Positions 1 to 64,000 of a stretch of DNA of 64,000 bases are shown piece by piece. The position numbers were made by a program, and so were the translations under genes. A model generated the notes under the pieces. The model searched no databases. It was not told the origin of the DNA and saw only the letters and a list, made by a program, of their open reading frames with translations. The stretch's first letter is position 1. Every line of letters begins with the position of its first letter. Source of the stretch: Euzebya tangerina (lineage in GTDB: Bacteria; Actinomycetota; Nitriliruptoria; Euzebyales; Euzebyaceae); contig NZ_PPDK01000001.1 of NCBI RefSeq assembly GCF_003074135.1, positions 1,612,001 to 1,676,000 of the forward strand. Direction: 5' to 3'.

Positions 1-301
1 CGAGCGGCTGCTGCTGGCCTTCGCCTCGGAGTGCTACCTCTGCTGGGATGACGGGACCCTCTGCCATCCCGACGACGGCGACGTCGCGGCCGTGCTCGGC
101 ATCGGCTTCCCCGGCGGACTCGGTGGGCCCTTCCACTTCGCCGACCAGACGGGCCACGCCGAGATGGTCCGGCGCTGCGAGGCGTTGGGTGAGGTGCGCT
201 TCCCGCCCGGCCAGACCATGCGGCACCTGGCCGAGGCCGGCGGCACCTTCCACGCGCAAACCCGCCGCCCGGCTCCGTTCGCCCCGCTCCCGGAGAACTG
301 A
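1..301 (+). CDS. 3-hydroxyacyl-CoA dehydrogenase / FadB-like multifunctional protein, C-terminal fragment
   Basis: This is the 3' end of a gene entering from the left; the frame is open from base 2 and stops at 299-301. The roughly 99 visible residues contain VLGIGFPGGLGGPF followed by a D-x-x-G-type segment. That is the signature of the last helical domain of the 3-hydroxyacyl-CoA dehydrogenase part of FadB/FadJ-type fusions (residues aVlGiGfP.f.GGpf in the family). The likely role is oxidation of 3-hydroxyacyl-CoA in beta-oxidation. The enoyl-CoA hydratase gene starts 3 nt after the stop, so the two are probably co-transcribed. Whether an N-terminal crotonase domain is present cannot be seen. 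Confidence 0.75.
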   Translation, partial: ERLLLAFASECYLCWDDGTLCHPDDGDVAAVLGIGFPGGLGGPFHFADQTGHAEMVRRCEALGEVRFPPGQTMRHLAEAGGTFHAQTRRPAPFAPLPEN

Positions 302-304
302 TCC

Positions 305-1078
305 ATGAACGACTCCTACGGCATGTTGACCGTGGCCGTCGACGACGGCATCTGCTTCGTCACGCTCGACCGGCCGACCAAGCTCAACACCATGACGTTT
401 GCGTTCTGGACCGATCTGCAGGACCTGCTCGCGGACGCGACTGCCGACGACGACGTCCGGGTCCTGGTCGTGCACGGCGCGGGCGACAACTTCTCCGCCG
501 GCGGGGACATCGAGGGGTTCGGCGGCCTCGATGACATCCCGGCCCGGCGGGAGTACCAGGAGCTGGCCTTCGCTGCCTTCCGGGCCTTCGAGACCTTCCC
601 CAAGCCCACGATCGCGGCGGTGCACGGCTACGCACTGGGCGGCGGCTGCGAGCTGACGATGGTCACCGACCTGGTGATCTGCGATACCACTGCCCAGTTC
701 GGGACACCGGAGGCGAGCGTCGGCTTGATGCCCGGTCTCGGTGTCGTCCGCGGTCGGGCCAACAGCAACCTGCACTGGCTGAAGCTGATGATCTTCACCG
801 GTCAGCGGCTGGGGGCGGAGGAGGCGAAGGCGGCCGGACTGGTCACGACGGTTGTGCCGGAGGGAACCCACCTGGAGGAGGCCAGACGCCTCGCGGGGCT
901 CATCGCAGCAAAGCCGGCGACCGCTCTCCGGGTGGCCAAGGGCATCCTCAACCGGGGGTCTGCCGAGGGGTACGAGTACTCCGTCGAGGCGACCGCCCTG
1001 TTGCACTCCACCAACGACCAGGCCGAGGGGGTTGCGGCGTTCGTCGAGCGGCGCGCTCCCGACTTCAAGGACCGCTGA
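305..1078 (+). CDS. Enoyl-CoA hydratase/isomerase (crotonase family)
   Basis: A 257-residue crotonase-fold protein of normal family length. The oxyanion-hole segment FSAGGDI lies near residue 62. Two glutamates in the positions of the hydratase catalytic pair are visible: E116 in GGGCEL and E136 in TPEASVG, with the 20-residue spacing typical of active hydratases. It probably adds water to a trans-2-enoyl-CoA. ATG 305 follows the preceding beta-oxidation gene by 3 nt, and the carboxyltransferase gene begins 33 nt downstream, so all three look like one operon. The substrate chain is unknown. Similarity to the hydratase at 9352 suggests in-cluster paralogs. Confidence 0.9.
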   Translation: MNDSYGMLTVAVDDGICFVTLDRPTKLNTMTFAFWTDLQDLLADATADDDVRVLVVHGAGDNFSAGGDIEGFGGLDDIPARREYQELAFAAFRAFETFPKPTIAAVHGYALGGGCELTMVTDLVICDTTAQFGTPEASVGLMPGLGVVRGRANSNLHWLKLMIFTGQRLGAEEAKAAGLVTTVVPEGTHLEEARRLAGLIAAKPATALRVAKGILNRGSAEGYEYSVEATALLHSTNDQAEGVAAFVERRAPDFKDR

Positions 1079-1111
1079 GCCCTATGACTGCCCCGTTCGA
1101 GGACCGCTGAC

Positions 1112-2683
1112 ATGACCGATCAGGCCGGGCCGACGGAGACCGCGGCAACCCTCCCCACCATGAAGGACCGACTGGCCGAGCTCGAACGCCGCCGGCAGAT
1201 CGCCCTCGGGATGGGCGGGGAGGACCGGATCGCGCGGCACCACGCCTCGGGACGGCTGACGGCCCGGGAGCGGATCACCGCACTGCTGGACGACGACTCC
1301 TTCTACGAGATCGGGATGTTGGCCGAGCCGGAGCGTCGCCTGGACCGACCCGTCCCCGGCGACGGATGCATCACCGGGTTCGGCCGGTTGGACGGTCGGA
1401 AGGTCTGCCTGATCGCGATCGACGCCACGACCCTGGCGGGAACGACGGCGCCGATCAGCATGCGCAAGCAGGGCCGGATCGCCGAGTTCGCCGCCACGAA
1501 GGGGCTGCCGCTGATCCTGCTGATGGACGCCGACGGTGGCCGGATCCCCGACGTGATGGGGTGGCGGTTCAGCGGTCTGCCGTTCGACTTCTCGACGTTC
1601 CTGCAGACGCCGGAGGGGTACCCGCCGATCCCCCGGATCGCGGCGATGCTCGGTCCGGGCTACGGGGACTCGGCGCTGCACGCGGGGACGGCCCACATCG
1701 TGATCATGACCGAGTCGTCCTCGATCGCCCTGGTCGGCCCGACGGTGGTGGCCTCGGCCATCGGGGAGGTGGTCAGCGACGAGGAGTTGGGCGGCCCGGC
1801 CCATGCGCAGGAGTTGGGCACGGCTCACCTGGCGCTGCCCGATGAGCAGGAGGTCTTCGACGCGATCGCCGCCTACCTCTCCTACTTCCCCTCGAACGCC
1901 TCCCGGCCCGCACCGCTCGCGCCGGCAGTCGAGCCCCGTCGGCCCGCCGAGTCGCTGCTCGAGGTCGTGCCGACCAACCCCAAGCAGGCCTACGACATGG
2001 TGGAGGTGCTGGACGCCATCGTCGATGCCGACACCCTGCTGCCGTGGCGGCCGGAGGCGGGCAAGGCAATCATCGCGGCGTTCGCGCGCATCGGGGGCCA
2101 GCCCATAGGGGTGATCGCCAGCCAGCCGCGGTTCGGCGCCGGTGCGCTGGACCCGAAGGCGCTGGAGAAGGCCCACACCTTCGTGGACCTGTGTGACACC
2201 TTCAACCTGCCGCTGGTCTATCTCCAGGACGTGCCCGGGCTGCTGGTCGGCATCGAGGCGGAGCGGCAGGGCATCGTGGCCTGGTACGAGCGGCTGGTCG
2301 CCCGGATGGCCCGGACCAAGGTCCCGAACGTTGCGGTCGTGGTGCGCAAGGCCTTCGGGGGCGGGCACTACGCCCTCGGCGGCCGGCCGACCAACCCGGA
2401 CCTGCTGGTCTGCTGGCCGACCGCGGAGCTCGGCTTCATGGCCCCGGACACGGGCATCGTGACGGTGAACCGGCGGCGGCTCGAGGCGGCGGAGGCGGAG
2501 GGGGGCATCGAAGCCCGTCGCGCACTGGAGGCCGAGCTCTCCGCCTACTGGGCGGACGAGTCCGAGCCCTGGGAGGCGGCGGCCCACACCTACGTGGACG
2601 ACATCATCGACCCGCGCGACACCCGCAAGGTGATCCTGACGGGGATCGAGTTCGGCTGGGGCGATCGCGATCGCGTGGGCTGA
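1112..2683 (+). CDS. Acyl-CoA carboxylase, carboxyltransferase (beta) subunit
   Basis: A 523-residue protein, the usual length for the beta subunits of propionyl-, methylcrotonyl- or geranyl-CoA carboxylases. The N-terminus (residues 12-70: LAELERRR..., H-x-S-G-R-L-T-A-R-E-R) and the C-terminal half (FGGGHYALGG near residue 413, then MAPDTGIV) are typical of carboxyltransferase domains. It would transfer CO2 from carboxybiotin to an acyl-CoA. No biotin carboxylase/BCCP subunit is encoded in this window, so the partner must lie elsewhere. It is the last gene of the 1-2683 operon. Sequence alone does not say which acyl-CoA is used; association with beta-oxidation genes fits propionyl-CoA or a branched enoyl-CoA. 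Confidence 0.88.
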   Translation: MTDQAGPTETAATLPTMKDRLAELERRRQIALGMGGEDRIARHHASGRLTARERITALLDDDSFYEIGMLAEPERRLDRPVPGDGCITGFGRLDGRKVCLIAIDATTLAGTTAPISMRKQGRIAEFAATKGLPLILLMDADGGRIPDVMGWRFSGLPFDFSTFLQTPEGYPPIPRIAAMLGPGYGDSALHAGTAHIVIMTESSSIALVGPTVVASAIGEVVSDEELGGPAHAQELGTAHLALPDEQEVFDAIAAYLSYFPSNASRPAPLAPAVEPRRPAESLLEVVPTNPKQAYDMVEVLDAIVDADTLLPWRPEAGKAIIAAFARIGGQPIGVIASQPRFGAGALDPKALEKAHTFVDLCDTFNLPLVYLQDVPGLLVGIEAERQGIVAWYERLVARMARTKVPNVAVVVRKAFGGGHYALGGRPTNPDLLVCWPTAELGFMAPDTGIVTVNRRRLEAAEAEGGIEARRALEAELSAYWADESEPWEAAAHTYVDDIIDPRDTRKVILTGIEFGWGDRDRVG

Positions 2684-2724
2684 CAACGGAGCTGTCCGAC
2701 CTCCATGTTCTGTACCCTCGGCTA

Positions 2725-5490
2725 GTGCCAACCAGCCATCACCTTCTTCAGACTTGTGTCAGAAGTCACGTCCAAAACCTCGAGTCTCTGCACTCCGGCC
2801 TGGCGATTGTCGAGGCTCTGGTCAAGTTCGCAGGCGCAACAGCGGCAGCATTTCTACTCAATGCCAAACTGTTGCCCCAATGGCCCCAACGGAACGGCCT
2901 CCAAGCTCACCTCACGACACTGCGAACCAACTTGCGATCGTTGCCGGCCGACTCTGCGGCGACGACAATGGCGCTTAACACCGTCATCGACAAACTCGCA
3001 TCAGGTCGCAATGGGGATGTTGTCGCGCTACGCAATCAAGCCCTCCACGGGGAGCATCTTCCGGGAGAGATTGACCGCGCCCATTCCCTGAGTTTGGACA
3101 TTCAAGAAGTCGTCGGCGCCTTCCAAGGGCTTCTCTATGCCCGAGAAGATCTACTCCTTTGCGATGGAATATCCCTCGATCCGTTTGTTCGTAGTCATGA
3201 GGGACGTATCGCCGTCATTAAATCCTGGGACTCGAAGAGTGGCAACTACTGGCTGCTCGGAGCGGGCGAGTCCTCTACTGCCTCGTTCCCACACGCGAGT
3301 GCCGCGATGTTGGCTATTCGTAGCCCCCAGACAGCCTATGAAAGGGAGAAAATGATCGAGCAGATCAAGGCGGATATTGCGGCCCTGACGGGATCTGTGA
3401 TTCGTCTGGACCAGTCGGAGTCAACGGTCAGCATTGTCTGGGACCTCCCAGTCCTAGAAGGAGAATCTCGCCGCTCCGACGAGTTCAGAATGGGGTTTCA
3501 GCCCGAGTGGATGGATGGAGACGGTTCTTGGCGTCCGTACCAACGCTTCATTACTGACGTGCTTAGTTGGCCGACACTACTGGGCAGACTGAGGGTTCTG
3601 GCGAAGTCGGCATTCGATCGAAAGATCGGGAACGATCGGTATGAGTCCCCCACCTTCTCGAACCGAAGTGTAGTTGACCAGGCTGACATAGTTCGACTTG
3701 GAACAGAGGAGTTTGACTCTAGAATTTGCGAAGCCGCTAGAACACGAGATGGCGCGACTCGGTTGCTCTTCCTTCAGGGGACGGCAGGTGCTGGAAAGTC
3801 TCTTGCGATGGCCAAGTCCGCCTTAATGTTAACCGAGAGGGCGAGAGAACACTATGAGAGAGAGGCTCTGGAGCCTGCCGCACTCTTTGTCTCATCGGAA
3901 GGACACCTCCTAGCAAGCATCAACACGGCGATTTCCAGGGTGGTGGACGCGACTCCCGGGTTGAGCGCACAGGGTGTATCTGTCCTTATTCGCAACGGCC
4001 TACTGGTCCTCTATGTGGATGGCCTAGACGAACTGTTAGGTGATGCCGCTTACCGCCATGCAATCGAGGTCTTTAACAATTGGGCGAAGGGTCTGGATGG
4101 ACAGGGGGCGATCGTCGCGTCCGCGCGCTCAAGCTACTTTGCCTCCACATACGCTTCCTCTGCGGTCAGGGCCAAGAACGCACCTTCGGTGCTAACAGAA
4201 CTGTGGACTGTTGACGGTTTAACAGATGAACAGATCGACGCGATTTGGAGTGATCATCACGAGGGGGGTGCACCGCCCTTGGACTCCTTGAGTTCGTCAG
4301 CCGTTCAGGCACTTCGTGTCCCCTTTCTATGTCAAGACGCGGCTCGCAACTCGGCTGAGGGGGGCCTGGCGTCTGAGGAAGCTATCCGCCACAGCCTCAT
4401 TCAGAGTTACCTCGATCGGGAAGCACGCATCCTGATTGATCAAGGCAACGCCATGATCGACCAATCGCAGCTTCGCTTGTTCCTGCGAGAGGTCGCCGAA
4501 GCTCTCGTCTTGTCCGGTGATAGATCTCTTTCGGAAGAGGATGTTAGTTTGGCGGCCGCCGCGGCCGAGGTCGAAGAAGAGTCACTATTGAATCGGCTGA
4601 GAGTCCTGTGCGGTTTGGAGGTGGAGAGCGCTGAATCCGGTCAGCGGTTTGTTTTCGGGCACACCCTGTACTTTGACCACTTCTTTGCTGTAGCGGTTGT
4701 TGCCAAGCTCAAGAGGGACCCGGACACAGCACGGCGCCTCCTTGGGGCGCGGCGGCTTGAGCCTTGGGCTACGACGTCTCTTGTTAATGCCATGTCTGAA
4801 GAATGGTGTGCAGACTGGATTGGAGTCAGTTTTCCAACGACCAGCAATAACGTCAGATTTGCGCGGGGCCAGATTCTCATTGAGTTGATCGACAGGGGGA
4901 ATTTGTTAGAGCGGGCAGAGGATGTATTCGTGTCAGAGGAAGAAGCCAAGCCGTGGCCCCCTGTGTTGCGTAACCTGTACGCGGGTGAAATATATCTGAC
5001 CGAAGGTTGCAGTGTCGAGATCGGGCATATCAGATGTTTGGGGCTTGAAGAGTTCGGGAAGTGCCCCGAACTAGTTGGAGTTTCGGTGGACGCCGTCAGG
5101 GTGCAGGACACGTATCTTATCGGAAGTGAAGCCCGCGATGCCCTATATGAGTCTGCAGAGACTGTTGCAGTGGAGCGGCAGAGAAATCCCGTTCAAGAAC
5201 TCTTGGCGGAGATGGACCGTCGGAACACACTGCTACCCGTTGTGCTGGCCCCGGACTTCGTTCCGGATGACCCTCGGACGAAGTTCATGCAGGTTGAAGC
5301 TTGGCCGATCCTCTTGTCGGCGGCTAGGGGGGCGGGGCTGGTAGAATTGCAGAAGATCCAAAGCTCAGGGAGAAGTAATACATACAGGGTTAAGTTCAGT
5401 ATCGACTTCTTGGAGTTGGGTGACCGAAACTCGAGCATCCCTGAGGTGCGAGATTTCTGGCGAAGAGTTGATGAGGAATTGACTACATAG
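2725..5490 (+). CDS. HEPN-like/STAND (NACHT-type) P-loop NTPase, candidate defence protein
   Basis: A 921-residue protein not recognised as any named family. Residues 352-359 (GTAGAGKS) are a Walker A motif. Residues 426-437 (LLVLYVDGLDEL) are a Walker B of the D-x-x-D-E type found in NACHT/STAND NTPases, and ASARSSYF follows as a sensor-like segment. The N-terminus is helical and contains R103-NQAL-H108-G, matching the R-x4-H pattern of HEPN nuclease-like domains. The C-terminal ~300 residues (about 600-921) have no recognised repeats. GTG 2725 lacks an obvious ribosome binding site, so the start may be leaderless or slightly wrong. Its GC content and codon use are visibly lower than those of both neighbours, it has no cluster operator, and it stands alone. 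Horizontal acquisition and an antiphage role are inferences. Confidence 0.7.
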   Translation: MPTSHHLLQTCVRSHVQNLESLHSGLAIVEALVKFAGATAAAFLLNAKLLPQWPQRNGLQAHLTTLRTNLRSLPADSAATTMALNTVIDKLASGRNGDVVALRNQALHGEHLPGEIDRAHSLSLDIQEVVGAFQGLLYAREDLLLCDGISLDPFVRSHEGRIAVIKSWDSKSGNYWLLGAGESSTASFPHASAAMLAIRSPQTAYEREKMIEQIKADIAALTGSVIRLDQSESTVSIVWDLPVLEGESRRSDEFRMGFQPEWMDGDGSWRPYQRFITDVLSWPTLLGRLRVLAKSAFDRKIGNDRYESPTFSNRSVVDQADIVRLGTEEFDSRICEAARTRDGATRLLFLQGTAGAGKSLAMAKSALMLTERAREHYEREALEPAALFVSSEGHLLASINTAISRVVDATPGLSAQGVSVLIRNGLLVLYVDGLDELLGDAAYRHAIEVFNNWAKGLDGQGAIVASARSSYFASTYASSAVRAKNAPSVLTELWTVDGLTDEQIDAIWSDHHEGGAPPLDSLSSSAVQALRVPFLCQDAARNSAEGGLASEEAIRHSLIQSYLDREARILIDQGNAMIDQSQLRLFLREVAEALVLSGDRSLSEEDVSLAAAAAEVEEESLLNRLRVLCGLEVESAESGQRFVFGHTLYFDHFFAVAVVAKLKRDPDTARRLLGARRLEPWATTSLVNAMSEEWCADWIGVSFPTTSNNVRFARGQILIELIDRGNLLERAEDVFVSEEEAKPWPPVLRNLYAGEIYLTEGCSVEIGHIRCLGLEEFGKCPELVGVSVDAVRVQDTYLIGSEARDALYESAETVAVERQRNPVQELLAEMDRRNTLLPVVLAPDFVPDDPRTKFMQVEAWPILLSAARGAGLVELQKIQSSGRSNTYRVKFSIDFLELGDRNSSIPEVRDFWRRVDEELTT

Positions 5491-5518
5491 GTGCGGATCA
5501 TCCTTCGCGCCTGCCGGT

Positions 5519-5544
5519 GGCGATGCACAGAACTGTTCATCGCC
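5519..5544. terminator. Hairpin between convergent genes, candidate bidirectional terminator
   Basis: GGCGATG (5519-5525) pairs perfectly with CATCGCC (5538-5544). Inside, ACAG/CTGT adds a second paired segment after one mismatch. It sits between the stop of the NTPase gene (5490) and the stop of the minus-strand FAD oxidoreductase (5577). There is no clear T-tract, which is common in high-GC terminators. Confidence 0.5.
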
Positions 5545-5576
5545 GGGGTTCCTGTCCCCTGCTCTCGGCTGAGTTC

Positions 5577-6971
5577 CTAGTAGCGGAAGCCCTCCTCCAG
5601 CGGCCACAGGCGGCGGCCCAGGATGTCCTCCGCCGCCGAGAGGCCCACGCGCGCGGCCCGATCGATACCGATCCCACGTGCCTTGAACGTCTCGCTGGCG
5701 AAGTAGAGACCCTCGACGTTCGGGGCCTTCCAGTTCGGGCGGAACTGGCCCACCAGTCCCGGCTTCTGGATCACGCCGAACGAGGGGTCGTACACCAGGT
5801 GGCGCCGCTTGAAGACGTGGTCGGCCAGACCCGGCCACATGATCTCAACGTCCTGCTCGAACTCGTCGAACTTCTGCTTCACGAAGGCCATGTCGCCGTT
5901 GCGGCCGAAGCCGTGCAGCATCGCCCCCATGACGTAGAGGTGCTTCCCTTCCGGCGCCACCGACGGGTCGAGCGCCGACATCTCGAACATGAACCCCGAG
6001 GTGTTGGCCACCGGGGTGTGCATCCACGTCGCGATCTCCTGTCGGTCCAGGACGCTGACCGGCTCCTCGGTCGCCATGTACAGCCCGGCCCAGCTGATCC
6101 GCCAGCGGTCCTGCGCCATCGTCTCGATCTGCTGCACGTACCAGTCCGGCAGGACGTTGGGGTCCACCAGCTGGAGGACGTGCCACACCGGCAGGGTCGA
6201 GATCACCACGTCGGCGGTGACGATCTCCTCGTGGAACACCTCGTTCGGCAGCACCGCGTCGGCCCTCGGGAGGGCGACACCGACGATCGTCCGGTCCTCC
6301 ATCACGACCCGGCTGACCGGCTGGCCCAGCCGGACCTCGCCGCCGTTCTCCACCACCGCGTCCCGCAGCTCGGTGAACATCGCGTCCCACCCGCCGACCG
6401 GCCAGTAGGAGTACGCCGCGGTCTGCTTCTCCTCGTAGTGCATCTTCCGCACGAACAGGTTCTCGGAGGCGGAGTGGTCCCACCAGTCCTCGGTCATGCA
6501 CTCCATCACGGTGATGAACTCGAACAGGTCGACCACGCCCTGGTGGTCGGTGTGCTGGTGGATCCAGTCGCGCATGGGCCGGTCGTCCCACTGCTCGAGC
6601 TCCTCGTATGAGGTCTCCATCAGCGCGGCGATGACCTTCTTCAGCTCGTCCTTGTCGCCGGAGTACCGATCGCGGATCGACCCCCACGACTGCGTCTCGT
6701 GATTCCACACCGGCATGTCGGTGTTCTTCGGACCGTGCCCCAGCTCGCGACCGAGGTGAGCGAAGATCCGGGTCAGCCCCGAGCCGGAGTCCTCCATCAG
6801 GTGCGCACCCAAGTTCAGCTGGTAGCCCTCGTCGTCGGTGGCCATCCCGCGACCACCGAGGTAGGGGCTGCGCTCGAGGAGGAGAACGGACCTCCCCTCC
6901 TTCGCGAGCAGGGCGGCGGCGGACAGGCCGGCGGCTCCGGCGCCGATCACGATGACGTCGTACTCACTCAC
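5577..6971 (-). CDS. FAD-dependent amine-oxidase/phytoene-desaturase-like oxidoreductase
   Basis: A 464-residue flavoprotein. The N-terminal dinucleotide-binding motif VIVIGAGAAGLSAA (residues 6-19) continues into a glutamate-ended strand (LLLERS) and the GG-R-x-x-T-like segment LGGRGMA, as in phytoene desaturase/protoporphyrinogen-oxidase-type enzymes. The C-terminus carries a second FAD contact segment (GLYFASETFKARGIGIDRAARVG). It probably dehydrogenates or isomerises an alicyclic or polyunsaturated substrate. ATG 6971 reads away from the operator at 7001-7020, shared with the divergent thiolase operon, so both are likely co-regulated. A carotenoid role is unlikely here because no other carotenoid gene is present. 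Confidence 0.8.
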   Translation of the reverse strand: MSEYDVIVIGAGAAGLSAAALLAKEGRSVLLLERSPYLGGRGMATDDEGYQLNLGAHLMEDSGSGLTRIFAHLGRELGHGPKNTDMPVWNHETQSWGSIRDRYSGDKDELKKVIAALMETSYEELEQWDDRPMRDWIHQHTDHQGVVDLFEFITVMECMTEDWWDHSASENLFVRKMHYEEKQTAAYSYWPVGGWDAMFTELRDAVVENGGEVRLGQPVSRVVMEDRTIVGVALPRADAVLPNEVFHEEIVTADVVISTLPVWHVLQLVDPNVLPDWYVQQIETMAQDRWRISWAGLYMATEEPVSVLDRQEIATWMHTPVANTSGFMFEMSALDPSVAPEGKHLYVMGAMLHGFGRNGDMAFVKQKFDEFEQDVEIMWPGLADHVFKRRHLVYDPSFGVIQKPGLVGQFRPNWKAPNVEGLYFASETFKARGIGIDRAARVGLSAAEDILGRRLWPLEEGFRY

Positions 6972-7000
6972 GGGATGACCCTTCGACTCGTTTCCGGTAA

Positions 7001-7020
7001 TCTACCAAACATTCGGTAGA
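7001..7020. promoter_or_regulatory. Operator site 1 of the cluster-wide TetR-type dyad
   Basis: TCTACCAAAC followed by ATTCGGTAGA: an imperfect dyad with perfect TCTACC/GGTAGA outer arms and ACC-N8-GGT spacing. It lies in the divergent promoter region between the FAD oxidoreductase (start 6971) and thiolase (start 7038) genes. It matches twelve other sites in the window. Confidence 0.75.
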
Positions 7021-7037
7021 ACAAGCGAGGAGAAGTC

Positions 7038-8237
7038 ATGCGCGAAGCCGTGATCGTCGACGCCGTCCGAAGCCCGATCGGGAAGGGGAAGCCGGGGGGA
7101 GCGCTGTCCGGCTGGCATCCCGCCGACCTGCTGGGGACCGTCCTCGCCGGCCTCGTGGAGCGGACGGGCGTCGACCCCTCCACCATCGAGGACGTCATCG
7201 CCGGGTGTGTCTCCCAGGCGGGTGAGCAGTCGTTCAACGTCGCTCGCAACGCCGTCCTCTCCGCGGGCCTCCCCGAGACGGTGCCGGCCACCTCGATCGA
7301 TCGGCAGTGCGGCTCGTCCCAGCAGGCCGTCCACTTCGCCGCCCAGGGCATCATCGCCGGCGCCTACGACGTCGCCATCGCCGCCGGGGTTGAGGTGATG
7401 TCGCGGGTGCCGATGTTCTCCTCGAACATGGGCACCGACCCCTACGGCACCGGCACCCACGAGCGCTACGACAACCGCTTGGTCCCACAGGGCATCTCCG
7501 CCGAGATGATCGCCGCGAAGTGGGGGTTCAGCCGCGAGCAGCTGGACGAGTTCGCGGCCGGCTCCCACGCCAAGGCCCACCACGCCACCCAGGAGGGGTG
7601 GTTCGAGCCCGAGATCCTGCCGCTCGCCGTCGACCGGGGCGAGGGCCCGACCGGCGAGACCATCGCCACCGACGAGGGCATCCGACCCGGGTCGACTCCG
7701 GAGGTGCTGGCCGGGCTCCGTCCCGCCTTCCACACCGAGGAGCTGGCCGCCGAGCACCCGGACCTCAGCTGGGTGGTGACGGCCGGAGGCGCCTCGCAGC
7801 TCTCCGACGGCGCCGCCGCGCTGCTGCTCATGGAGCGAGAGACCGCCGAGGAGGCCGGCTTCACCCCCCGAGCGGCCGTCCGGCACTTCGCGGTCGTCGG
7901 CGACGACCCGATCCTCATGCTGACCGGTGTCATCCCCGCAACCGAGCAGGTGCTGGCCCGCGCCGACCTGACCATGGCCGACATCGACGCCTTCGAGGTC
8001 AACGAGGCCTTCGCACCCGTCGTCCTCGCCTGGGAGGCGGAGATGAAACCCGACATGGACCGGGTCAACGTGCATGGCGGTGCGATCGCCAACGGACACC
8101 CGCTGGGTGCGTCCGGAGCCAAGCTGATGACCACGCTGCTCGGCGTACTCGAACGAACCGGTGGACGGTATGGCCTGCAGACCATGTGCGAGGGTGGCGG
8201 CATGGCCAACGCCACCATCATCGAGCGGTTGAGCTGA
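7038..8237 (+). CDS. Thiolase (acetyl-CoA C-acyltransferase)
   Basis: A 399-residue thiolase of normal length. All catalytic residues are visible: nucleophilic C91 in DRQCGSS, H354 in NGHPLGASG, and C384 in CEGGGMANA near the C-terminus. NEAFAPV is also present. It would cleave a 3-ketoacyl-CoA with CoA at the end of a beta-oxidation round. ATG 7038 is preceded by GAGGAGAAG. It is the first gene of a three-gene operon (thiolase, LLM oxidoreductase, enoyl-CoA hydratase) with overlapping ends, controlled by the operator at 7001. This is a degradative (FadA-like) or related SCP2-type thiolase; the substrate is unknown. Confidence 0.92.
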   Translation: MREAVIVDAVRSPIGKGKPGGALSGWHPADLLGTVLAGLVERTGVDPSTIEDVIAGCVSQAGEQSFNVARNAVLSAGLPETVPATSIDRQCGSSQQAVHFAAQGIIAGAYDVAIAAGVEVMSRVPMFSSNMGTDPYGTGTHERYDNRLVPQGISAEMIAAKWGFSREQLDEFAAGSHAKAHHATQEGWFEPEILPLAVDRGEGPTGETIATDEGIRPGSTPEVLAGLRPAFHTEELAAEHPDLSWVVTAGGASQLSDGAAALLLMERETAEEAGFTPRAAVRHFAVVGDDPILMLTGVIPATEQVLARADLTMADIDAFEVNEAFAPVVLAWEAEMKPDMDRVNVHGGAIANGHPLGASGAKLMTTLLGVLERTGGRYGLQTMCEGGGMANATIIERLS

Positions 8238-9349
8238 TGGACATCGAGTTCGGGGTCCCCGGCCAGATCATGCCGCCGGCCGACAAGGCCATCCAGTTCG
8301 CCCAGCGGGCTGAGGAGGACGGCTTCGACGCGGTGTGGTGGCCCTGCCACCTGATGAACTGGTTCCCCGACTCGATCTGGACCGAGGACATCAGTCCGCT
8401 CACCAAGTACCAGAAGGTCCACACGCACTTCGACCCGCTGCTGATGATGTCGGCCGTCGGCTCGCAGCTCGAGCGGACCAAGGTCGGCGTGGTCGTCACC
8501 GACCTGCTGCGCCGCAACCCGGCCATGGCGGCCAACGCCCTCCTCACCCTCGACCACGTCACCCAGGGGAAGGCGATCCTCGGCCTCGGGAGCGGCGAGC
8601 GGCTAAACGTCGAGCCGTACGGCATCAACTTCGACAAGCCCGTCGGCAAGTTCGAGGAGCACCTGCACGTCATGCGGATGCTGATGGACACCGACGACCC
8701 GGTCACCTGGAAGGGGGAGCACATCACGGTGGAGGATGCGGTCCTGCACCTGCCCCCCTACGGCGACCGGCAGCCGCCCATCTGGGTTGCGGCCCACGGG
8801 CCCCGGATGCTCGGGATCACCGGCCGGTACGGCGACGGGTGGTTGCCGACCAAGATGCCGCCGGAGCAGTACGGCACCTCCCGGGAGACCATCATTGCCG
8901 CGGGGGAGGAAGCCGGCCGGGACATGAGCCACTTCCAGCCCGGGATGCTCGGCTACATCCTGGTTGGCCCGGACGAGGAGGCCGTCGAGCGGATGACCCA
9001 CGAGGCGCTGGTCCGCTTCCTCTGCGTCCTGCTGCCCTCGCAGGTCTACCGGGACCTCGGCTTCACCCCGCCGCTGGAGGGGAAGGGGTCTGGATTCCAC
9101 GACTTCATCCCCTCACGCGTCGACCGGGCCGAGGCCGAGCGCATCGTCGAGGCGATCGACCCCTCCGTCGTGCGCTACTACGCCTTCTGCGGCACGCCCG
9201 AGTCCATCGTCGACCAGCTGAAGCCGTACCACGCCAATGGCCTGCGCCACATGATCCTGTGGAACATCACCGCCTTCGGCGACCCTGAGCTGGCGCGCTG
9301 GTCCTTCGACGGGCTCCGGCAGATCAAGGCCATGTTGCAGGAGGCGTGA
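8237..9349 (+). CDS. LLM-class (F420/FMN-dependent) oxidoreductase
   Basis: A 370-residue luciferase-like monooxygenase (LLM) fold protein. The N-terminus (IEFGVPGQ...AEEDGFDAVWW) and the conserved ITGRYGDGWLP segment near residue 197 are characteristic of F420-dependent dehydrogenases/reductases in this family. ATG 8237 shares its A with the thiolase TGA (TGATG), indicating translational coupling. It may transfer hydride to or from an acyl-CoA or ring intermediate; the cofactor and substrate are inferred. The next gene starts at or across its stop codon. Confidence 0.83.
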   Translation: MDIEFGVPGQIMPPADKAIQFAQRAEEDGFDAVWWPCHLMNWFPDSIWTEDISPLTKYQKVHTHFDPLLMMSAVGSQLERTKVGVVVTDLLRRNPAMAANALLTLDHVTQGKAILGLGSGERLNVEPYGINFDKPVGKFEEHLHVMRMLMDTDDPVTWKGEHITVEDAVLHLPPYGDRQPPIWVAAHGPRMLGITGRYGDGWLPTKMPPEQYGTSRETIIAAGEEAGRDMSHFQPGMLGYILVGPDEEAVERMTHEALVRFLCVLLPSQVYRDLGFTPPLEGKGSGFHDFIPSRVDRAEAERIVEAIDPSVVRYYAFCGTPESIVDQLKPYHANGLRHMILWNITAFGDPELARWSFDGLRQIKAMLQEA

Positions 9350-9351
9350 GC

Positions 9352-10164
9352 GTGCCCTCCTCCGAACGATCCGACGCAGCGTCAGTCGAGGCCCTCGAGC
9401 CGTTCACCGCCGAGGTTCGCGATGACGGCGTGGCGATCCTCACGATCGACCGACCGGACAAGCAGAACGCGATGTCGGTGGCCTTCTTCGAGAACCTCGA
9501 ACCGCAGCTCGACATCTTCGACGCCGACGACCGGGTCCGTGTCGTCATCATCACCGGTGCGGGGGAGGAGGCCTTCAGCGCCGGTGGGGACATCGAGAGC
9601 TTCCTGATCATGGACGACGTCGCCAGCTACCGGCGGCGGCTGAAGCTGGTCTTCGACGCCTTCCACGCCGTCGAGCGGTGTGAGGTGCCGGTGATCGCCG
9701 CGGTCAACGGGGTGGCCTACGGCGGCGGGACGGAGCTGTCCTTGGCCGCCGACCTGGTCATCGCCTCGGACCGGGCGAAGTTCGCCTTCCGTGAGCCGGT
9801 GATGGGGTTGATGCCCGGCTACGGCGTGGTCCGCGGGCCCGCCGTCATCGGGCCGCAGTGGACCCGGTACCTCGCGCTCTCGGCCAACCCGATCGACGGG
9901 GCGACGGCGGAGCGGATCGGTCTCGCGTTGCGGTGCGTGCCGCACGAGCAGCTGATGGACACCGCGATCGAGGTAGCCGCGGGCATCGCCCGCCGGGCAC
10001 CGCTGTCGGTGCGCATGGGCAAGGCGTTCATCAACCGCACCCAGGGGGCCCCTGGCCTGGCGGAGTCGATCGAGGCCACCGCGCTGCTCTTCACCACGCA
10101 GGACCACAAGAACGCCGCCCAGGCCTTCCTGGACAAGGAGCGCCCGACCTTCGAGGGGCGCTGA
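9352..10164 (+). CDS. Enoyl-CoA hydratase/isomerase
   Basis: A crotonase of about 270 residues. E128 (GGGTELSL) and E148 (FREPVMG) are spaced 20 residues apart, as in the two-glutamate hydratase active site; FSAGGDIES forms the oxyanion segment. GTG 9352 is chosen because AGGAGG at 9339-9344 is 7 nt upstream; GTG 9346 overlaps the preceding stop but is only 1 nt from that site. It is the last gene of the thiolase operon. It resembles the hydratase at 305, especially around GLMPGYGVVRG, and so may be a paralog acting on a similar intermediate. Confidence 0.88.
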   Translation: MPSSERSDAASVEALEPFTAEVRDDGVAILTIDRPDKQNAMSVAFFENLEPQLDIFDADDRVRVVIITGAGEEAFSAGGDIESFLIMDDVASYRRRLKLVFDAFHAVERCEVPVIAAVNGVAYGGGTELSLAADLVIASDRAKFAFREPVMGLMPGYGVVRGPAVIGPQWTRYLALSANPIDGATAERIGLALRCVPHEQLMDTAIEVAAGIARRAPLSVRMGKAFINRTQGAPGLAESIEATALLFTTQDHKNAAQAFLDKERPTFEGR

Positions 10165-10181
10165 CTTGGCACAAACGGTCA

Positions 10182-10200
10182 GAGGCCCGCGCTGGGCCTC
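10182..10200. terminator. Hairpin after the thiolase operon
   Basis: GAGGCCC (10182-10188) pairs perfectly with GGGCCTC (10194-10200) around a 5-nt loop, 17 nt past the stop of the enoyl-CoA hydratase. There is no T-tract. It probably ends or attenuates the thiolase operon transcript before the DUF1801 gene. Confidence 0.5.
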
Positions 10201-10215
10201 GATACCGTCACTCCG

Positions 10216-10629
10216 GTGAACGCCCCCTCCTCCACCATGCCTGCCGACGTGGCTGCGACGTTCGACGCGTCCGACCGCGAGGTCAGGGACGCGCTGCTCT
10301 CCCTGCGACACCTCATCCTCGACACCGCTGCGGAGACAGCTGACGTCGGTCCGCTGGAAGAGTCTCTGAAGTGGGGGCAGCCCAGCTACCGGCCCCTCGA
10401 CGGCGGCGGGACGACCGTCCGAGTGGCGCCCGTCCGAGGGTCCTCCACCACCTATGGCATGTACGTGACCTGCTCCACCTCGCTGGTCGAGCAGTGGCGA
10501 GACGCCTTCGGTGAGCTGTTCCGGTATGACGGAACACGCGGGATCCTGTTCGAGGTCGGCGCCCCAGTCCCCACAGACGAGGTGCGGGCGTGCGTTGTGA
10601 TGGCGCTGACCTACCACCGCACAGATTGA
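10216..10629 (+). CDS. DUF1801 domain protein
   Basis: A 137-residue small soluble protein. The pattern LKWGQPSYRP (about residues 53-62) with a hydrophobic middle and a C-terminal ALTYH helix matches the DUF1801 / YdhG-like fold, which has no assigned reaction. GTG 10216 is the likely start, following the hairpin at 10182. It has no cluster operator and no catabolic relationship is visible, so it is probably a bystander gene. Confidence 0.7.
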   Translation: MNAPSSTMPADVAATFDASDREVRDALLSLRHLILDTAAETADVGPLEESLKWGQPSYRPLDGGGTTVRVAPVRGSSTTYGMYVTCSTSLVEQWRDAFGELFRYDGTRGILFEVGAPVPTDEVRACVVMALTYHRTD

Positions 10630-10696
10630 CCAGAACGGTGTGTCGAGCCCCCGCCCGCACCGTAGTACCCGCAGGTGAGAGGCCTGCGCCCGCACG

Positions 10697-10742
10697 GATC
10701 GACCGAACGGGCGACCTCCACCTACTTCGATTTCGGTCGATC
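10697..10742. terminator. 11-bp inverted repeat between convergent genes
   Basis: GATCGACCGAA (10697-10707) and TTCGGTCGATC (10732-10742) are perfect complements separated by 24 nt. The repeat lies between the DUF1801 stop (10629) and the stop of the minus-strand CoA ligase (10768), so a bidirectional terminator is the simplest reading. It could alternatively bind a protein. Confidence 0.5.
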
Positions 10743-10767
10743 TGTGCCAGTCGCGGCTCACGTTGGC

Positions 10768-12411
10768 TCAGGCGGAGGTGATCCGCGGCGCCTCGGTGAT
10801 CCCTGCCTCCTCCAACTCTCTCCGGATCCGCTCGCGCAGCTTGTACTTCTGGACCTTCGTGCCCGACATCGGGAAGTCCTCGGTGAAGCGGACGTAGCGC
10901 GGGACCTTGAACGTGGCGATCTGACCTCGGCAGAAGTCGATCAGGTCCTGCTCGGTCACGGTCGATCCGTCGACGCGCTGGACGAAGGCGCAGGGCACCT
11001 CGACGTACCGGGCATCCGGCGCCGCCACGACCTGAACCATCCGGACGTCAGGATGGCCCGCGAGGTGGTCCTCGATCTCCGCCGCGGCGACGTTCTCTCC
11101 GCCGACCTTGAGCATGTCCTTCAACCGTTCGACGAAGGTGATCCGGCCGTCGGCGTCCAGTCGGCACAGGTCGCCGCTGTGGAACCAGCCGTCCGGGTCG
11201 ATCCGCTCGGCGGTTATGGCGGGATCTCCGTAGTAGCCGAGCAGCCGTGAGGGGCCCCGGTACAGCAGCTCGCCCCGCGCTGGCGGCTGCAGTACCTCTC
11301 CGCTGACCGGGTCGAGCAGTCTGACCTCCATGCCCGGCAGCACGTGCCCATTGGTCTGCGTGCGCTCCTCGAGGGTGTCGGTCACGACGCCGACGGCCAG
11401 GAACCCGCCGGATTCCGTCGACCCGGTGCCCGAGACCTGGACGGCGTCGGGGACCCGCTCCTGCATGGCGCGGAGACGCTCCGGGGTGCCGATGTTGATG
11501 ATGCGCTCGACCGTCGAGAGGTCCGTCGTGGCGAAGTCGGGGTGGTCGAGGACGGCCAGCCAGATCGTCTCGAAGGAGGGGAAGGCCAGCGTGCAGCGCT
11601 CCTCCTCCAACTGGCGGAGGGCCACGCCGGGATCGAAGAAGCCGACGTGCACCAGCGTGCACCCGGCGACGAAGGCCGCCCCGGTCGCGGCGATGGCGGC
11701 GATGTGGAACAGGGGGAGCGGGGACCAGAACCGGTCGTCGGGCATGAGCTCCAACCGCTCGGCCAGGCTGGCGCTGGAGTTCAGGATCGTCGCTTGGCTG
11801 TGCATGACCCCCTTCGGTCGCGAGGTGGTCCCGGAGGTGAACAGGATCATGGCGAGCGCATCGGGGTCGACGGCCGGCAAGTCGTCCGCGACGCTGCGGG
11901 AGAGGAACGTCGACCAGGGCAGCACCTGCGGACGCCGAGGCTTCCCGCCGGGACGGTCAGGTTCCCCGCCGGGAAGGTCAGGTTCCCCGCCGACGATGTG
12001 ACGGAGGGCCGGAACAGCTGCGGGGTCCTCCGTGGCGACCAGGACCTCCTTCAGGTACAGCTGCTCGGCGATCACCACGCGGACGTCAGCGTCGGCCAGG
12101 ACACCGGTGATCTCGGCTGCCTTGTAGCGGGCGTTGATGGGCACCGCAACGGCGCCCAACCGCAGGATGCCGAGCATCACCACCAGGATGTCCACCCCGC
12201 CGGCCATCAGATACGCGACGTGGTCTCCCGGCTCGACACCCAGGGCGCGCAGGTTCCCGGCCAGCCCGATCGACCGCTCACGCAGCTCTCCGTAGGTGAC
12301 GCGCTCATCGGGGAACACCAGCGCCTCCACGTCACTGCGCTCCGCCGCCTGGTCCACGATGTCGGGCAGGGTCAGGCCGTCGACGTCGAACCTGGGATGT
12401 GTGTCAGACAT
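10768..12411 (-). CDS. Acyl-CoA synthetase (AMP-forming), FadD-like
   Basis: An ANL-superfamily ligase of about 547 residues. The phosphate-binding motif FTSGTTSRPKGV, the hinge-region segment SGDLCRLDADGRITF, the KVGGEN motif, and the C-terminal adenylation lysine region (GTKVQKYKL) are all present. It activates a carboxylic acid to its CoA ester. ATG 12411 (MSDTHPRF) is chosen because GGAGG lies directly upstream; the frame is open further. It is the last gene of the leftward operon 14424-10768. The linker near residue 140 contains an in-frame 21-bp repeat (11941-11991), also found in the SDR-NTF2 fusion gene. The acid substrate is unknown. Confidence 0.9.
   Translation of the reverse strand: MSDTHPRFDVDGLTLPDIVDQAAERSDVEALVFPDERVTYGELRERSIGLAGNLRALGVEPGDHVAYLMAGGVDILVVMLGILRLGAVAVPINARYKAAEITGVLADADVRVVIAEQLYLKEVLVATEDPAAVPALRHIVGGEPDLPGGEPDRPGGKPRRPQVLPWSTFLSRSVADDLPAVDPDALAMILFTSGTTSRPKGVMHSQATILNSSASLAERLELMPDDRFWSPLPLFHIAAIAATGAAFVAGCTLVHVGFFDPGVALRQLEEERCTLAFPSFETIWLAVLDHPDFATTDLSTVERIINIGTPERLRAMQERVPDAVQVSGTGSTESGGFLAVGVVTDTLEERTQTNGHVLPGMEVRLLDPVSGEVLQPPARGELLYRGPSRLLGYYGDPAITAERIDPDGWFHSGDLCRLDADGRITFVERLKDMLKVGGENVAAAEIEDHLAGHPDVRMVQVVAAPDARYVEVPCAFVQRVDGSTVTEQDLIDFCRGQIATFKVPRYVRFTEDFPMSGTKVQKYKLRERIRRELEEAGITEAPRITSA
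11941..11991 (-). repeat. In-frame 21-bp tandem repeat encoding GGEPDxP, inside a CoA ligase
   Basis: On the minus strand two 21-bp units begin GGCGGGGAACCTGACC (+ strand 11971-11991 and 11950-11970), followed by a partial third (11941-11949). They encode GGEPDLP, GGEPDRP and GGKP. The same unit in the same frame occurs at 22938-22979 in an unrelated gene. Most acyl-CoA synthetases lack such an insert here, so it looks like an inserted linker. Confidence 0.8.
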
Positions 12412-12964
12412 GGGAGCCTCCGGTGACGTCTTGGACGGGACAGACCTGGCCACGGGTCAGGGTCTCGAGGATCCTGCCCTGGGCCAGGAACGACGCGGCG
12501 ATCAGCGCGAGCTCGACGATCTCGGTGTCGGTGAAGTGGTCGCGGAGCGCCTCGTAGGTCTGGTCGTCGATCTGGCTGTGGTCGCCCGCCAGCGCGCCTG
12601 CGTAGGTGACCGCCAAGGTCTCTCGGTCGGTGAGGCCGGCGCTGGTCGGGTCGCGGAGCACGGCGTAGATCAGATCCTCGTCCACGCCCTCGCGATGGGC
12701 AGCGGGTCGTCGGACGGACTGGCACACCGGACACCCGGTCTGCTGCGCGACGGCCAGGCGGACCAGTTCGGTCAGGCGGGGCCCGAGCGGCGACCGGAGC
12801 CAGCGCTCGAAGTGGACCTGGAGGACGTCCGCGGCGTGATCCGGACTGGCGGACAGGAACCTGAGGATCTCGTTGCCCTCGTCCAGCGGTTCTCCCGCTA
12901 CGTCTGTAACGGCCCACTGTCGTAGCTCCGGTGCGATCGCCGAGCCGGGTGGGAGGGTCATCAT
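12404..12964 (-). CDS. Carboxymuconolactone decarboxylase-family (AhpD-like) protein
   Basis: A 186-residue helical protein with a C-x-x-C pair in TGCPVCQSVR (about residue 107). It is followed by a GVDEDLIYAV helix and TDRETLAVTYA, matching the AhpD/CMD fold. Family members with this CxxC often have peroxidase/disulfide activity, while others are lactone decarboxylases; which applies here is unknown. Its 3' end overlaps the CoA ligase start by 8 nt, and the kinase-like gene ends 36 nt upstream, so it is the middle gene of that operon. Confidence 0.82.
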   Translation of the reverse strand: MMTLPPGSAIAPELRQWAVTDVAGEPLDEGNEILRFLSASPDHAADVLQVHFERWLRSPLGPRLTELVRLAVAQQTGCPVCQSVRRPAAHREGVDEDLIYAVLRDPTSAGLTDRETLAVTYAGALAGDHSQIDDQTYEALRDHFTDTEIVELALIAASFLAQGRILETLTRGQVCPVQDVTGGSHV

Positions 12965-12999
12965 CAGGGATCCCTTCGTGGGGAGGATTGGTGCGGGGG

Positions 13000-14424
13000 C
13001 TACTCGTACAGGCGACGCAGGGGCCCCAGGAGGGCGCGGTCCAGGGCGAGATCGTCGAGGAGGAACCGACGGACAGCCGGACGGAGGTCAGCCAGGACAT
13101 CCTCGGACTCCACGCGAGCGGCGATCTCCCCCAGGTCGCCGGTGAGCCCGCGGTCGCGCAGCGTGGCTCGGAGGCCGGCTTCAGCCATGGTCCGCCGTGA
13201 CTGAACAGCCGGCTCGTGGTGTGCCCGCACGGCGGCTGTCTCGAGCAGCGCCGCCGCCGTCTTCAGTCCACGGCGGGTCCGGCCGTCGTCGATCATCGGC
13301 AGCACGTCGTCGCGGAGAAAGCGGGCGACACCCTCGTCGATCTCGGCACCACTGGGTCGGGGTCCCACACCCGTCTGCGCTTCGGTGGTGGGGTCCGCCG
13401 CCGCAGACTCCGCCGATCCGATCTCCGCCGAGCGGTCCTCCACCGTTCCCCAGCCGGCCAGCTCGGCTGCGCGACCGAGGGTCTGTGCTGGCAGATCGAG
13501 CCCGAGCCCAGCCAGGTTCGGCGCGTTGGAGCGGCCGGTGGCGAAGGCCGCGGCACCGGCCAGGATCATGATGGATCGGGTCACGCAGGTGAGGGCCAAG
13601 AAGAACCGCAGCACCTCCGGGTCCACGGAGTGCTCCGCTGCCGCCTCGTACGCCTCCACGAGCGCCCGCTGGGGGACGCCGTGGTCCCCCTCCATCCAGA
13701 TGGCCGCGGCCAGATCCTCCAGTGGATGGCCGAAGTGCGCCAACTCCCAGTCCAGCAGCCCCGTCACCTCGCCGGCCTCACCCAAGGCGTTGTGCGCGCC
13801 GGCGTCGCCCCACAACTGGACGGCCGGCACCTCGGCGAGCGCCGCCGGGACCGCCGCGTGGGCCCACGACAACAACCCCTCGACCAGCGGAGGTGGTGGG
13901 ACGGCGTTCCCCACAGCGCGGCGTCGCCACCGGCTGATCTCGGCACGGGTCGCCTCGGCGGCATCTCGCTCGTCGGGGTCTGCCAGACCAGCTCGGTGCA
14001 GGGCCGCCAGGTGGGTCATCAGGTCCGCGGAGAGCTGCTCGCGCTGCGCCCTCGGGGTGCGCACCAGGGGGACGCCCGGCACGAAGTCCATCAGCATGAA
14101 GGGGGCGCCCAGCACCTCGGGATCGGTCTCGACCAGGTGCACCTCCGGGACCGGCACACCGGCCGCGGCCGCGGCGCGCATGACCGTTGCCTCCGCGGTC
14201 CGGCTGGTCCACTCGAGCGGCCCGGCCGGAGCGGTTCGCCGCAGGACCAGTCGCCGCTGCACCTCGTCGGCCGACGCAGGCGAGCCATCGGGGCCGGACA
14301 GATGGAGGAACCAGGTTTCCTGGCCGTTGCCGATCGGGCCGCGCTCGACCGACCGGCACACCGCTCCCTGACCCAGGTGAGCGTGCAGCACCGTACTGAC
14401 CTGAGCGGTCGTCAATGGCTCCAC
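13000..14424 (-). CDS. Phosphotransferase (APH)-family protein fused to a C-terminal DUF6285-like domain
   Basis: About 474 residues. Residues ~20-320 form an aminoglycoside-phosphotransferase-type kinase fold: a catalytic-loop WGDAGAHN (Asp acceptor base, Asn metal ligand), then LLDWELAHFG in place of the kinase DFG. The last ~100 residues (ARFLRDDVLPMI... to the end) resemble the small DUF6285 protein usually encoded separately beside such kinases. Actinobacterial members accompany acyl-CoA metabolism rather than antibiotic resistance. GTG 14424 is chosen because AGGTGGA is 8-14 nt upstream and the operator at 14441 would otherwise be coding. It is the first gene of the leftward operon with CMD and CoA ligase genes. 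Confidence 0.75.
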   Translation of the reverse strand: MEPLTTAQVSTVLHAHLGQGAVCRSVERGPIGNGQETWFLHLSGPDGSPASADEVQRRLVLRRTAPAGPLEWTSRTAEATVMRAAAAAGVPVPEVHLVETDPEVLGAPFMLMDFVPGVPLVRTPRAQREQLSADLMTHLAALHRAGLADPDERDAAEATRAEISRWRRRAVGNAVPPPPLVEGLLSWAHAAVPAALAEVPAVQLWGDAGAHNALGEAGEVTGLLDWELAHFGHPLEDLAAAIWMEGDHGVPQRALVEAYEAAAEHSVDPEVLRFFLALTCVTRSIMILAGAAAFATGRSNAPNLAGLGLDLPAQTLGRAAELAGWGTVEDRSAEIGSAESAAADPTTEAQTGVGPRPSGAEIDEGVARFLRDDVLPMIDDGRTRRGLKTAAALLETAAVRAHHEPAVQSRRTMAEAGLRATLRDRGLTGDLGEIAARVESEDVLADLRPAVRRFLLDDLALDRALLGPLRRLYE

Positions 14425-14440
14425 ACGTCGTCCGTTCCAC

Positions 14441-14458
14441 CTACCAATCGATTGGTAG
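14441..14458. promoter_or_regulatory. Operator site 2: perfect 18-bp palindrome
   Basis: CTACCAATC/GATTGGTAG is a perfect palindrome with ACC-N8-GGT spacing. It lies between the divergent kinase-like gene (start 14424) and the first TetR gene (14622), close to the ribosome binding site of the former. It is the most symmetric member of the operator set, fitting autoregulation by the adjacent TetR. Confidence 0.82.
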
Positions 14459-14621
14459 AACGATAGACCACCGGACCGGGGAGCCCCAACGTTGACCAGT
14501 CGTGAAGTCGGGCTACCGTTCAGCATCAACACGGAGGGCACACACATGGCTTCGGACAGCTGTCAGCCCCATCGGGCGCCCGGACGGGCACGCCCGAGTT
14601 CGCCCACGATTGGACCAGTAG

Positions 14622-15308
14622 ATGAGTGACGTCGAGGTCGAGCACGTGAGCGACGAACTGCCGGATCGGACACCCCGGGAGCGCGAGATCCTGGATGCCG
14701 CCGCCACGGTGTTCCACCAGAAGGGGTACGGCGCCGCCACCATCCAGGACATCGCGGACGCCGTCGGGATCCTGAAGGGGAGCCTGTACTACTACATCAA
14801 CTCCAAGGAGGACCTGCTGTTCGAGGTGCTCCGTGACGCCCATCACGTCTCCCGCGTGCACCTGGAAGAGGCCAAGGCCGTCGAGGGCGACGCGCTGATC
14901 AAGCTTCGCGCGTTCATGGAACTGCACATCAAGTCCAACATCACCAACCGGGTGATGATCGGCGTCTACTTCCACGACTTCCGATCGCTGACGCCGGAAC
15001 GGCGAGCCATGTTCATGGGCGGCCCGGACGATCACGAGACCTACGTCCTCGAGCTCATCGAACTGGGCAAGGAGCAGGGCCTGATCCGCCCCGACGTCGA
15101 CGTCCGCATGACCGGCCTGGCGCTGATGGGGATGATGAACTGGGTCTACCAGTGGTACTCACCCGACGAGGTTGGCGGCGTGACCCCCAAGCAGTTGGCG
15201 ACCGCCTTCGCCGACCTGGCGTTGCGTGGCCTCGACGATCGCTCGGAGCACGAGTGGCCGTCGGCCAGCATGACCAACGCCCTCGGTGAGCTGGTGCAGC
15301 AGCGGTGA
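14622..15308 (+). CDS. TetR-family regulator, paralog 1
   Basis: A 228-residue TetR-type repressor. The N-terminal helix-turn-helix is clear: ILDAAATVFHQKGYG..., then TIQDIADAVGILKGSLYYY, then INSKEDLLFEV. The C-terminal ligand domain includes VYFHDFRSL and MGMMNWVYQWYSP. Both the HTH and these ligand-domain segments are nearly identical to the next gene, so they are recent paralogs. Family members of this type regulate acyl-CoA or steroid catabolism and often respond to a CoA thioester; that ligand is an inference. The palindrome at 14441-14458 lies upstream. I infer it represses the 13-site regulon. Confidence 0.9.
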   Translation: MSDVEVEHVSDELPDRTPREREILDAAATVFHQKGYGAATIQDIADAVGILKGSLYYYINSKEDLLFEVLRDAHHVSRVHLEEAKAVEGDALIKLRAFMELHIKSNITNRVMIGVYFHDFRSLTPERRAMFMGGPDDHETYVLELIELGKEQGLIRPDVDVRMTGLALMGMMNWVYQWYSPDEVGGVTPKQLATAFADLALRGLDDRSEHEWPSASMTNALGELVQQR

Positions 15309-15318
15309 AGAGCTTTCT

Positions 15319-15336
15319 CTACCAATCGTTTGGTTG
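15319..15336. promoter_or_regulatory. Operator site 3, upstream of TetR paralog 2
   Basis: CTACCAATCGTTTGGTTG aligns with site 2 in 16 of 18 positions and keeps ACC-N8-GGT. It lies 10 nt after the stop of the first TetR gene and 51 nt before the second TetR start. Confidence 0.75.
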
Positions 15337-15387
15337 TATCGTCCTCTGCGAGCTTGACCACACACGTTGGGAGGTGGAGCAGGCGCC

Positions 15388-16011
15388 ATGCCCAGTGTGA
15401 GCACACAGCAGCAGGCCGAGTCGCCGGAGCGGTCCGCTCGTGCAGACGAGATCCGCCGGACCGCCGCAAAGATCTTCCATGAGAAGGGGTACGAGGGCAC
15501 CTCCATCCAGGACATCGCGGATGCCGTCGGGATCCTCAAGGGCAGCCTCTACTACTACATCAACTCCAAAGAGGACCTGCTCTTCGACGTCATCCGGTCC
15601 GCACATGACCAGGGCCTGCAGGACGCAGCCCACTGGAGCTCGAGCGACGCTCGCCCCGCGGCCCGTCTGCGCGCCGCCATCAGACAGCACGTGATCAGCA
15701 ACCTCTCGCGCCTCGTCGAGGTCGGAGTGTTCTTCCACGACTTCCGGTCGCTCAGTGACGATCGTCGTGCTGAGATCGTCGCCGATCGGGACTACTACGA
15801 CGCGCGGCTTCGCCAGCTGGTGATCGACGGTCAGGAAGCCGGCGAGTTCGACGCCACCCAGGATCCCAAGCTCGTCGTCCTCGGCATGTTGGGGATGATG
15901 AACTGGGTCTATCAGTGGTACTCGCCGGAGGGTCCGCAGTCGCCCGAGGCCATCGCCGACAGCTTCGCCGACCTCATCCTGGGAGGTCTGGTCGTTCGTT
16001 CGGCGGGCTGA
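15388..16011 (+). CDS. TetR-family regulator, paralog 2
   Basis: A 207-residue TetR repressor. The recognition region IQDIADAVGILKGSLYYY and the following INSKEDLLFDV are almost identical to the upstream TetR, so both should read the same DNA dyad. The ligand domain also shares FHDFRSL and GMMNWVYQWYSP but differs elsewhere, so the two may bind different inducers. ATG 15388 is preceded by GGGAGGTGG. Operator site 3 is in its promoter, indicating auto- or cross-regulation. The EamA transporter gene starts 16 nt downstream, likely in the same transcript. Confidence 0.9.
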   Translation: MPSVSTQQQAESPERSARADEIRRTAAKIFHEKGYEGTSIQDIADAVGILKGSLYYYINSKEDLLFDVIRSAHDQGLQDAAHWSSSDARPAARLRAAIRQHVISNLSRLVEVGVFFHDFRSLSDDRRAEIVADRDYYDARLRQLVIDGQEAGEFDATQDPKLVVLGMLGMMNWVYQWYSPEGPQSPEAIADSFADLILGGLVVRSAG

Positions 16012-16027
16012 CCGGATCGGAGGTGCG

Positions 16028-16981
16028 GTGAGCCCGATCCAGCGGCTCACCCCCAGGGCAGCGCGGCTGCTCCTGGTCATGGCCATGGGGCTGTGGGGAC
16101 TGCAGTTCGTCGCGAACCACGAGCTCCTGGACGTGCTGAGCGCGGTCGACATCGTGGTGATCCGCTTCATCGTCGTGTTCGTCGTCGTGCTTGCCGCCGT
16201 GGCGACCGTCCCCTCCCTGCGACCGCGATTCACCCGGCTGGACGTCGGGATCATGCTGCTGGCTGGCGGGCTGGCGGTACCGGGGGCTCAGCTGATGCTG
16301 GCGCAGGGCCAGAACTTCCTGGCACCGGCCATGGCCGGGCTGGTGGTCGCAACCCAACCGGCGATCACGGCGGCGCTGTCGTCGCTGCTCCTACGCGAGC
16401 GGCTGGGTCGCGTCGCGTGGGTGGGGACGGTCCTCGCACTCACCGGCGCCGGGACGGTTGTCGTGTTCGCCACCGGAGGGGGGACGGAGCTCACGGTGGC
16501 CAACCCCTGGGGCGCCGCCCTGGTGCTCGGAGCCCAGGTCTCATTCGCCGGGTACACGGTCCTGACCAAGGCGGTGCAGGGGCGGACGGCACCGTTGACG
16601 CTGACGTTCTCGGGGCTGCTGGCCGGCTCGATCTGGTTGCTGCCGCTCCTCCCAGCCGTGGTGGGGCAGCTGGGCGCGTTGGAGGGGCTGCGTTGGTTGT
16701 GGTTCGTCCAGCTCGTGGTTGGCGGCACCCTCATCCCCTACATCATCTGGAACCTGGCACTCACCGTCCTCGATGCTGCCGAGACCGCGTCGTACACCTA
16801 CCTCGTGCCCCTCTTCGGTGTGCTGTGGAGTTGGGCCATCCTGCGGGAGGACCTCTCCACCGTGGGTCTGGCCGGCGGGGTCGTGATCGTCATCGGGGTT
16901 GTGATGACCCAGGTCGGCGGTGCCTCGCGGTCGGCTATGACGCCGGATCCAGTTCCTGAACCAACTGGTCACGAAGCTTGA
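16028..16981 (+). CDS. EamA/DMT-family transporter
   Basis: A 317-residue membrane protein with about ten hydrophobic segments, arranged as two tandem EamA repeats. The first repeat ends with PAITAALSSLLLRERLG and the second with SWAILREDLS, where the LRE segments mark the ends of EamA repeats. It probably exports or imports a small metabolite. GTG 16028 follows GGATCGGAGGTGCG. Its 3' end overlaps the 3' end of the convergent CoA ligase by 47 nt, so transcription from the two sides may interfere. It is downstream of the second TetR, so the substrate may relate to the cluster. Confidence 0.85.
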   Translation: MSPIQRLTPRAARLLLVMAMGLWGLQFVANHELLDVLSAVDIVVIRFIVVFVVVLAAVATVPSLRPRFTRLDVGIMLLAGGLAVPGAQLMLAQGQNFLAPAMAGLVVATQPAITAALSSLLLRERLGRVAWVGTVLALTGAGTVVVFATGGGTELTVANPWGAALVLGAQVSFAGYTVLTKAVQGRTAPLTLTFSGLLAGSIWLLPLLPAVVGQLGALEGLRWLWFVQLVVGGTLIPYIIWNLALTVLDAAETASYTYLVPLFGVLWSWAILREDLSTVGLAGGVVIVIGVVMTQVGGASRSAMTPDPVPEPTGHEA

Positions 16982-18563
16982 ACTTCTGGACCTTGGTCGA
17001 CGACATGGGCCACTCCGTGACGAACCGGACGACGCGGGGGACCTTGAAGCTCGCGATCGCCCCGACGCAGTGGTCGATCAGCTCCTCCTCGGAGGGGGCA
17101 TGGCCGGCCCGGGGTTCGATGAAGGCCGCCGGCAGTTCACCGTAGGTGGGGTCGGGGTAGCCGACGACCTGCGCGATCTTGACGCCGGGGTGGGTCTGCA
17201 GGTGGGACTCGATCTCGATGGCCGCCACGTTCTCGCCCCCCACCTTCAGCATGTCCTTGGTCCGTCCCTTGAACAGCAGCTGCCCGTCCTCCGTCAGCAC
17301 TCCGAGGTCACCCGACAGCCAGAACCCGCGGCCGTCGAAGGATGCCTCGTTCTTCTCCGGCGCGTTGTGGTACCCGCCGAAGAGCGTGATGCCGCGGATG
17401 GCGATCTCGCCCGTCTCTCCGGCGGGGAGTGGTGTCCCGTCCTCACCCCGGATCTCCACCTCCAGCCCGTCCATCGGGGTGCCCTGCGTCGTCAGACGGA
17501 CGTCGTCGGGATCGGTGACCCGGACCATGGTGGCCGAGCCGGCTGTCTCGGTCATGCCGAAGGCGTTGACCAACTTGGTGTGTCGCAGGCGCGACTGGAT
17601 GGAGCGCTGTGCGTCCGGTGGGGCGACGTTGAAGAGGGTCTTGAGGCCGGCCAGCGTCGTGTCCGCGTCGTAGGCGGGATGGTCCAGGATCCCCTCCGTG
17701 ATCGTCGGAAAGGCCGTGAATGCCTGAGTGACGCCCTCGCGCGCGATCAGCGCCATCGCTTCATCAGGGTCGGGGAAGACCTGCGAGACGAAGGTGCCCC
17801 TCACCAGCATCATCGCCGCCAGCGGCTGGGACACGGCGGTGTGGAACATGGGCAGCGGGTCGTACATGACATCACCGTCGCGGTACTCGAACCGCTGGGC
17901 GGTCATGGCCCCGACGCGGATCAACGCGCTGTGGGTCAGGACACACCCCTTGGGGTTCGACGTCGTCCCAGAGGTGTAGAACATCATCGCCGGACCGTCG
18001 GGCGAGCGGTCCGCCGCCTGGCCGTTGGCCGAGTCGTGGGCGGCCTCGGCGAAGCGGGTCGGGCCGAGGACCCCGGCAGCGGCGTTGGCGTCCATCGACA
18101 CCACCCAGCGCAGCGAGGGAGCGTCGGCCACCGAGAGCGGTTCGGCCGCGTCCGAGGCTGCGGCCGCCGCGATCTCGGGGAAGGCCGACCCCAGACGGTC
18201 CAGGTGTTCGGCGTGGGGCGAGATCTCGTCGTGCACGACCACAACCGACGCGCCGCAGTCGGGGATGACGTGCCGGAGTTCGTTGCGCTGGAAGCGGGCG
18301 TTGATGGGTGCGCACACTGCGCCCAGGTGCAGGCAACCGAACAGCAGCTCCATGAACGTCAGGCAGTTCGGCATCAGCACCGCGACGGTGTCGCCGCGGC
18401 GTACACCCAACCCGCGGAGCGAGGCCGCCACCTGCTCGGCGCGCGCTTGCATCCCGGCATAGGTGAGCCGCGAGCCCTCGATCACGATGAAGTCCCGGTC
18501 GCCGACCTCCGCGGCGTTGCGGCGCAGCAGCCGGTCCATCGTGAGTGTGCCGACATCGTCCAC
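16935..18563 (-). CDS. Acyl-CoA synthetase (AMP-forming), second FadD-like ligase
   Basis: An ANL ligase of about 542 residues. Motifs seen: FYTSGTTSNPKGC (P-loop), SGDLGVLTEDGQL, LKVGGENVAAIEIE, and the C-terminal lysine region SSTKVQKFKL. It activates an acid to its CoA thioester. GTG 18563 is preferred because GGAAGGA lies about 10 nt upstream; longer readings run through the operator at 18600. The other cluster ligase (10768) shares SGTTS-x-PKG and KVQK-x-KLR but differs enough to suggest a different acid substrate. It is alone in its leftward transcript and diverges from the molybdopterin oxidoreductase operon. Confidence 0.9.
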   Translation of the reverse strand: MDDVGTLTMDRLLRRNAAEVGDRDFIVIEGSRLTYAGMQARAEQVAASLRGLGVRRGDTVAVLMPNCLTFMELLFGCLHLGAVCAPINARFQRNELRHVIPDCGASVVVVHDEISPHAEHLDRLGSAFPEIAAAAASDAAEPLSVADAPSLRWVVSMDANAAAGVLGPTRFAEAAHDSANGQAADRSPDGPAMMFYTSGTTSNPKGCVLTHSALIRVGAMTAQRFEYRDGDVMYDPLPMFHTAVSQPLAAMMLVRGTFVSQVFPDPDEAMALIAREGVTQAFTAFPTITEGILDHPAYDADTTLAGLKTLFNVAPPDAQRSIQSRLRHTKLVNAFGMTETAGSATMVRVTDPDDVRLTTQGTPMDGLEVEIRGEDGTPLPAGETGEIAIRGITLFGGYHNAPEKNEASFDGRGFWLSGDLGVLTEDGQLLFKGRTKDMLKVGGENVAAIEIESHLQTHPGVKIAQVVGYPDPTYGELPAAFIEPRAGHAPSEEELIDHCVGAIASFKVPRVVRFVTEWPMSSTKVQKFKLRDQLVQELDPAS

Positions 18564-18599
18564 TGGGGTCGTCCTTCCGTGCGGTGCTTCAGCATCAAT

Positions 18600-18619
18600 T
18601 CTACTTACCGTCTGGTCAA
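18600..18619. promoter_or_regulatory. Operator site 4 (degenerate)
   Basis: Read on the minus strand, TTGACCAGACGGTAAGTAGA matches the consensus except that GGT is AGT and one A is G. It lies in the divergent region between the CoA ligase (start 18563) and the molybdopterin oxidoreductase (start 18670), where a regulatory site is expected. Confidence 0.55.
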
Positions 18620-18669
18620 ATCTGTCGTAGAGTCGAGCCCGGATTGTCGCCCGCGAAGGAGGTCTGGGA

Positions 18670-20724
18670 GTGCGAGAGGGCAGGGCGCACACGGGTGGCG
18701 CTGACGCGACGCGCTCGTACTGCCGGCTCTGTCCGGCTCTCTGCGGGATCCTGGTGACGACCGACGGCGACCGCGTCGTCGATGTCGGTGGTGATCCGGA
18801 TCATCCCCTGTCCGAGGGCTACACCTGCCCGAAGGGTCGGTCGCTGCCGCAGCTGCACCACCGCGCCGATCGGCTCGAGCAGCCGGCCATCGGTCGGCCC
18901 GCCGCGCGCGTCGACGTCCACTGGGACGACCTGCTGGATGACCTCGCCGACCGGCTGGCCGGCGTGGAGGACACATCGGGCCCGGACGCCGTCGGCATGT
19001 ACGTGGGGACCGGCTCGGCGTTCGACGGCGCCGGCCGGGCCACCAGTCGACGATTCATGCGGGCGTTGGGGTCACGCAGCTACTACAGCTCCGGGACCGT
19101 CGACTCACCCTGCAAACCCCTGGTCAGCGAGCTGATGGCCGGCAGCGCGGCGATCATGCCGCATCCCACCCCCTCGACCCGGCTGACCCTCCTGGTGGGA
19201 CTGAACCCGGTCGTGTCGCACGGCCATCTCCACGCCTTCCCGAACCCCCGCAAGGGCTTGCGGACGCTCCGAGAGCAGGGCGAGTTGTGGATCGTCGATC
19301 CACGCCGGACGGCATCCACGGCACTGGCCACGCATCACCTGGCACCACGACCGGGCACCGACCACGTCTGGCTGGCCGCGGTCGTCCGCGAGGTCTTGGG
19401 CTCGCTGGACCACGCCGAGCTCCGGAACCGGATGACCGGGCTGGACCAGCTGGTTCAAGCGGTTGAGCCCATCGACCTGGCGACCGCCGCCCGGATCTGC
19501 GGAGTCCCCACGGCGGACCTGCTGCGACTGGTCGACGCCATCCTCGCCGCCGGGCGGATTGCCGTCGATTCGGGGACCGGTCTGACGATGACCGCGGGTG
19601 CCAACGTGGCCCAGTGGCTGCTGTGGACCCTCGCCGTCATCACTGACTCCTTCGACCATCCCGACGGCATGTGGTTCAACCCCGGTCTGCTGCACAGCTT
19701 CGACCGCATCACCCTCATCCCGACCGACGGGGCACCCGGTCCCGGGCCGAGGAGTCGGCCCGAGCTGCCCGCCCGTGTGGGCGAGCTCCCCGCAGCCGCC
19801 ATCGCCGAGGAGATCGAGAGCGGCCACCTGCGAGCCCTGCTCGTCTACGGCGGCAACCTCGTGACCGCCCTCCCGAACGCGCCTCGCCTTCGCGCTGCTC
19901 TCGCCCAGCTGGAGGTGCTGGCGGTCGCCGACGTCCAGCCGAGCGTCATGACCGACCTGGCGACCCACGTCCTCCCCGTGACCGGGCAGCTGGAGCGGCC
20001 GGACCTGCCGTGGTTCGACACGCTGATGCCGCAGATCAGCGCGCAGTACACGCCTGCCGTGGTCCAGCCCGTCGGGCAGCGGCGCCACACCTGGCAGGTG
20101 CTCGCGGAGCTCGGCGAGCGGCTGGACCTCGATGTGATCGGTGGCCTCCCGGTGGCGTCGGCGACCAGCGATGACGTCCTGCGGCTGATGGCCAAGCGGT
20201 CGCGCGTCCCCTTCGAGGAGCTGCAGTCGACCGCCGGTCCGGTCATCGATCCGGAGGTGCCGTACGGCTGGGTCCGGGCGGTGCTCCCAGCTGGTGGCTG
20301 GCGTGTGGCCCCCGAGCCGCTGGTCGAGCAGTTCGCGGAGCTGACCGGGCGGCTGCTCCGCCGCGAGGAGGGGGACGGGCTGATGCTCGCGCCGTCCCGG
20401 CGGCTGCGGCACCTCAACTCGCTGCTGGCGGGCGAGGCGACGGCCGACGGCCGGACGGAGAAGCCAGAGGTGCTCATGCACCCCGATGATCTGGTCGGTG
20501 TCGGTGTCGCCGCGGGAGAGGCCGTCGAGGTGACGTCGGAGCACGGTGTCGTGGTCGGGGTGGCCGGCGTCTCGGATGCGCTGCAGCCCGGCACCGTCAC
20601 CATGCCGCACGGGTTCGCCGATGTGAACGTCAACGACCTGACCGACGACGCCGAGGTCGATCCCCTCACGGGTATGCCGGTGTACTCAGGCCTGCAGATC
20701 CACGTGACCGCGACGGGGATGTGA
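18670..20724 (+). CDS. Molybdopterin (bis-PGD) oxidoreductase with [4Fe-4S] domain
   Basis: A 684-residue DMSO-reductase-superfamily enzyme. The N-terminal [4Fe-4S] ligands are C18-x2-C21-x3-C25-x27-C53. The Mo-bisPGD domains follow, with GLNPVVSHGH, IVDPRRT and a C-terminal molydopterin dinucleotide-binding segment (MHPDDLVGVGV...). No twin-arginine signal is visible, so it is probably cytoplasmic. It resembles formate-dehydrogenase-like or 'assimilatory' oxidoreductases, but the substrate is unclear. GTG 18670 has AAGGAGG 8 nt upstream. It leads an operon with an LLM oxidoreductase (3 nt gap) and an SDR-NTF2 fusion, under operator site 4. Confidence 0.86.
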   Translation: MREGRAHTGGADATRSYCRLCPALCGILVTTDGDRVVDVGGDPDHPLSEGYTCPKGRSLPQLHHRADRLEQPAIGRPAARVDVHWDDLLDDLADRLAGVEDTSGPDAVGMYVGTGSAFDGAGRATSRRFMRALGSRSYYSSGTVDSPCKPLVSELMAGSAAIMPHPTPSTRLTLLVGLNPVVSHGHLHAFPNPRKGLRTLREQGELWIVDPRRTASTALATHHLAPRPGTDHVWLAAVVREVLGSLDHAELRNRMTGLDQLVQAVEPIDLATAARICGVPTADLLRLVDAILAAGRIAVDSGTGLTMTAGANVAQWLLWTLAVITDSFDHPDGMWFNPGLLHSFDRITLIPTDGAPGPGPRSRPELPARVGELPAAAIAEEIESGHLRALLVYGGNLVTALPNAPRLRAALAQLEVLAVADVQPSVMTDLATHVLPVTGQLERPDLPWFDTLMPQISAQYTPAVVQPVGQRRHTWQVLAELGERLDLDVIGGLPVASATSDDVLRLMAKRSRVPFEELQSTAGPVIDPEVPYGWVRAVLPAGGWRVAPEPLVEQFAELTGRLLRREEGDGLMLAPSRRLRHLNSLLAGEATADGRTEKPEVLMHPDDLVGVGVAAGEAVEVTSEHGVVVGVAGVSDALQPGTVTMPHGFADVNVNDLTDDAEVDPLTGMPVYSGLQIHVTATGM

Positions 20725-20727
20725 GGG

Positions 20728-21765
20728 ATGACCCTCCGATTCGGTCTCGTGCTGCCGATCCAGTCGATCGGCGATGACATCCCGACGCTGGTCGACCAGC
20801 TGCGGGCCGAGGTCCAGGCGGCCGAGGCTGCCGGGTTCGATGCGGTCTTCCTGACCGAGTTCCACCAGGCCCGCGGCGGGGCGCTGGTCTCGCCCCTGCT
20901 CGTGGGGGCCGGGCTGTTGGCCGGTACCAGCCGCATCCGGTTCGGGACCGCGGTGGTCCCGACACCCCTCCACCATCCCGTCCGCCTCGCGGAGGACGTC
21001 GTGATGCTGGACCACATGAGCCGCGGCCGGGTGATCCTGGGTCTTGGGATCGGCCATCAACCACCCGACTTCCGGCTGTTCGGGGTCGATCGATCAGCAC
21101 GGGTATCGCGGACGGAGGAGGCGATCGCGGTGCTGGAGCAGTGCTTCAGCGGCCAGCCGTTCAGCCACAGCGGCGAGCACTTCGAGGTGACGGGCCAGGT
21201 CACGCCCGCGCCGTACACCGCGCCGCGGCCGCCCATCTGGATGGGTGCACACTCGGCACCCGGGCTGGACCGGTCGGCTCGGCTGGCGGACCTGTGGCTG
21301 TGCGATCCCGAGCGGCACATCGACGTCGTGGCGAGGCTCGCTGAGCAGTATCGAGCGCGGTGTGCCGTTCACGGGACCACGCCCCGGGTGGGTCTGTTCC
21401 GCGAGGCGTGGATCGCCGACTCGGCAGCCGAGTGTGAGGCCGAGTGGGCGCCGCACGCCATGCAGGTCCACCGGCTCTACTACAACGTCGGGGTCTACTT
21501 GGAGGAGTTCGAGCCGTGGGTCACCCAGGTGCAAAGCCGAGAGGACTTCACCCTCGATCTGCTCGGGCCGGGACGGTTCCTCTACGGCTCTCCCGATGAG
21601 GTGAGGGCTACCGTGACCGAGTGGGTGGGGAAGACCGGGGCGGAGTACCTGGCGCTGCGGTTGCGGCATCCTGGCGGTCCGGGGCATGACGCCACCCTGT
21701 CGGCGATCCGGCGCTTCGGAGCAGAGGTGATCGGTCCGCTCGGGGCTGGCGTGGTGTCGCCGTGA
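20728..21765 (+). CDS. LLM-class flavin-dependent oxidoreductase
   Basis: A 345-residue luciferase-like protein of normal length. The N-terminal GLVLPIQS, the strand LTEFHQARGG, the conserved RVILGLGIGHQ segment near residue 103, and the APRPPIWMGAHS strand near residue 164 are family hallmarks. It could be FMN- or F420-dependent. It starts 3 nt after the molybdopterin oxidoreductase stop, and its stop overlaps the next start (GTGA), so it is translated with both. Unlike the LLM protein at 8237, it resembles the monooxygenase-type branch rather than F420 dehydrogenases, but this is tentative. Confidence 0.85.
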   Translation: MTLRFGLVLPIQSIGDDIPTLVDQLRAEVQAAEAAGFDAVFLTEFHQARGGALVSPLLVGAGLLAGTSRIRFGTAVVPTPLHHPVRLAEDVVMLDHMSRGRVILGLGIGHQPPDFRLFGVDRSARVSRTEEAIAVLEQCFSGQPFSHSGEHFEVTGQVTPAPYTAPRPPIWMGAHSAPGLDRSARLADLWLCDPERHIDVVARLAEQYRARCAVHGTTPRVGLFREAWIADSAAECEAEWAPHAMQVHRLYYNVGVYLEEFEPWVTQVQSREDFTLDLLGPGRFLYGSPDEVRATVTEWVGKTGAEYLALRLRHPGGPGHDATLSAIRRFGAEVIGPLGAGVVSP

Positions 21766-23369
21766 GCCGCCGTGCACTGCTGGTCGGCGGGACCGGTCCC
21801 ACGGGGCCGCACATGCTCCGGGGGCTGCTGGACCGCGGGTTCGACGTGCAGATGTTCCACACCGGGCGGCACGAGCTGCCCGACCAGCCGGACGTGCCGC
21901 ACATCCACGGTGATCCGTTCTCGGCGGAGGGGATCGCGGAGGCCCTGGGGTCCGAGGAGTACGACGTCGTGATCGCCACGTACGGGCGGGTGCGACTGCT
22001 GGCCGACGAGTTGGCTGGACGTTGCCGGCAATTCCTCTTCGTGGGCGGGACGCCGGTGTATGAGGGGATGGTCCACCCGTGGATGCTCGATCCGCCGGGT
22101 CTGACGGTGCCGGTCCGCGAGGACCACCAGCGGGTCCCCGCAACCGAGGACGGCCGGGGTGGGTACGGGGTGTCGGCGATCCGGCGGGTCGAGGATGCCG
22201 TGTTCGGCTTGGATGCGGAGGAGGCATTCGACGCGACGGTGTTTCGCTACCCGACGATCTACGGGCCACGCAATCCGCATCCGTGGGAGTGGACGATCGT
22301 CGCTCGGGCGCTCGACCGACGGCCCTTCATCCTGGTGCCGGACGACGGCCGGGGGACCCACTCGCGGTGTGGGGCGCGCAATGCCGCACACTCAGTGCTG
22401 CTCGCGGTGGACCACCCGAGGGCCGCTGCCGGGAAGGCCTACAACGTGGCGGACGACGAGGTCGTCAGCATCAAGCAGTGGGCCCAGATCACCGCCTCGG
22501 TCGCGGCGGAGCGGCTGGGTCGGGAACCGGTGCCGGTGCGAGCCTTCCCGGGGGTGGTCCCGCAGCCGGGCTGGGGGATGATCGCGTTCGGGTATCAGGG
22601 CACACCGAACTGCATCGTGGACACCTCGGCGATCCGGCGGGATCTGGGCTACGCCGACGTGCAGGGGGTGCGGGACGGCCTGGCCGAGGTGGTGGAGGAG
22701 ATGCTGGCCGATCCGGACAGCTACCGGGACCACCCGAACAACGTGGACCCCTTCGACTACGCCACCGAGGACCGACTGGTTGCGGCGTGGGACGGGATGC
22801 TCGAGGAGTTGCACCGCCTGGCTGAGCCGCTGGCCGAGGGGCTGGCGACGATGCCGACCCCGCAGACCGCGTCGGGGTCGGGATCGTCGGGTTCGGGCTC
22901 GGGGTCCGGGTCGTCTGGCTCCGGTTCGTCACCGCTGGGTGGGGAACCTGACCTCGTGGGTGGGGAACCTGACCTTGTGGCCGTCCAGGGAACCGGTGAC
23001 ATCCCCCTGGCCGTGTCGGGGTACTTCGAGTCCATCAACGCCGAGGACTGGGAGCGCCTCCGTCTGCTGCTGGCCGATGACGTCGTGGTCCGAGCCCCCG
23101 GGGTCGACCCCGTCCGAGGCGGGCTGGGCGCGGTGGCGTACTACGCCTCAGTCCTCGCGGACTACCCGGAGCACCAGGACCAGCCGACCCGCTTCCTGGT
23201 CGCCGACGACGTGGTGACCGTGATGATCGACTACACCGGCCGGACCAGCGCCGGCGTCGACGTCGCCTTCCAGGCCGTCGACGTCTTCACGGTCGCCGAC
23301 GGCCGGATCGCCGAGGTCCAGATCTGGTACGACACGCTGGCCGTCCGCCGACAGGTTCTCGGTCAGTAG
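21762..23369 (+). CDS. NAD-dependent epimerase/dehydratase-like protein fused to an NTF2/SnoaL domain
   Basis: A 535-residue fusion. Residues 1-~360 are an extended-SDR fold: a GGTGPTG nucleotide-binding motif at residues 8-14, FRYPTIYGP at ~162, and a C-terminal substrate-binding lobe. Residues ~365-390 are a Gly/Ser-only linker, followed by two GGEPDLV repeats. Residues ~405-535 are an NTF2/SnoaL fold (YFESINAEDWERL, then VDVFTVADGRI), often an isomerase, lyase or protective domain. GTG 21762 overlaps the previous stop by 4 nt. SDR-NTF2 fusion through such a linker is unusual; the reaction is unknown. It is the last gene of the operon. Confidence 0.78.
   Translation: MSRRALLVGGTGPTGPHMLRGLLDRGFDVQMFHTGRHELPDQPDVPHIHGDPFSAEGIAEALGSEEYDVVIATYGRVRLLADELAGRCRQFLFVGGTPVYEGMVHPWMLDPPGLTVPVREDHQRVPATEDGRGGYGVSAIRRVEDAVFGLDAEEAFDATVFRYPTIYGPRNPHPWEWTIVARALDRRPFILVPDDGRGTHSRCGARNAAHSVLLAVDHPRAAAGKAYNVADDEVVSIKQWAQITASVAAERLGREPVPVRAFPGVVPQPGWGMIAFGYQGTPNCIVDTSAIRRDLGYADVQGVRDGLAEVVEEMLADPDSYRDHPNNVDPFDYATEDRLVAAWDGMLEELHRLAEPLAEGLATMPTPQTASGSGSSGSGSGSGSSGSGSSPLGGEPDLVGGEPDLVAVQGTGDIPLAVSGYFESINAEDWERLRLLLADDVVVRAPGVDPVRGGLGAVAYYASVLADYPEHQDQPTRFLVADDVVTVMIDYTGRTSAGVDVAFQAVDVFTVADGRIAEVQIWYDTLAVRRQVLGQ
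22938..22979 (+). repeat. Second copy of the in-frame 21-bp repeat (GGEPDLV x2)
   Basis: Two 21-bp units of GGTGGGGAACCTGACCT.. lie at 22938-22958 and 22959-22979. Each differs from the CoA-ligase copies (11950-11991) by only a few bases and is translated in the same frame. It follows the Gly/Ser linker, marking a domain boundary. Confidence 0.8.
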
Positions 23370-23471
23370 AGAGCCACCGCTCGCAGGCGGCGCGTGGCCA
23401 CCCCACCGGCGGCCGAGAGCGCAGAACCCTCTCACGGTGACACCCGCGAGCGGGCTCCCGCAACTCGGCCC

Positions 23472-23518
23472 TGTGGACAACCTCGGCCGTCGACTGGCCT
23501 GTGGATAACTCAGATCAC
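23472..23518. promoter_or_regulatory. Two DnaA-box-like 9-mers upstream of the RHS gene
   Basis: TGTGGACAA (23472-23480) and TGTGGATAA (23510-23518) are the reverse complements of TTGTCCACA and TTATCCACA. These are the actinobacterial and the E. coli forms of the DnaA box, in the same orientation and 38 bp apart. They lie in the 211-bp gap before the RHS gene. Nothing else in the gap is recognisable. Two boxes are far too few for an origin; DnaA-linked regulation is possible but speculative. Confidence 0.4.
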
Positions 23519-23580
23519 GATCTCGGGGCGTCCCGTACCGTGCTCCCACCTGTTCAACGACTGGTCCTACGGGGGCTCTC

Positions 23581-26500
23581 TTGTTTGTTCCACCACGTCC
23601 TGGCGTCCTGTCCATCCTGCTTGTCGCAGCGCTGGCGTTGTCGCTGCTGCCAGCCACACCCGCGAGTGCCCAGGACCCACCGGCGCTGCCCGACCAGCCC
23701 AGCCCCCCGGACGTCCGTGACGGGAGCGAGGGCCGGGCGGCCGGTCGTCCAGCTGAGGTGCCGGCCGTCCGGTGGGCCGACGTGGTGCAGCAACCAGCGG
23801 TGCCTCGCGAGGAGCGCCCGTCGGTGGACCTCTCTCCACGCTCCGCAACGGTGCCCGTCACAGCGGCCGGCGCGGCGATTCCCGGCATGCCCGTGTGGCT
23901 CTCGGGGGCAGAGGGCGGAGAGGCAACCGTCGAGCTGCAGCCGGCCCCCTCATGGGCGGCTGTTGACGCCACCTTCGTGGTCCGAGCTGATGTCGAGACG
24001 GCTCGGCTGACCTTCGACCTCGACCGACTCGGTGTCGCGCGCTCGGCCGACCTCGCGGGTCGGCTGACCCTGTGGTCCTGTCCGGACCCGGCCTGTCGTG
24101 AGGGCGAGCGTGTCGACCTGAACCTCGACTCCGGGAGAGCGACGGCTGAGCTCGAGCCGGACCTCTTGGAGGACCGTCAATTGGTCTTCGGTGCCACCGC
24201 CTCGAGTGAGACCGGGTCCTTCGCTGCAACCCCACTGTCGTTGGTCGATCACTACCAGGTCGGGCTCTCCTCGGGTGCGGCCGAGACCTCCTATGAATTC
24301 GAGATCCCTCCCGCCGGCGCTGGCCCCGCGCCGGAGATCGGCCTGACCTACTCCTCGACGGCCGTCGACTCGATGGCGGCGGCTCGCAACAACCAGCCCG
24401 GCGTCGTCGGTGCGGGTTGGCAGTTCGAGCCGGGCTACATCACGAGGCACACCTCACCGTGCGGCTTCGACTTCCTGCCGGACGACGCGGGCGATCGGTG
24501 CATCTACACCGAGCAGTACTCGATCACGCTCGGTGGCACCTCATCGCGGCTGTTCCCTGTGGCCGGATCTGGCAGCGAGTTCCGTCTGGAAGACGATCCG
24601 AACTGGCGGGTCCATCGGCGCATCAGGGACGGGGTCCCCGCGGATGCGCCTGACAGCGGCGGCGTCTACTGGGAGCTCATCCAACCCGATGGAACGATCT
24701 ACAGCTTCGGGGGTCGGGCGTTCGACACGGATGCCAACTCCATCTTCTACCAGTGGGTGCTGGGGCCGGAGCAGACCCGCGCCGACTACTGCCCCGACGA
24801 CGCCGACTTGGACCTGTGCCGTTCAGCGTGGCGGTGGCAGGTGGACCGGGTCAGGGACACCAACGGCAACCACGTCGACTACCAGTACGAGTTGGAGTTC
24901 AACCACTACCAGGCCCGCGGCGGCAGCGACACACGCCGCCAGTACGTCCGAGCCGGGCGGTTGACGGAGGTCCGGTACAACTTCGACGACGGGGACACCC
25001 ATCACTCCCGCGTGCAGTTCTCCTACGACCGTCGGTGCATCCCCGATCCGGGAACTCCTGGAATCTGCGATGAGGAGCCGCGGGACGACGCCAACCAGGA
25101 CGCCTACCCCGACACGCCTCTGGACCTGCTGTGCGGGGCGACCTCCACGCCGGAGGATGCCCCACCCGACTCGATCGGTCCGGCCTCCTGTGATCCGGAT
25201 GACAAGGCCCAGACCTTCTTCACCACCTACCGGCTGCGCGGCGTCACCTCCTCCATCCGCGAGTCGGCGGCGGTCGAGTGGGTGCCAGCGACCGAGTACC
25301 AGCTGACCTACGCGTTCAGCGCGCAGAACACCGTCGACGGGGTCGCGAACCCGAACTCGCTGCCGGTTCGGGATGGCGAGCAGAAGCTCGTGCTCCGCAC
25401 GATCCAGCGGGTCGGCCAGCCTACGGAGCCGACGTCGGATCTCGAGCGGATCGCCGGCGACAACCGGGTGGCGACCGCCGTCGCGGTGTCACAGGCCGGC
25501 TGGGACGATGGCTCGGCCGATGTGGCCCTGATCGCCACCGGGGACAACTTCCCCGACGCCGTGGCGGCCGGGGCGTTGGCAGCAGCTCAGGACGCGCCGA
25601 TCTTGCTGGTCCAGGGACCGAACCTGCCGGACATCGTGGCTGACGAGATCGACCGGCTCGGGGTCGAGGAGGTGCTCATCCTCGGCGGGGTCGGAGCCGT
25701 CTCCAACCGCATCGCCGGAGCGCTGGATCAGCTCGGCGTCTCCAACCGCCGAGTCGCCGGGCCTGACCGCTTCGCCACCGCGGCCGCCATCGCTCTGGAG
25801 GCGGGGGCGCCGGGTGGTCGCGTGGCCGTCGCGTTCGGCGATAACTTCCCCGACGCGCTCGCCGCCGGATCGCTGGCTGCCACGGACGATCAGATCCCCG
25901 TCCTGCTGACCGGAACCGACGACCTACCCGAGGCCACCGCCGACGCCCTCAGCCAGTTCGGCGACGTGGACGAGGTGCTCGTCCTCGGGGGTACCGCGGT
26001 CATCAGCGATGCGACCGCCCAGGCGATCAGCGAAGCGGCGGACGCACCGGCCCGTCGAATCGCGGGCAACGGACGTCAGCAGACGGCCACGGCCATCGCC
26101 GAAGAGGCCTTGGCGACTGACGGCGGCCAGAAGCGGATCCTTGCCGCCACCGAAGCCGACTTCCCTGATGCGCTGTCCGCTGGCGGTCTGGCCGGGCAAC
26201 GCGACGGCATCGTGTTGCTCACCCCGACGCAGGGGTGTGGTCCCACCTTCGAGTGGGTGTCCTCCAACACCTCCTCGGTGGGCGGGGCCGCAGTGGTTGG
26301 CGGGACCGCAGTGGTGTCGGAGCAGACTGCTGCCGCGCTCGCCCAGGCGGTTGACGGGCTTGCATGCACCCCGGCAACGGCCGGGGCGGCCCTGGCGCCG
26401 GTGACCTACGACTACACGCTGCTGCGGAATCGGATCTCCGACGGGGGCGCATCCGTCCTGCCGCTCCCGCGCCTGACCCGGATCACCACGGAGCTCGGCG

Positions 26501-29500
26501 GGCAGGTCGAGTTCACCTACGGCCTGCCACGGCCATGCCAGGACACCGCGGGCCAGAACGCCGTCCACCTGCCCCGCCACTGCTTCTCCGCATTCGTGTC
26601 GCAGGAGGAGGGCGAGGGACCCGGCTCGTTTGCGCTGCACAACCGGTACGTCGTGACCGAACAACGCCAACTGGACCGCGAGGAAGACGAGACACCGGAG
26701 GTGACCACGTTCACCTACGGCGAACCGATGCACGCCTACAGCCTGGATCCCGCACAGCAGGACTACAACGGCTACTCCCAGGCCGCGCAGCTCGACTTCG
26801 GCTGTCCGTGCCGCCAGTGGAACGACTGGCGCGGTCATGCGTGGACCGAGGTCACCACCGCTCACTCCGTGACCCGTCATGTGTTCCACCGGGGCCTCCA
26901 GGGCGATGTGGTCGTGGGTGATCGTCAGTCGGAGACCGCCACCGAGTACCTCCTGCCGTGGCGAGACGCACCAGCGGTGACCTTGACCGATGGCTCAACC
27001 GTGGAGGATCCGCGTTGGTTGCGAGGGCGGACGGCTGAGGTGGCCATTCGCGAGCCGGGAGCCGCCGGTCCGTGGCGCCAGCGGGAGGTGACGTCCTACG
27101 TCGTTCAGGAGACCGACGCCTCGAGTCCGGTGTCGAAGGCCATCCCCCAGCGCAGCCGGTTCGTCGCCCCCTCGTCGGTGACGACCACGACGATCCAGTC
27201 GCCGGGGGGCGAGGAGGTGTCGCGCTCGGTCACGACGAGCTCGACGTACGACGAGTGGGGCAACCTGACGTCGAGCGCGGTCGATGACGGTGATGACGTC
27301 CGCCTGACCAGGACGTGGTTCGCACCCGCGTCGGACCGGATCACCGACCGTCCGGTCGCGGTGCAGATCACCGACGGCGAAGGAGACGTGGCTCGTCGGA
27401 CGACGATGGGCCACGACGGCTCCGAGCCGCCCGAGTTCACCGGTGCGGCTCCGGCTCCCACCCAAGCCGTCAGCGTGGGCAACGCCACGGCCATGCGGGA
27501 GTACCACACCCTCGAGGGCTTCTACGAGACGTCAACCGCCTACGACGACCGGGGTCGTCCCGAGACGGTGACCGATGCCAACGGCCACAGCGTGACGACC
27601 CGACACGATCCGATCTTCGGAACACCGCAGTCGGTCACCAACGAGTTCGGCCACCTCACCCGGTACACCTACGACCACCGGTTCGGGCTCGTGACCAGGG
27701 CGACCGACGCCAACGGCAACGCCACATCGACGACCCTGGACGACCTGGGACGCGCAGTGGCCGTCCGGCTGCCGACCGAACAGGCCGCCGCACCGACGTA
27801 CCGGTTCGGCTACGACCCCACGGCCCGTCCGGCGTCGGTGACCACCCAGCGGCTGACGGCCGATGGCAGCTACCTGGTTGACACGGCCTACCACGACGGG
27901 TTCGGCCGGGTCATCCAGACCCGCTCGCCATCCTCGACGGAGGGGCAGGCCACCGTCGCAGCAACCAGCTACGACGGTGCCGGCGCGGTCTTCCGCGAGT
28001 CCGCTGCCTACGACATCCCCGGCTCGGTCACCACATATGAGCCGCCGGCGTGGTCAGAGGTCCCGGCCTACACCGAGACGACGTACGACCACTTCGGTGA
28101 GCCGGGTGTCGTCCGTCGGATGGCCGCTGGCGAGCAACTGTGGCAGCGCACGATCGACCGCTCGGGCTGGACGGTCACCACACGTGGGCCGGAGGGGCAG
28201 GTCCGGCTCGAGACCGCCAACGGGCACGGTGAGATCGTCAGCGTGACCGAGCAGGGCGGCCAGGCCGGGGACGCCACGGCTGCCTATGCCTACGATGCGT
28301 CCGGGACACTTCGGCAGATGACCGACGCCGGCGGGGCGGTCACGACGGTCACGACGAATCTGCTGGGCTGGAAGACGGGTCTGGACGATCCGTCCTCCGG
28401 CTCGTGGTCCTACTCCTACGACTCGGTTGGTCAGGTCATCCGTGAGGTCGACCCGAACGACCACGTGGTCACCTTCGAGTACGACGCCCTCAACCGGCTG
28501 GTGGAGCGCAGAGCCGATAGCGAGCTCGTTGCCAGCTGGCAGTACGTCGAGACGGTCGGCGATCGCGGTCGCCTGCAGGGCACCACGGCTCTGACCCCCC
28601 AGGGTCAGATCGAGGTCAGCTACGGCTACGACCCACGGAACCGGATCGTCGACCAGCGCTGGACGATCCCGACGGTTGGCACCCACGAGATGTCGTGGAC
28701 ATTCGACGCGACCGACCAGGTCACGAGTGTCACGTATCCGGAAGTCGATGGTGCGGCCGAGACGGTCGAGTACGGCTACGACCGAGCCGGCCGGGTCGAG
28801 ACGGTCATGGGCGACCGGCTCTATCTGGCCGCCGCGTCCTATGACGCCCAGGGTCGGGTTGCGTCACAGGAGCTGTTCGGCGGCATCGCCCGACGTGCCG
28901 AGCACGATCCGGGGACCTTGCACCTCACCGGCATGTCTGCGGTTCGAGACGACGAGCCGTTGCAAGACCTGGCGTACGCGCTGGACAGCTCTGAGCGGGT
29001 GACCCGGATCACGGATGCGGTCAACGGCGGACAGTCGCAGTGCTTCGCCTACTCCGCTCGGGACGAGCTCGTCGGAGCGTTCACGACCGGACCGGACTGC
29101 ACCGCCGGGCACGACCCGGCCGTGGGGGCAGACCCGTATGACCACATCTACGCCACCGAGCCGAACGGGAATCTCACCGACCGAGGCGATCGCCTGTTGT
29201 CCTACGAGGATCCCGTGCGGCCCCATGCGGTGACGTCCACCTCGGATGGCATCGAATTGTCCTACGACGCCGCCGGGAACATGACCCGACGGGTCGACGG
29301 GGATGGCGAGATCAGGTTCACCTTCGATGCCGACAACCGATTGGCAGAGGCCGACGGACCGGGCGGTGTCACGTCCTACCTGTACGACGCCGACGGCCAT
29401 CGGATGGCGGCCACCGGTGTGGACGGTACGACGGCGTGGCTGGACCAGTACGTGGAGCTCAGGTCCGGGGGCGACGGCGAGTTGGAGATGGTCTCTCGCT

Positions 29501-30651
29501 ACCTGTCTGGCGATCAGCTGTTGGCGGAGTCCAACTCGGCGACCGGTGAGACGACGACGATGTTGCCGGATCATCTCGGGTCGACCGTGGTGGCGGTGCC
29601 CGAGGGTCGGGCGCCGCAGTTCGTCCGGTACGACCCGTGGGGCGCACGGCGGGAGTCGTCCGCCGAGGAGGACGTGGTTTCGCGTGGCTTCACCTCGGCG
29701 CCGACAGATCCGGACACCGGGCTGGTCTGGTTGTCGATCCGCAACTACGACCCGGCGCTCGGCCGGTTCGTGCAGCCGGACACCATCGTCGGCGACCCGG
29801 GCTCGCCAGGCGGGATCAATCGGTACGCCTACATGTCGAACAACCCCCAGGGTGGGGTTGACCCATCCGGTCACTTCGGGGCACTCGGTGCGCTTGTGGG
29901 TGGGGTCGTCGGTGCCGTGGCCAACTACGGCAGCCAGGTCGCGACCAACGTCGCGGAGAACGGCTTCTCCACGGAGGCCTTCACCGACATCGACCTCGGC
30001 GCCGTCGGCCGTGCGACCGCAGTCGGGATGGTGGCCGGTGCGACGGGAGGTGTCGGGGCAACCGCGTTCGGCGGGGGCACTCTTGGTCTGCTGGCCGGCG
30101 GCGGGGTGTCTGGCGCGGTATCGGGTCAGGCGTCGAGGGCGGCGGAGAACGCGCTGAGCGGGCGCCCGATCACCGAGGGGCTGCTGGCGCCCGGCGATCT
30201 GTTGATGGACGCCGGGATCGGGGTGGTCTCCGTCGGAGCGGCAGCTGGGTTCACTCGTGGTCGGAGTATCACCCGGCCGGCAAGTATCGAGGACCTACCG
30301 ACCGGTGCACCAACGACCCCCCAGAGCAGCATGTACCGAACGGTCTCGGATAGTGAACTGGCAGACATTCAGTCGTTTGGAGGCTTCCGTCCCAATCCAG
30401 TAGGCAACTCCTACGACGACCTAAAGCTCTTTGCTGAGAACGCTGACGACGCCGTATGGTGGGGGCAGCACTTCGCCCGCTGGGAGGGTGAACCATACTG
30501 GGTCCTACAGGTAGACGTTCCGGAAGACCTGATGAGCCAATTCGGAAGAAGAATTCTGGACAGCCGACCAGTTATCACCGTCCCCGCCACTTCCCAGCAA
30601 GCGTTAAACAGGGCATCCCGCATTCACATTCATAGCCAGATTCCAATATGA
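23581..30651 (+). CDS. Secreted RHS/YD-repeat polymorphic toxin with embedded CWB2 repeats
   Basis: A 2356-residue protein starting at TTG 23581, with a signal peptide (hydrophobic LLVAALALSLLPATPASA, cleavage near residue 30). Residues ~230-620 are an SpvB/RHS-type N-terminal shell (PEIGLTYSSTAVDS..., GAGWQFEPGYI). Residues ~621-930 hold three cell-wall-binding repeat 2 units (RIAGDNRVATA, RVAGPDRFATA, RIAGNGRQQTA). YD repeats run from ~1310 to 2050 and end at the core boundary GRFVQPDTIVGD...GVDPSGHFG (about 2061-2102). After a Gly/Ala-rich segment, residues 2251-2356 are a variable toxin tip. The tip is lower in GC and may be ADP-ribosyltransferase-like. The stop overlaps the next ATG. It is probably a cell-wall-anchored contact toxin. 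Confidence 0.85.
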   Translation: MFVPPRPGVLSILLVAALALSLLPATPASAQDPPALPDQPSPPDVRDGSEGRAAGRPAEVPAVRWADVVQQPAVPREERPSVDLSPRSATVPVTAAGAAIPGMPVWLSGAEGGEATVELQPAPSWAAVDATFVVRADVETARLTFDLDRLGVARSADLAGRLTLWSCPDPACREGERVDLNLDSGRATAELEPDLLEDRQLVFGATASSETGSFAATPLSLVDHYQVGLSSGAAETSYEFEIPPAGAGPAPEIGLTYSSTAVDSMAAARNNQPGVVGAGWQFEPGYITRHTSPCGFDFLPDDAGDRCIYTEQYSITLGGTSSRLFPVAGSGSEFRLEDDPNWRVHRRIRDGVPADAPDSGGVYWELIQPDGTIYSFGGRAFDTDANSIFYQWVLGPEQTRADYCPDDADLDLCRSAWRWQVDRVRDTNGNHVDYQYELEFNHYQARGGSDTRRQYVRAGRLTEVRYNFDDGDTHHSRVQFSYDRRCIPDPGTPGICDEEPRDDANQDAYPDTPLDLLCGATSTPEDAPPDSIGPASCDPDDKAQTFFTTYRLRGVTSSIRESAAVEWVPATEYQLTYAFSAQNTVDGVANPNSLPVRDGEQKLVLRTIQRVGQPTEPTSDLERIAGDNRVATAVAVSQAGWDDGSADVALIATGDNFPDAVAAGALAAAQDAPILLVQGPNLPDIVADEIDRLGVEEVLILGGVGAVSNRIAGALDQLGVSNRRVAGPDRFATAAAIALEAGAPGGRVAVAFGDNFPDALAAGSLAATDDQIPVLLTGTDDLPEATADALSQFGDVDEVLVLGGTAVISDATAQAISEAADAPARRIAGNGRQQTATAIAEEALATDGGQKRILAATEADFPDALSAGGLAGQRDGIVLLTPTQGCGPTFEWVSSNTSSVGGAAVVGGTAVVSEQTAAALAQAVDGLACTPATAGAALAPVTYDYTLLRNRISDGGASVLPLPRLTRITTELGGQVEFTYGLPRPCQDTAGQNAVHLPRHCFSAFVSQEEGEGPGSFALHNRYVVTEQRQLDREEDETPEVTTFTYGEPMHAYSLDPAQQDYNGYSQAAQLDFGCPCRQWNDWRGHAWTEVTTAHSVTRHVFHRGLQGDVVVGDRQSETATEYLLPWRDAPAVTLTDGSTVEDPRWLRGRTAEVAIREPGAAGPWRQREVTSYVVQETDASSPVSKAIPQRSRFVAPSSVTTTTIQSPGGEEVSRSVTTSSTYDEWGNLTSSAVDDGDDVRLTRTWFAPASDRITDRPVAVQITDGEGDVARRTTMGHDGSEPPEFTGAAPAPTQAVSVGNATAMREYHTLEGFYETSTAYDDRGRPETVTDANGHSVTTRHDPIFGTPQSVTNEFGHLTRYTYDHRFGLVTRATDANGNATSTTLDDLGRAVAVRLPTEQAAAPTYRFGYDPTARPASVTTQRLTADGSYLVDTAYHDGFGRVIQTRSPSSTEGQATVAATSYDGAGAVFRESAAYDIPGSVTTYEPPAWSEVPAYTETTYDHFGEPGVVRRMAAGEQLWQRTIDRSGWTVTTRGPEGQVRLETANGHGEIVSVTEQGGQAGDATAAYAYDASGTLRQMTDAGGAVTTVTTNLLGWKTGLDDPSSGSWSYSYDSVGQVIREVDPNDHVVTFEYDALNRLVERRADSELVASWQYVETVGDRGRLQGTTALTPQGQIEVSYGYDPRNRIVDQRWTIPTVGTHEMSWTFDATDQVTSVTYPEVDGAAETVEYGYDRAGRVETVMGDRLYLAAASYDAQGRVASQELFGGIARRAEHDPGTLHLTGMSAVRDDEPLQDLAYALDSSERVTRITDAVNGGQSQCFAYSARDELVGAFTTGPDCTAGHDPAVGADPYDHIYATEPNGNLTDRGDRLLSYEDPVRPHAVTSTSDGIELSYDAAGNMTRRVDGDGEIRFTFDADNRLAEADGPGGVTSYLYDADGHRMAATGVDGTTAWLDQYVELRSGGDGELEMVSRYLSGDQLLAESNSATGETTTMLPDHLGSTVVAVPEGRAPQFVRYDPWGARRESSAEEDVVSRGFTSAPTDPDTGLVWLSIRNYDPALGRFVQPDTIVGDPGSPGGINRYAYMSNNPQGGVDPSGHFGALGALVGGVVGAVANYGSQVATNVAENGFSTEAFTDIDLGAVGRATAVGMVAGATGGVGATAFGGGTLGLLAGGGVSGAVSGQASRAAENALSGRPITEGLLAPGDLLMDAGIGVVSVGAAAGFTRGRSITRPASIEDLPTGAPTTPQSSMYRTVSDSELADIQSFGGFRPNPVGNSYDDLKLFAENADDAVWWGQHFARWEGEPYWVLQVDVPEDLMSQFGRRILDSRPVITVPATSQQALNRASRIHIHSQIPI

Positions 30652-30962
30652 AATCACAAAGCGAGTTCGAGGGCTATCGTGTCCGACTTTCGGTTCGGAA
30701 AGGAGGGCGGAGGAACCCCGTCTACGACAAGTATTCGCCTGGGGTAAAGCCACTGGTCAGCGGTTGGCCTAGTGAAGAGTATGTGAGCGGAGTTGTGCTG
30801 CTCCAAGGGGAACAGCCCATCTCTCCGGGTGAGACGTGCACGGTAGTCATAGCGCCGCTTGCGGCAGAACTCTGGCCAGAGTTGGTTGAAGACGACGAAT
30901 TGGAGCTCTACGAGGGGGACGTCCTAACAGGAACAGGGACCGTCATTTCGAGAGTTGGTTAG
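30648..30962 (+). CDS. Small EF-Tu domain III-like protein, candidate immunity protein
   Basis: 104 residues; ATG 30648 overlaps the RHS stop (ATGA), the usual place for an immunity gene. Residues ~8-32 (YRVRLSVRKGGRRNPVYDKY) and ~63-102 (SPGETCTVVIA, then LYEGDVLTGTGTVIS) align by eye with the third domain of EF-Tu (its GGRHTPFF-x-GYRP, MPGDN and REGGRTVGAGVV segments). No GTPase domain is present. Its GC is lower than the cluster's, matching the toxin tip. An immunity role is inferred from position; the fold call comes from motif resemblance. The 133-nt gap to the next paralog contains no gene I can support. Confidence 0.65.
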   Translation: MKSQSEFEGYRVRLSVRKGGRRNPVYDKYSPGVKPLVSGWPSEEYVSGVVLLQGEQPISPGETCTVVIAPLAAELWPELVEDDELELYEGDVLTGTGTVISRVG

Positions 30963-31095
30963 AGTGCACAGCGTTCCTGCAGTCCGTGGGCCGGCGTCAA
31001 CGTTTCGACGGGAGGCAGGGAGTTCGGATACCTGTCGAATCTCTACCTGCGCTCAATCGCGCCTCCCTCGTTCACATTCACGGTAGTATCCCCAT

Positions 31096-31422
31096 ATGAC
31101 CGTGTCGCTGGATCGGCCGAATGCCGTCGGCCGGTTGTCCCTCCCGGAAGGTAGCCAGAGGAGACCTGTGTGGAGCGGCTACCGGCCGTCTGCCGTGCCG
31201 CGAATCGCAAGAGCCCAAGCCTCAACACAGCTGGACGTCACCATCGTGCTGATCGGGCGAGACCGGTTGAGTCCGGGGGAGTCTTGTCCGGTCAAGCTCT
31301 TCTTCCACCGGCCCGACCTGTGGCCAGACTTGTGCGAGGGGGATGACGTGAGCCTCTTTGAGGGTGCGACGTGGATTGCTGATGTGCGAATCGGGAGCAG
31401 CATGGAGGATCGGGCCGCCTAG
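31096..31422 (+). CDS. Second EF-Tu domain III-like protein (paralog of the upstream immunity candidate)
   Basis: 108 residues from ATG 31096. QRRPVWSGYRPSAVP (about residues 22-36), LSPGESCPVKLFF (~57-69) and DDVSLFEGATW (~83-93) line up with the neighbouring 104-residue protein, and with EF-Tu domain III segments for the GYRP and PGE motifs. It is not coupled to the RHS gene but follows it in the same direction. It could protect against a related tip, as spare immunity genes often do, or it may be a diverging duplicate. The cluster of convergent CoA-transferase genes starts 17 nt beyond its stop. Confidence 0.6.
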   Translation: MTVSLDRPNAVGRLSLPEGSQRRPVWSGYRPSAVPRIARAQASTQLDVTIVLIGRDRLSPGESCPVKLFFHRPDLWPDLCEGDDVSLFEGATWIADVRIGSSMEDRAA

Positions 31423-31438
31423 GGGGACCGCCCGACGT

Positions 31439-32230
31439 TCACTGAGCATGATCGGGCAACTCCAGTCGGCGGACTGCCGTCGGATCGATCACGTGGTCCA
31501 ACAGATCTATGGCGGCATCCGTCGGCGGTCCGGTCACCGGAGTGGTGTCATCCACCAGCAGAGGGAAACCGCAGCCGGCCACCGCCTCCTCGACCGCACA
31601 CCCATGATGGACCGACTCCAGGCGGAACCCGGCCATCTCCTCATCCCAGCGCAACACCGCCTTGTCCGTCACCACCGCTTGCACACCCGCGCCGGGAAGC
31701 GCGTGCTCCTGCCGCCACCCCGGACCACGCTCGTGGCCGGCGCCGGTGGTGAACGTCACCTCGTCGGCCAGGAACCGTGGCCGGTGCGCCGCCCGGTAGG
31801 CCACCAATCGGCCCATCAGCACCGCGATGTCACCGGTGGCCAGCCCGCCCGGCAGCCGGCGCACCCCGCCATCCCGTCCCGGCACCCGACTGGTGTTCAG
31901 TCGTCCCCGGCCATCCACCTGGGCCGGGCTCACGAACTGCAGCGACACCCGGCCTCGCTGGATCGAGTCCAGGATCTGGGACTGACCCATCGTCCCGACG
32001 GACCGACGCGCGACAGCGCCGGCATCCCGCATCATCTCCGCGATGTCATGCGGCTCCGGGTTGACGCTGGCCGCGACGATCACCGTCATGTCCGGCACCA
32101 GCAGCTCCCGGGCCAGCACGGCTGCCGCCGCTGCGATGGGGGTCGCCACACCGACGACGGCCACGTCGCCGGTCCGGGCCTCCTGCGCCAGGGACCAGAC
32201 CATCTGATCAGCAACCGACGGGCCGCTCAC
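31439..32230 (-). CDS. CoA-transferase family, beta-type subunit (IpdB-like)
   Basis: A 263-residue class I CoA-transferase beta-fold protein. GDVAVVGVATPIA, VNPEPHDI and SLQFVSPAQVDGRGRLNTSRVPG are consistent with the IpdB-type branch, whose members with IpdA act as ring-cleaving hydrolases on cholesterol C/D-ring CoA intermediates rather than as transferases. Its start overlaps the IpdA-like stop by 4 nt, so the pair should form a heteromer. The IpdAB assignment is motif-based; a true CoA transferase acting on another acid remains possible. It is regulated from the operator at 33105. Confidence 0.7.
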   Translation of the reverse strand: MSGPSVADQMVWSLAQEARTGDVAVVGVATPIAAAAAVLARELLVPDMTVIVAASVNPEPHDIAEMMRDAGAVARRSVGTMGQSQILDSIQRGRVSLQFVSPAQVDGRGRLNTSRVPGRDGGVRRLPGGLATGDIAVLMGRLVAYRAAHRPRFLADEVTFTTGAGHERGPGWRQEHALPGAGVQAVVTDKAVLRWDEEMAGFRLESVHHGCAVEEAVAGCGFPLLVDDTTPVTGPPTDAAIDLLDHVIDPTAVRRLELPDHAQ

Positions 32231-33102
32231 GACGGGTCGGCGCGCGTCGTGTTCAACGGAGCAGGAGAGCGGGACAGCAGGTCCGCCATCGCCGTCTCCG
32301 CGTAGTCCGGCGTTCGGCCAACGCGCTCGAGGTACTCCGCGATCGCCGAGACATCGGCCTCGTACACCCCCGGCAGGGACGTCGGCGCGGCACCCTCCGG
32401 CAGCGCCACAATGGCATCCACCTCATAGCCGAACAGCAAGGTGCGGTCGCGCTGCCCGATGATCTCCGAGGTCGGGACCACGCGCTCGACGGTCACCACG
32501 CAGCGCTTTGCTGCCCGCGCCATGTTCGCGTCCAGGTCGAAGAGGAAGTCCCGCTCCGCCGGGCCCATCACGTTGCCCTGCTCGTCTGCTGCCTCGGCGT
32601 GGATCACCGTGACGTCGAACTCCATGGCGGGGACCGCGACGAGCGGCGTGCCCGAGTACGGACACTCGATCATGGCGTACCCCAACTCCTCCAGCGCTCC
32701 AGACCCGATCCCTCCCTTGGCGGGCATGAACGGCAGTCCAGCCAGAGCAGCCCGAAGGCCCGCGACGAAGAGGAACTCGGTGTACTCGTGAACCTCGAAG
32801 TCCCCGTTGTCCGCTCCCGCGAGGTAGGCGGGCGCGAAACCCATCTGCTCGAACCCGCAGTAGCCCGAGTGGGCGGAGGCCAGGCGGCCGCTTGCCGCCA
32901 GCATCTCCAGGTCGAGCGAGGCGAGGAAGGAGTGAGCATGCAGGCCGGTACGACCCGCCCCAACCAGGGCGCGCAGGAACGCCACCGGCTTGCGCTGGAG
33001 CAGCACGCCACCGATCCCAAGACGGCAGCCGTCCGGAATCAGAGCAAGCGCCTCCGCGAGACCCATCGCCTTGGACGCAGCGGACATCTCCACAGCTCGC
33101 AT
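32227..33102 (-). CDS. CoA-transferase family, alpha-type subunit (IpdA-like)
   Basis: About 291 residues. Residues near 25-45 read GIGGVLLQRKPVAFLRAL, close to the GIGG-x-x-x-x-RKP glycine-rich segment of IpdA, followed by MPAKGGIGSGALEEL and AADEQGNVMGP. The protein would pair with the next gene. ATG 33102 is chosen because longer readings pass through the operator (33105-33124). An alternative ATG at 33087 is possible; neither has a strong ribosome binding site. The gene diverges from two hydratase genes across that operator, so a short ring-degradation module is plausible. Confidence 0.7.
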   Translation of the reverse strand: MRAVEMSAASKAMGLAEALALIPDGCRLGIGGVLLQRKPVAFLRALVGAGRTGLHAHSFLASLDLEMLAASGRLASAHSGYCGFEQMGFAPAYLAGADNGDFEVHEYTEFLFVAGLRAALAGLPFMPAKGGIGSGALEELGYAMIECPYSGTPLVAVPAMEFDVTVIHAEAADEQGNVMGPAERDFLFDLDANMARAAKRCVVTVERVVPTSEIIGQRDRTLLFGYEVDAIVALPEGAAPTSLPGVYEADVSAIAEYLERVGRTPDYAETAMADLLSRSPAPLNTTRADPS

Positions 33103-33104
33103 GA

Positions 33105-33124
33105 TCGACCAAACGTCCGGTAGA
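33105..33124. promoter_or_regulatory. Operator site 5 between IpdAB-like and hydratase genes
   Basis: TCGACCAAACGTCCGGTAGA has ACC-N8-GGT spacing. The final GGTA runs into TAGATT (33121-33126), a TANNNT-like -10 element 7 nt before GTG 33134. The operator thus overlaps the likely promoter and would block a leaderless transcript. Confidence 0.75.
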
Positions 33125-33133
33125 TTCAATGCG

Positions 33134-33574
33134 GTGATCAGTGAGGAGGCACTGGCGGACGAGATCGTCGGCCGCGTGCTGCCCGACGGCGGCTACCGGA
33201 TCGAGCCGTACCTCGCCTGGCTGGTCGCGGATGCCGTCGAGAGCCCCGGCCTAGGCGTCGGGCTGGCCCACCCGATGTTCACCTACTTCGCGGCGCAGGG
33301 CGGCATCGGCGTGACCTTGGACGAACTCTTCGCGATGGCTTACGCCACGTCCGACGATGGGGTCATGCTCGGGACGGCGGAACTGGACATCGTCCGACCG
33401 CTCGAAGTGGGTCAGCGCTTCGACGTCGTCGGCACGGTGGAGGACGTGACCCGAAAGTCGGGTCGGACCGGGGTGTTCGACATCGTGACCTACCGGCTCG
33501 AGATGCGGGACGCGGCGGTCCTGTGCGCGACCCTGACGCTGGGGTTCATCTATCCGCGGGAGAGCCGTCGGTGA
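33134..33574 (+). CDS. Hotdog-fold (FAS1-like dehydratase/MaoC N-type) protein
   Basis: A 146-residue hotdog protein. LADEIVGRVLP at the N-terminus and GTAELDIVRPLEVGQRFDVVGTVEDV in the middle match the non-catalytic MaoC_dehydrat_N half of two-subunit hydratases. No D-x-N-P-x-H motif is present, consistent with the non-catalytic partner. GTG 33134 is probably leaderless: a TAGATT -10 lies 7 nt upstream. The catalytic MaoC partner overlaps its stop by 4 nt. Together they should form an R-specific enoyl-CoA hydratase heterodimer comparable to mycobacterial ChsH/HadAB-type pairs; this is by analogy. Confidence 0.7.
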   Translation: MISEEALADEIVGRVLPDGGYRIEPYLAWLVADAVESPGLGVGLAHPMFTYFAAQGGIGVTLDELFAMAYATSDDGVMLGTAELDIVRPLEVGQRFDVVGTVEDVTRKSGRTGVFDIVTYRLEMRDAAVLCATLTLGFIYPRESRR

Positions 33575-34023
33575 GGAGTCGGACCAGCATCGAGGGAGTC
33601 GCAGTGGGGGACGAGATTCCGCCGTTCGTGGTCGCCTCCGTCAGCGCCGAGAAGATGAAGACCATGGCCGCGATCATCCGTGACCCAAACCCGATCCACT
33701 TCGACGTCGAGGTCACGCGCGCGCTGGGCCTGGGGGATCGGGTCGTCAACCAGGGGCCGAGCAACATGGCCTACATCGTCAACGCCCTCATCGCGTGGGC
33801 GGGGTCGGCGGCCGCCGTGCGCAACCTCCGGTGCCGGTTCAACGGCAACGTCTTCGCTGGGGACCGCGTCGAGGCGAGCGGGACGGTCACGGCCGTCGAG
33901 CCTGGATTGGACGAGGCCGGTCGTCAGGTCACGATGATCAGTTGTGACGTGTGGCTGGACCGGGACGGCGACCTCGTCGTCACCGGTACGGCCCGGGTTG
34001 TTGTCCCGGCCGCTTCAGGTTGA
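33571..34023 (+). CDS. MaoC-like enoyl-CoA hydratase (catalytic subunit)
   Basis: A 150-residue hotdog hydratase. RDPNPIHFD carries the hydratase-2 dyad D38 and H43 (D-x-N-P-x-H). It is followed by the family hydrophobic helix (QGPSNMAYIVNALIAWAG) and a C-terminal sheet (ASGTVTAVEPGLDEAGR). It hydrates trans-2-enoyl-CoA to the R-3-hydroxyacyl-CoA. GTG 33571 overlaps the upstream stop by 4 nt (GTGA), so it is translated with its non-catalytic partner. It ends before the intergenic palindrome cluster (34035-34240). Confidence 0.82.
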   Translation: MRSRTSIEGVAVGDEIPPFVVASVSAEKMKTMAAIIRDPNPIHFDVEVTRALGLGDRVVNQGPSNMAYIVNALIAWAGSAAAVRNLRCRFNGNVFAGDRVEASGTVTAVEPGLDEAGRQVTMISCDVWLDRDGDLVVTGTARVVVPAASG

Positions 34024-34034
34024 GGGCCCGACAA

Positions 34035-34240
34035 GGGGTGTGTCACCTCCGAGCGTGTGGTTGCCCAAACATGACACACACCCCAAGTGCACCCGCCCGA
34101 GCCGCGTGCCTGTGTCAGGTCTGAGCGCAGGGTTGTGCAGAGGTGACACGCCTAAGGGATCCGAACGACCCAGGGGTCGACCGCCCCGACGGTCCGCCCC
34201 GTCTCGTGTCTGAGCACAACCCCGCTCAAACATGACACAC
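34035..34240. repeat. Three copies of an imperfect palindromic intergenic repeat
   Basis: The 237-bp convergent gap 34024-34260 contains three units with TGTGTCA/TGACACA-type ends and a similar core containing GAGCG...GGTTG. Unit 1 is 34035-34084 (GGGGTGTGTCA paired with TGACACACACCCC). Unit 2 is 34111-34149 (TGTGTCA...TGACAC). Unit 3 is 34206-34240, in the opposite orientation. The region has no other recognised gene. It looks like a REP/BIME-like or terminator-forming family; function is unknown. Confidence 0.65.
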
Positions 34241-34260
34241 CAGCGCCCTACAGCGAAGGC

Positions 34261-34764
34261 CTACTCCAGTTCGCTCCGCAGCGCCGCGGTCGCCCCGTCC
34301 ACCCAGACCACCTCGCCGGCCAGGACCTGCTCGACGGTGATGTGGGTCTGCGGTGTGTGCCAGTCGGCCGGGCTGTCCGTCAATTGGACCAGGGACCCGA
34401 AGGCCGACTTCGGCCGCATGTAGGTCTCCCGCCAGGTCGGATCGTCCAGGTCGAGGCCGGTGGTCTCGTACCCCTGCTCCCGCAGCTCGCCGTCCGCCGC
34501 CTCCACGTCGTCCACCAGCATCGTGAGGTGGTGGAACCCGGGTCCGCGCTTCTCGAAGTAGCCGTGCAGATACGACTCCTCATCGAGCGGCGAGATCAGC
34601 TCGATCTTCACCCCCGGAGGGAACTTGATCTGCAGCACCCGGATCCCGACCTCAGGGCTGTCCCCACCGGTGATGAACTCCCCGCCCATCACCTCGCCGA
34701 ACAGCGCCCAGGCCGCTCGCAGGTCGGGCACGGCAATGGCGACGTGGTCGATCTGGCGAATCAT
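34261..34764 (-). CDS. VOC (glyoxalase)-superfamily protein, methylmalonyl-CoA epimerase-like
   Basis: About 167 residues with two beta-alpha-beta-beta-beta modules. Candidate metal ligands include His in IDHVAIAV (residue ~6), Glu in KIELISPL, and His in GFHHLTMLVDD. Similar spacing occurs in methylmalonyl-CoA epimerase. ATG 34764 (MIRQIDHV) has AGGAG about 8 nt upstream; the frame is open further but would cross nothing useful. It diverges from the NTF2-SDR operon at operator site 6. A different VOC protein lies at 41185. Its role could be epimerisation of a CoA ester or ring-intermediate chemistry. Confidence 0.72.
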   Translation of the reverse strand: MIRQIDHVAIAVPDLRAAWALFGEVMGGEFITGGDSPEVGIRVLQIKFPPGVKIELISPLDEESYLHGYFEKRGPGFHHLTMLVDDVEAADGELREQGYETTGLDLDDPTWRETYMRPKSAFGSLVQLTDSPADWHTPQTHITVEQVLAGEVVWVDGATAALRSELE

Positions 34765-34810
34765 CCGCAGGCTCCTGTCCCACAGCGGCAACCACCCGAG
34801 GATGGTCAAC

Positions 34811-34828
34811 CTACCGTCCGTTTGGTAA
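34811..34828. promoter_or_regulatory. Operator site 6 between VOC and NTF2 genes
   Basis: CTACCGTCCGTTTGGTAA; minus strand reads TTACCAAACGGACGGTAG, with ACC-N8-GGT. It lies between the divergent VOC (start 34764) and NTF2-like (start 34869) genes. Confidence 0.75.
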
Positions 34829-34868
34829 ACAGACCGTAGAGCACCACCGACACCGAGGCCAGCCGCCG

Positions 34869-35681
34869 ATGGACATCCACCCCTATGCCGCCCTCATGCG
34901 CCGCTACTGCATCGACTACACCGCAGTCCACGACCTCTCGGTCTGCCCCGATATCATGCGGGAGGACTACAGGGTCACCGTCTCTGGCCGGACGCTCGGC
35001 ATGGACCAGTACGTCGGGGCAGTCGAGGGCGCGTTCAGCCGGTTCCCAACCCTCGACCTGACCGTGCACGACATGATGATCTCGGCGGACCGGCTGGCCA
35101 TGCGGTTCAGCGAGCATGGCGCATCGTCGCGGGACGACGGCCGCGTCGCGGTCTGGCGGGGCATCTCGCTGTACCGCTGGGACGGCAGCCGCCTGCGCAC
35201 CTGCGAGGTCGAGCAGGACTTCCTCAGCCGCGACCGCCAGCTCACGGCCGGCACCACGGCAAGGCTCGACCCCGCCGCACCCGACCCCTGGGCCGTCACC
35301 ACTGACGAGCCCGCCAACCCCGAGGCGGAGCAGCTGGTGCGGGCCTGGTTCCGCGCCTGGGTCACGGGCGGTGATCGAACGAACCTGCAGACAGCCGACT
35401 GCCAGCTGGTCGTCGACGCCAGCGACCTCGATGGTCCGGACGATCTCACCATCCTGGACGCCGACCTCGAGATCACCGACCTCTTCAGCGCCGGTGCGGC
35501 CGTCGCCGTCAAGGCCGAACTCCGCGGCACCTACGGCGGCGGGCTACCGGGCGTCGCCGCCCAGAGCGTCGGCCGCGAGCTCGTCCTCCCCCTCACCGCG
35601 ATCGGTCAGGTCGAGGGAGCCCACCTGAGCGAGATGCGGATCATCCGTGACCGCTGGGGCTTGCAGCGGAGGCTCCGGTGA
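34869..35681 (+). CDS. NTF2/SnoaL-like protein
   Basis: A 270-residue protein starting at ATG 34869. Residues ~1-125 (YAALMRRYCIDYTAVHDLSVCPDIMREDYRV, then VAVWRGISLYRWDGSRL) fit one NTF2-like cone fold. A second related segment follows (AEQLVRAWFRAWVTGGD... to the end), so it may be a tandem-domain protein. No catalytic residue can be assigned. NTF2-like proteins are isomerases (e.g. ketosteroid isomerase), dehydratases or binding proteins. It is in one operon with an SDR, whose start overlaps its stop. Confidence 0.65.
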   Translation: MDIHPYAALMRRYCIDYTAVHDLSVCPDIMREDYRVTVSGRTLGMDQYVGAVEGAFSRFPTLDLTVHDMMISADRLAMRFSEHGASSRDDGRVAVWRGISLYRWDGSRLRTCEVEQDFLSRDRQLTAGTTARLDPAAPDPWAVTTDEPANPEAEQLVRAWFRAWVTGGDRTNLQTADCQLVVDASDLDGPDDLTILDADLEITDLFSAGAAVAVKAELRGTYGGGLPGVAAQSVGRELVLPLTAIGQVEGAHLSEMRIIRDRWGLQRRLR

Positions 35682-36490
35682 CCACCGCTGCCCAGGAGCC
35701 GACCGGGCCCCTCCAAGCCCCACCCGCGCCGCTGGAGGGAACCACCGCTGTCGTCACGGGTGCCGCCGGGGGCCTGGGTGCCGCCATCACCGGCGAGCTC
35801 CTCGCCCAAGGGGCACGTGTGCTCATGGTCGACCGCCCCGGCAGCGGCATCGACACGAGCACAGCCGCCGAGGGCACCCACGCCCTCGCCACCGATCTGA
35901 CCGACGACGGCGCTCCGGCCGCTGTGGTCACCGCTGCCCAGGAGGCCTTCGGCGCGCTCCACATCCTGGTCAACAACGCCGGTGTGATCCGCATGGCCTC
36001 ACTCCGCCGGACCAACGACGACAACTTCGACACCACCCTGGCCGTGAACCTGCGCGCTGCCTTCCGGCTCACCCGTGCCGCCGTCGACGTCATGCGACAC
36101 CAGATCGACCAGGCCCCGGACACCCGCGACCGCCACGCCATCGTCAACATCGCCTCGGTCAACGGCATGGGGGCCTACTCCGGCGCTCACGCCTACGCCG
36201 CCTCGAAGGCCGGCATCATCGGCCTGACCCGGTCGACGGCCCGCGAGCTCGGGCCCCACGGCATCCGGGTCAACGCCGTCGCCCCCGGCCTGATCCGCAC
36301 CCCCATGACCCACGAACCCGACGGCAGCCCCCAGCCATGGGTCGGCGAGCAGGTGCAGGGCATCCCCCTTCGCCGAGTCGGCGAGCCGGCCGACGTGGCG
36401 CGCGTCGTCGCGTTCTTGGCCTCGCAGAACGCCGCCTACGTATCGGCGCAGGTACTGAAGGTCGACGGAGGCGGCCTGCCTGAAATGTGA
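35678..36490 (+). CDS. Short-chain dehydrogenase/reductase (SDR)
   Basis: A 270-residue classical SDR: TGAAGGLG (NAD(P)-binding), NNAG, and the Ser-Tyr-Lys triad in IASVNGMGAYSGAHAYAASKAG. The N-terminal extension is Pro/Ala-rich. It would oxidise or reduce an alcohol/ketone of a cluster intermediate. GTG 35678 overlaps the NTF2 stop by 4 nt (GTGA), and both follow operator site 6. It is one of at least five SDRs in this window, so different steps are likely. Confidence 0.85.
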   Translation: MTTAAQEPTGPLQAPPAPLEGTTAVVTGAAGGLGAAITGELLAQGARVLMVDRPGSGIDTSTAAEGTHALATDLTDDGAPAAVVTAAQEAFGALHILVNNAGVIRMASLRRTNDDNFDTTLAVNLRAAFRLTRAAVDVMRHQIDQAPDTRDRHAIVNIASVNGMGAYSGAHAYAASKAGIIGLTRSTARELGPHGIRVNAVAPGLIRTPMTHEPDGSPQPWVGEQVQGIPLRRVGEPADVARVVAFLASQNAAYVSAQVLKVDGGGLPEM

Positions 36491-36510
36491 TCGCACCCCT
36501 ACCGAGCCTG

Positions 36511-36530
36511 TCGACCAAACGGTAGTTTGA
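36511..36530. promoter_or_regulatory. Operator site 7 at the P450 promoter
   Basis: TCGACCAAACGGTAGTTTGA: ACC-N8-GTT spacing with CAAAC/GTTTG arms. It ends 4 nt before ATG 36535, and its TAGTTT (36523-36528) fits a -10 six nt from the start. The gene is probably leaderless and blocked when the site is occupied. Confidence 0.7.
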
Positions 36531-36534
36531 ACGC

Positions 36535-37767
36535 ATGTCCGCCACCCACGCTGTCGATCTGCTGTCGCCTGAGGCGACCGCCGACCCGTACACGGCCCTC
36601 GCGGAACTGCGGGAGTCCGACCCGGTCCACTACTCAGACCGGCACAAGGCGTGGATCATCACGCGGTACGACGATGTGGTCTCGGCCATGATGGATTCGC
36701 GGTTGTCGTCGGCCAGGGTCGGTCCGGTCCTCGAGCGAATGCGGGCAGAGGGGGCCGACGCCCACGCCACGGAGATGCTCGAGGTGCTCAACTCCTGGAT
36801 GGTGGTCCAGGACCCACCCGAGCACACCCGCCTGCGCAAGTTGGCCGCCGGAGCGTTCAAGAGCCAGCGGATCTCCGCCATGGAAGAGCAGGTGGCCGAG
36901 ATGGTCGCCGGGTACCTCGACGCCTTCGTCGCCTCCGGCAAGACCGACCTGGTCCAGCATGTCGCCTACCCGCTTCCGGCCTCGATCATCGCGATGCTGC
37001 TGGGTGCTCCCGTGGAGGATCGGGACACCTTCGGGGAGTGGTCCGACGAGCTCGCCTTGGTCGCCTTCGGCGCCGGCGGAAGCGCGCGGGAGGATCGACA
37101 CGAACGAGCGCTGAAGGGCGTGCGGGAGATGTTCGCCTACCTCCGGACGCTCCTCGAGCGAGTTCGCGAGACACCGGGCGAAGACATGATCTCGGCGCTC
37201 ATCGCCCCCGTCGAGGATGGTGACAGCCTGACCGACCACGAGGTCCTGTCGATGTGTGCCATGCTGCTGTTCGCGGGGCATGAGACCACCACGAACTCCA
37301 CCGCCAATGGGATCCTGGCGCTGCTCCGGGACCCCGAGCAGTTGGCCCTCCTGCGGGACGACCCCGACCAGATCGCGGTTGCGGTGGAGGAGTTGCTGCG
37401 CTTCGACGGGCCCATCAAGGTCCTGCAGCGCCATGTCACCGAGACCCACGAGGTAGCCGGCCACGAGTTGGCGCAGGGCGATCGCGTCTTCATCGCCCTG
37501 GCCGCGGCCAACCGCGACCCCGAGAAGTTCGACGAGCCTGATCGGCTGGACATCACGAGGTACCCGAACAAGCACGTCGCCTTCGGTCGGGGGATCCACG
37601 CCTGCATCGGCGCCCAGCTGGCCCGCTTGGAGATGCGCGTCAACGTGCAGGGCATCCTCGAGCGGCTGGACGGGCTGCGGCTGGAGGAGGGTACGGAGTT
37701 GCAGTGGGCGCCGAGCATCGCGTCGCGTTCGCTGACCCGGCTCCCGGTGTTGCACGATGCGGTCTGA
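36535..37767 (+). CDS. Cytochrome P450
   Basis: A 410-residue bacterial P450. The I-helix oxygen-activation motif AGHETT is at residues 247-252, the ExxR-type K-helix follows (EELLRFDGP), and the heme-binding FGRGIHACIG has Cys357. It hydroxylates a hydrophobic substrate with electrons from a ferredoxin; a small ferredoxin is encoded at 57276. Compared with the two other P450s here (53215, 58539), this one has the standard acid-Thr pair and looks a distinct subfamily. ATG 36535 has no Shine-Dalgarno sequence, as expected for leaderless genes. The next gene, the UGSC partner, has its own operator. Confidence 0.92.
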   Translation: MSATHAVDLLSPEATADPYTALAELRESDPVHYSDRHKAWIITRYDDVVSAMMDSRLSSARVGPVLERMRAEGADAHATEMLEVLNSWMVVQDPPEHTRLRKLAAGAFKSQRISAMEEQVAEMVAGYLDAFVASGKTDLVQHVAYPLPASIIAMLLGAPVEDRDTFGEWSDELALVAFGAGGSAREDRHERALKGVREMFAYLRTLLERVRETPGEDMISALIAPVEDGDSLTDHEVLSMCAMLLFAGHETTTNSTANGILALLRDPEQLALLRDDPDQIAVAVEELLRFDGPIKVLQRHVTETHEVAGHELAQGDRVFIALAAANRDPEKFDEPDRLDITRYPNKHVAFGRGIHACIGAQLARLEMRVNVQGILERLDGLRLEEGTELQWAPSIASRSLTRLPVLHDAV

Positions 37768-37799
37768 GTTGCGAGCCGTCACGTCGAGGCGTAGTCAAA

Positions 37800-37817
37800 C
37801 AACCGACCGTTTGGTAA
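37800..37817. promoter_or_regulatory. Operator site 8 upstream of the UGSC operon
   Basis: CAACCGACCGTTTGGTAA; reverse strand ACCAAACGGTCGGTTG with ACC-N8-GGT. The end flows into TAACCT (37815-37820), which is 7 nt before ATG 37828 and fits a leaderless -10. Confidence 0.75.
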
Positions 37818-37827
37818 CCTGAGCGAC

Positions 37828-38952
37828 ATGGCAGACCTGCTCGAACTCGACGAGTCGGCGGCCCAGGAGCACTTCTTCGAAGCCGGCTGGACCGACGGGC
37901 TGCCGGTGGTCCCACCCACGCCGGACCGCGTGCTGGACACGCTCCTGGCCGGCGGTGTGACCGATCCGGACGAGATCCTGGGGTCAGTGCCGCAGCGCAA
38001 CGTGACCGTCACGGCTGAGCAACTGGCGATCAACGCGGTGATGGCAGGTTGCAAGCCGGCGTACTTCCCGGTGGTGCTGGCGGCAACAGACTGTCTGCTG
38101 TCGCCGGACTTCAACGCCCACACCGCGTGCACCAGCACCGGCGGGGCTGCGCTGTGCGTGGTGGTCAGTGGCCCACTGGCGGCCGAACTCGGCATGAACG
38201 GCGGGCTGAACGCGCTGGGCCCCGGCAATCGGGCGAACGCCACGATCGGCCGAGCCGTCCGGCTGCTGGCCGCCAACGTCCTGGGGGCCAAGAGTGGTGA
38301 GTTGGACGGCTCGTCCATGGGCCACCCGGGCAAGTACACGTTGTGCGTCGCTGAGGAGCCGACGCCTGGCTGGGAGCTCCACGCCGTCGCCATTGGGTAC
38401 GGCCCCGAGGACACGACGGTGACGTTGATGCCGACCGAGGGGCCCCATCAGGTCGCCAACCACCTGAACGGTGATCCCGAGGGCATCCTGCTGACCTTCG
38501 CGGCGGCGATGTCCAACCCGGCGACGTTCTCCACGGGCAAGGCTGGGCAGGGGATCGTCGTGCTCGGCTGGGAGCACCGGACCATCCTGGCCAAGGCCGG
38601 CTGGGACCGCTCTCGTGTCCAGGCCTTCCTTGCGGAGCACACCCGTGTCACCCCCGACGAGCTGGCGGCCGGTGGGGTGTTGCTGGAGGAGGGAACCAGC
38701 CACCCGATGATCCCGGGACCGGACGGCAAGTTGCCGTCGTTCCGCTCGCCGGAGGACATCCTCGTGACCACGGCCGGCGGGGCTGGGGCCGGTTGGTCGG
38801 CCTACATCCCCTCATGGGCGCCGCCGGGCCACGCCCATGCCGAGGCGGTCACGCGCCGCGTGCGACTCGCCGGGGAGGCCCTGCCGGACTGCGGTCCGGA
38901 TGGGTGCGAGGTGGATCTGGACGTCCCAGTTGCACCCGAGGAAGGCCCCTAG
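37828..38952 (+). CDS. Uncharacterised protein, partner of the UGSC selenoprotein
   Basis: A 374-residue soluble protein I cannot assign to a functional family. It begins with an acidic helix and a G-W-x-D-G-L-P-V-V-P-P-T-P-D-R motif. Cysteines that could be redox-active occur in TACTSTGGAALC (about residue 104-115) and in DCGPDGC near the C-terminus. The gene directly precedes the UGSC-type gene, 2 nt apart, with shared promoter and operator, so a joint function is probable. It could present a substrate or reduce the selenocysteine of its neighbour; neither is shown by the sequence. Confidence 0.6.
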   Translation: MADLLELDESAAQEHFFEAGWTDGLPVVPPTPDRVLDTLLAGGVTDPDEILGSVPQRNVTVTAEQLAINAVMAGCKPAYFPVVLAATDCLLSPDFNAHTACTSTGGAALCVVVSGPLAAELGMNGGLNALGPGNRANATIGRAVRLLAANVLGAKSGELDGSSMGHPGKYTLCVAEEPTPGWELHAVAIGYGPEDTTVTLMPTEGPHQVANHLNGDPEGILLTFAAAMSNPATFSTGKAGQGIVVLGWEHRTILAKAGWDRSRVQAFLAEHTRVTPDELAAGGVLLEEGTSHPMIPGPDGKLPSFRSPEDILVTTAGGAGAGWSAYIPSWAPPGHAHAEAVTRRVRLAGEALPDCGPDGCEVDLDVPVAPEEGP

Positions 38953-38954
38953 CC

Positions 38955-39503
38955 ATGGGAACCATCCGAGTTCATCGCCCGGTCCCGCCGCGCGCCGAGG
39001 TCGAGTCCGGCGGTGAACTGGCCGAGCGTCGTGACCTGCCGGACGACGCCGTCCTGACCATCATCGACAACGGCAAGCCGCGTGGTCGTGATCTGATCGA
39101 GCGGATCGCTGACGGGCTGCGCAGGCGGCTCTCGATCGGTCAGGTCGAGGTCCACACCAAGCCGTCCGCGGGGGCACCGATCGATGCCGACGTCGCTCGG
39201 ATGCTGGCAGCCAGGTCGCACCTGGTGATCAGCGGCCTCGGCGACTGAGGGGCGTGCACCGCGTGCAGTTTGCACGACGCCGTCCAGATGGAACGCCTCG
39301 GCGTGCCCGCCACCCTGGTGATGACCGAGCCGTTCACGAGATTGGCGGCCAACTTCTCCGCCACCCTTGGCATGCCGGGCTACCCGGCCGTGGTTGTCCC
39401 ACACCCGGTCGCGAGCCTGGATGACGGCGCGCTGGATGCCCTGGCGGACTCGGTTCTGACCACGGCCGAACAGCGGTTTACGGCGGTCTCCGTCCGAGCC
39501 TGA
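38955..39503 (+). CDS. UGSC-family selenoprotein (in-frame UGA read as selenocysteine)
   Basis: Reading through TGA at 39246-39248 gives one 182-residue protein ending at TGA 39501-39503. The recoded residue 98 sits in GD-U-G-A-C-T-A-C-S-L-H-D, matching the U-G-S-C motif that names the family, with Ala for Ser and cysteines at 101 and 104. The downstream half (VQMERLGVPATLVMTEPF..., VVVPHPVASLDDG) is typical protein and has no start codon or ribosome binding site of its own. A hairpin lies 4 nt after the UGA. ATG 38955 follows GAGGAAGG. Sec incorporation needs selA-D elsewhere in the genome. The redox reaction is unknown. Confidence 0.82.
39253..39276 (+). promoter_or_regulatory. Candidate bacterial SECIS hairpin
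   Basis: CGTGCA (39253-39258) pairs with TGCACG (39271-39276) around a 12-nt loop (39259-39270). The stem starts 4 nt after the UGA at 39246-39248 and is inside the coding region, where bacterial SECIS elements occur. The loop has no obvious match to the E. coli apical sequence, which varies between taxa. Confidence 0.5.
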
Positions 39504-39525
39504 CCGGCTCCCGGTTCGGTAGCAT

Positions 39526-39545
39526 TCGACCAAACGACCGTTTGA
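39526..39545. promoter_or_regulatory. Operator site 9 upstream of the acyl-CoA dehydrogenase
   Basis: TCGACCAAACGACCGTTTGA: CAAACG and CGTTTG form a perfect inverted repeat around AC. It ends 13 nt before ATG 39559. It resembles site 7 in having the wider CAAAC-N4-GTTTG arrangement. Confidence 0.72.
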
Positions 39546-39558
39546 ATCGGGTTGCGCG

Positions 39559-40725
39559 ATGATCGAGTTCAGCCTCACCGAGGAGCAGGAGGCGCTGCGG
39601 GCCACGGCCGCCAAGCTGGCTGACGAGGTCTACGCACCACGGATCCTCGAGTGGGATCGTGAGGGGACGTTCCTGCCCGCTGAGGAGCGCCGGCGGCTGG
39701 GGCAGATGGGGCTGCTCGGCATCGCCCTGCCGGAGGCCTACGGCGGGGGCGGGGCCGACTTGCTGGATGCCCTGCTCGTCGTCGAAGAGGTGGCCAAGCG
39801 AAACCAGATCGCTGCCTTCCAGATCTTCGAGGCCAACACCGGCCCAGCCAGGGTGATCGACCTGTTCGGCACCGAGTCGCAGAAGGCCAGGTTGTTGCCA
39901 CCACTGATTGCCGGCGAGGAGACGCTGGCCGTCTCCATCTCCGAACCCGACGCGGGCTCTGCTGCCACGGACATGACGACATCGGCCGTGCTCGACGATG
40001 ACTCTTACGTGCTGAACGGGATGAAGCGGTGGTGCTCCGGGGGTGGGCACGCCGAGCAGTACCTGGTGTACGTCCGGCTGGGGGACCAGCTCGGCTCGAA
40101 GGGGATCGGCGGGATCGTCGTGGACCGGGAGACGCCGGGCTTGACGTTCGGACCGCAGGAGCGGCTGATGGGCTTCCACGGGATCCCCTCCGCCGACATG
40201 TTCTTCGACGACGTTCGGGTGCCGGCCGGGAACCTGATCGTCGGTGAGGGTGGCTTCCGTGACCTGTTCACCGCCTTCTCCATCGAACGGCTGGGGAACT
40301 CGACGATGGCGCTGGCGATCGGGCAGGCCTGCCTCGACCTGACCGCGGCGTACGTGCAGGAGCGAGAGCAGTTCGGCCGTCCGATCATCGAGTTCCAGAC
40401 CGTCCAGGCGGCCCTGGCGGACATGATCATGCAGGTGGAGGCGGCCCGGCTGCTCATCTGGAAGGCCGCGGCGGAGGCGGGGCGGGGGGCGCCGGACCCG
40501 CTGGCCGCCTCCATCGCGAAGTGCACCGCCAACGAGATGGCCAAGCGGGTCAGCGACCTGGCGATGCAGCTCCACGGCGGCTACGGCTACCACCCCGAGT
40601 ACCACGTGGAGCGGATGCACCGGGATGCCCACGGCTGGGCGATGGGTGGCGGCACGCCGACGATCCAGCGGATCCGCATCGTGTCGCAGTACCTCGGCCG
40701 GTCCTTCGACCAGCGGGGCGCGTGA
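39559..40725 (+). CDS. Acyl-CoA dehydrogenase
   Basis: A 388-residue ACAD of normal length. N-terminal helical domain, the beta-domain segment SISEPDAGSAATDM, and the C-terminal QLHGGYGYHPEYHVERMHRDA are clear. At the usual MCAD-type base (E in YEGT) this protein has GGGT, so the base must be elsewhere. E243 in SIERLGNS is in the helix where isovaleryl-CoA-dehydrogenase-type enzymes place theirs. It would introduce a 2,3-double bond in an acyl-CoA. ATG 39559 follows operator site 9, and the following NTF2-like gene overlaps its stop. The substrate is probably branched or ring-attached; this is inference. Confidence 0.9.
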   Translation: MIEFSLTEEQEALRATAAKLADEVYAPRILEWDREGTFLPAEERRRLGQMGLLGIALPEAYGGGGADLLDALLVVEEVAKRNQIAAFQIFEANTGPARVIDLFGTESQKARLLPPLIAGEETLAVSISEPDAGSAATDMTTSAVLDDDSYVLNGMKRWCSGGGHAEQYLVYVRLGDQLGSKGIGGIVVDRETPGLTFGPQERLMGFHGIPSADMFFDDVRVPAGNLIVGEGGFRDLFTAFSIERLGNSTMALAIGQACLDLTAAYVQEREQFGRPIIEFQTVQAALADMIMQVEAARLLIWKAAAEAGRGAPDPLAASIAKCTANEMAKRVSDLAMQLHGGYGYHPEYHVERMHRDAHGWAMGGGTPTIQRIRIVSQYLGRSFDQRGA

Positions 40726-41192
40726 TGGAGTCCTCGGTGGTGCAGGAGTTGCTGGACCAACGCGCCATCGAGCAGGTGTTCGTCCGGTACTTCGACCGCG
40801 TCGATGCCAAGGACCACGAGGGTGCGGCGGCGCTCTTCGCGGAGGACTGCGAGTTCGACATCATGACCGGTCAGGTCGTGCTCGGGCGGGAGCGGTACGC
40901 CCGGCTCCTCCGGGCGGTACTGGCGCAGTACGGCGCGACGTCACACGCGGTGTCCAACTTCCTGATCCGGGTGGACGGCGACGTGGCGCACTCGGTCGCC
41001 TACGTCCACGCCGTGCATCGGATGGTCGAGGACGGGCGGATCTGGCAGCTGTGGGCACGGATCGAGGATGACCTCGAGCGCCGAGATGAGGGGTGGGTGG
41101 TGACCAGACACACGCTGCACGGCGTGGACTCCGAGCCGGCGTGGGACGCGATTCCGAACAAGTGGTACGGCGGCCACCCCGCGATCAGTTGA
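40725..41192 (+). CDS. SnoaL/NTF2-like protein
   Basis: A 155-residue single-domain NTF2-fold protein. The motif ELLDQRAIEQVFVRYFDRVDAKDHEGAAALFAEDCEFD is the standard N-terminal helical hairpin, and WQLWARIEDDLERRDEGWVVTRHTLHGV is the C-terminal sheet. Family members are dehydratases, isomerases or polyketide-type cyclases; no specific activity is assigned. ATG 40725 overlaps the acyl-CoA dehydrogenase TGA (TGATG), indicating coupling. Its 3' end overlaps the convergent VOC gene by 8 nt. Confidence 0.75.
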   Translation: MESSVVQELLDQRAIEQVFVRYFDRVDAKDHEGAAALFAEDCEFDIMTGQVVLGRERYARLLRAVLAQYGATSHAVSNFLIRVDGDVAHSVAYVHAVHRMVEDGRIWQLWARIEDDLERRDEGWVVTRHTLHGVDSEPAWDAIPNKWYGGHPAIS

Positions 41193-41670
41193 GGGGAAAG
41201 TGGCCTCCCGCCAGCCACGACTGGAACGACATCCTGCGAGCCGCGTCCACCAGTTCGACTCGCGGCCCGTGGTCGAGGTCGTGGTAGGCGAAGCCGTGGG
41301 CTGCGCCGGCCTCCTCTGGGCGGTCCACGGTGCCCGCCAGCGGCTTGCCGGCTTCCGTCAACCGCACCGACTCCTGCGACAACCGATCAGCCCAGAAACC
41401 GATGTGGTGAAACGCCCAGGGCTGGTCATCGCCGGGCCACCATGGTGTCCCTGCCTGCCCTTCGATCAGTTCGATCAGCGTCGGTCCGGAGGTCGGCAGT
41501 GAGTAGGTGACACGGATGTTCGCCTGCACCGTGCTCCGGGGGGTTCGCACCGGAAGGTCCCGGGTCAACACCGATGCCCACCGGACCCCCAGGAGGGTCG
41601 CCAGCTCGTCGGCCGACCGGTCCAGATCGGCAACAACAAACCCAACATGCGATGCCTCGACGAAGGTCAT
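41185..41670 (-). CDS. VOC (glyoxalase)-superfamily protein
   Basis: A 161-residue protein with paired VOC modules: ASHVGFVVADLDRSADELATLLG at the start and FHHIGFWADRLSQESVRL in the second half, with IELIEG as the linking metal-ligand strand. ATG 41670 is chosen because the longer reading crosses operator site 10. It resembles the VOC protein at 34261 in layout but not closely in sequence. It diverges from the ABC importer operon, with which it shares operator site 10. Possible roles are epimerase, lyase or dioxygenase. Confidence 0.7.
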   Translation of the reverse strand: MTFVEASHVGFVVADLDRSADELATLLGVRWASVLTRDLPVRTPRSTVQANIRVTYSLPTSGPTLIELIEGQAGTPWWPGDDQPWAFHHIGFWADRLSQESVRLTEAGKPLAGTVDRPEEAGAAHGFAYHDLDHGPRVELVDAARRMSFQSWLAGGHFPLN

Positions 41671-41731
41671 GCCTCGGACGGTATCAAGCGGGAGGAGGCC
41701 TCTTGACGGCATCCGCCCCGCACGCTTGGAT

Positions 41732-41749
41732 ACCAAACAACCATTTGGT
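41732..41749. promoter_or_regulatory. Operator site 10 upstream of the importer operon
   Basis: ACCAAACAACCATTTGGT: a dyad with ACCAAA/TTTGGT arms and ACC-N12-GGT spacing. It lies between the VOC gene (start 41670) and the substrate-binding protein gene (start 41766), so the importer is probably part of the regulon. It is nearly the same as site 13 (59760-59777). Confidence 0.72.
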
Positions 41750-41765
41750 CGAGAAAGGCGAGCCG

Positions 41766-43187
41766 TTGAGTCCGAGCCCCCTTGCCGAACAATCGCCGCC
41801 GCGATTCACACTGCTGCTGATGGTGCTTCTGCTCTCACTCCTGGCAGCCGCCTGCGGGACCACCGACACCGGCACGGCCGACGATGCGAGCCCTGATGTC
41901 GCCGATGCCGACGACGGGGCTGATAATGGTGAGGAGGCAGACGACGAGAGCGATCCTGAGGATGACGCGGCTGCCGACAACAGCGCGGATGAGTCGGCCG
42001 ACGATTCGACCGACGACTCGGTCGACGAACCGACGGAACCAGCAGGGGCTGCCTCGTCTGGCGACGTCCCCGGTGTCACTGAGGACTCGATCCTGCTGGG
42101 GACGACGCTTCCGATCACCGGTGTGGCCGCCGCCGCGGGGGAGGGCTTGCTGGCCGGCATCACGATCGCCCTTGATGAGGCCAACGCCGAGGGCGGCATC
42201 GACGGTCGGATGCTCGAACTGGTCGCCCTCGATGATGGCTTCGACCCGCCTCGCCTGGTCTCCAACGCGCGCCGCCTGATCGAGGAGGAGGGCGTCTACG
42301 CGATGGCGTCACCAGCGGGATCGCAGGCGCTGCCTGGCATCTGGGACTTCGTCGAGGACGCCGGCACGATCGTCTGGGGTCCCGTGTCGCCCCAGGACCC
42401 GCAGATCCAGGAGGCCTACATCCTGGGCCCCGGCCGCGGCGAGCAGATGCAGATCTGCACCGACTACGCCGCCGAGCAGGGAATCACCCAGGTCGGTCTG
42501 ATCGGTCAGGACAACCAGTTGGGCGAGGAGGGCAACGCCGGCATGGAGGCCGCCACGGCCGCCAACGGTCTGGAGTACGTCGGGTTCGAGCGGGTCGAGG
42601 TCCTCAGCCAGGACATCAGTTCCGCGGTGCTCAACATGCGGGACGCCGGCGCCGAGGCGATCATGCTGGCGACGGACAACGTGCAAGCGGCCCTGATCAT
42701 GCAGGAGACCCAGACCCTCGGCTATGACGTGGTGCTGTGTGCCGACAATGGAGGGGGCGGCACGGGCGGCCCCAACACCGTTGACTCGGCCGGCGACGCG
42801 GCCGAGGGATTCATCGGCGGCCTGCAGGTCCAGCTGCCCACCAACACCGACAACGAGGCCGTTGCGGCCTGGCGTGAGCTCGCCGAGGCCTACACCGGCG
42901 AGGGATCGGCGCAGTCGACCAGCAACTTCTCGTTGCAGACCTACTACTACACCCGCGCTCTGCTCGAGATCCTGGACCGCCTGGACGGCGACCTGGCCTA
43001 CGAGAACTTCCACGCCGAAGCCGAGAGCCTGGTCGATGACCCGCTCGACCTGGGGGCACTGCCGATCCTTGCGTGTGGGCCATTGCCGGAGGGACACAGC
43101 TGTGCGTCGGGGGCGGCACTAGCCCAGTACAGCGTGGCCGACGAGACCTGGACCGTGATCCGGGACTTCATGGAGGCCAACGGGTAG
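41766..43187 (+). CDS. Branched-chain-amino-acid-type ABC transporter substrate-binding lipoprotein
   Basis: A lipoprotein of 473 residues. TTG 41766 is preferred (GAAAGGCGAG upstream). The signal LLLMVLLLSLLAAAC ends in a lipobox with C30. Residues ~35-95 are a very acidic Asp/Glu/Ala linker, then LGTTLPITGVAAAAGEGLLAGITIALDEAN begins a Leu/Ile/Val-binding (periplasmic-binding type I) domain. It delivers an extracellular ligand to the permease encoded next. Type I SBPs in catabolic clusters often bind aromatic or alicyclic acids rather than amino acids, and such a ligand would fit here. It is the first gene of a seven-gene run. Confidence 0.85.
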   Translation: MSPSPLAEQSPPRFTLLLMVLLLSLLAAACGTTDTGTADDASPDVADADDGADNGEEADDESDPEDDAAADNSADESADDSTDDSVDEPTEPAGAASSGDVPGVTEDSILLGTTLPITGVAAAAGEGLLAGITIALDEANAEGGIDGRMLELVALDDGFDPPRLVSNARRLIEEEGVYAMASPAGSQALPGIWDFVEDAGTIVWGPVSPQDPQIQEAYILGPGRGEQMQICTDYAAEQGITQVGLIGQDNQLGEEGNAGMEAATAANGLEYVGFERVEVLSQDISSAVLNMRDAGAEAIMLATDNVQAALIMQETQTLGYDVVLCADNGGGGTGGPNTVDSAGDAAEGFIGGLQVQLPTNTDNEAVAAWRELAEAYTGEGSAQSTSNFSLQTYYYTRALLEILDRLDGDLAYENFHAEAESLVDDPLDLGALPILACGPLPEGHSCASGAALAQYSVADETWTVIRDFMEANG

Positions 43188-43190
43188 CCC

Positions 43191-44051
43191 ATGCTGCAGC
43201 AGCTGATCGGCGGTCTGGAGGCCGGCAGTTCGTACGCCGTCATCGCCCTCGCGATCGTCGTGATCATGAAGTCGACCGACGTCCCCAACTTCGCCATGGC
43301 AGAGATGGGGTTGGTGGTGGCCTACGTCGCCTGGGGTCTCACCGAGATCGGGCTGTCCTTCCTTCCCGCGGTCGCGCTGTCGTTGGTGTTCGCAGCGATC
43401 TTCGGTGCGGCCATCGAGTTCGCCGCCCTCCGACCGCTCTCCGGGGCTTCGCACTTCCCCACGCTGCTGATGACCATCGGGCTGACGTTCGCCCTGGGAG
43501 CCGGTATCCACCTGCTTGCTGGATCGGCACCACAGTCCTTCCCCTCGCCGTGGCGCTCGGTCACCTACGACGTGGGCGGCCAGGTGATCTCCCTCTCCGC
43601 ACTCGTGACCATTGCGACCGGCTTCGTCGTGGCCCTGCTGCTGGGGCTGTTCTTCAAGACCTCATGGGGGGTCCAGATGCGGGCGATTGCCGAGGACCGG
43701 TCTGTCGCCCGGCTCCTCGGCATCAGCGCCGGGCGGGTCTCGGCCCTGGCCTGGGCGCTCGGGACCGTCATGGCCGGGGTTGCGCTGATCCTCGCCACGT
43801 CGTCGACGGTCCTGTCGCCGGGAATTGCCACCGCGCTGATCCTCAAGGGCTTCGTCGCCGCGGTGCTCGGTGGCTTCACGTCGATGACCGGCGCGTTCCT
43901 AGGTGGGCTGCTGATCGGCGTGCTGGAGAACCTGTCCGGTGCCTACATCTCCACCAGTTCCAAGTCGGCGATTGCGCTGCTGGTTGTCTTCGTCGTGCTG
44001 CTGTGGAAGCCCGAGGGGATGTTCGCCGCTGCCCGGGCCCGGGAGGTCTAG
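43191..44051 (+). CDS. ABC transporter permease, LivH-type
   Basis: A 286-residue integral membrane protein with about eight hydrophobic segments. GLEAGSSYAVIALAIVVIMKSTDVPNFAMAEMGL at the start is the LivH family signature. ATG 43191 is 3 nt after the SBP stop. It forms the transmembrane channel with the LivM-type permease, powered by the two ATPases that follow. Its stop overlaps the next start. Confidence 0.88.
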   Translation: MLQQLIGGLEAGSSYAVIALAIVVIMKSTDVPNFAMAEMGLVVAYVAWGLTEIGLSFLPAVALSLVFAAIFGAAIEFAALRPLSGASHFPTLLMTIGLTFALGAGIHLLAGSAPQSFPSPWRSVTYDVGGQVISLSALVTIATGFVVALLLGLFFKTSWGVQMRAIAEDRSVARLLGISAGRVSALAWALGTVMAGVALILATSSTVLSPGIATALILKGFVAAVLGGFTSMTGAFLGGLLIGVLENLSGAYISTSSKSAIALLVVFVVLLWKPEGMFAAARAREV

Positions 44052-45064
44052 TGGTCTCCCCGACCATCAAGCGTGCCGGCAGCATCGTGGCCCTTCTCGC
44101 GCTGCTCGGGTTCCTGGTTGCGGCGCCGTGGATCCTGAACTCCTATCGCGTGTTCGTGCTGGCCCTGATCATGATCTACTCCCTCAGCGTCCTTGGGTTC
44201 AACGCTCTGGTCGGCTGGTCGGGTCAGATCGGGCTTGCACAAGCCGGATTCATGGGGCTCGGCGCGTACGGCACCACACTGCTGCTGGAGCGCGGCTGGG
44301 ACTTCTGGGTCGCGCTGATCGTGATCGCCGCGATCGCCGCGGCCGCGGGCGCACTGGTCGGCTTCCCGGCCGTGCAACTCCGCGGGTTCTTCCTGGCGAT
44401 CGCCACACTCGCCTTCGGTGAGTTGATCGTACGCGGATTCGCCGAGGCGCGGGGGTTGACGGGCGGCGGGGCCGGGATGGGAGTGCCCATCTACCGGCTG
44501 TTCGGCCTGGATCAGACACGCAGCGCGTACGTCCTGACGTTGATGGTCAGCGCAGTCGGGTTCGTGATCCTCCATCGACTGCTGAACGGCCGGTTCGGGC
44601 GGACCCTCAAGGCCGTCCGTGATATCGACGTCGCCACCGGTCCCATCGGGATTCCGTCGGCCCGGTACAAGCTGATGGCCTTCTCACTGTCCGGCGTCGT
44701 GGGGGCCGTCGCAGGTGCACTCTTCGCACAACTGCAGGCCTTCATCTTCCCTGACATGTTCGGCGTGAACCTGCTGGTCATACTGCTGGTCATGCTGCTG
44801 GTCGGTGGCGTGGCCTCGATCTCCGGGTCGGTCATCGGCGCGATCTTCGGTGTGGTCGTGGTGGAACTCTTCCAGGACCTCGGGCAGTACCAACGGCTGG
44901 CGTACGGCTTCGCCCTGATCCTGGTGGTGCGCTTCCTGCCCGGTGGCATCGCCTCGATCCCGGCGCGACTCCGCGGCACGCGCTTGCTGGGCCGAGCTGC
45001 CGGTGAGCAAGCTGTCGGCGCCGCGACGGCCGATTCCTCGCGTGTCGCCGAGCGGGTCGGCTGA
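44051..45064 (+). CDS. ABC transporter permease, LivM-type
   Basis: A 337-residue membrane protein. VGWSGQIGLAQAGFMGLGAYG is the typical LivM segment near residue 55, with repeated hydrophobic helices and the RDIDVATGPIGIPSARYKL loop. GTG 44051 shares a base with the LivH stop (TAGTG). It partners the LivH protein in the channel. The C-terminal tail (~30 residues) is Ala/Gly/Arg-rich and probably cytoplasmic. It is followed by the LivG-type ATPase, which overlaps its stop. Confidence 0.88.
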   Translation: MVSPTIKRAGSIVALLALLGFLVAAPWILNSYRVFVLALIMIYSLSVLGFNALVGWSGQIGLAQAGFMGLGAYGTTLLLERGWDFWVALIVIAAIAAAAGALVGFPAVQLRGFFLAIATLAFGELIVRGFAEARGLTGGGAGMGVPIYRLFGLDQTRSAYVLTLMVSAVGFVILHRLLNGRFGRTLKAVRDIDVATGPIGIPSARYKLMAFSLSGVVGAVAGALFAQLQAFIFPDMFGVNLLVILLVMLLVGGVASISGSVIGAIFGVVVVELFQDLGQYQRLAYGFALILVVRFLPGGIASIPARLRGTRLLGRAAGEQAVGAATADSSRVAERVG

Positions 45065-45843
45065 TGGCCGACGTCCCCCTCAGCCTGACCGATCTGCGCG
45101 TCGCCTTCGGTGGCAACGTCGTCATGGACGGTGTCGACGTCGCCTTCGAGGACGGGTTCAACGGGCTCATCGGCCCCAACGGCGCTGGCAAGACCACCCT
45201 GTTCAACGTCGTCAACGGCTACGTTCGCCCTGATCGCGGCGAGGTGCGACTGTTCGACGAACTGCTGGATCCGAGCAAGCAGGCGCGGGTCGTCGCCGCC
45301 GGCGTCGGACGCACCTTCCAGGCCCCACGCCTGGTGGACGACATCACCGCCCGGGCCAACGTCCTACTCGGCATGCACCAGCGCTACCGCACCCCCCATG
45401 TGCTCGAACTGCTGGGCATCGGACGCGGCCGTACGGAGGAACACGACAGGCGACAGGAGGCGGAAGGACTGCTCAAGAAGTTCGGCCTGGGCGCCGAGGT
45501 CGACCAGGTGGCAGGCAACCTGCCCCTCGGCAGCCAGAAGCTGGTCGAGGTCGCGCGCGCCCTGGCCTGCGAACCGAGGGTCCTGTTGCTGGACGAGCCC
45601 GCCGCGGGACTCGGGGCCACCGACACCGACCGGCTGTTGGCCGGGCTGCGCGAGGTCATGGCTGCCCGCGACCTCTGCGTCGTCATCATCGAGCACGACC
45701 TGCAGTTGGTCATGGACCTCTGCCACATCGTCAGCGTCCTGCACGAGGGTCGGATCATCGCCCACGCTGACCCTGCCACGGTCGCTGCGGACCCACACGT
45801 CATCGAGGCCTACCTGGGAGCCAGCGTTGCTGCTGACCGTTGA
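45064..45843 (+). CDS. ABC transporter ATP-binding protein, LivG-type
   Basis: 259 residues. The Walker A GPNGAGKTT is near residue 38 and the Walker B VLLLDEP near residue 173. The signature motif reads LPLGSQKLVE, where Liv-type ATPases usually have LSYGQQ; the GSQ part is kept. The HDLQLV switch segment follows. It energises the permease pair. ATG 45064 overlaps the permease TGA (TGATG). Confidence 0.9.
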   Translation: MADVPLSLTDLRVAFGGNVVMDGVDVAFEDGFNGLIGPNGAGKTTLFNVVNGYVRPDRGEVRLFDELLDPSKQARVVAAGVGRTFQAPRLVDDITARANVLLGMHQRYRTPHVLELLGIGRGRTEEHDRRQEAEGLLKKFGLGAEVDQVAGNLPLGSQKLVEVARALACEPRVLLLDEPAAGLGATDTDRLLAGLREVMAARDLCVVIIEHDLQLVMDLCHIVSVLHEGRIIAHADPATVAADPHVIEAYLGASVAADR

Positions 45844-46582
45844 GGACCTGATCAGCGGGTACGGGCGCCTCGAGGTGCTCCACGGCGTGTCGCTCGAGGT
45901 CGGCGAGGGTGAGATCATCTCGGTCCTGGGGGCCAACGGGGCCGGCAAGACCACGTTGCTCAGGACCATCTCGGGGCTGCTGCCGACGTGGAACGGCACC
46001 ACGGTCTTCGACGGTGCCACCGTCACCGGACACCCGCCTGAGCGGGTCACGGCCGCGGGCCTCGGGCACCTCCCCGAGGGACGTGGGATCCTGCAGACCT
46101 TGACAGTGGCCGAAAACCTGCAGATCGCCACCGTCGTGCGTCGTGACGGCACGCAGGCCATCGCCGCCGACACCGACCGAATGCTGGAGCTGTTCCCCCC
46201 ACTGGCAGGTCGGCTGTCAGAACGGGCTGGCGCTCTGTCCGGTGGGCAACAGCAGATGCTCGCGATTGCCCGGTCGCTGATGGCACGACCTCGACTGATC
46301 ATGGTGGATGAGCTCAGCTTCGGACTGGCGCCGAACCTGGTCCATCAACTGTTCGAGGTCATCGTCGACCTGCGCGAGCAGGGCACCACCTTCCTCCTGG
46401 TCGAGCAGCACGCCAGCGTCCTCGACTTCAGTGACCGCACCTACGTCATTCGCACCGGGCGTGTCGCCTTCGAGGGGCCCTCGGCGGAACTGCAGGACGC
46501 TGACGAGCTGGTCCGCTCCTACCTCGGAGGCGGCGGAGCCCCCGAGGCGACGTCGGGCTTCAAGACGAGCGGACCCGTCTGA
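45827..46582 (+). CDS. ABC transporter ATP-binding protein, LivF-type
   Basis: 251 residues. Walker A GANGAGKTT, signature LSGGQQQM and Walker B LIMVDELS are all present, with the EQH switch. TTG 45827 is chosen: GGAG lies about 7 nt upstream and it places MLLTVEDLISGYG at the N-terminus as in LivF proteins. The start overlaps the LivG 3' end by 17 nt. Both ATPases probably form the importer's catalytic dimer. Its TGA overlaps the aldolase start. Confidence 0.88.
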   Translation: MLLTVEDLISGYGRLEVLHGVSLEVGEGEIISVLGANGAGKTTLLRTISGLLPTWNGTTVFDGATVTGHPPERVTAAGLGHLPEGRGILQTLTVAENLQIATVVRRDGTQAIAADTDRMLELFPPLAGRLSERAGALSGGQQQMLAIARSLMARPRLIMVDELSFGLAPNLVHQLFEVIVDLREQGTTFLLVEQHASVLDFSDRTYVIRTGRVAFEGPSAELQDADELVRSYLGGGGAPEATSGFKTSGPV

Positions 46583-47361
46583 TGGCTGCTGGCGAAGGTC
46601 GCATCGACCAGGCACTCGGCGAGGGCAGCCCCTTCCCGTCGGTCTGGCCCGAGGCGCCGCCGGAGTTGACCGCGCCACAGCTCGTCGCGCTCAGTGCACG
46701 GATCCTTGCACGCGCCGGCCACGCGCTGGACGTCGCCGGTCACATCACGCTCATGCGAGACGACGAGACGATGTGGACCACGCCGTACGGGAAGTGGTGG
46801 CATGAGCTGACCGCCTCCGACATCCTGCTGGTCGATGCCAACGGCACGGTCCTCGAAGGTCCGTGGGACGTGACGCCCGCCATCTTCATCCACACCGAGA
46901 TCCATCGGGTCAGACCCGACGCCAAAGTTGTCATCCACAACCATCCGGAGTGGTCGACCCTGCTGGCGACCATGCATCGCCTGCCCCAGATCACCGATCA
47001 GCAGGCCTGCATGTTCGAGGGCGAGATGGTGCTGCACGACGACTTCGCCGGCGGGGTCGACACGGCCGAGAGCGGCGCGAGCCTGGCCGAACGAGTCGCG
47101 GAGGCCAGCGTCGTCGTGCTGGCCCACGAGGGGATCATCGTGATGGGCTCCACCGTCCAGGAGGCCACGTACAAGTTCGAGACGTTCGAACGGACCTGCC
47201 GGCTGAACGCCCGTGCGTGGATGACGGGTCAGGAGCCGGTGGAGGTACCGCAGGACAAGCGCGCACGGTTGAAGGCGATGTTGCTGCGTTACTCCACGAC
47301 GTTCTACTGGAACGGTGTGGTGCGGCAGGAGCTGGCTGCAGACCCGCGCGTCCTCGACTGA
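46582..47361 (+). CDS. Class II aldolase/adducin-family protein
   Basis: 259 residues of the class II (zinc) aldolase fold. VVIHNHPEW (about residue 114) and VLAHEG (about residue 177) supply the His residues that bind Zn2+ in this family. Family members cleave or decarboxylate sugar phosphates or ring-derived hydroxy-acids, and the substrate cannot be told from sequence. ATG 46582 overlaps the LivF stop (TGATG), so it is translated with the importer, suggesting it acts on the imported compound or a product. Confidence 0.82.
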   Translation: MAAGEGRIDQALGEGSPFPSVWPEAPPELTAPQLVALSARILARAGHALDVAGHITLMRDDETMWTTPYGKWWHELTASDILLVDANGTVLEGPWDVTPAIFIHTEIHRVRPDAKVVIHNHPEWSTLLATMHRLPQITDQQACMFEGEMVLHDDFAGGVDTAESGASLAERVAEASVVVLAHEGIIVMGSTVQEATYKFETFERTCRLNARAWMTGQEPVEVPQDKRARLKAMLLRYSTTFYWNGVVRQELAADPRVLD

Positions 47362-47367
47362 GCGCAC

Positions 47368-48576
47368 GTGAGAACGCCCGATGCCGACGCCGACGTCGGG
47401 CACACAGCAGGGCAGGCGACCGTCGTGGTCGTGGCGACCGTCGCCATCGGGTTGGGCGCCGCGATCGGCTTCCTCTACGGCTACCTGGCGGTGGCACTGC
47501 GGTCCGACCTCGGGCTGTCCCGCGGACAGGTGGGTCTCCTTGTCGGCCTCTACTTCGGCAGCACAGGGCTCGGCTCCATCGGCGGTGGCGTCATCGTCGA
47601 TCGGATGGGCGCGCGACTGGCCGTGGTCGCCAACCTGGTCACGGTCAGTGCTGTGGCGGGGTTGATCGTGCTACTCGACACCTACCTGGTCCTGCTGGTG
47701 GCTTCCGTCGTCGCCGGGCTGGCCTACTCACTGGGAAACGCCGGCACCAACATGGCGATCGGCGTGGCGGTGGCACCGGCCAACCGGGGTCTGGCCCTGA
47801 CCATCAAGACCGGTGGTGTGCCTGCCATGGCCACGATCGCGGCCCTGACCGCGCCCTGGGCAGCCGCACGGATCGGCTGGCAGCCCATCATCGGTGTCGT
47901 CGGCGTGCTGGCCGGACTGGTGGCCTGCGGTGCGATGCTGCTGTTGCCCACCGATCGTCCGCAGCGGGCCACGTCGCGGTCCGGGGTGTTGCCGTCGGGC
48001 TTCTACTGGTTCCCGGTCGCGTCATTCCTGCTGGTCGCAGGATCCCAGCCGCTGTTCAGCTGGTCGGTCAGTTGGCTGGAGGAGGTTCACGACACCTCCG
48101 TCGGTGCGGCCGGCGCCCTGTCGGCCGTCGCGACCGCATCCGGAGTGGTGGGGATGGTCCTGGTCGGCCGGCGCTCCGACGTCCTCGGCAGCTCGCGGCG
48201 CACAACCGTCATCGCGGTCATGGCGGCCGTCTGCTCCGTGGGGACGGTGGGGTTGGCGATCGGTGCGCGGGTGACGCTGGCCAGCGGTGTCGTCGCGCTC
48301 AGCGTCGCGACCGCGACCCAACTGGGTGCCATCGGCGTGATGCACGCGGCGGTTGTTGATGCCGCCCCGCAGGCGATCGGCCGCGGCTCCGGGGTGACCA
48401 TGACGGGGTACTACCTGGGGGCGCTCATCTCGCCCACGGCCTTCGGCTGGCTGGTCGACATCACCGGCGACTACGGCGCGGCCTGGGCAGCGTGTGCCCT
48501 CGCCTTGATCGGTTCGGCGCTCGCCTTCAGCCGTGCCGGCAAACGGCCGTTGCCGGCCGAATCGACCGTTTGGTAG
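47368..48576 (+). CDS. MFS transporter
   Basis: A 402-residue polytopic membrane protein with about 12 hydrophobic segments in two halves. The MFS motif (GGGVIVDRMGARLAV) lies between segments 2 and 3, and a related GMVLVGRRSDVLGSS follows mid-protein. It likely exports or imports a cluster metabolite by H+ coupling. GTG 47368 is 6 nt after the aldolase stop, making it the last gene of the importer operon. Its stop codon lies within operator site 11 (48559-48579). Confidence 0.85.
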   Translation: MRTPDADADVGHTAGQATVVVVATVAIGLGAAIGFLYGYLAVALRSDLGLSRGQVGLLVGLYFGSTGLGSIGGGVIVDRMGARLAVVANLVTVSAVAGLIVLLDTYLVLLVASVVAGLAYSLGNAGTNMAIGVAVAPANRGLALTIKTGGVPAMATIAALTAPWAAARIGWQPIIGVVGVLAGLVACGAMLLLPTDRPQRATSRSGVLPSGFYWFPVASFLLVAGSQPLFSWSVSWLEEVHDTSVGAAGALSAVATASGVVGMVLVGRRSDVLGSSRRTTVIAVMAAVCSVGTVGLAIGARVTLASGVVALSVATATQLGAIGVMHAAVVDAAPQAIGRGSGVTMTGYYLGALISPTAFGWLVDITGDYGAAWAACALALIGSALAFSRAGKRPLPAESTVW

Positions 48577-48579
48577 GTT
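48559..48579. promoter_or_regulatory. Operator site 11 before the molybdenum hydroxylase operon
   Basis: On the minus strand it reads ACCTACCAAACGGTCGATTC (48560-48579); the ACCAAACGGTCG core is shared with site 8, but the other half-site is degenerate (GAT for GGT). It overlaps the MFS stop and lies 31 nt before ATG 48610. Confidence 0.55.
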
Positions 48580-48609
48580 CCGGCCCCATCTACGGAGGAA
48601 GGCAGTTTC

Positions 48610-50946
48610 ATGTCCCTGGTCGGCGCGGCAGTCCTGCGCAAGGAGGATCCGAACCTGCTCGTCGGAAGGGGCACCTTCACCGACGACCTGCATCCGGCCG
48701 GCACGGCCTTCATGGCGTTCGTTCGGAGCCCGGAAGCGCATGCGCGAATCACGGGCATCGACACGTCGGCCGCCGCCGACATGCCCGGTGTGCACGGCGT
48801 GTGGAGCCTGGCTGAGCTCAGCCTGGGAGAGGGGGAGGGAATCCCACCACTCCCCGGTGTCCCCGGCCTGGAGCGGCCTGCTCTTGCCGACGGTGTCGTG
48901 CGCTTCGCGGGCGAACCCGTCGCGGTGCTGGTTGCGGACGACCGCTACCTGGCTGCGGATGCCGTGGAGGCCGTCGACGTCGACTACGAGCCACTTCCGG
49001 CTGTGGCGTCGATACCAGCGGCGCTGGCCGAGGACGCACCTCTCCTGTATGAGCCCGTGGGCAGCAACGTCGTGTTCGGGATCCCCTGGGAGGACGACGC
49101 CGAGGCCGAACTTGCGGCGGCACAGAACCGCACGTCGATCCGACTGGTGAACCAACGCTGCGCACCCGTGCCACTTGAACCCATGGTGATCCTGGCTGAC
49201 GCGAGTGCTGAGGGCCTGACGGTCCACGTCACCTTCCAGGCACCACACCACCTGCGGACCAAGCTGGCCGGGTGGCTGGGCGAGAAGGAGCACCGCATCC
49301 GCGTCATCGCACCCGACGTCGGCGGCGGCTTCGGGTCGAAGATCAACTTCACCCCGGAACTGTTCCTGGCACCGCTGCTGTCCCGACAGCTCGGCCGTCC
49401 CGTCAAGCACTGTCAGACCCGCTCTGAGGCCATGCAACTCATGTACCACGGGCGGGACCAGATCCACGATGTCGAGGTCGGCTTCGACGACGACGGCCGT
49501 GTCCGCGCGCTGCGCAACATGATCTCCCAGAACGTCGGTGGCTACCCGGATCCCAACGGGATGGGCATGGCGGTTCTGACGACCTGGATGAGCGCAGGCT
49601 GCTATAAGATCGACAAGGTTGCTGCCGGCTTCCAGAACGTCGTGACCAACACGACACCCATTGCCGCCTACCGTGGTGCCGGCCGGCCGGAAGCCACCTA
49701 CATGATCGAACGCGTCATGGACCTGGTCGCTGACGAGACCGGTCTCGACCCGGCCGATGTCCGTCGCCGCAACTTCATCGGACCCGACGAGTTCCCCTTC
49801 TCTCAACCCCATGCCGAGGCGGTCCACTACGACACCGGCAACTACGAGGCAGCCCTGGACAAGCTGCTCGAGATGCTCGACTACGACACGCTGAAACAGG
49901 AACAGGCGGCGCGTCGTGACGATCCTGACCGGCCGCTGATGGGCATCGGCATGTCCACCTGGGTCGAGATCGCAAGCTTCGGACCCCGCGGGTCACTGGA
50001 GGGCTTCGGTCACCTCGGCTCGTGGGAGTCCGCCAAGGTGCGGTTGCAGCCCGACGGCTCGGTGGTTGTCAATGTAGGCAGTGCGCCTCACGGACAGGGC
50101 CACGAGACCGCGTTCGCAATGATCGCTGCCGACGAGTTGGGGGTTGACTACGACAACATCATCGTCCGGGCCGGCGACACCGAGACGATGCCACAGGGCA
50201 TCGGCACGATGGGATCGCGATCGGTGCCGATCGCCGGATCGGCGGTCAAGGCCGCCTCGGAGAAGATCCTGGTCAAGGCCAAGGAGATCGCCGCCCACCT
50301 CATCGAGGCCAACCCCGATGACCTTGAGCTCCGTGACGGGGGCTTCGGCGTCATAGGCAGCCCTGAGGATCATGTCAACTGGCAAGCGGTCGCCCACGCC
50401 AGCTTCCAGCCCGGCCAGCTGCCCGAGGGAGTGGCAGCGGGTGGACTGGACGAGCAGGTGTTCCAGGAGGTGCCGAACTTCACCTACCCGTCGGGCGCGT
50501 ACGGCTGCGTCGTCGGCATCGACCGTGATACCGGCGAGGTGCGGGTGGAGCGGTATGTGCTGGTCGACGACTGCGGCACCGTGATCAACCCGCTGCTCGC
50601 GAAGGGGCAGGTCCACGGCGGTGCTGCACAGGGCATCGCGCAGGCGCTGTACGAGGCCGTGGTCTACGACGACGCGGGCCAGCCACAGACGTCGTCCCTG
50701 TTGGACTACCTGGCCCCGGCCGCGACCGAGTTGCCGGCCTTCGAGGAAGGTCGGGTATCCACCCCGACACCGGTCAACCCCCTGGGCGCCAAGGGCATCG
50801 GCGAGTCGGGGGCCATCGGCTCACCGCCGGCCGTCGTCAACGCGGTCGTCGACGCGCTCAGCCACCTGGGCGTCCGGCACCTCGACATGCCGCTGAGCCC
50901 CGAGAAGGTCTGGAACGCGATGAACGACAACGGAGCCACGTCATGA
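48610..50946 (+). CDS. Xanthine dehydrogenase-family molybdenum hydroxylase, large (Mo-MCD) subunit
   Basis: A 778-residue molybdopterin-binding subunit. GRGTFTDDL at the N-terminus, [13 protein letters not shown] (~residue 236) and the C-terminal [20 protein letters not shown] with the catalytic Glu are characteristic. The active-site loop is AYRGAGR, not the AYxCSFR of form I CO dehydrogenases, so it is a general hydroxylase of heterocyclic or carbonyl substrates. ATG 48610 follows GGAGGAAGG. It is first in an L-S-M order operon; the overlapping 2Fe-2S and FAD genes follow. Confidence 0.9.
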
Positions 50947-51449
50947 CAGAGGTACGCATCTCCATCAACGGGGAGTCTCGCGACCACGATGTCGACCCGC
51001 GCACGTTGCTGGTCCACTACATCCGCGAGACGCGGCGCCTCACCGGCACCCACGTCGGGTGTGACACCTCCAACTGCGGCGCCTGCACGGTCCTGCTCGA
51101 CGGTGCCCCGGTCAAGTCCTGCACGGTGCTTGCCGCGCAGGCTGACGGCGCCGAGATCACGACTGTTGAGGGACTGGCGACCAACGGGACCCGCTCGCCG
51201 GTCCAAGAGGGGTTCCGCCAGAAACACGGCTTGCAGTGCGGCTACTGCACGCCCGGCTTCCTGGTGGCCGCCACGGCCTTGCTGGAGGAGAACCCGGACC
51301 CGACCGAGCAGGAGATCCGTGAGGGCCTGGAGGGCAACCTCTGTCGCTGCACCGGGTACGCCATGATCGTGGACTCCGTCCGCTGGGCGGCCGAGCACCC
51401 CGAGGGTCATGTCCCCACCGACACCGCTGGAGCAGAGGTGGCTTCGTGA
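50943..51449 (+). CDS. Molybdenum hydroxylase [2Fe-2S] subunit
   Basis: A 168-residue subunit with two [2Fe-2S] domains. [15 protein letters not shown] provides the plant-type ligands and [11 protein letters not shown]...LCRCTGY the helical second cluster. It passes electrons from the molybdenum centre to FAD. ATG 50943 overlaps the large-subunit stop (ATGA) and its stop overlaps the next start (GTGA). The C-terminal tail is short and hydrophilic. Confidence 0.95.
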
Positions 51450-52261
51450 TCCCGCCTGCGTTTGAGTACGTCCGCGCCGATTCAGCCGATCAGGCTGTGG
51501 CGCTGCTGGCCGACCACGGCGACGACGCCACGGTGCTTGCCGGTGGCCAGTCCTTGATCCCGCTGCTGAAGATGCGGCTGGCCGACCCAGGCGTGCTGGT
51601 CGACCTCGGTCGGGCAGACGATCTGCGCTACGTCACGGCCTCCGACGGCGTCGTCGCGATCGGGGCGATGACCAGCCATAGGACCCTCGAGACCGACCAG
51701 ACCGTGGCCGATCACGCGCCGCTGCTGGCACACGCGGCCGGACTGGTCGGTGACCGGCAGGTGCGGTCGATGGGAACCATCGGTGGCTCGGTGTCACACG
51801 GAGACCCGGCGGCCGACTACCCGGCGGTGTTGACCGCTCTCGGCGGTGAGGTCGTGTTGCGAGGACCCGACGGGACGCGGACGGTGCCAGCGTCGGACTT
51901 CTTCACCGGCTTCCTGGAAACCGCTCGGGAAGAGGGAGAGTTGGTCACCGAGGTCCGGGTGCCGACGCATGACGCATTCGGGTACGCGAAGTTCCGCCGA
52001 CGTGCGCAGGACTGGGCCATCGTCGGCGCCGCCGCGGCGAGGGTGAACGGCGGTGTCGGCGTCGCACTGATGAACATGGGTTCGACACCGATCCGTGCCT
52101 CGGCGGTGGAGTCGGCGGTCGGTGAGGGTGCGGGCTCCGCGGACGCCGCGAGTGTGGCCGCGGAGGGCACCAGCCCCACCGGTGATTCGCATGCCACGCC
52201 GGAGTATCGCCGCCACCTCGCCACCGTGATGGTCAGGCGGGCTCTGGACCAACTGGGCTGA
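51446..52261 (+). CDS. Molybdenum hydroxylase FAD-binding subunit
   Basis: A 271-residue CoxM-type protein. [16 protein letters not shown] at the start, [16 protein letters not shown] (~residue 30), and [19 protein letters not shown] (~residue 112) are FAD-contact segments. An Ala/Ser/Thr/Gly-rich segment (about 225-255) near the C-terminus is probably a flexible loop. GTG 51446 overlaps the 2Fe-2S gene. It completes the three-subunit enzyme and ends at the hairpin at 52277. Confidence 0.93.
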
Positions 52262-52276
52262 CCTAGTACGCCGGCT

Positions 52277-52306
52277 GGGGCCCGCGGGCATCCTGCCGCG
52301 GGACCC
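52277..52306. terminator. Hairpin between the molybdenum hydroxylase operon and the SDR gene
   Basis: CCCGCGG (52281-52287) pairs with CCGCGGG (52296-52302) around an 8-nt loop, extended by GGG/CCC (52277-52279, 52304-52306) across one mismatch. It lies between convergent stops at 52261 and 52309 and fits a bidirectional terminator without a T-tract. Confidence 0.6.
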
Positions 52307-52308
52307 GA

Positions 52309-53151
52309 CTACCGGGTGGCCTGACCGCAGTCCACGTGCAGGACGTGACCGGTGATCATGCGGGCGTTGTCCGAGGCCAAGAACAGCACGGCATCAGTGA
52401 TGTCCTGCATCTCGGCCCGCCACTTGTCCCCGGGCAGGTTGCCCTGTTCGGAGAAGACCTCGAAGGCCTCGTCGGGGTCCATCTCCATGGCCTCCGAGAG
52501 CCCGAGGACCATGCCGGAGCCACCCTGTCCCTCACCTGGGCGGATCGTGGCGGGCGCGATCGCGTTGACGTTGATGTCGAACTCACTCAGCTCGGTCGCC
52601 CACGACTTCGTCAGTCCCACGACCGCGTGCTTCGAGGCGACATAATGGGACAGCATCGCATGACCGCTTCCGATGACGGCCGAGGAGATGTTGATGATGG
52701 TCCCGGACCGGCGACCGATCATGTCTCCGACGAGGTACTTCGCACAGAACATCGGCCCCTTGACGTTGGTGTCGATCACCGCGTGCAGGACATCGGAGCG
52801 GATCTCGTGAATGGTGTCGAGAGCGGCCATCCCGGCGTTGTTGATCAGTATGTCGATGTGTCCGAACTCCTCGAGTGCCCGTTCGGCCGCTGCGGCGACC
52901 GCGTCCTCGTCCCGTACGTCGCACTGCAGGGCAAGGCTTCGTCTGCCCTCCGCCCGCACCTGCTTCGCGGTCAGCTCCAGGTCTTCGGCAGTCGCGGTGG
53001 CGTACAGCGGCGGCATCGGCTCGCAGATATCCAGGACGGCGACGTCGCAGCCGGCCTTTGCGAGCTGACGAGCGTGGTTGGCGCCCTGGCCCCGACCCGC
53101 GCCGGTGACGAACGCGACCTTGTCCTTCAGTCCTCGTAGTTCGACGGTCAT
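52309..53151 (-). CDS. Mycofactocin-coupled-type SDR oxidoreductase
   Basis: About 280 residues, classical SDR with TGAGRGQGANHA, NNAGMA and the YVASK catalytic segment. A roughly 25-residue insertion after the NAD-binding strand (DICEPMPPLYATATAEDLELTAKQV) is the hallmark of SDRs that hold NAD tightly and exchange electrons with mycofactocin. If that holds here, the genome should encode mycofactocin biosynthesis. ATG 53151 is chosen; GTG 53163 is also possible but is only 1-2 nt from GAGGAG. It is the last gene of the leftward amidohydrolase-P450-SDR operon. Confidence 0.82.
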   Translation of the reverse strand: MTVELRGLKDKVAFVTGAGRGQGANHARQLAKAGCDVAVLDICEPMPPLYATATAEDLELTAKQVRAEGRRSLALQCDVRDEDAVAAAAERALEEFGHIDILINNAGMAALDTIHEIRSDVLHAVIDTNVKGPMFCAKYLVGDMIGRRSGTIINISSAVIGSGHAMLSHYVASKHAVVGLTKSWATELSEFDINVNAIAPATIRPGEGQGGSGMVLGLSEAMEMDPDEAFEVFSEQGNLPGDKWRAEMQDITDAVLFLASDNARMITGHVLHVDCGQATR

Positions 53152-53214
53152 TTTGCCGGTCACACTCCTCGTTGCTCATCGTCGGTGCTCATGGGTGGAT
53201 CGTCTTGCCTGTTG

Positions 53215-54432
53215 TCACTGGTCGAACACGATCGGGTAGGTCGCGAAGTTGGGCCGGGCCGAGGTGTCGTCCCAGCCGGGTGGGTGGTCGGGGTCTCGCC
53301 GAGCGCCGTGTGCCAACATCGCCCCGACCAGCTGCGGCACGACGCCGATCACGTGGTGGGCACGGTCGGCCGCGCCACGATCGGGGGTGGTGCCGCCGTC
53401 GAGTTCCATGCCGATGCAGACGTGCATGCCACCGCCGAAGCTGTGGCCCCAGCGCGGGACGCCCTCCGGCTCCGGGCGATGCGGATTGAACTCGGCTGCG
53501 TCAGGACCGAAGACGTCGGGGTCGCGGTTCGCAGCCATCAGGTCCATGATCACCCTGGTTCCCTGAGCGACAGCCAGGCCCTCCCGCAGAACCATGTCCT
53601 CGGTCGCCACCCGCCAGGCGACGGGGCTGGCAGGGTGCAGGCGGAGGCTCTCGTGGACGCAGCGTTGCATGAACAGCGGATCATCCAGGCAGCGTCTCCG
53701 GTCCTGCGGGTGCTCCTCGAACCAGGTCAGCAGGTCGTCCATGGCGTGGGTGAAGGCGTTTGCGGAGCTGTGCGAACCGGCCTGCAGGAAGAACGCGATC
53801 TCCCGACGGATGATGGCAGCTGCGGTGTCAGGATCGTCGGCCAGGTCGGACTCGTGGGCCAACAGGACGGTCAGCACATCCTTCGACAGCGACGCCTCGT
53901 CGATGGTGCCGGTTCGGACCTCGCGCAGCAGCGACCGGCGCCTCGCGATCGACGGCTGCAGGAACTCCTCGTCGAAGGCCGCTAGCGCCGTCGCGACCCG
54001 TTGCCGTACCGCGTCCCGATTCCCCGTCGCGTGGACCAGCGTTGCCCCCTCGCTGAACGTGAGGTCGAAGTGGTACAGCCGCTCGGTCTCAGCCGCGGTG
54101 CCCGCAGGTCGGTCCACGCCGGCTATCAACGCGGTCAGGTGCAGCGTTGCACGGTGACCGATGCCCAGGCAGTCCGCCCGACCGTTCGCCGCAGCCGGCT
54201 CCACCTCTTCGGCGATCAGCCGGGGAATCAGCTCGGAGTCGTACAGATGGAACGTCTCGCGGCGGAAGAGGCGGTTCTCGAGCCGGCGCCTGGACCGATG
54301 CGCGTCACCGTGCAAGGTCAGCAGCACGTCCCGCATGATGACGCCGCCCTCGTCGTACAACGCCTGCTTCAGCGACTTGCGGCGGAACGCACGCTGCACA
54401 TCGTGGTAGGTGGTCAGCGTGATCTCGGACAT
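53215..54432 (-). CDS. Cytochrome P450 with His in the I-helix oxygen-activation motif
   Basis: A 405-residue P450. The heme motif SFGGGMHVCIG has Cys339 and the K-helix ESLRLHP is present. The I-helix reads AGSHSSAN, so the usual acidic residue of (A/G)GxE/DTT is His and the Thr is Ser. It is clearly homologous to the P450 at 58539, sharing RRRLENRLFRRE and the truncated C-terminus after the heme. ATG 54432 lies 6 nt after the amidohydrolase stop in the same transcript. Ferredoxin 57276 may supply electrons. The substrate is unknown. Confidence 0.88.
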   Translation of the reverse strand: MSEITLTTYHDVQRAFRRKSLKQALYDEGGVIMRDVLLTLHGDAHRSRRRLENRLFRRETFHLYDSELIPRLIAEEVEPAAANGRADCLGIGHRATLHLTALIAGVDRPAGTAAETERLYHFDLTFSEGATLVHATGNRDAVRQRVATALAAFDEEFLQPSIARRRSLLREVRTGTIDEASLSKDVLTVLLAHESDLADDPDTAAAIIRREIAFFLQAGSHSSANAFTHAMDDLLTWFEEHPQDRRRCLDDPLFMQRCVHESLRLHPASPVAWRVATEDMVLREGLAVAQGTRVIMDLMAANRDPDVFGPDAAEFNPHRPEPEGVPRWGHSFGGGMHVCIGMELDGGTTPDRGAADRAHHVIGVVPQLVGAMLAHGARRDPDHPPGWDDTSARPNFATYPIVFDQ

Positions 54433-54438
54433 GCGCGG

Positions 54439-55803
54439 TCAGACGTGGCTCAGGGTCTCGAGGTCATCTTCGGTCAGGGCAAGCTGCTGGGTCAGCGGGC
54501 AGGCGGCCAGGAACCGCACTTGCTCGGAGGGCCGGATGGTCCGCTCGGGGATCGGCCGTTCGGTGTCGACTCGAACCCCTCGACTGATGACGTGGGACAG
54601 CCTGGTCCTGTCCTGCAGTATCGAGACGTCCTGCAGCGGATCGCCGTCCACGACCAGCAGGTCGGCCCGGAACCCGGGCTGCAGTTGCCCGATCTCGCCG
54701 TCCATCTGCAGCGCCATGGCGCCGTTTCGTGTTGCGCAGAGGATCGCGTCCATCTCGCTGAAGCCCATGTAGGTGACCAGCATCTCGAGTTCACGGGCGT
54801 GCCACTCGCCGATCGGTGTGACCGCGAACCCGGTCTCGGAGCCGGTGAGCACGGTCACTCCGGCATCGTGGGCGCGACGGATCATCTTGGCGGTGGTCTC
54901 GATCTCGGCCCGAAACACCTCGATCAGTTCTGGGGCGCTGCCGATCCTGTGGCCGTAGTCGGCCAGGTTGCCCAGCAGGGTGAACGTCGGGCACAACGCC
55001 GAGCCGTTGTCGACGACGGCCTCCAGAGCCGCCTCGTCAATGTAGGAGGCGTGGTAGATCAGGTCCATGCCGGCTTCTGCGGCCTCTCTGGTCGAGGACG
55101 CGTTCCGACAGTGTCCTACGACCGGGATCCCCACGTCATGTGCGGTGTCGCAGACGGCCTTCAGTTCCTCCAAGGACCAGACCTTGATCTCGCCGCCTTT
55201 GCGGTTGGGCAGCAGGCCGGTGACGTGCACCTTGATCCAGTCAACACCGTGCTTGATCTGCTGCCGGACCTCGGTGACGATCTCGTCGATGGTCCGCACG
55301 ACCACGGCGTAGCCGGTCCGGCCCTCGTCGGCGATCATCCGCCCGGCGGTGCCACCGATCGAGGTCATGAGCGCGTTGCCACCGGCCCGCATCCGAGGTC
55401 CTTCGACGATGCCCGACTCGATGGCCTCTCGCAGTTCCACGCCGATCATCCAGAGGCAGTCGGCATCGAGGACCCCCGTGACGCCAGCCCGCAGGACCTT
55501 CTGCGCGTTGTAGGCGCTGAGCATGGCGCTGTAACCCTGCGTGCGATGGTTGAACAACTCGTCGTTGCCGGTGGGTTCACCGAACGTGAGGTGGGTGTGT
55601 GCATCGATCAGCCCTGGCATGACGGTCTGACCGGTTGCATCGATCGTGGTCAGGTCGCCGCTCGTCCGTGCAGCCAACTGGTCCGCCTCGGAGCCCAGGG
55701 CCACGATCTCGTCGCCACGGAGCAGGACCGATGTGTCCGGACGCGCCGCCGCTCCGGTTGCGTCGATGACCGTTCCCCCGCTGATCAGCATGTGTCCCGA
55801 CAT
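54439..55803 (-). CDS. Amidohydrolase (imidazolonepropionase-like/dihydroorotase superfamily)
   Basis: A 454-residue metal-dependent hydrolase. DAHTHL (H-x-H metal ligands) follows the GLI segment near residue 62. WIKVHVTG offers the carbamylated-lysine position, GHCRN and YHASY the other histidines. In place of the usual final Asp (TD-S/T-G) this reads LTGSETGF, a Glu. The last strands carry the LLVVDGDPL motif typical of the superfamily. ATG 55803 has AAGGAG about 8 nt upstream. It leads a leftward operon with P450 53215 and SDR 52309 under operator site 12. It may hydrolyse a ring or amide/lactone; the reaction is unknown. Confidence 0.83.
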   Translation of the reverse strand: MSGHMLISGGTVIDATGAAARPDTSVLLRGDEIVALGSEADQLAARTSGDLTTIDATGQTVMPGLIDAHTHLTFGEPTGNDELFNHRTQGYSAMLSAYNAQKVLRAGVTGVLDADCLWMIGVELREAIESGIVEGPRMRAGGNALMTSIGGTAGRMIADEGRTGYAVVVRTIDEIVTEVRQQIKHGVDWIKVHVTGLLPNRKGGEIKVWSLEELKAVCDTAHDVGIPVVGHCRNASSTREAAEAGMDLIYHASYIDEAALEAVVDNGSALCPTFTLLGNLADYGHRIGSAPELIEVFRAEIETTAKMIRRAHDAGVTVLTGSETGFAVTPIGEWHARELEMLVTYMGFSEMDAILCATRNGAMALQMDGEIGQLQPGFRADLLVVDGDPLQDVSILQDRTRLSHVISRGVRVDTERPIPERTIRPSEQVRFLAACPLTQQLALTEDDLETLSHV

Positions 55804-55837
55804 CGGCGTGCTCCTTGCGTGGATGGCCCGACGAATC

Positions 55838-55855
55838 CTACCATCCGTTTGGTAA
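55838..55855. promoter_or_regulatory. Operator site 12 in a divergent promoter
   Basis: CTACCATCCGTTTGGTAA: ACC-N8-GGT and very similar to site 6. It separates the leftward amidohydrolase operon (start 55803) from the rightward SDR operon (start 55900). Confidence 0.78.
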
Positions 55856-55899
55856 AACACGCCTGCGAGGACTGAACTGACGACCTGGCTGGGAGACCT

Positions 55900-56583
55900 G
55901 TGAGACGTGTGCTGGTGACGGGTGGGGCATCGGGCATCGGTGCCGCGACCGTCGCACATCTCGACGAGCAGGGGTACAGGGCGATCGCAGCCGACGTGAC
56001 TCCCTCCGACGGGGTCGTGGCCCTGGACGTCACCGAGGAGTCCGAGTGGGCCAAGGCCATTGATCAGACCTGGCCGTTGGATGCCCTGGTCAACTGTGCC
56101 GGGGTCCGGACACGTGCGCCGATCGTCGACCTGACCGTCACAGACTTCGACCGGCTCATGGCCATCCACGTCAGAGGCTCGTTCCTGGGCCTACGCGAGG
56201 TTGCTCGCCGCTGGACCCGTGAAGGCCGCGGCGGCGCCGTGGTCAACATCGCGTCTGTTGTTGCCACACATGCGGTGCCGGGACAGCTCCACTACGTCGC
56301 GTCCAAGGCCGGGGTCGCCGGCCTGACCCGGGCAGCCGCCGCCGAGTTGGCTGGTGATGGGATCCGCGTCAACGCCGTCGCCCCCGGCGTCATCCGGACG
56401 CCGATGACGGCCGACCGCCTGGGCAATGCTGAGCAGAAGGCCTGGCTGGATCAGCGCGTTCCGCAACCCCGTGTTGGGGAGCCCTCTGACATCGCTGCCG
56501 CCGTGGCCTACCTGCTCAGCGACGACGCGGGGTACGTCACGGGCGCGGTGCTGCCTGTTGATGGCGGGTGGACTGCCACGTGA
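55900..56583 (+). CDS. SDR-family oxidoreductase
   Basis: A compact 227-residue SDR: TGGASGIG, NCAG, and the YVASKAGV catalytic Tyr/Lys, then PVDGGW at the C-terminus. It would reduce or oxidise a cluster ketone/alcohol. GTG 55900 is the natural start after operator site 12. Its stop overlaps the NTF2-like start (GTGA), followed by the Dabb and ferredoxin genes. The shorter length relative to the other SDRs reflects a reduced substrate loop. Confidence 0.85.
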   Translation: MRRVLVTGGASGIGAATVAHLDEQGYRAIAADVTPSDGVVALDVTEESEWAKAIDQTWPLDALVNCAGVRTRAPIVDLTVTDFDRLMAIHVRGSFLGLREVARRWTREGRGGAVVNIASVVATHAVPGQLHYVASKAGVAGLTRAAAAELAGDGIRVNAVAPGVIRTPMTADRLGNAEQKAWLDQRVPQPRVGEPSDIAAAVAYLLSDDAGYVTGAVLPVDGGWTAT

Positions 56584-56933
56584 GTGCTGATACCTCGGCC
56601 GTGCTCGGCGTCGTGGAGCGCCATCTCGCCGCCGTCAGACACGGTGATGCCGACGCAATGGCGGCGGACTACGCGGCCGACGCCACGCTGCAGCGCGGTA
56701 CCACGACCTATCGGGGGAGCAGTGAGATTCGTGGGTACTTCACCGGCGTCCCCGATCGGCTCCAGGGTGGGCGTGTCGCCTTCGACCAGCCGGTCGTGAG
56801 CGGCGCCGAGGTGACGTTCACCTGGCGCATTGTCGGGGGCCCGGCCGACGGACGTGGCGGAGAGGACCGCTGCGTCGTGGCCGACGGAGAGATCGTCTCT
56901 CAGACCGTGACGTTGCACGACCAGGACTTCTGA
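56580..56933 (+). CDS. NTF2/SnoaL-like protein
   Basis: A 117-residue single-domain protein. VERHLAAVRHGDADAMAADYAADATL is the standard helical start and VVADGEIVSQTVTLHDQDF the final strand. GTG 56580 overlaps the SDR stop. It could be an isomerase/dehydratase acting on the SDR product. It is one of five NTF2-like regions in this window (others at 21762, 34869 and 40725, with 34869 probably double), which suggests repeated use of this fold in the pathway. Confidence 0.72.
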   Translation: MSADTSAVLGVVERHLAAVRHGDADAMAADYAADATLQRGTTTYRGSSEIRGYFTGVPDRLQGGRVAFDQPVVSGAEVTFTWRIVGGPADGRGGEDRCVVADGEIVSQTVTLHDQDF

Positions 56934-56976
56934 CCAGCCAACCATCCGACCCACCAACCACGAGAGGAGCGGGCCC

Positions 56977-57279
56977 GTGTTTCGACACATCGTGCTGTTC
57001 ACCTGGACTGACGCAGCGACCGACGATCAGATTGCCACCGCCATCGACGGCATCCGCGATCTGGCCAACCAGATCGACGGGGTCCGTCAGCTGACGGTTG
57101 GGTCTGACGCCGGTCTTGCGGCCGGCAACTTCGACGTCGCAACCGTGGTCGACTTCGCCGATGAGGCCGCCTACCAGGCCTACGCGGCCCATCCCGCCCA
57201 CACCGACCTGATCGCCCAGCACCTCAAACCGATCCTGCAAGAGCGGGCGGCCGTGCAACACCAGGTGGTGACCCCATGA
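56977..57279 (+). CDS. Dabb (stress-responsive A/B barrel) domain protein
   Basis: 100 residues. FRHIVLFTW at the N-terminus, DFNVATVVDF-like GNFDVATVVDFADEAAYQAYAAHPAH and the terminal LKPILQERAAVQHQVV are the ferredoxin-like Dabb fold. It probably dimerises. Some family members are cyclases or aldol-type enzymes acting on polyketide/terpenoid-like substrates; others are uncharacterised. GTG 56977 has GAGAGGAG upstream. It precedes the ferredoxin with a 4-nt overlap. Confidence 0.78.
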   Translation: MFRHIVLFTWTDAATDDQIATAIDGIRDLANQIDGVRQLTVGSDAGLAAGNFDVATVVDFADEAAYQAYAAHPAHTDLIAQHLKPILQERAAVQHQVVTP

Positions 57280-57500
57280 GCCTGCGGGTGGAGGTGGACA
57301 AGAGCCTGTGCATGAGCAGCGGGATGTGCGTCGCTGATCATCCGTCGGCGTTCCGCTTTGATGACGACCAGCTGGCGGAGACGACCGCTGGTGCAACCAC
57401 GGCCGGCGACGACGACCTGCGTGACGCGGCGATGACCTGCCCTGCAATGGCCATCCTCCTCCGTGACGCCGACGGCAACCAGGTCGATCCCTTCGCCTGA
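57276..57500 (+). CDS. Ferredoxin (3Fe-4S-type), likely P450 redox partner
   Basis: 74 residues, acidic. The Cys pattern C12-x5-C18 ... C-P (LCMSSGMC, then MTCPAMAI) has three ligands, as in the [3Fe-4S] ferredoxins that feed actinobacterial P450s. VEVDKSLC at the start is typical. ATG 57276 overlaps the Dabb stop. Three P450 genes in this window (36535, 53215, 58539) could use it. The gene ends 28 nt before the convergent amidohydrolase stop. Confidence 0.88.
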   Translation: MSLRVEVDKSLCMSSGMCVADHPSAFRFDDDQLAETTAGATTAGDDDLRDAAMTCPAMAILLRDADGNQVDPFA

Positions 57501-57528
57501 CGACTGGTCGAGGAGTTACACGACGCCG

Positions 57529-58539
57529 TCAGGGGTTACCGAATCCCAGTAGCCGGGCGGTGTTCGCGCGGATGTCGACCGTCAGGTCCCCGAGGTCCAT
57601 CGCCGCGCCCTGGTCCCAGCCGGAGAAGTTGGTGCCGAAGACAATGCGGTCGGACCCGACCCTGTCGGCCAGCAGGCCCAGAGCGGCCGGGTCGTGCACA
57701 TGACAGTCGAACCACAGGCGTGACAACAGCTGCCCGAAGACGCCGGGTTCGGCGAGCCAGTCCGGTGCCCACGGTCGCTTCTGGGCAGCCGCGTCCAGGC
57801 GCCCGAACAGGTAGGGCACGGCACCACCTCCGTGCGAGACACAGATGTCGAGATCCGGATGGCGGTGCAGGACACCGCCGTAGATCAACGTCAGGACGGC
57901 CAAGGTCTCCTGCGCGGCGAACCCGAGGAGCAGGTCCAGGTTCCATCTGGCCAGACGCGGATCCGCGGGCGGCCCGTCGATCCCGTCGGGTGCCGGATGG
58001 ATGAACAGGGGGACCTCCAGCTCCACGCACGCGGCGTACAGCTCGTCCATGGCAGGATCGTCCAGCTGTCCGGCAGCAGAGTCGATGCCCACATAGCCAC
58101 CCAGCAGTCCGAGTTCGGCCACCGCCCGGGAGAGTTCCCGGGCCGCCGCCGACGGCTGTTGCAGTGGGAGGGCAGCGAAGCCGGACAGGCGCTCAGGGTG
58201 GTCCGCGAGCAGCTCCGCCAACTCGTCGTTGTGTCGGCGGCAGAACGCAATCGCCTCAGCCGCGTCGATGTGGTGGAGGTAGGTCAACGGGTTGGGTGAG
58301 AGCACTTGGTGGTCGATGCCGGCGGCAGCCATGGCCGCCAGCCGCAGGTCGACCTCCATGAAGGGCGTGCCCCGGTAGGCCACGCCGTCCAGGACGTACT
58401 CGCCGACCTGGAAGGAGGGCGGCTGCTCGACCAGTGTTGGACCGTAAGTTCCGGCCGCGCCCATCGTGCCTTCGAGCACGACGTGGGCGTGGACGTCGAT
58501 CAGCGGTGTTGTCGTGGCGTCGAACGACGACGCCGCCAT
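57529..58539 (-). CDS. Amidohydrolase 2-family (ACMSD-like) metal-dependent hydrolase/decarboxylase
   Basis: 336 residues of the TIM-barrel amidohydrolase_2 family. IDVHAHVV at residues 14-21 is the metal-binding H-x-H. IHPAPDG, SHGGGAVPYLFGR and the late FGTNFSGWD follow, in the positions expected for further metal or catalytic residues. Members include ACMSD-type decarboxylases and 2-hydroxy-acid hydrolases. ATG 58539 shares a base with the P450 stop (TGATG), so it is translated with that enzyme and may act on its product. The paralogous family also occurs at 63538. Confidence 0.85.
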   Translation of the reverse strand: MAASSFDATTTPLIDVHAHVVLEGTMGAAGTYGPTLVEQPPSFQVGEYVLDGVAYRGTPFMEVDLRLAAMAAAGIDHQVLSPNPLTYLHHIDAAEAIAFCRRHNDELAELLADHPERLSGFAALPLQQPSAAARELSRAVAELGLLGGYVGIDSAAGQLDDPAMDELYAACVELEVPLFIHPAPDGIDGPPADPRLARWNLDLLLGFAAQETLAVLTLIYGGVLHRHPDLDICVSHGGGAVPYLFGRLDAAAQKRPWAPDWLAEPGVFGQLLSRLWFDCHVHDPAALGLLADRVGSDRIVFGTNFSGWDQGAAMDLGDLTVDIRANTARLLGFGNP

Positions 58540-59756
58540 CAGTCGGCGCCGAAGGCGACCGGGTATCGCGACCAGTACGGCCGCTTTGTGGTCGCATCCA
58601 TCACGGGCTCGTCACCAGGATGGATGTCGGCTCCTCTGTCGATCATCCCCTGGACCGCGACGGGGACGAGGCCGTACAAGTGCTCGGAGAGATCCTCCAC
58701 CTCGCCCTTGGGCAGCACGCCAGCGGCAAGATCCTGACCGATGCAGATATGCATCCCGCCACCGAACGACAGGCCCCACGGGGCGAGGCCGGCGGGGACC
58801 TCACGGTAGGGGTTGAACTCGGCTGCGTCGTCTCCCCACACATCGGTGTCGCGATTGATCGCCATCAGGTCGATGACGACCTTCGCGCCTTCGGGGATCT
58901 GCCGACCGCTGGATCGCAGCTCCACAGGCGCCAGGGCCCAGCGCATCGCAACGGGACTGGAGGGGAACAGGCGGATGGTCTCATGGACACAGCGCTGCAG
59001 GAACAGGCGGTCCTCGCGGATCTTGTTGGCATCCTCCGGGTGGGCGCGGCGCCAGACGAAGAGATGGTCGAGCGTGCGGCAGAAAGCTGTGGCGCTGGTG
59101 TGGGCCCCTGCCAGGAGGTAGAAGGCCACCTCCCGGCGGATGATCTCTCGCGTCAGTCCCAACTCCTCCTCGCCTTGGAGCAACAGGGTCAGCACATCCT
59201 TGGGCAGATCCTCCTCACCCGTCAGGCCGGCCTCCACCTGGGCCAGCACATCGCGGCGGTGGGCGATCGAGGGTTCCAGGAACTCCTCGTCGAACTGTTC
59301 AAGCGCCTCTGCGACCTCTGCACGCTTCGCATCGACGTCACCGGTGTAGTGGGCCAGCGTCGCCCCTTGGATGAACGTCATCAGGTAGTTGTAGAGGTGG
59401 AAGGTCTCCTCGGGGGTCTGCAGTGGTCGATCGACACCCGCCGTCAGCGCCGCCAGGTTCATCATGAGCTGATGGCTCAGCTTCACGAGTTCGGCCTCAC
59501 CCTCGGCCTCGTGGGGTTTGAGCGTCTCCTCGATGACCGCCGGGAACAGACGCTCCTGGTAATCGAAGAAGACCTCACGGCGAAAGAGCCGGTTTTCCAG
59601 CCGCCGCCGGCTGCGGTGGTCGTCGCCGTGCAGGTTGACCAGGACATCGCCCATGACCACCTCGCCGGCGTCGTACAGCGCCTGCCGCAGATCCCTGCTG
59701 CGATACGCGTCCTTCGCTTCGTCCACGGTGGTGATCATCACGGGGTCATCGGCCAT
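58539..59756 (-). CDS. Cytochrome P450, paralog of the P450 at 53215
   Basis: 405 residues. SFGGGMHICIG heme motif with Cys338, K-helix ETIRLFP, and I-helix AGAHTSAT, with His where an acidic residue is standard. The region HGDDHRSRRRLENRLFRREVF is shared with the other P450, so both form a subfamily specific to this cluster. ATG 59756 (MADDPVM) is chosen because the longer reading runs into operator site 13, whose end is 3 nt upstream. It is co-translated with the amidohydrolase 57529. The change in the proton-relay position suggests altered chemistry or a different relay. Confidence 0.88.
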   Translation of the reverse strand: MADDPVMITTVDEAKDAYRSRDLRQALYDAGEVVMGDVLVNLHGDDHRSRRRLENRLFRREVFFDYQERLFPAVIEETLKPHEAEGEAELVKLSHQLMMNLAALTAGVDRPLQTPEETFHLYNYLMTFIQGATLAHYTGDVDAKRAEVAEALEQFDEEFLEPSIAHRRDVLAQVEAGLTGEEDLPKDVLTLLLQGEEELGLTREIIRREVAFYLLAGAHTSATAFCRTLDHLFVWRRAHPEDANKIREDRLFLQRCVHETIRLFPSSPVAMRWALAPVELRSSGRQIPEGAKVVIDLMAINRDTDVWGDDAAEFNPYREVPAGLAPWGLSFGGGMHICIGQDLAAGVLPKGEVEDLSEHLYGLVPVAVQGMIDRGADIHPGDEPVMDATTKRPYWSRYPVAFGAD

Positions 59757-59759
59757 GTC

Positions 59760-59777
59760 ACCAATCAACCGTTTGGT
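59760..59777. promoter_or_regulatory. Operator site 13 at the second P450 promoter
   Basis: ACCAATCAACCGTTTGGT: ACC-N12-GGT dyad, almost identical to site 10. It ends 3 nt before ATG 59756 of the minus-strand P450, so binding would cover the promoter or start. Confidence 0.72.
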
Positions 59778-59813
59778 TCTGCGGGCGTCAAGGGCCGCTG
59801 GGTGCCCGTGGCG

Positions 59814-60575
59814 TCACGCGTCGGTAACGCCCAGACCCAGGCCGCCATCGACGACCATGACTGCCCCGGTTGTCCACTCAGCTCCGATCAGGTAGGCGAC
59901 TGCCTCGGCGATCTCCTCCACCGCACCGATCCTCCCGAGGGCGTGCGCCGGCCCGAGGGACTCGAGTCGCTCCAGGGCCTGGTCAGGATCCGCGATGCCG
60001 GCCCGGACGTTGATCTCGGTGAAGACTGCGCCGGGACGGACGCAGGACACGCGGATGTTGCGACCGCCCAGCTCGGCAGCCAGCACGCCTGTCGCCGTCT
60101 CCAACGCGCCCTTGGTGCCGGCGTACGGTGAGGCACCTGGGAAGGCACGGGTCGTGTGCACCGACCCGAAGAAGATCACCGCCCCCTGGCGTGCCTCCAG
60201 GTGCGGCGTGCAGAGGCCGGTCAGGAGCAGCGGCCCGATCACATTGGACGCGAACACTGCAGTGAGCTGGTCCTCGGCCAGTTCCTCGATCTGGCCCCGG
60301 TACATGTTGGCGGCACCGTGCACAACGGCGTCGAGGCCGCCGCCGTGGGTCACCGCGGCCTCGACCAACCGCACCCGGTCGGCTGCTTCGGTCACGTCAG
60401 CTGCCACGGGCAGGCAGGCGTCGCCGAGGCCCTCGGCCACACCCTCCAGCTTCGAGGCACGTCGTCCGGCGATGGTCACCCTGGCGCCCCGCTGCACCAG
60501 ATGCGCGGCCGTGCCGGCCCCGATCCCCGATCCGCCGCCGGTGACCAGGATGGACATCCCGTCGGGATCCCTCAC
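59814..60575 (-). CDS. SDR-family oxidoreductase
   Basis: About 253 residues. TGGGSGIG near the start, HGAANM in place of the usual NNAG, and SPYAGTKGALE with the catalytic Tyr and Lys. It is an SDR of ordinary length. GTG 60575 overlaps the ThuA-like stop by 4 nt (GTGA); an in-frame ATG at 60557 is an alternative. It is the last gene of a three-gene leftward operon starting at 62124. Its role is probably an oxidation/reduction step; the HGAA variation may indicate a divergent SDR subgroup. Confidence 0.8.
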   Translation of the reverse strand: MRDPDGMSILVTGGGSGIGAGTAAHLVQRGARVTIAGRRASKLEGVAEGLGDACLPVAADVTEAADRVRLVEAAVTHGGGLDAVVHGAANMYRGQIEELAEDQLTAVFASNVIGPLLLTGLCTPHLEARQGAVIFFGSVHTTRAFPGASPYAGTKGALETATGVLAAELGGRNIRVSCVRPGAVFTEINVRAGIADPDQALERLESLGPAHALGRIGAVEEIAEAVAYLIGAEWTTGAVMVVDGGLGLGVTDA

Positions 60576-61339
60576 GAGGATCGCTCCTGCTGCGCGCCAC
60601 CAGCCTGGACAGGGGCACGGTGATGACCCTGCCGGGTCAACCACTGGCCGGCACGCTGAAGGATCAGACGATGTACGGCGTGATCGTAGGACTGATGATC
60701 GTGTCCCAGCGCGTCGAACACGACTCGGGCGCCGTCGGTCAGCGTGCGTGCCCAGAGCAGCGGGTGGTCGACAGCGCCGTGCGGGGAGGACAGCAGCGGA
60801 ACGACATCCGGCTCGGTGTCCAGAAAGCCGTAGACCTCGTCGACGATCTCGAAGTCCTGGAGCCCAGCGACGATCGGATGCCGGTCGGCGTGGACCGTGA
60901 CCGGTACCGCGGAGCCGAATGGAGGATGACTGGAGCGACTCCAGTTCCACGCGCCACCGACGATCTCGCCCCACTCCGGCCAGTCGTCGAAGCAGATGCA
61001 CGCGCTGTGCATAGCCAGCAGCGGCTGGCCGGCGGCGATGTAGTCACGCACACCCCGCCGCGCCGCGCTCGACAGTGACAGCCCCCACTCGGCCCGTTGG
61101 GCGGCGTACCGCTCGACCCCATCCATCCGCCATCGCAGCGCGTTGACGGTGACCAGATCCCACCGCTTCGGGTCGGCGGAGAGGGCTGCGAAGGCATCGT
61201 CGATGTCGGTCGTGACGCTGGAGACGATCCCGACAGACTCAAGTACGTGAACAAGACGCTGCGAGGTCACCTCGAAGTCGTGGGCCACGCCACCGGAGAC
61301 CAGCAGGTTGTGGAGTCGTTGGTTGCCGGGTCCCGTCAC
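60572..61339 (-). CDS. ThuA-like domain protein
   Basis: 255 residues. HNLLVSGGVAHDFEV, LLAMHSACICFDDWPEWGEIVGGAW and EVYGFL are consistent with the ThuA/type 1 glutamine-amidotransferase-like fold. The central Ser/Cys region (HSACICFDD) corresponds to the active-site nook, but the enzymatic role is not established for ThuA proteins; many occur in sugar or catabolic operons. GTG 61339 overlaps the SDR stop. It is located between two SDR genes in one operon. Confidence 0.75.
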   Translation of the reverse strand: MTGPGNQRLHNLLVSGGVAHDFEVTSQRLVHVLESVGIVSSVTTDIDDAFAALSADPKRWDLVTVNALRWRMDGVERYAAQRAEWGLSLSSAARRGVRDYIAAGQPLLAMHSACICFDDWPEWGEIVGGAWNWSRSSHPPFGSAVPVTVHADRHPIVAGLQDFEIVDEVYGFLDTEPDVVPLLSSPHGAVDHPLLWARTLTDGARVVFDALGHDHQSYDHAVHRLILQRAGQWLTRQGHHRAPVQAGGAQQERSS

Positions 61340-62124
61340 AACGTCTCACCGCGCTCCACGGCTGATGGGCGAGGGAGTTGGGAGATCATGTTGTGGGTGA
61401 CACCGCCATCGACCAGCAACGTCTGTCCGGTGATGTACTCGGCGTCGTCGCTGCACAGGAAGCTGACGACCTGGGCGATGTCCTCCGGCGTCCCCAGTCG
61501 TCCGACAGGAACCCGGCTCTCACGGGCCCGGCGAAAATCCGGGTCTGCATAGATCGGTCCCGACATCCCGCCGTCGATGAGTCCGGGAGCCACCCCGTTG
61601 ACCCGGATGCCGGCGGCGCCCCACTCGATCGCCATCTGGCCGACGAGTTGGTTCAGGCCCGCCTTGGACGCGGTGTAGGCGCCACTTCCCGGGCCTGGCA
61701 CGACGCCGTTCATGGAGGTGATCGCGACGATGCTCCCTCCTGCTCCGGCATCAACCATTCGTCGCGCCCCCGCGCGACAGACGACGAAGGTGCCGGTCAG
61801 GTTGACCTCGATCACGCGGCGCCAGTCGGACACCGACAGCTCCAGGAGCTTGCCGAAGCGGACGATCCCCGCATTGGCGACAACAACCGAGGGGGGCCGC
61901 CCCAGTCGGTCCAGGGCGTCGTCGACCGCGGACTCGTCGCTGATGTCAACCTCCAGGGCCTGCCCTCCGACCAGCCGGCTCGCGACGTCACCTGCTCGGT
62001 CGCCGTCGATGTCGAGGACGGCGACCCCGTAGCCCCGGTCGGCCAGACTGGTTGCAATTGCTGCTCCGATTCCACCGCCGGCTCCAGTCACCACCGCGAG
62101 CGGCGTCCCGATCTCCACAATCAC
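61336..62124 (-). CDS. SDR-family oxidoreductase
   Basis: 262 residues. TGAGGGIG, NAGIV and the YTASKAGL catalytic segment are clear, then LLVDGG at the end. GTG 62124 or in-frame GTG 62118 may be used. It is the first gene of the leftward SDR-ThuA-SDR operon. No cluster-consensus operator was found in its upstream region (62125-62384), so it may lie outside the regulon. Confidence 0.83.
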   Translation of the reverse strand: MIVEIGTPLAVVTGAGGGIGAAIATSLADRGYGVAVLDIDGDRAGDVASRLVGGQALEVDISDESAVDDALDRLGRPPSVVVANAGIVRFGKLLELSVSDWRRVIEVNLTGTFVVCRAGARRMVDAGAGGSIVAITSMNGVVPGPGSGAYTASKAGLNQLVGQMAIEWGAAGIRVNGVAPGLIDGGMSGPIYADPDFRRARESRVPVGRLGTPEDIAQVVSFLCSDDAEYITGQTLLVDGGVTHNMISQLPRPSAVERGETL

Positions 62125-62384
62125 AGCTCCAGTCCAGCCACCATGGTCGAACGGGTTATCCGAGGAGGGCGGCTACGTGGTTGTCCGGCATACAACCAGT
62201 GGGCAGCACGTGGATCAACAGGCCCATGGGCGGTGCCTCCCCGGGGGAGGCAAACCGTGACACTGGTTGTCAGAGTTGGGCCTATACGGTCGCCGGAGAC
62301 CACGGCCCAAGACCGGATATCCCTCATGCCCCACCCCACCCGCCACCCCGACGAGCAGCACGATCCGACCCGTCGCGGCTGCTC
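62125..62384. other. Divergent intergenic region with three inverted repeats
   Basis: The gap separates the leftward SDR operon from a DUF488 gene and has no gene I can support. It holds TGGTTGT (62178-62184) / ACAACCA (62192-62198), a perfect 7-bp dyad; GCCTCCCC / GGGGAGGC around one base (62235-62251); and TGACA / TGTCA (62258-62272). They may be operators or attenuator hairpins for the flanking genes. Confidence 0.4.
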
Positions 62385-62891
62385 ATGACCCCGCCGCGCG
62401 TCACCACGATCGGGGTGTACGAGTTCGACGCCGACTCGTTCCTGATGAGACTCCACGCCGCCGATGTCCGGCTCCTGCTGGATGTCCGGCAGCGGCGGGG
62501 TGTCCGGGGACCTCAGTACGCCTGGGCCAACTCGAAGCGGCTTCAGGACGCACTGGCAACGGCGGGGATCGCCTATCGGCACCACCGAGAGTTGGCCCCC
62601 ACAACCGAGCTCCGACAACTGCAGTATGCCGAGGACGACCGGCTTGGCGTGGGGAAGCGCTCCAGGCGTGAGTTGGCGGCCGCCTACACGAAGCGGTACA
62701 CGGCCGAGATCCTCGACCCGGTTGACCTGGACCCCCTCGTCGCGTCTCTTCCGGATGTGGGTATCACGGCGCTGCTCTGTGTGGAGCAGGATCCGAGGGC
62801 CTGTCACCGCTCACTCATCGCAGGTCGGTTAGCCGAGGAGCACGGCATTGCTGTCACACACCTTCTGCCCGAAAGAGGACCGGCCGTGTGA
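62385..62891 (+). CDS. DUF488-family protein
   Basis: 168 residues. The N-terminal TIGVYEFDADSFLMRLHAADVRLLLDVR is the DUF488 motif, and the C-terminal CVEQDPRACHRSLI is the conserved C-x-E-x-x-P-x-x-C-H segment, which suggests a metal or substrate site. The family has no agreed function. ATG 62385 is the first start after the stop-rich region. Its 3' end overlaps the convergent EthD-like gene by 38 nt. Confidence 0.8.
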   Translation: MTPPRVTTIGVYEFDADSFLMRLHAADVRLLLDVRQRRGVRGPQYAWANSKRLQDALATAGIAYRHHRELAPTTELRQLQYAEDDRLGVGKRSRRELAAAYTKRYTAEILDPVDLDPLVASLPDVGITALLCVEQDPRACHRSLIAGRLAEEHGIAVTHLLPERGPAV

Positions 62892-63534
62892 GGGTGCGCG
62901 CGGCGCCAAAGGCTGCGCCTGCCGTGGTGAGATCGGCCTCGTGTGCCGGTCCCGCCAGATGCTCGCGGCCAACGTCCAACTCGGCGAACCACAACAGGTC
63001 GACGTGATGGCACGCCGCCGGTGTGCCCTCGCTGTGCCAGGACGGGTCGGCCACCAAACGGTCGTGGCGGAGGACGGTCTTGTCCTGGTGGATCCGCTCC
63101 GCCCAGCGGTCTGCAGCTTCGAGAAGGGCGCCGGGCGAGCTGGCCGGGTGCAGACGCCAGCCGACCAGCAACTTGACAGGCTCCTCGGTCAGGCCCCGGT
63201 CGAGCAGCATCTCCCGCTCGGCCAGGACCACGCTGAACCTCGACTTGTCGACGAACCGGTCCTCGTCCGTACGCACAGCGCTGAGGTACTCGGGGCTTGA
63301 GAAGCCAGCGTCGTGGTCCTCGATTGAGTCGAACTCCAGCTCCGCGCACGCGTCGAAGCCCGGGTAGGGGAGGACGGGGTGGCCGGCGACCAGGATCTGA
63401 TGGTTCTGGACGTAGCGGCGCAACCCCGGGATCCGGCTGGCGGCATCGGCGTGGGCGGTTCGCCAGTACTCCTGAAACGCCTCCGGTGACAAGTGCGGCA
63501 AGCGTGGCGCCATCGCCAGTCGGACCGTGACCAC
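62854..63534 (-). CDS. EthD-domain/ABM-like protein (tandem)
   Basis: 226 residues in two similar ferredoxin-like units: the first is VTVRLAMAPRLPHLSPEAFQEYWRTAHAD with LRRYVQNH, typical of EthD proteins; the second is VKLLVGWRLHPASSPGALLEAADRW. EthD is needed for some P450 systems (named from ethyl tert-butyl ether degradation), but its role is unclear. ATG 63534 begins 3 nt after the stop of the amidohydrolase 63538, so the pair is probably one transcript in the cluster's leftward direction. Confidence 0.7.
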   Translation of the reverse strand: MVTVRLAMAPRLPHLSPEAFQEYWRTAHADAASRIPGLRRYVQNHQILVAGHPVLPYPGFDACAELEFDSIEDHDAGFSSPEYLSAVRTDEDRFVDKSRFSVVLAEREMLLDRGLTEEPVKLLVGWRLHPASSPGALLEAADRWAERIHQDKTVLRHDRLVADPSWHSEGTPAACHHVDLLWFAELDVGREHLAGPAHEADLTTAGAAFGAARTLTRPVLFRAEGV

Positions 63535-63537
63535 GGG

Positions 63538-64000
63538 CTATTCCAGGCTCAGGATGCGGGCCAGGTTGCCACCCAGGATCGCGTCGGTTTCGTCCTCTTC
63601 CAGCCCCAGTGCGCGGACGGCCTCGATCTCGGCCGCCGGGTCGGCCATGGGCCAGTCCGAGGCGAAGATCACCCGGTCCGGGCCGTGCCGCCGGACCAGG
63701 CCGGCCACCAGGTCCGGGTCCAGGGTGGCAAGCGACGGCGGCCATGAGGTGTCCAGGTACAGGCCGGGTGTCCCGACGACGACCTCCGCCGCCTCCTCGA
63801 TCACCCGGTAGCCGCCGAAGTGGCAGGCGATCAGGTCCAGCCCGGGGAGCTGCCGGGCCACCTCGACGATCATGGTCGGGGTGCACCTCGCGGCCTTCTC
63901 TGGGTCGCCGGCCGAGCCGACGTGCACGATGGCGGCGAACTCGCCGCGCAGCGCGTCCAGCACCCGCAGGAGTCCGGGGTCGTCCAGCGCGTAGTCCTGG
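63538..64000 (-). CDS. Amidohydrolase_2-family protein, C-terminal part
   Basis: The open frame continues to the right edge of the window, so the start is outside. Visible segments: FAAIVHVGSAG, DLIACHFGGYRVIEEA, YLDTSWPPS and VIFASDWPMADP, which in the family hold the metal and catalytic residues (H-x-x-G, H, D). The gene is probably a metal-dependent hydrolase similar in type to the one at 57529. It is followed by the EthD-like gene with a 3-nt gap. Confidence 0.8.
   Translation of the reverse strand, partial: QDYALDDPGLLRVLDALRGEFAAIVHVGSAGDPEKAARCTPTMIVEVARQLPGLDLIACHFGGYRVIEEAAEVVVGTPGLYLDTSWPPSLATLDPDLVAGLVRRHGPDRVIFASDWPMADPAAEIEAVRALGLEEDETDAILGGNLARILSLE

Follow-up and report, generated by a model that had tools for sequence, protein, structure and literature searches.

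A UGSC-family selenoprotein gene of Euzebya tangerina and its near-obligate partner: candidate subunits of a thioredoxin-fed selenoenzyme

The window, a stretch of 64,000 nt from Euzebya tangerina, carries a predicted UGSC-family (PF24696) selenoprotein gene of 182 aa at 38955..39503 on the + strand. Its frame ends at a normal TGA stop (39501-39503) and contains a single internal TGA, at 39246..39248 on the same strand, which is codon 98 and coincides with a TGA column in the homologues. Read as selenocysteine (U98), this codon opens the motif U98-G-A-C101-T-A-C104 given in the preliminary description, and translation of the frame confirms it; in the alignment Cys101 (39255-39257) and Cys104 (39264-39266) make up the cysteine part (39255..39266, + strand) of a UxxCxxC motif. 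The frame was also said to run on through the TGA to a typical C-terminus, and indeed the read-through protein matches PF24696 at 150.6 bits (E 5.9e-44; gathering score 25), in an alignment of residues 7-176 that spans the TGA, and the family assignment is borne out. At the conserved column the family's Sec (or Cys) and the GxC after it appear as U98-G-A-C101. Likeness to the family lies in the profile match, the UxxC motif, the presence of Sec in most members and an uncharacterised function, the difference being that the window motif is UGAC, not UGSC. Written with Cys for Sec, the protein scores 121.4 bits with the NCBIfam model NF041046, whose cut-off is 125. Standard ORF calling, which does no recoding, yields a 97-aa protein and a separate 77-aa ORF from 39270, just the truncation at 97 residues or pair of fragments that had been anticipated. 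The locus illustrates an annotation pitfall: ordinary calling truncates the protein, and this family member scores 3.6 bits too low for NCBI's own model.

The UGSC-containing selenoproteins were described in 2008 by Zhang and Gladyshev (PMC2398784), so the selenoprotein itself is not new. That survey groups UGSC with the thiol oxidoreductases, proposes a thioredoxin-like fold, and mentions a fusion to another domain, 'Unknown_1'. New here are the partner, the thioredoxin link, the relationship to GrdB and the predicted flavodoxin/CheY-like fold; the survey does not appear to describe the partner family, its pairing with UGSC, the thioredoxin-like fusion or the GrdB link, though the partner may have an earlier description elsewhere.

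The genome of the window (G000; 4.78 Mb, 98% complete) was searched for selA, selB, selC and selD, as had been suggested; rather than lacking Sec machinery, it has all four. SelA is encoded at C1:1331415-1332716 (426 bits), SelB at C1:1327640-1329580 (323 bits over the frame), SelD at C1:2347573 (380 bits) and tRNA-Sec at C1:1437790 (65.9 bits against a gathering score of 47; ARAGORN anticodon UCA). UGSC scored above cut-off in 18 of 150 genomes; 16 of the 18 have a selA match, that of G023 being only partial, and in the remaining two tRNA-Sec scores above cut-off. This co-occurrence (Fisher p 0.04) carries little weight, since selA occurs in 105 of the 150 relatives anyway. At one locus (L115, 6587-9888) the gene order is a thioredoxin-like/partner fusion, UGSC, selA and selB; the Pfam tally of UGSC neighbours contains a second selA-selB pair in one more locus, and in L124 and L130 ORFs of matching size for selA and selB lie directly downstream of UGSC. 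In L115, and probably in L124 and L130, selA and selB stand directly behind UGSC as if it were a main reason for keeping the Sec machinery.

Homologues were collected from whole genomes and by scanning 84,980 species genomes with the partner protein, a query that does not select for Sec. TGA occupies the aligned column in 98 of 101 UGSC homologues, Cys in two, and one sequence is cut off before the site; the check for Cys or Sec at this column, also suggested beforehand, therefore came out in favour of recoding. The two Cys forms, each adjoined by a partner gene, are from a Binatia MAG (L110, 129-1843) and from the haloarchaeon Natrialba asiatica (L129, 4324-6014). Frequent replacement of Sec by Cys in UGSC was considered and rejected (Cys in 2 of 100). 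In this genome and its relatives 30 family matches score above cut-off, among them the window gene and its paralogue, and each has exactly one TGA. Invariant across 26 aligned homologues are K69, residue 98, G99, C101 and D108, while residue 104 may be C, W, G, S, A or H. Comparison with five relatives gave pN/pS of 0.53-0.73 before the TGA and 0.41-0.60 after it, by which measure the codons on either side are under similar purifying selection.

A SECIS-type hairpin with the stem CGUGCA/UGCACG and the apical triloop GUU lies at 39262..39276 on the + strand, 16-30 nt from the U of the UGA, with its apical loop 19 nt behind the UGA; it is conserved and covaries in 98 sequences. A gap-free alignment of these, covering 42 nt from the UGA, gave the consensus GUCGUGCA-GUN-UGCACGAC; the window forms the core stem (39262-39267/39271-39276) without the outer two pairs of the consensus. 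Changes on both sides of the stem were counted in 38 cells against 7.1 in shuffles, further pair types were 14 against 10.1, and the covariation score was 0.220 against 0.094; none of 500 shuffles, which ignore relatedness, reached these values. Sliding the 3′ strand by 1-3 columns lowers pairing from 88% to 13-55%. Inner positions switch jointly, the codon TGC going with ..GCAC, GGC with ..GCTC and TGG with ..CCAC, so that residue 104 (C, G, S or W) covaries with codons 106-107 as base pairing dictates; the RNA signal constrains the protein sequence around the active site. Folded as a single sequence the window hairpin is not significant (z -1.3, with no value stronger than -1.4), so comparative evidence alone counts for it. 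The element resembles the bacterial SECIS elements read by SelB in being an in-frame hairpin just behind the UGA with a short stem and with G-U first in the apical loop, and differs from them in its strongly conserved 6-8 bp stem, its GUN triloop, and the way amino-acid choices at residue 104 vary together with pairing.

The split that standard ORF calling makes in the frame is what would be expected if the TGA were a true stop or a sequencing error and the locus a pseudogene or a gene for a 97-aa protein. Against this, 98 homologues in many phyla share the TGA column, the hairpin covaries, the Sec machinery of the genome is complete, and the codons after the TGA are under selection; the comparative evidence already refutes this reading, to which we give next to no credence. 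To judge from the agreement of machinery, TGA column and covarying hairpin, the UGA at 39246 is almost certainly decoded as Sec, as the preliminary description held.

Immediately upstream, at 37828..38952 on the + strand, is a gene for a 374-aa protein whose stop codon comes 2 nt before the UGSC start. It had been listed as an unassigned partner gene, and it does lack a Pfam or NCBIfam match; searches with 28 and with 67 members of its family, even at E 10 or 0.01, found no consistent Pfam or NCBIfam family. Of the 92 partner genes flanked on each side by 1.2 kb or more, 85 have UGSC fused to them or within 1 kb. Eight of these 85 pairs are fused, and in 72 of the 77 unfused ones UGSC follows the partner on the same strand, at a median distance of 22 nt. 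UGSC and partner form one open frame in L061, L075, L076, L091, L112, L119, L140 and L150 and in the divergent L085. None of the UGSC genes with 1.5 kb on both sides lacks a partner. The relatives found through UGSC give the fairest pairing figures, because part of the 92-gene set came from the partner search; among them the partner adjoins every copy but that of L070, where the contig extends only about 0.7 kb upstream. No other shared neighbour dominates among the 87 neighbouring genes. By these counts the partner is a near-obligate companion of UGSC, and the pairing together with the natural fusions makes it very probable that the two proteins form a two-subunit complex.

Seven partner genes have no UGSC nearby. 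Partner genes of this kind occur at L147 (3828-6026), L131, L136, L139, L114 and L149; a Bacillota MAG has two in tandem and Poribacteria have three, and what may be a UGSC start lies about 5 kb off in L149, at the end of the locus.

Partner proteins are 340-380 aa long and conserve D23, G24, R142, G165 and E176. Profile comparison found no relation to GrdB or GrdE (probability 0.2% for the GrdE-like profile), and no pyruvoyl-type maturation site was identified. The structure model of the window partner has pLDDT 91 and weak PDB matches: by Foldseek these were class I fumarase (7xky, E 4.3e-4 at TM 0.25) and cyclic amide hydrolases. Fumarase, cyclic amide hydrolase and chorismate mutase (best Z 5.3) were set aside as partner homologues, the matches being too weak.

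In 26 of 111 cases the partner frame extends upstream into an N-terminal C-x-T/A-C domain; four have CPTS. This domain is thioredoxin-like by weak Pfam matches, which were below cut-off in the cases tested (best Thioredoxin_2, E 2e-4). The window's own partner is free of it, and the fused form is found with the genome's second copy. That second UGSC gene (L052, G000:C3:171637-172140) has a partner with a CETC thioredoxin-like domain joined to its N-terminus. Cys104 is present in all 25 UGSC proteins of loci with the fused domain, compared with 39 of the 74 others (Fisher p 4e-6, with no correction for relatedness). A redox cycle with thioredoxin is likely.

The second half of UGSC resembles the C-terminal Sec domain of GrdB-like selenoproteins of the same phylum. 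With UGSC alignment A1 (26 homologues) hhalign gave a score of 43.0 (P 1.8e-5), and with larger sets (89 UGSC and 14 GrdB) 41.9 (P 7e-5), against at most 27.5 (mean 14.7) for 100 column-shuffled controls and 18.3 for a reversed profile. The similarity spans only about 78 residues, in which Sec is placed on Sec and the UxxCxxC motif, the next helix and the GIP/GVP strand also align. By curated models UGSC is not a GrdB: PF07355 and TIGR01917 have no match in its own genome, and a search with 26 UGSC proteins, allowing E up to 10, did not bring up PF07355. What UGSC has in common with GrdB/PrdB of the glycine and D-proline reductases (PF07355, TIGR01917) is the UxxCxxC motif with in-register profile similarity, the strand-Sec-helix context U-G-x-x-T-x-C...E-R-x-G-I/V-P, and the pairing of a Sec subunit with another subunit gene. 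The literature (PMC13188914; PMC6778437) documents both the UxxCxxC of GrdB and a glycine reductase chemistry driven by thioredoxin, and thioredoxin, the electron donor of that system (PMC13188914), offers a further parallel. In contrast to GrdB/PrdB, UGSC is a single domain of about 180 aa that PF07355 does not match, its partner is unrelated to GrdE by profile, and it sits in a catabolic context among P450 and acyl-CoA enzymes, not in amino-acid fermentation. By its comparison with the GrdE-like profile, the adjacent partner is no GrdE/PrdA-type proprotein. Full-length GrdB-like selenoproteins with one TGA also occur outside the clostridia, in the window's own phylum (L180-L194), and many genomes of the phylum have a shorter GrdB-like family with one TGA and mostly a UPxC motif (L195-L209).

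Sequence comparison matched UGSC to no solved structure. In an AlphaFold2 model of a naturally fused relative (L061:16499-18124, pLDDT 87) the UGSC domain has alternating strands and helices, flavodoxin-, CheY- and PurE-like PDB neighbours (Z up to 11.8), and the Sec at a strand-helix junction; there is no thioredoxin among the PDB matches listed for it. The fold is predicted to be flavodoxin/CheY-like, unlike the thioredoxin-like fold proposed in the survey (PMC2398784). How the two domains face each other could not be read from the fused model.

A palindromic operator-like site lies upstream of the partner gene at 37798..37815, in keeping with the operator near 37800 of the preliminary description. 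It is one of eight places in the window with ACCAAACGRCCGTTTG-like palindromes (15 strand matches, 0.46 expected); the ACCAAACGACCGTTTG-like sites are at 33108, 34809, 36514, 37798, 39529, 41732, 48557 and 59760. They precede a CoA-transferase pair; glyoxalase-like and SnoaL-like genes; a cytochrome P450 (36535..37767, + strand, PF00067, with its operator at 36514); the partner-UGSC pair; an acyl-CoA dehydrogenase (39559..40725, + strand, PF00441/02771/02770); a second glyoxalase-like gene and a Liv-type binding protein; a molybdenum hydroxylase; and another P450. The palindrome before the acyl-CoA dehydrogenase (39529..39546, a perfect + strand match) would bound the partner-UGSC transcription unit. 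The eight sites mark out about 26 kb (33108-59777) as a regulon. Alongside the two P450s and the molybdenum hydroxylase it contains an SDR, a CoA-transferase pair, an acyl-CoA dehydrogenase and a Liv-type ABC transporter, and it is a catabolic regulon, as had been claimed. The narrower assignment to 'hydrophobic-acid catabolism' is plausible from the regulon yet is not supported as stated; it was a guess. TetR-type regulators are encoded at 14622 and 15367, the second judged from its sequence.

UGSC-module neighbours differ between phyla. P450 relatives 64-65% identical are found near the UGSC module in the same-genus loci L062 and L063, and an acyl-CoA dehydrogenase copy 80% identical is near the three modules of L061 (G050:C21:7500-18200), which lie within about 11 kb, one of them fused. 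Elsewhere in the window are an open frame of 2356 aa that appears to encode a signal peptide (23581-30651), with a stretch 37-39% similar near UGSC modules in L067 and L068, and a gene for a molybdopterin oxidoreductase of 684 aa (18670-20724), a relative of formate dehydrogenase alpha, which has no in-frame TGA.

The sequences display the Sec codon, the hairpin, the gene pairing, the fusions and the GrdB similarity. We infer from them an enzyme that the bacterium probably uses to break down some organic compound, and we somewhat favour a two-subunit, thioredoxin-fed selenoenzyme. SelB and tRNA-Sec would decode the UGA at 39246 under the direction of the hairpin at 39262-39276, on the comparative evidence, and the UGSC protein would join the 374-aa protein encoded upstream in one enzyme. 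Sec98 would sit at the start of the helix after the central strand of a flavodoxin/CheY-like domain, with C101 and C104 as resolving cysteines. The partner would bind the catabolic substrate, Sec98 would attack it there as a nucleophile, C101/C104 would resolve the selenium intermediate, and thioredoxin, which in many relatives appears to be fused to the partner as a CxxC domain, would re-reduce the selenenylsulfide. Overall, thiols may drive a reduction, or the reductive cleavage of a carbon-heteroatom bond, in an intermediate of the catabolic regulon; GrdB-like reductive chemistry on a catabolic substrate is possible, at somewhat less than even chances. Telling against the model are the short span of the GrdB similarity, the missing match to the curated GrdB models, the partner's lack of kinship with GrdE, the thioredoxin-like domain that the window's own partner lacks, the neighbours that change from phylum to phylum, and the seven partner genes with no UGSC close by.

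The same UxxC motif and thioredoxin-like fusions would suit a thiol-dependent antioxidant enzyme (a peroxidase, disulfide reductase or repair enzyme) that shields an oxygenase-rich pathway and does not act on its substrate, and the varied neighbours and the earlier grouping of UGSC with thiol oxidoreductases (PMC2398784) point the same way. We consider this unlikely, though a serious contender: the predicted fold is flavodoxin/CheY-like, a dedicated partner of 340-380 aa with many conserved residues suggests a specific substrate site, several paralogues may occur per genome (as in the three modules of L061), and the pair is co-regulated with one catabolic cluster. The pair might instead act on the pathway substrate with no net redox change, for example by isomerisation, hydration or hydrolysis, with Sec again the nucleophile. 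The catabolic setting would fit, as would the partner's Foldseek matches to class I fumarase and cyclic amide hydrolases, were those matches convincing (best E 4.3e-4, TM 0.25; best Z 5.3); the thioredoxin-like fusions and UxxCxxC point to redox, and we hold this reading improbable.

With the partner, the thioredoxin-like fusions, the GrdB link and the co-regulated genes, an 'unknown selenoprotein' becomes a testable two-subunit enzyme. Taken further, and quite tentatively, UGSC and its partner may represent a large uncharacterised selenoenzyme class of two subunits, sometimes a single thioredoxin-fused chain, which would share common descent with the Sec domain of GrdB/PrdB, extend over many phyla and, in Cys form, to haloarchaea, and carry out reductive carbon-heteroatom cleavage in the organic-acid catabolism of oxygen-using bacteria. 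If true, this would place in oxygen-using bacteria a type of cleavage so far tied to anaerobic amino-acid fermentation.
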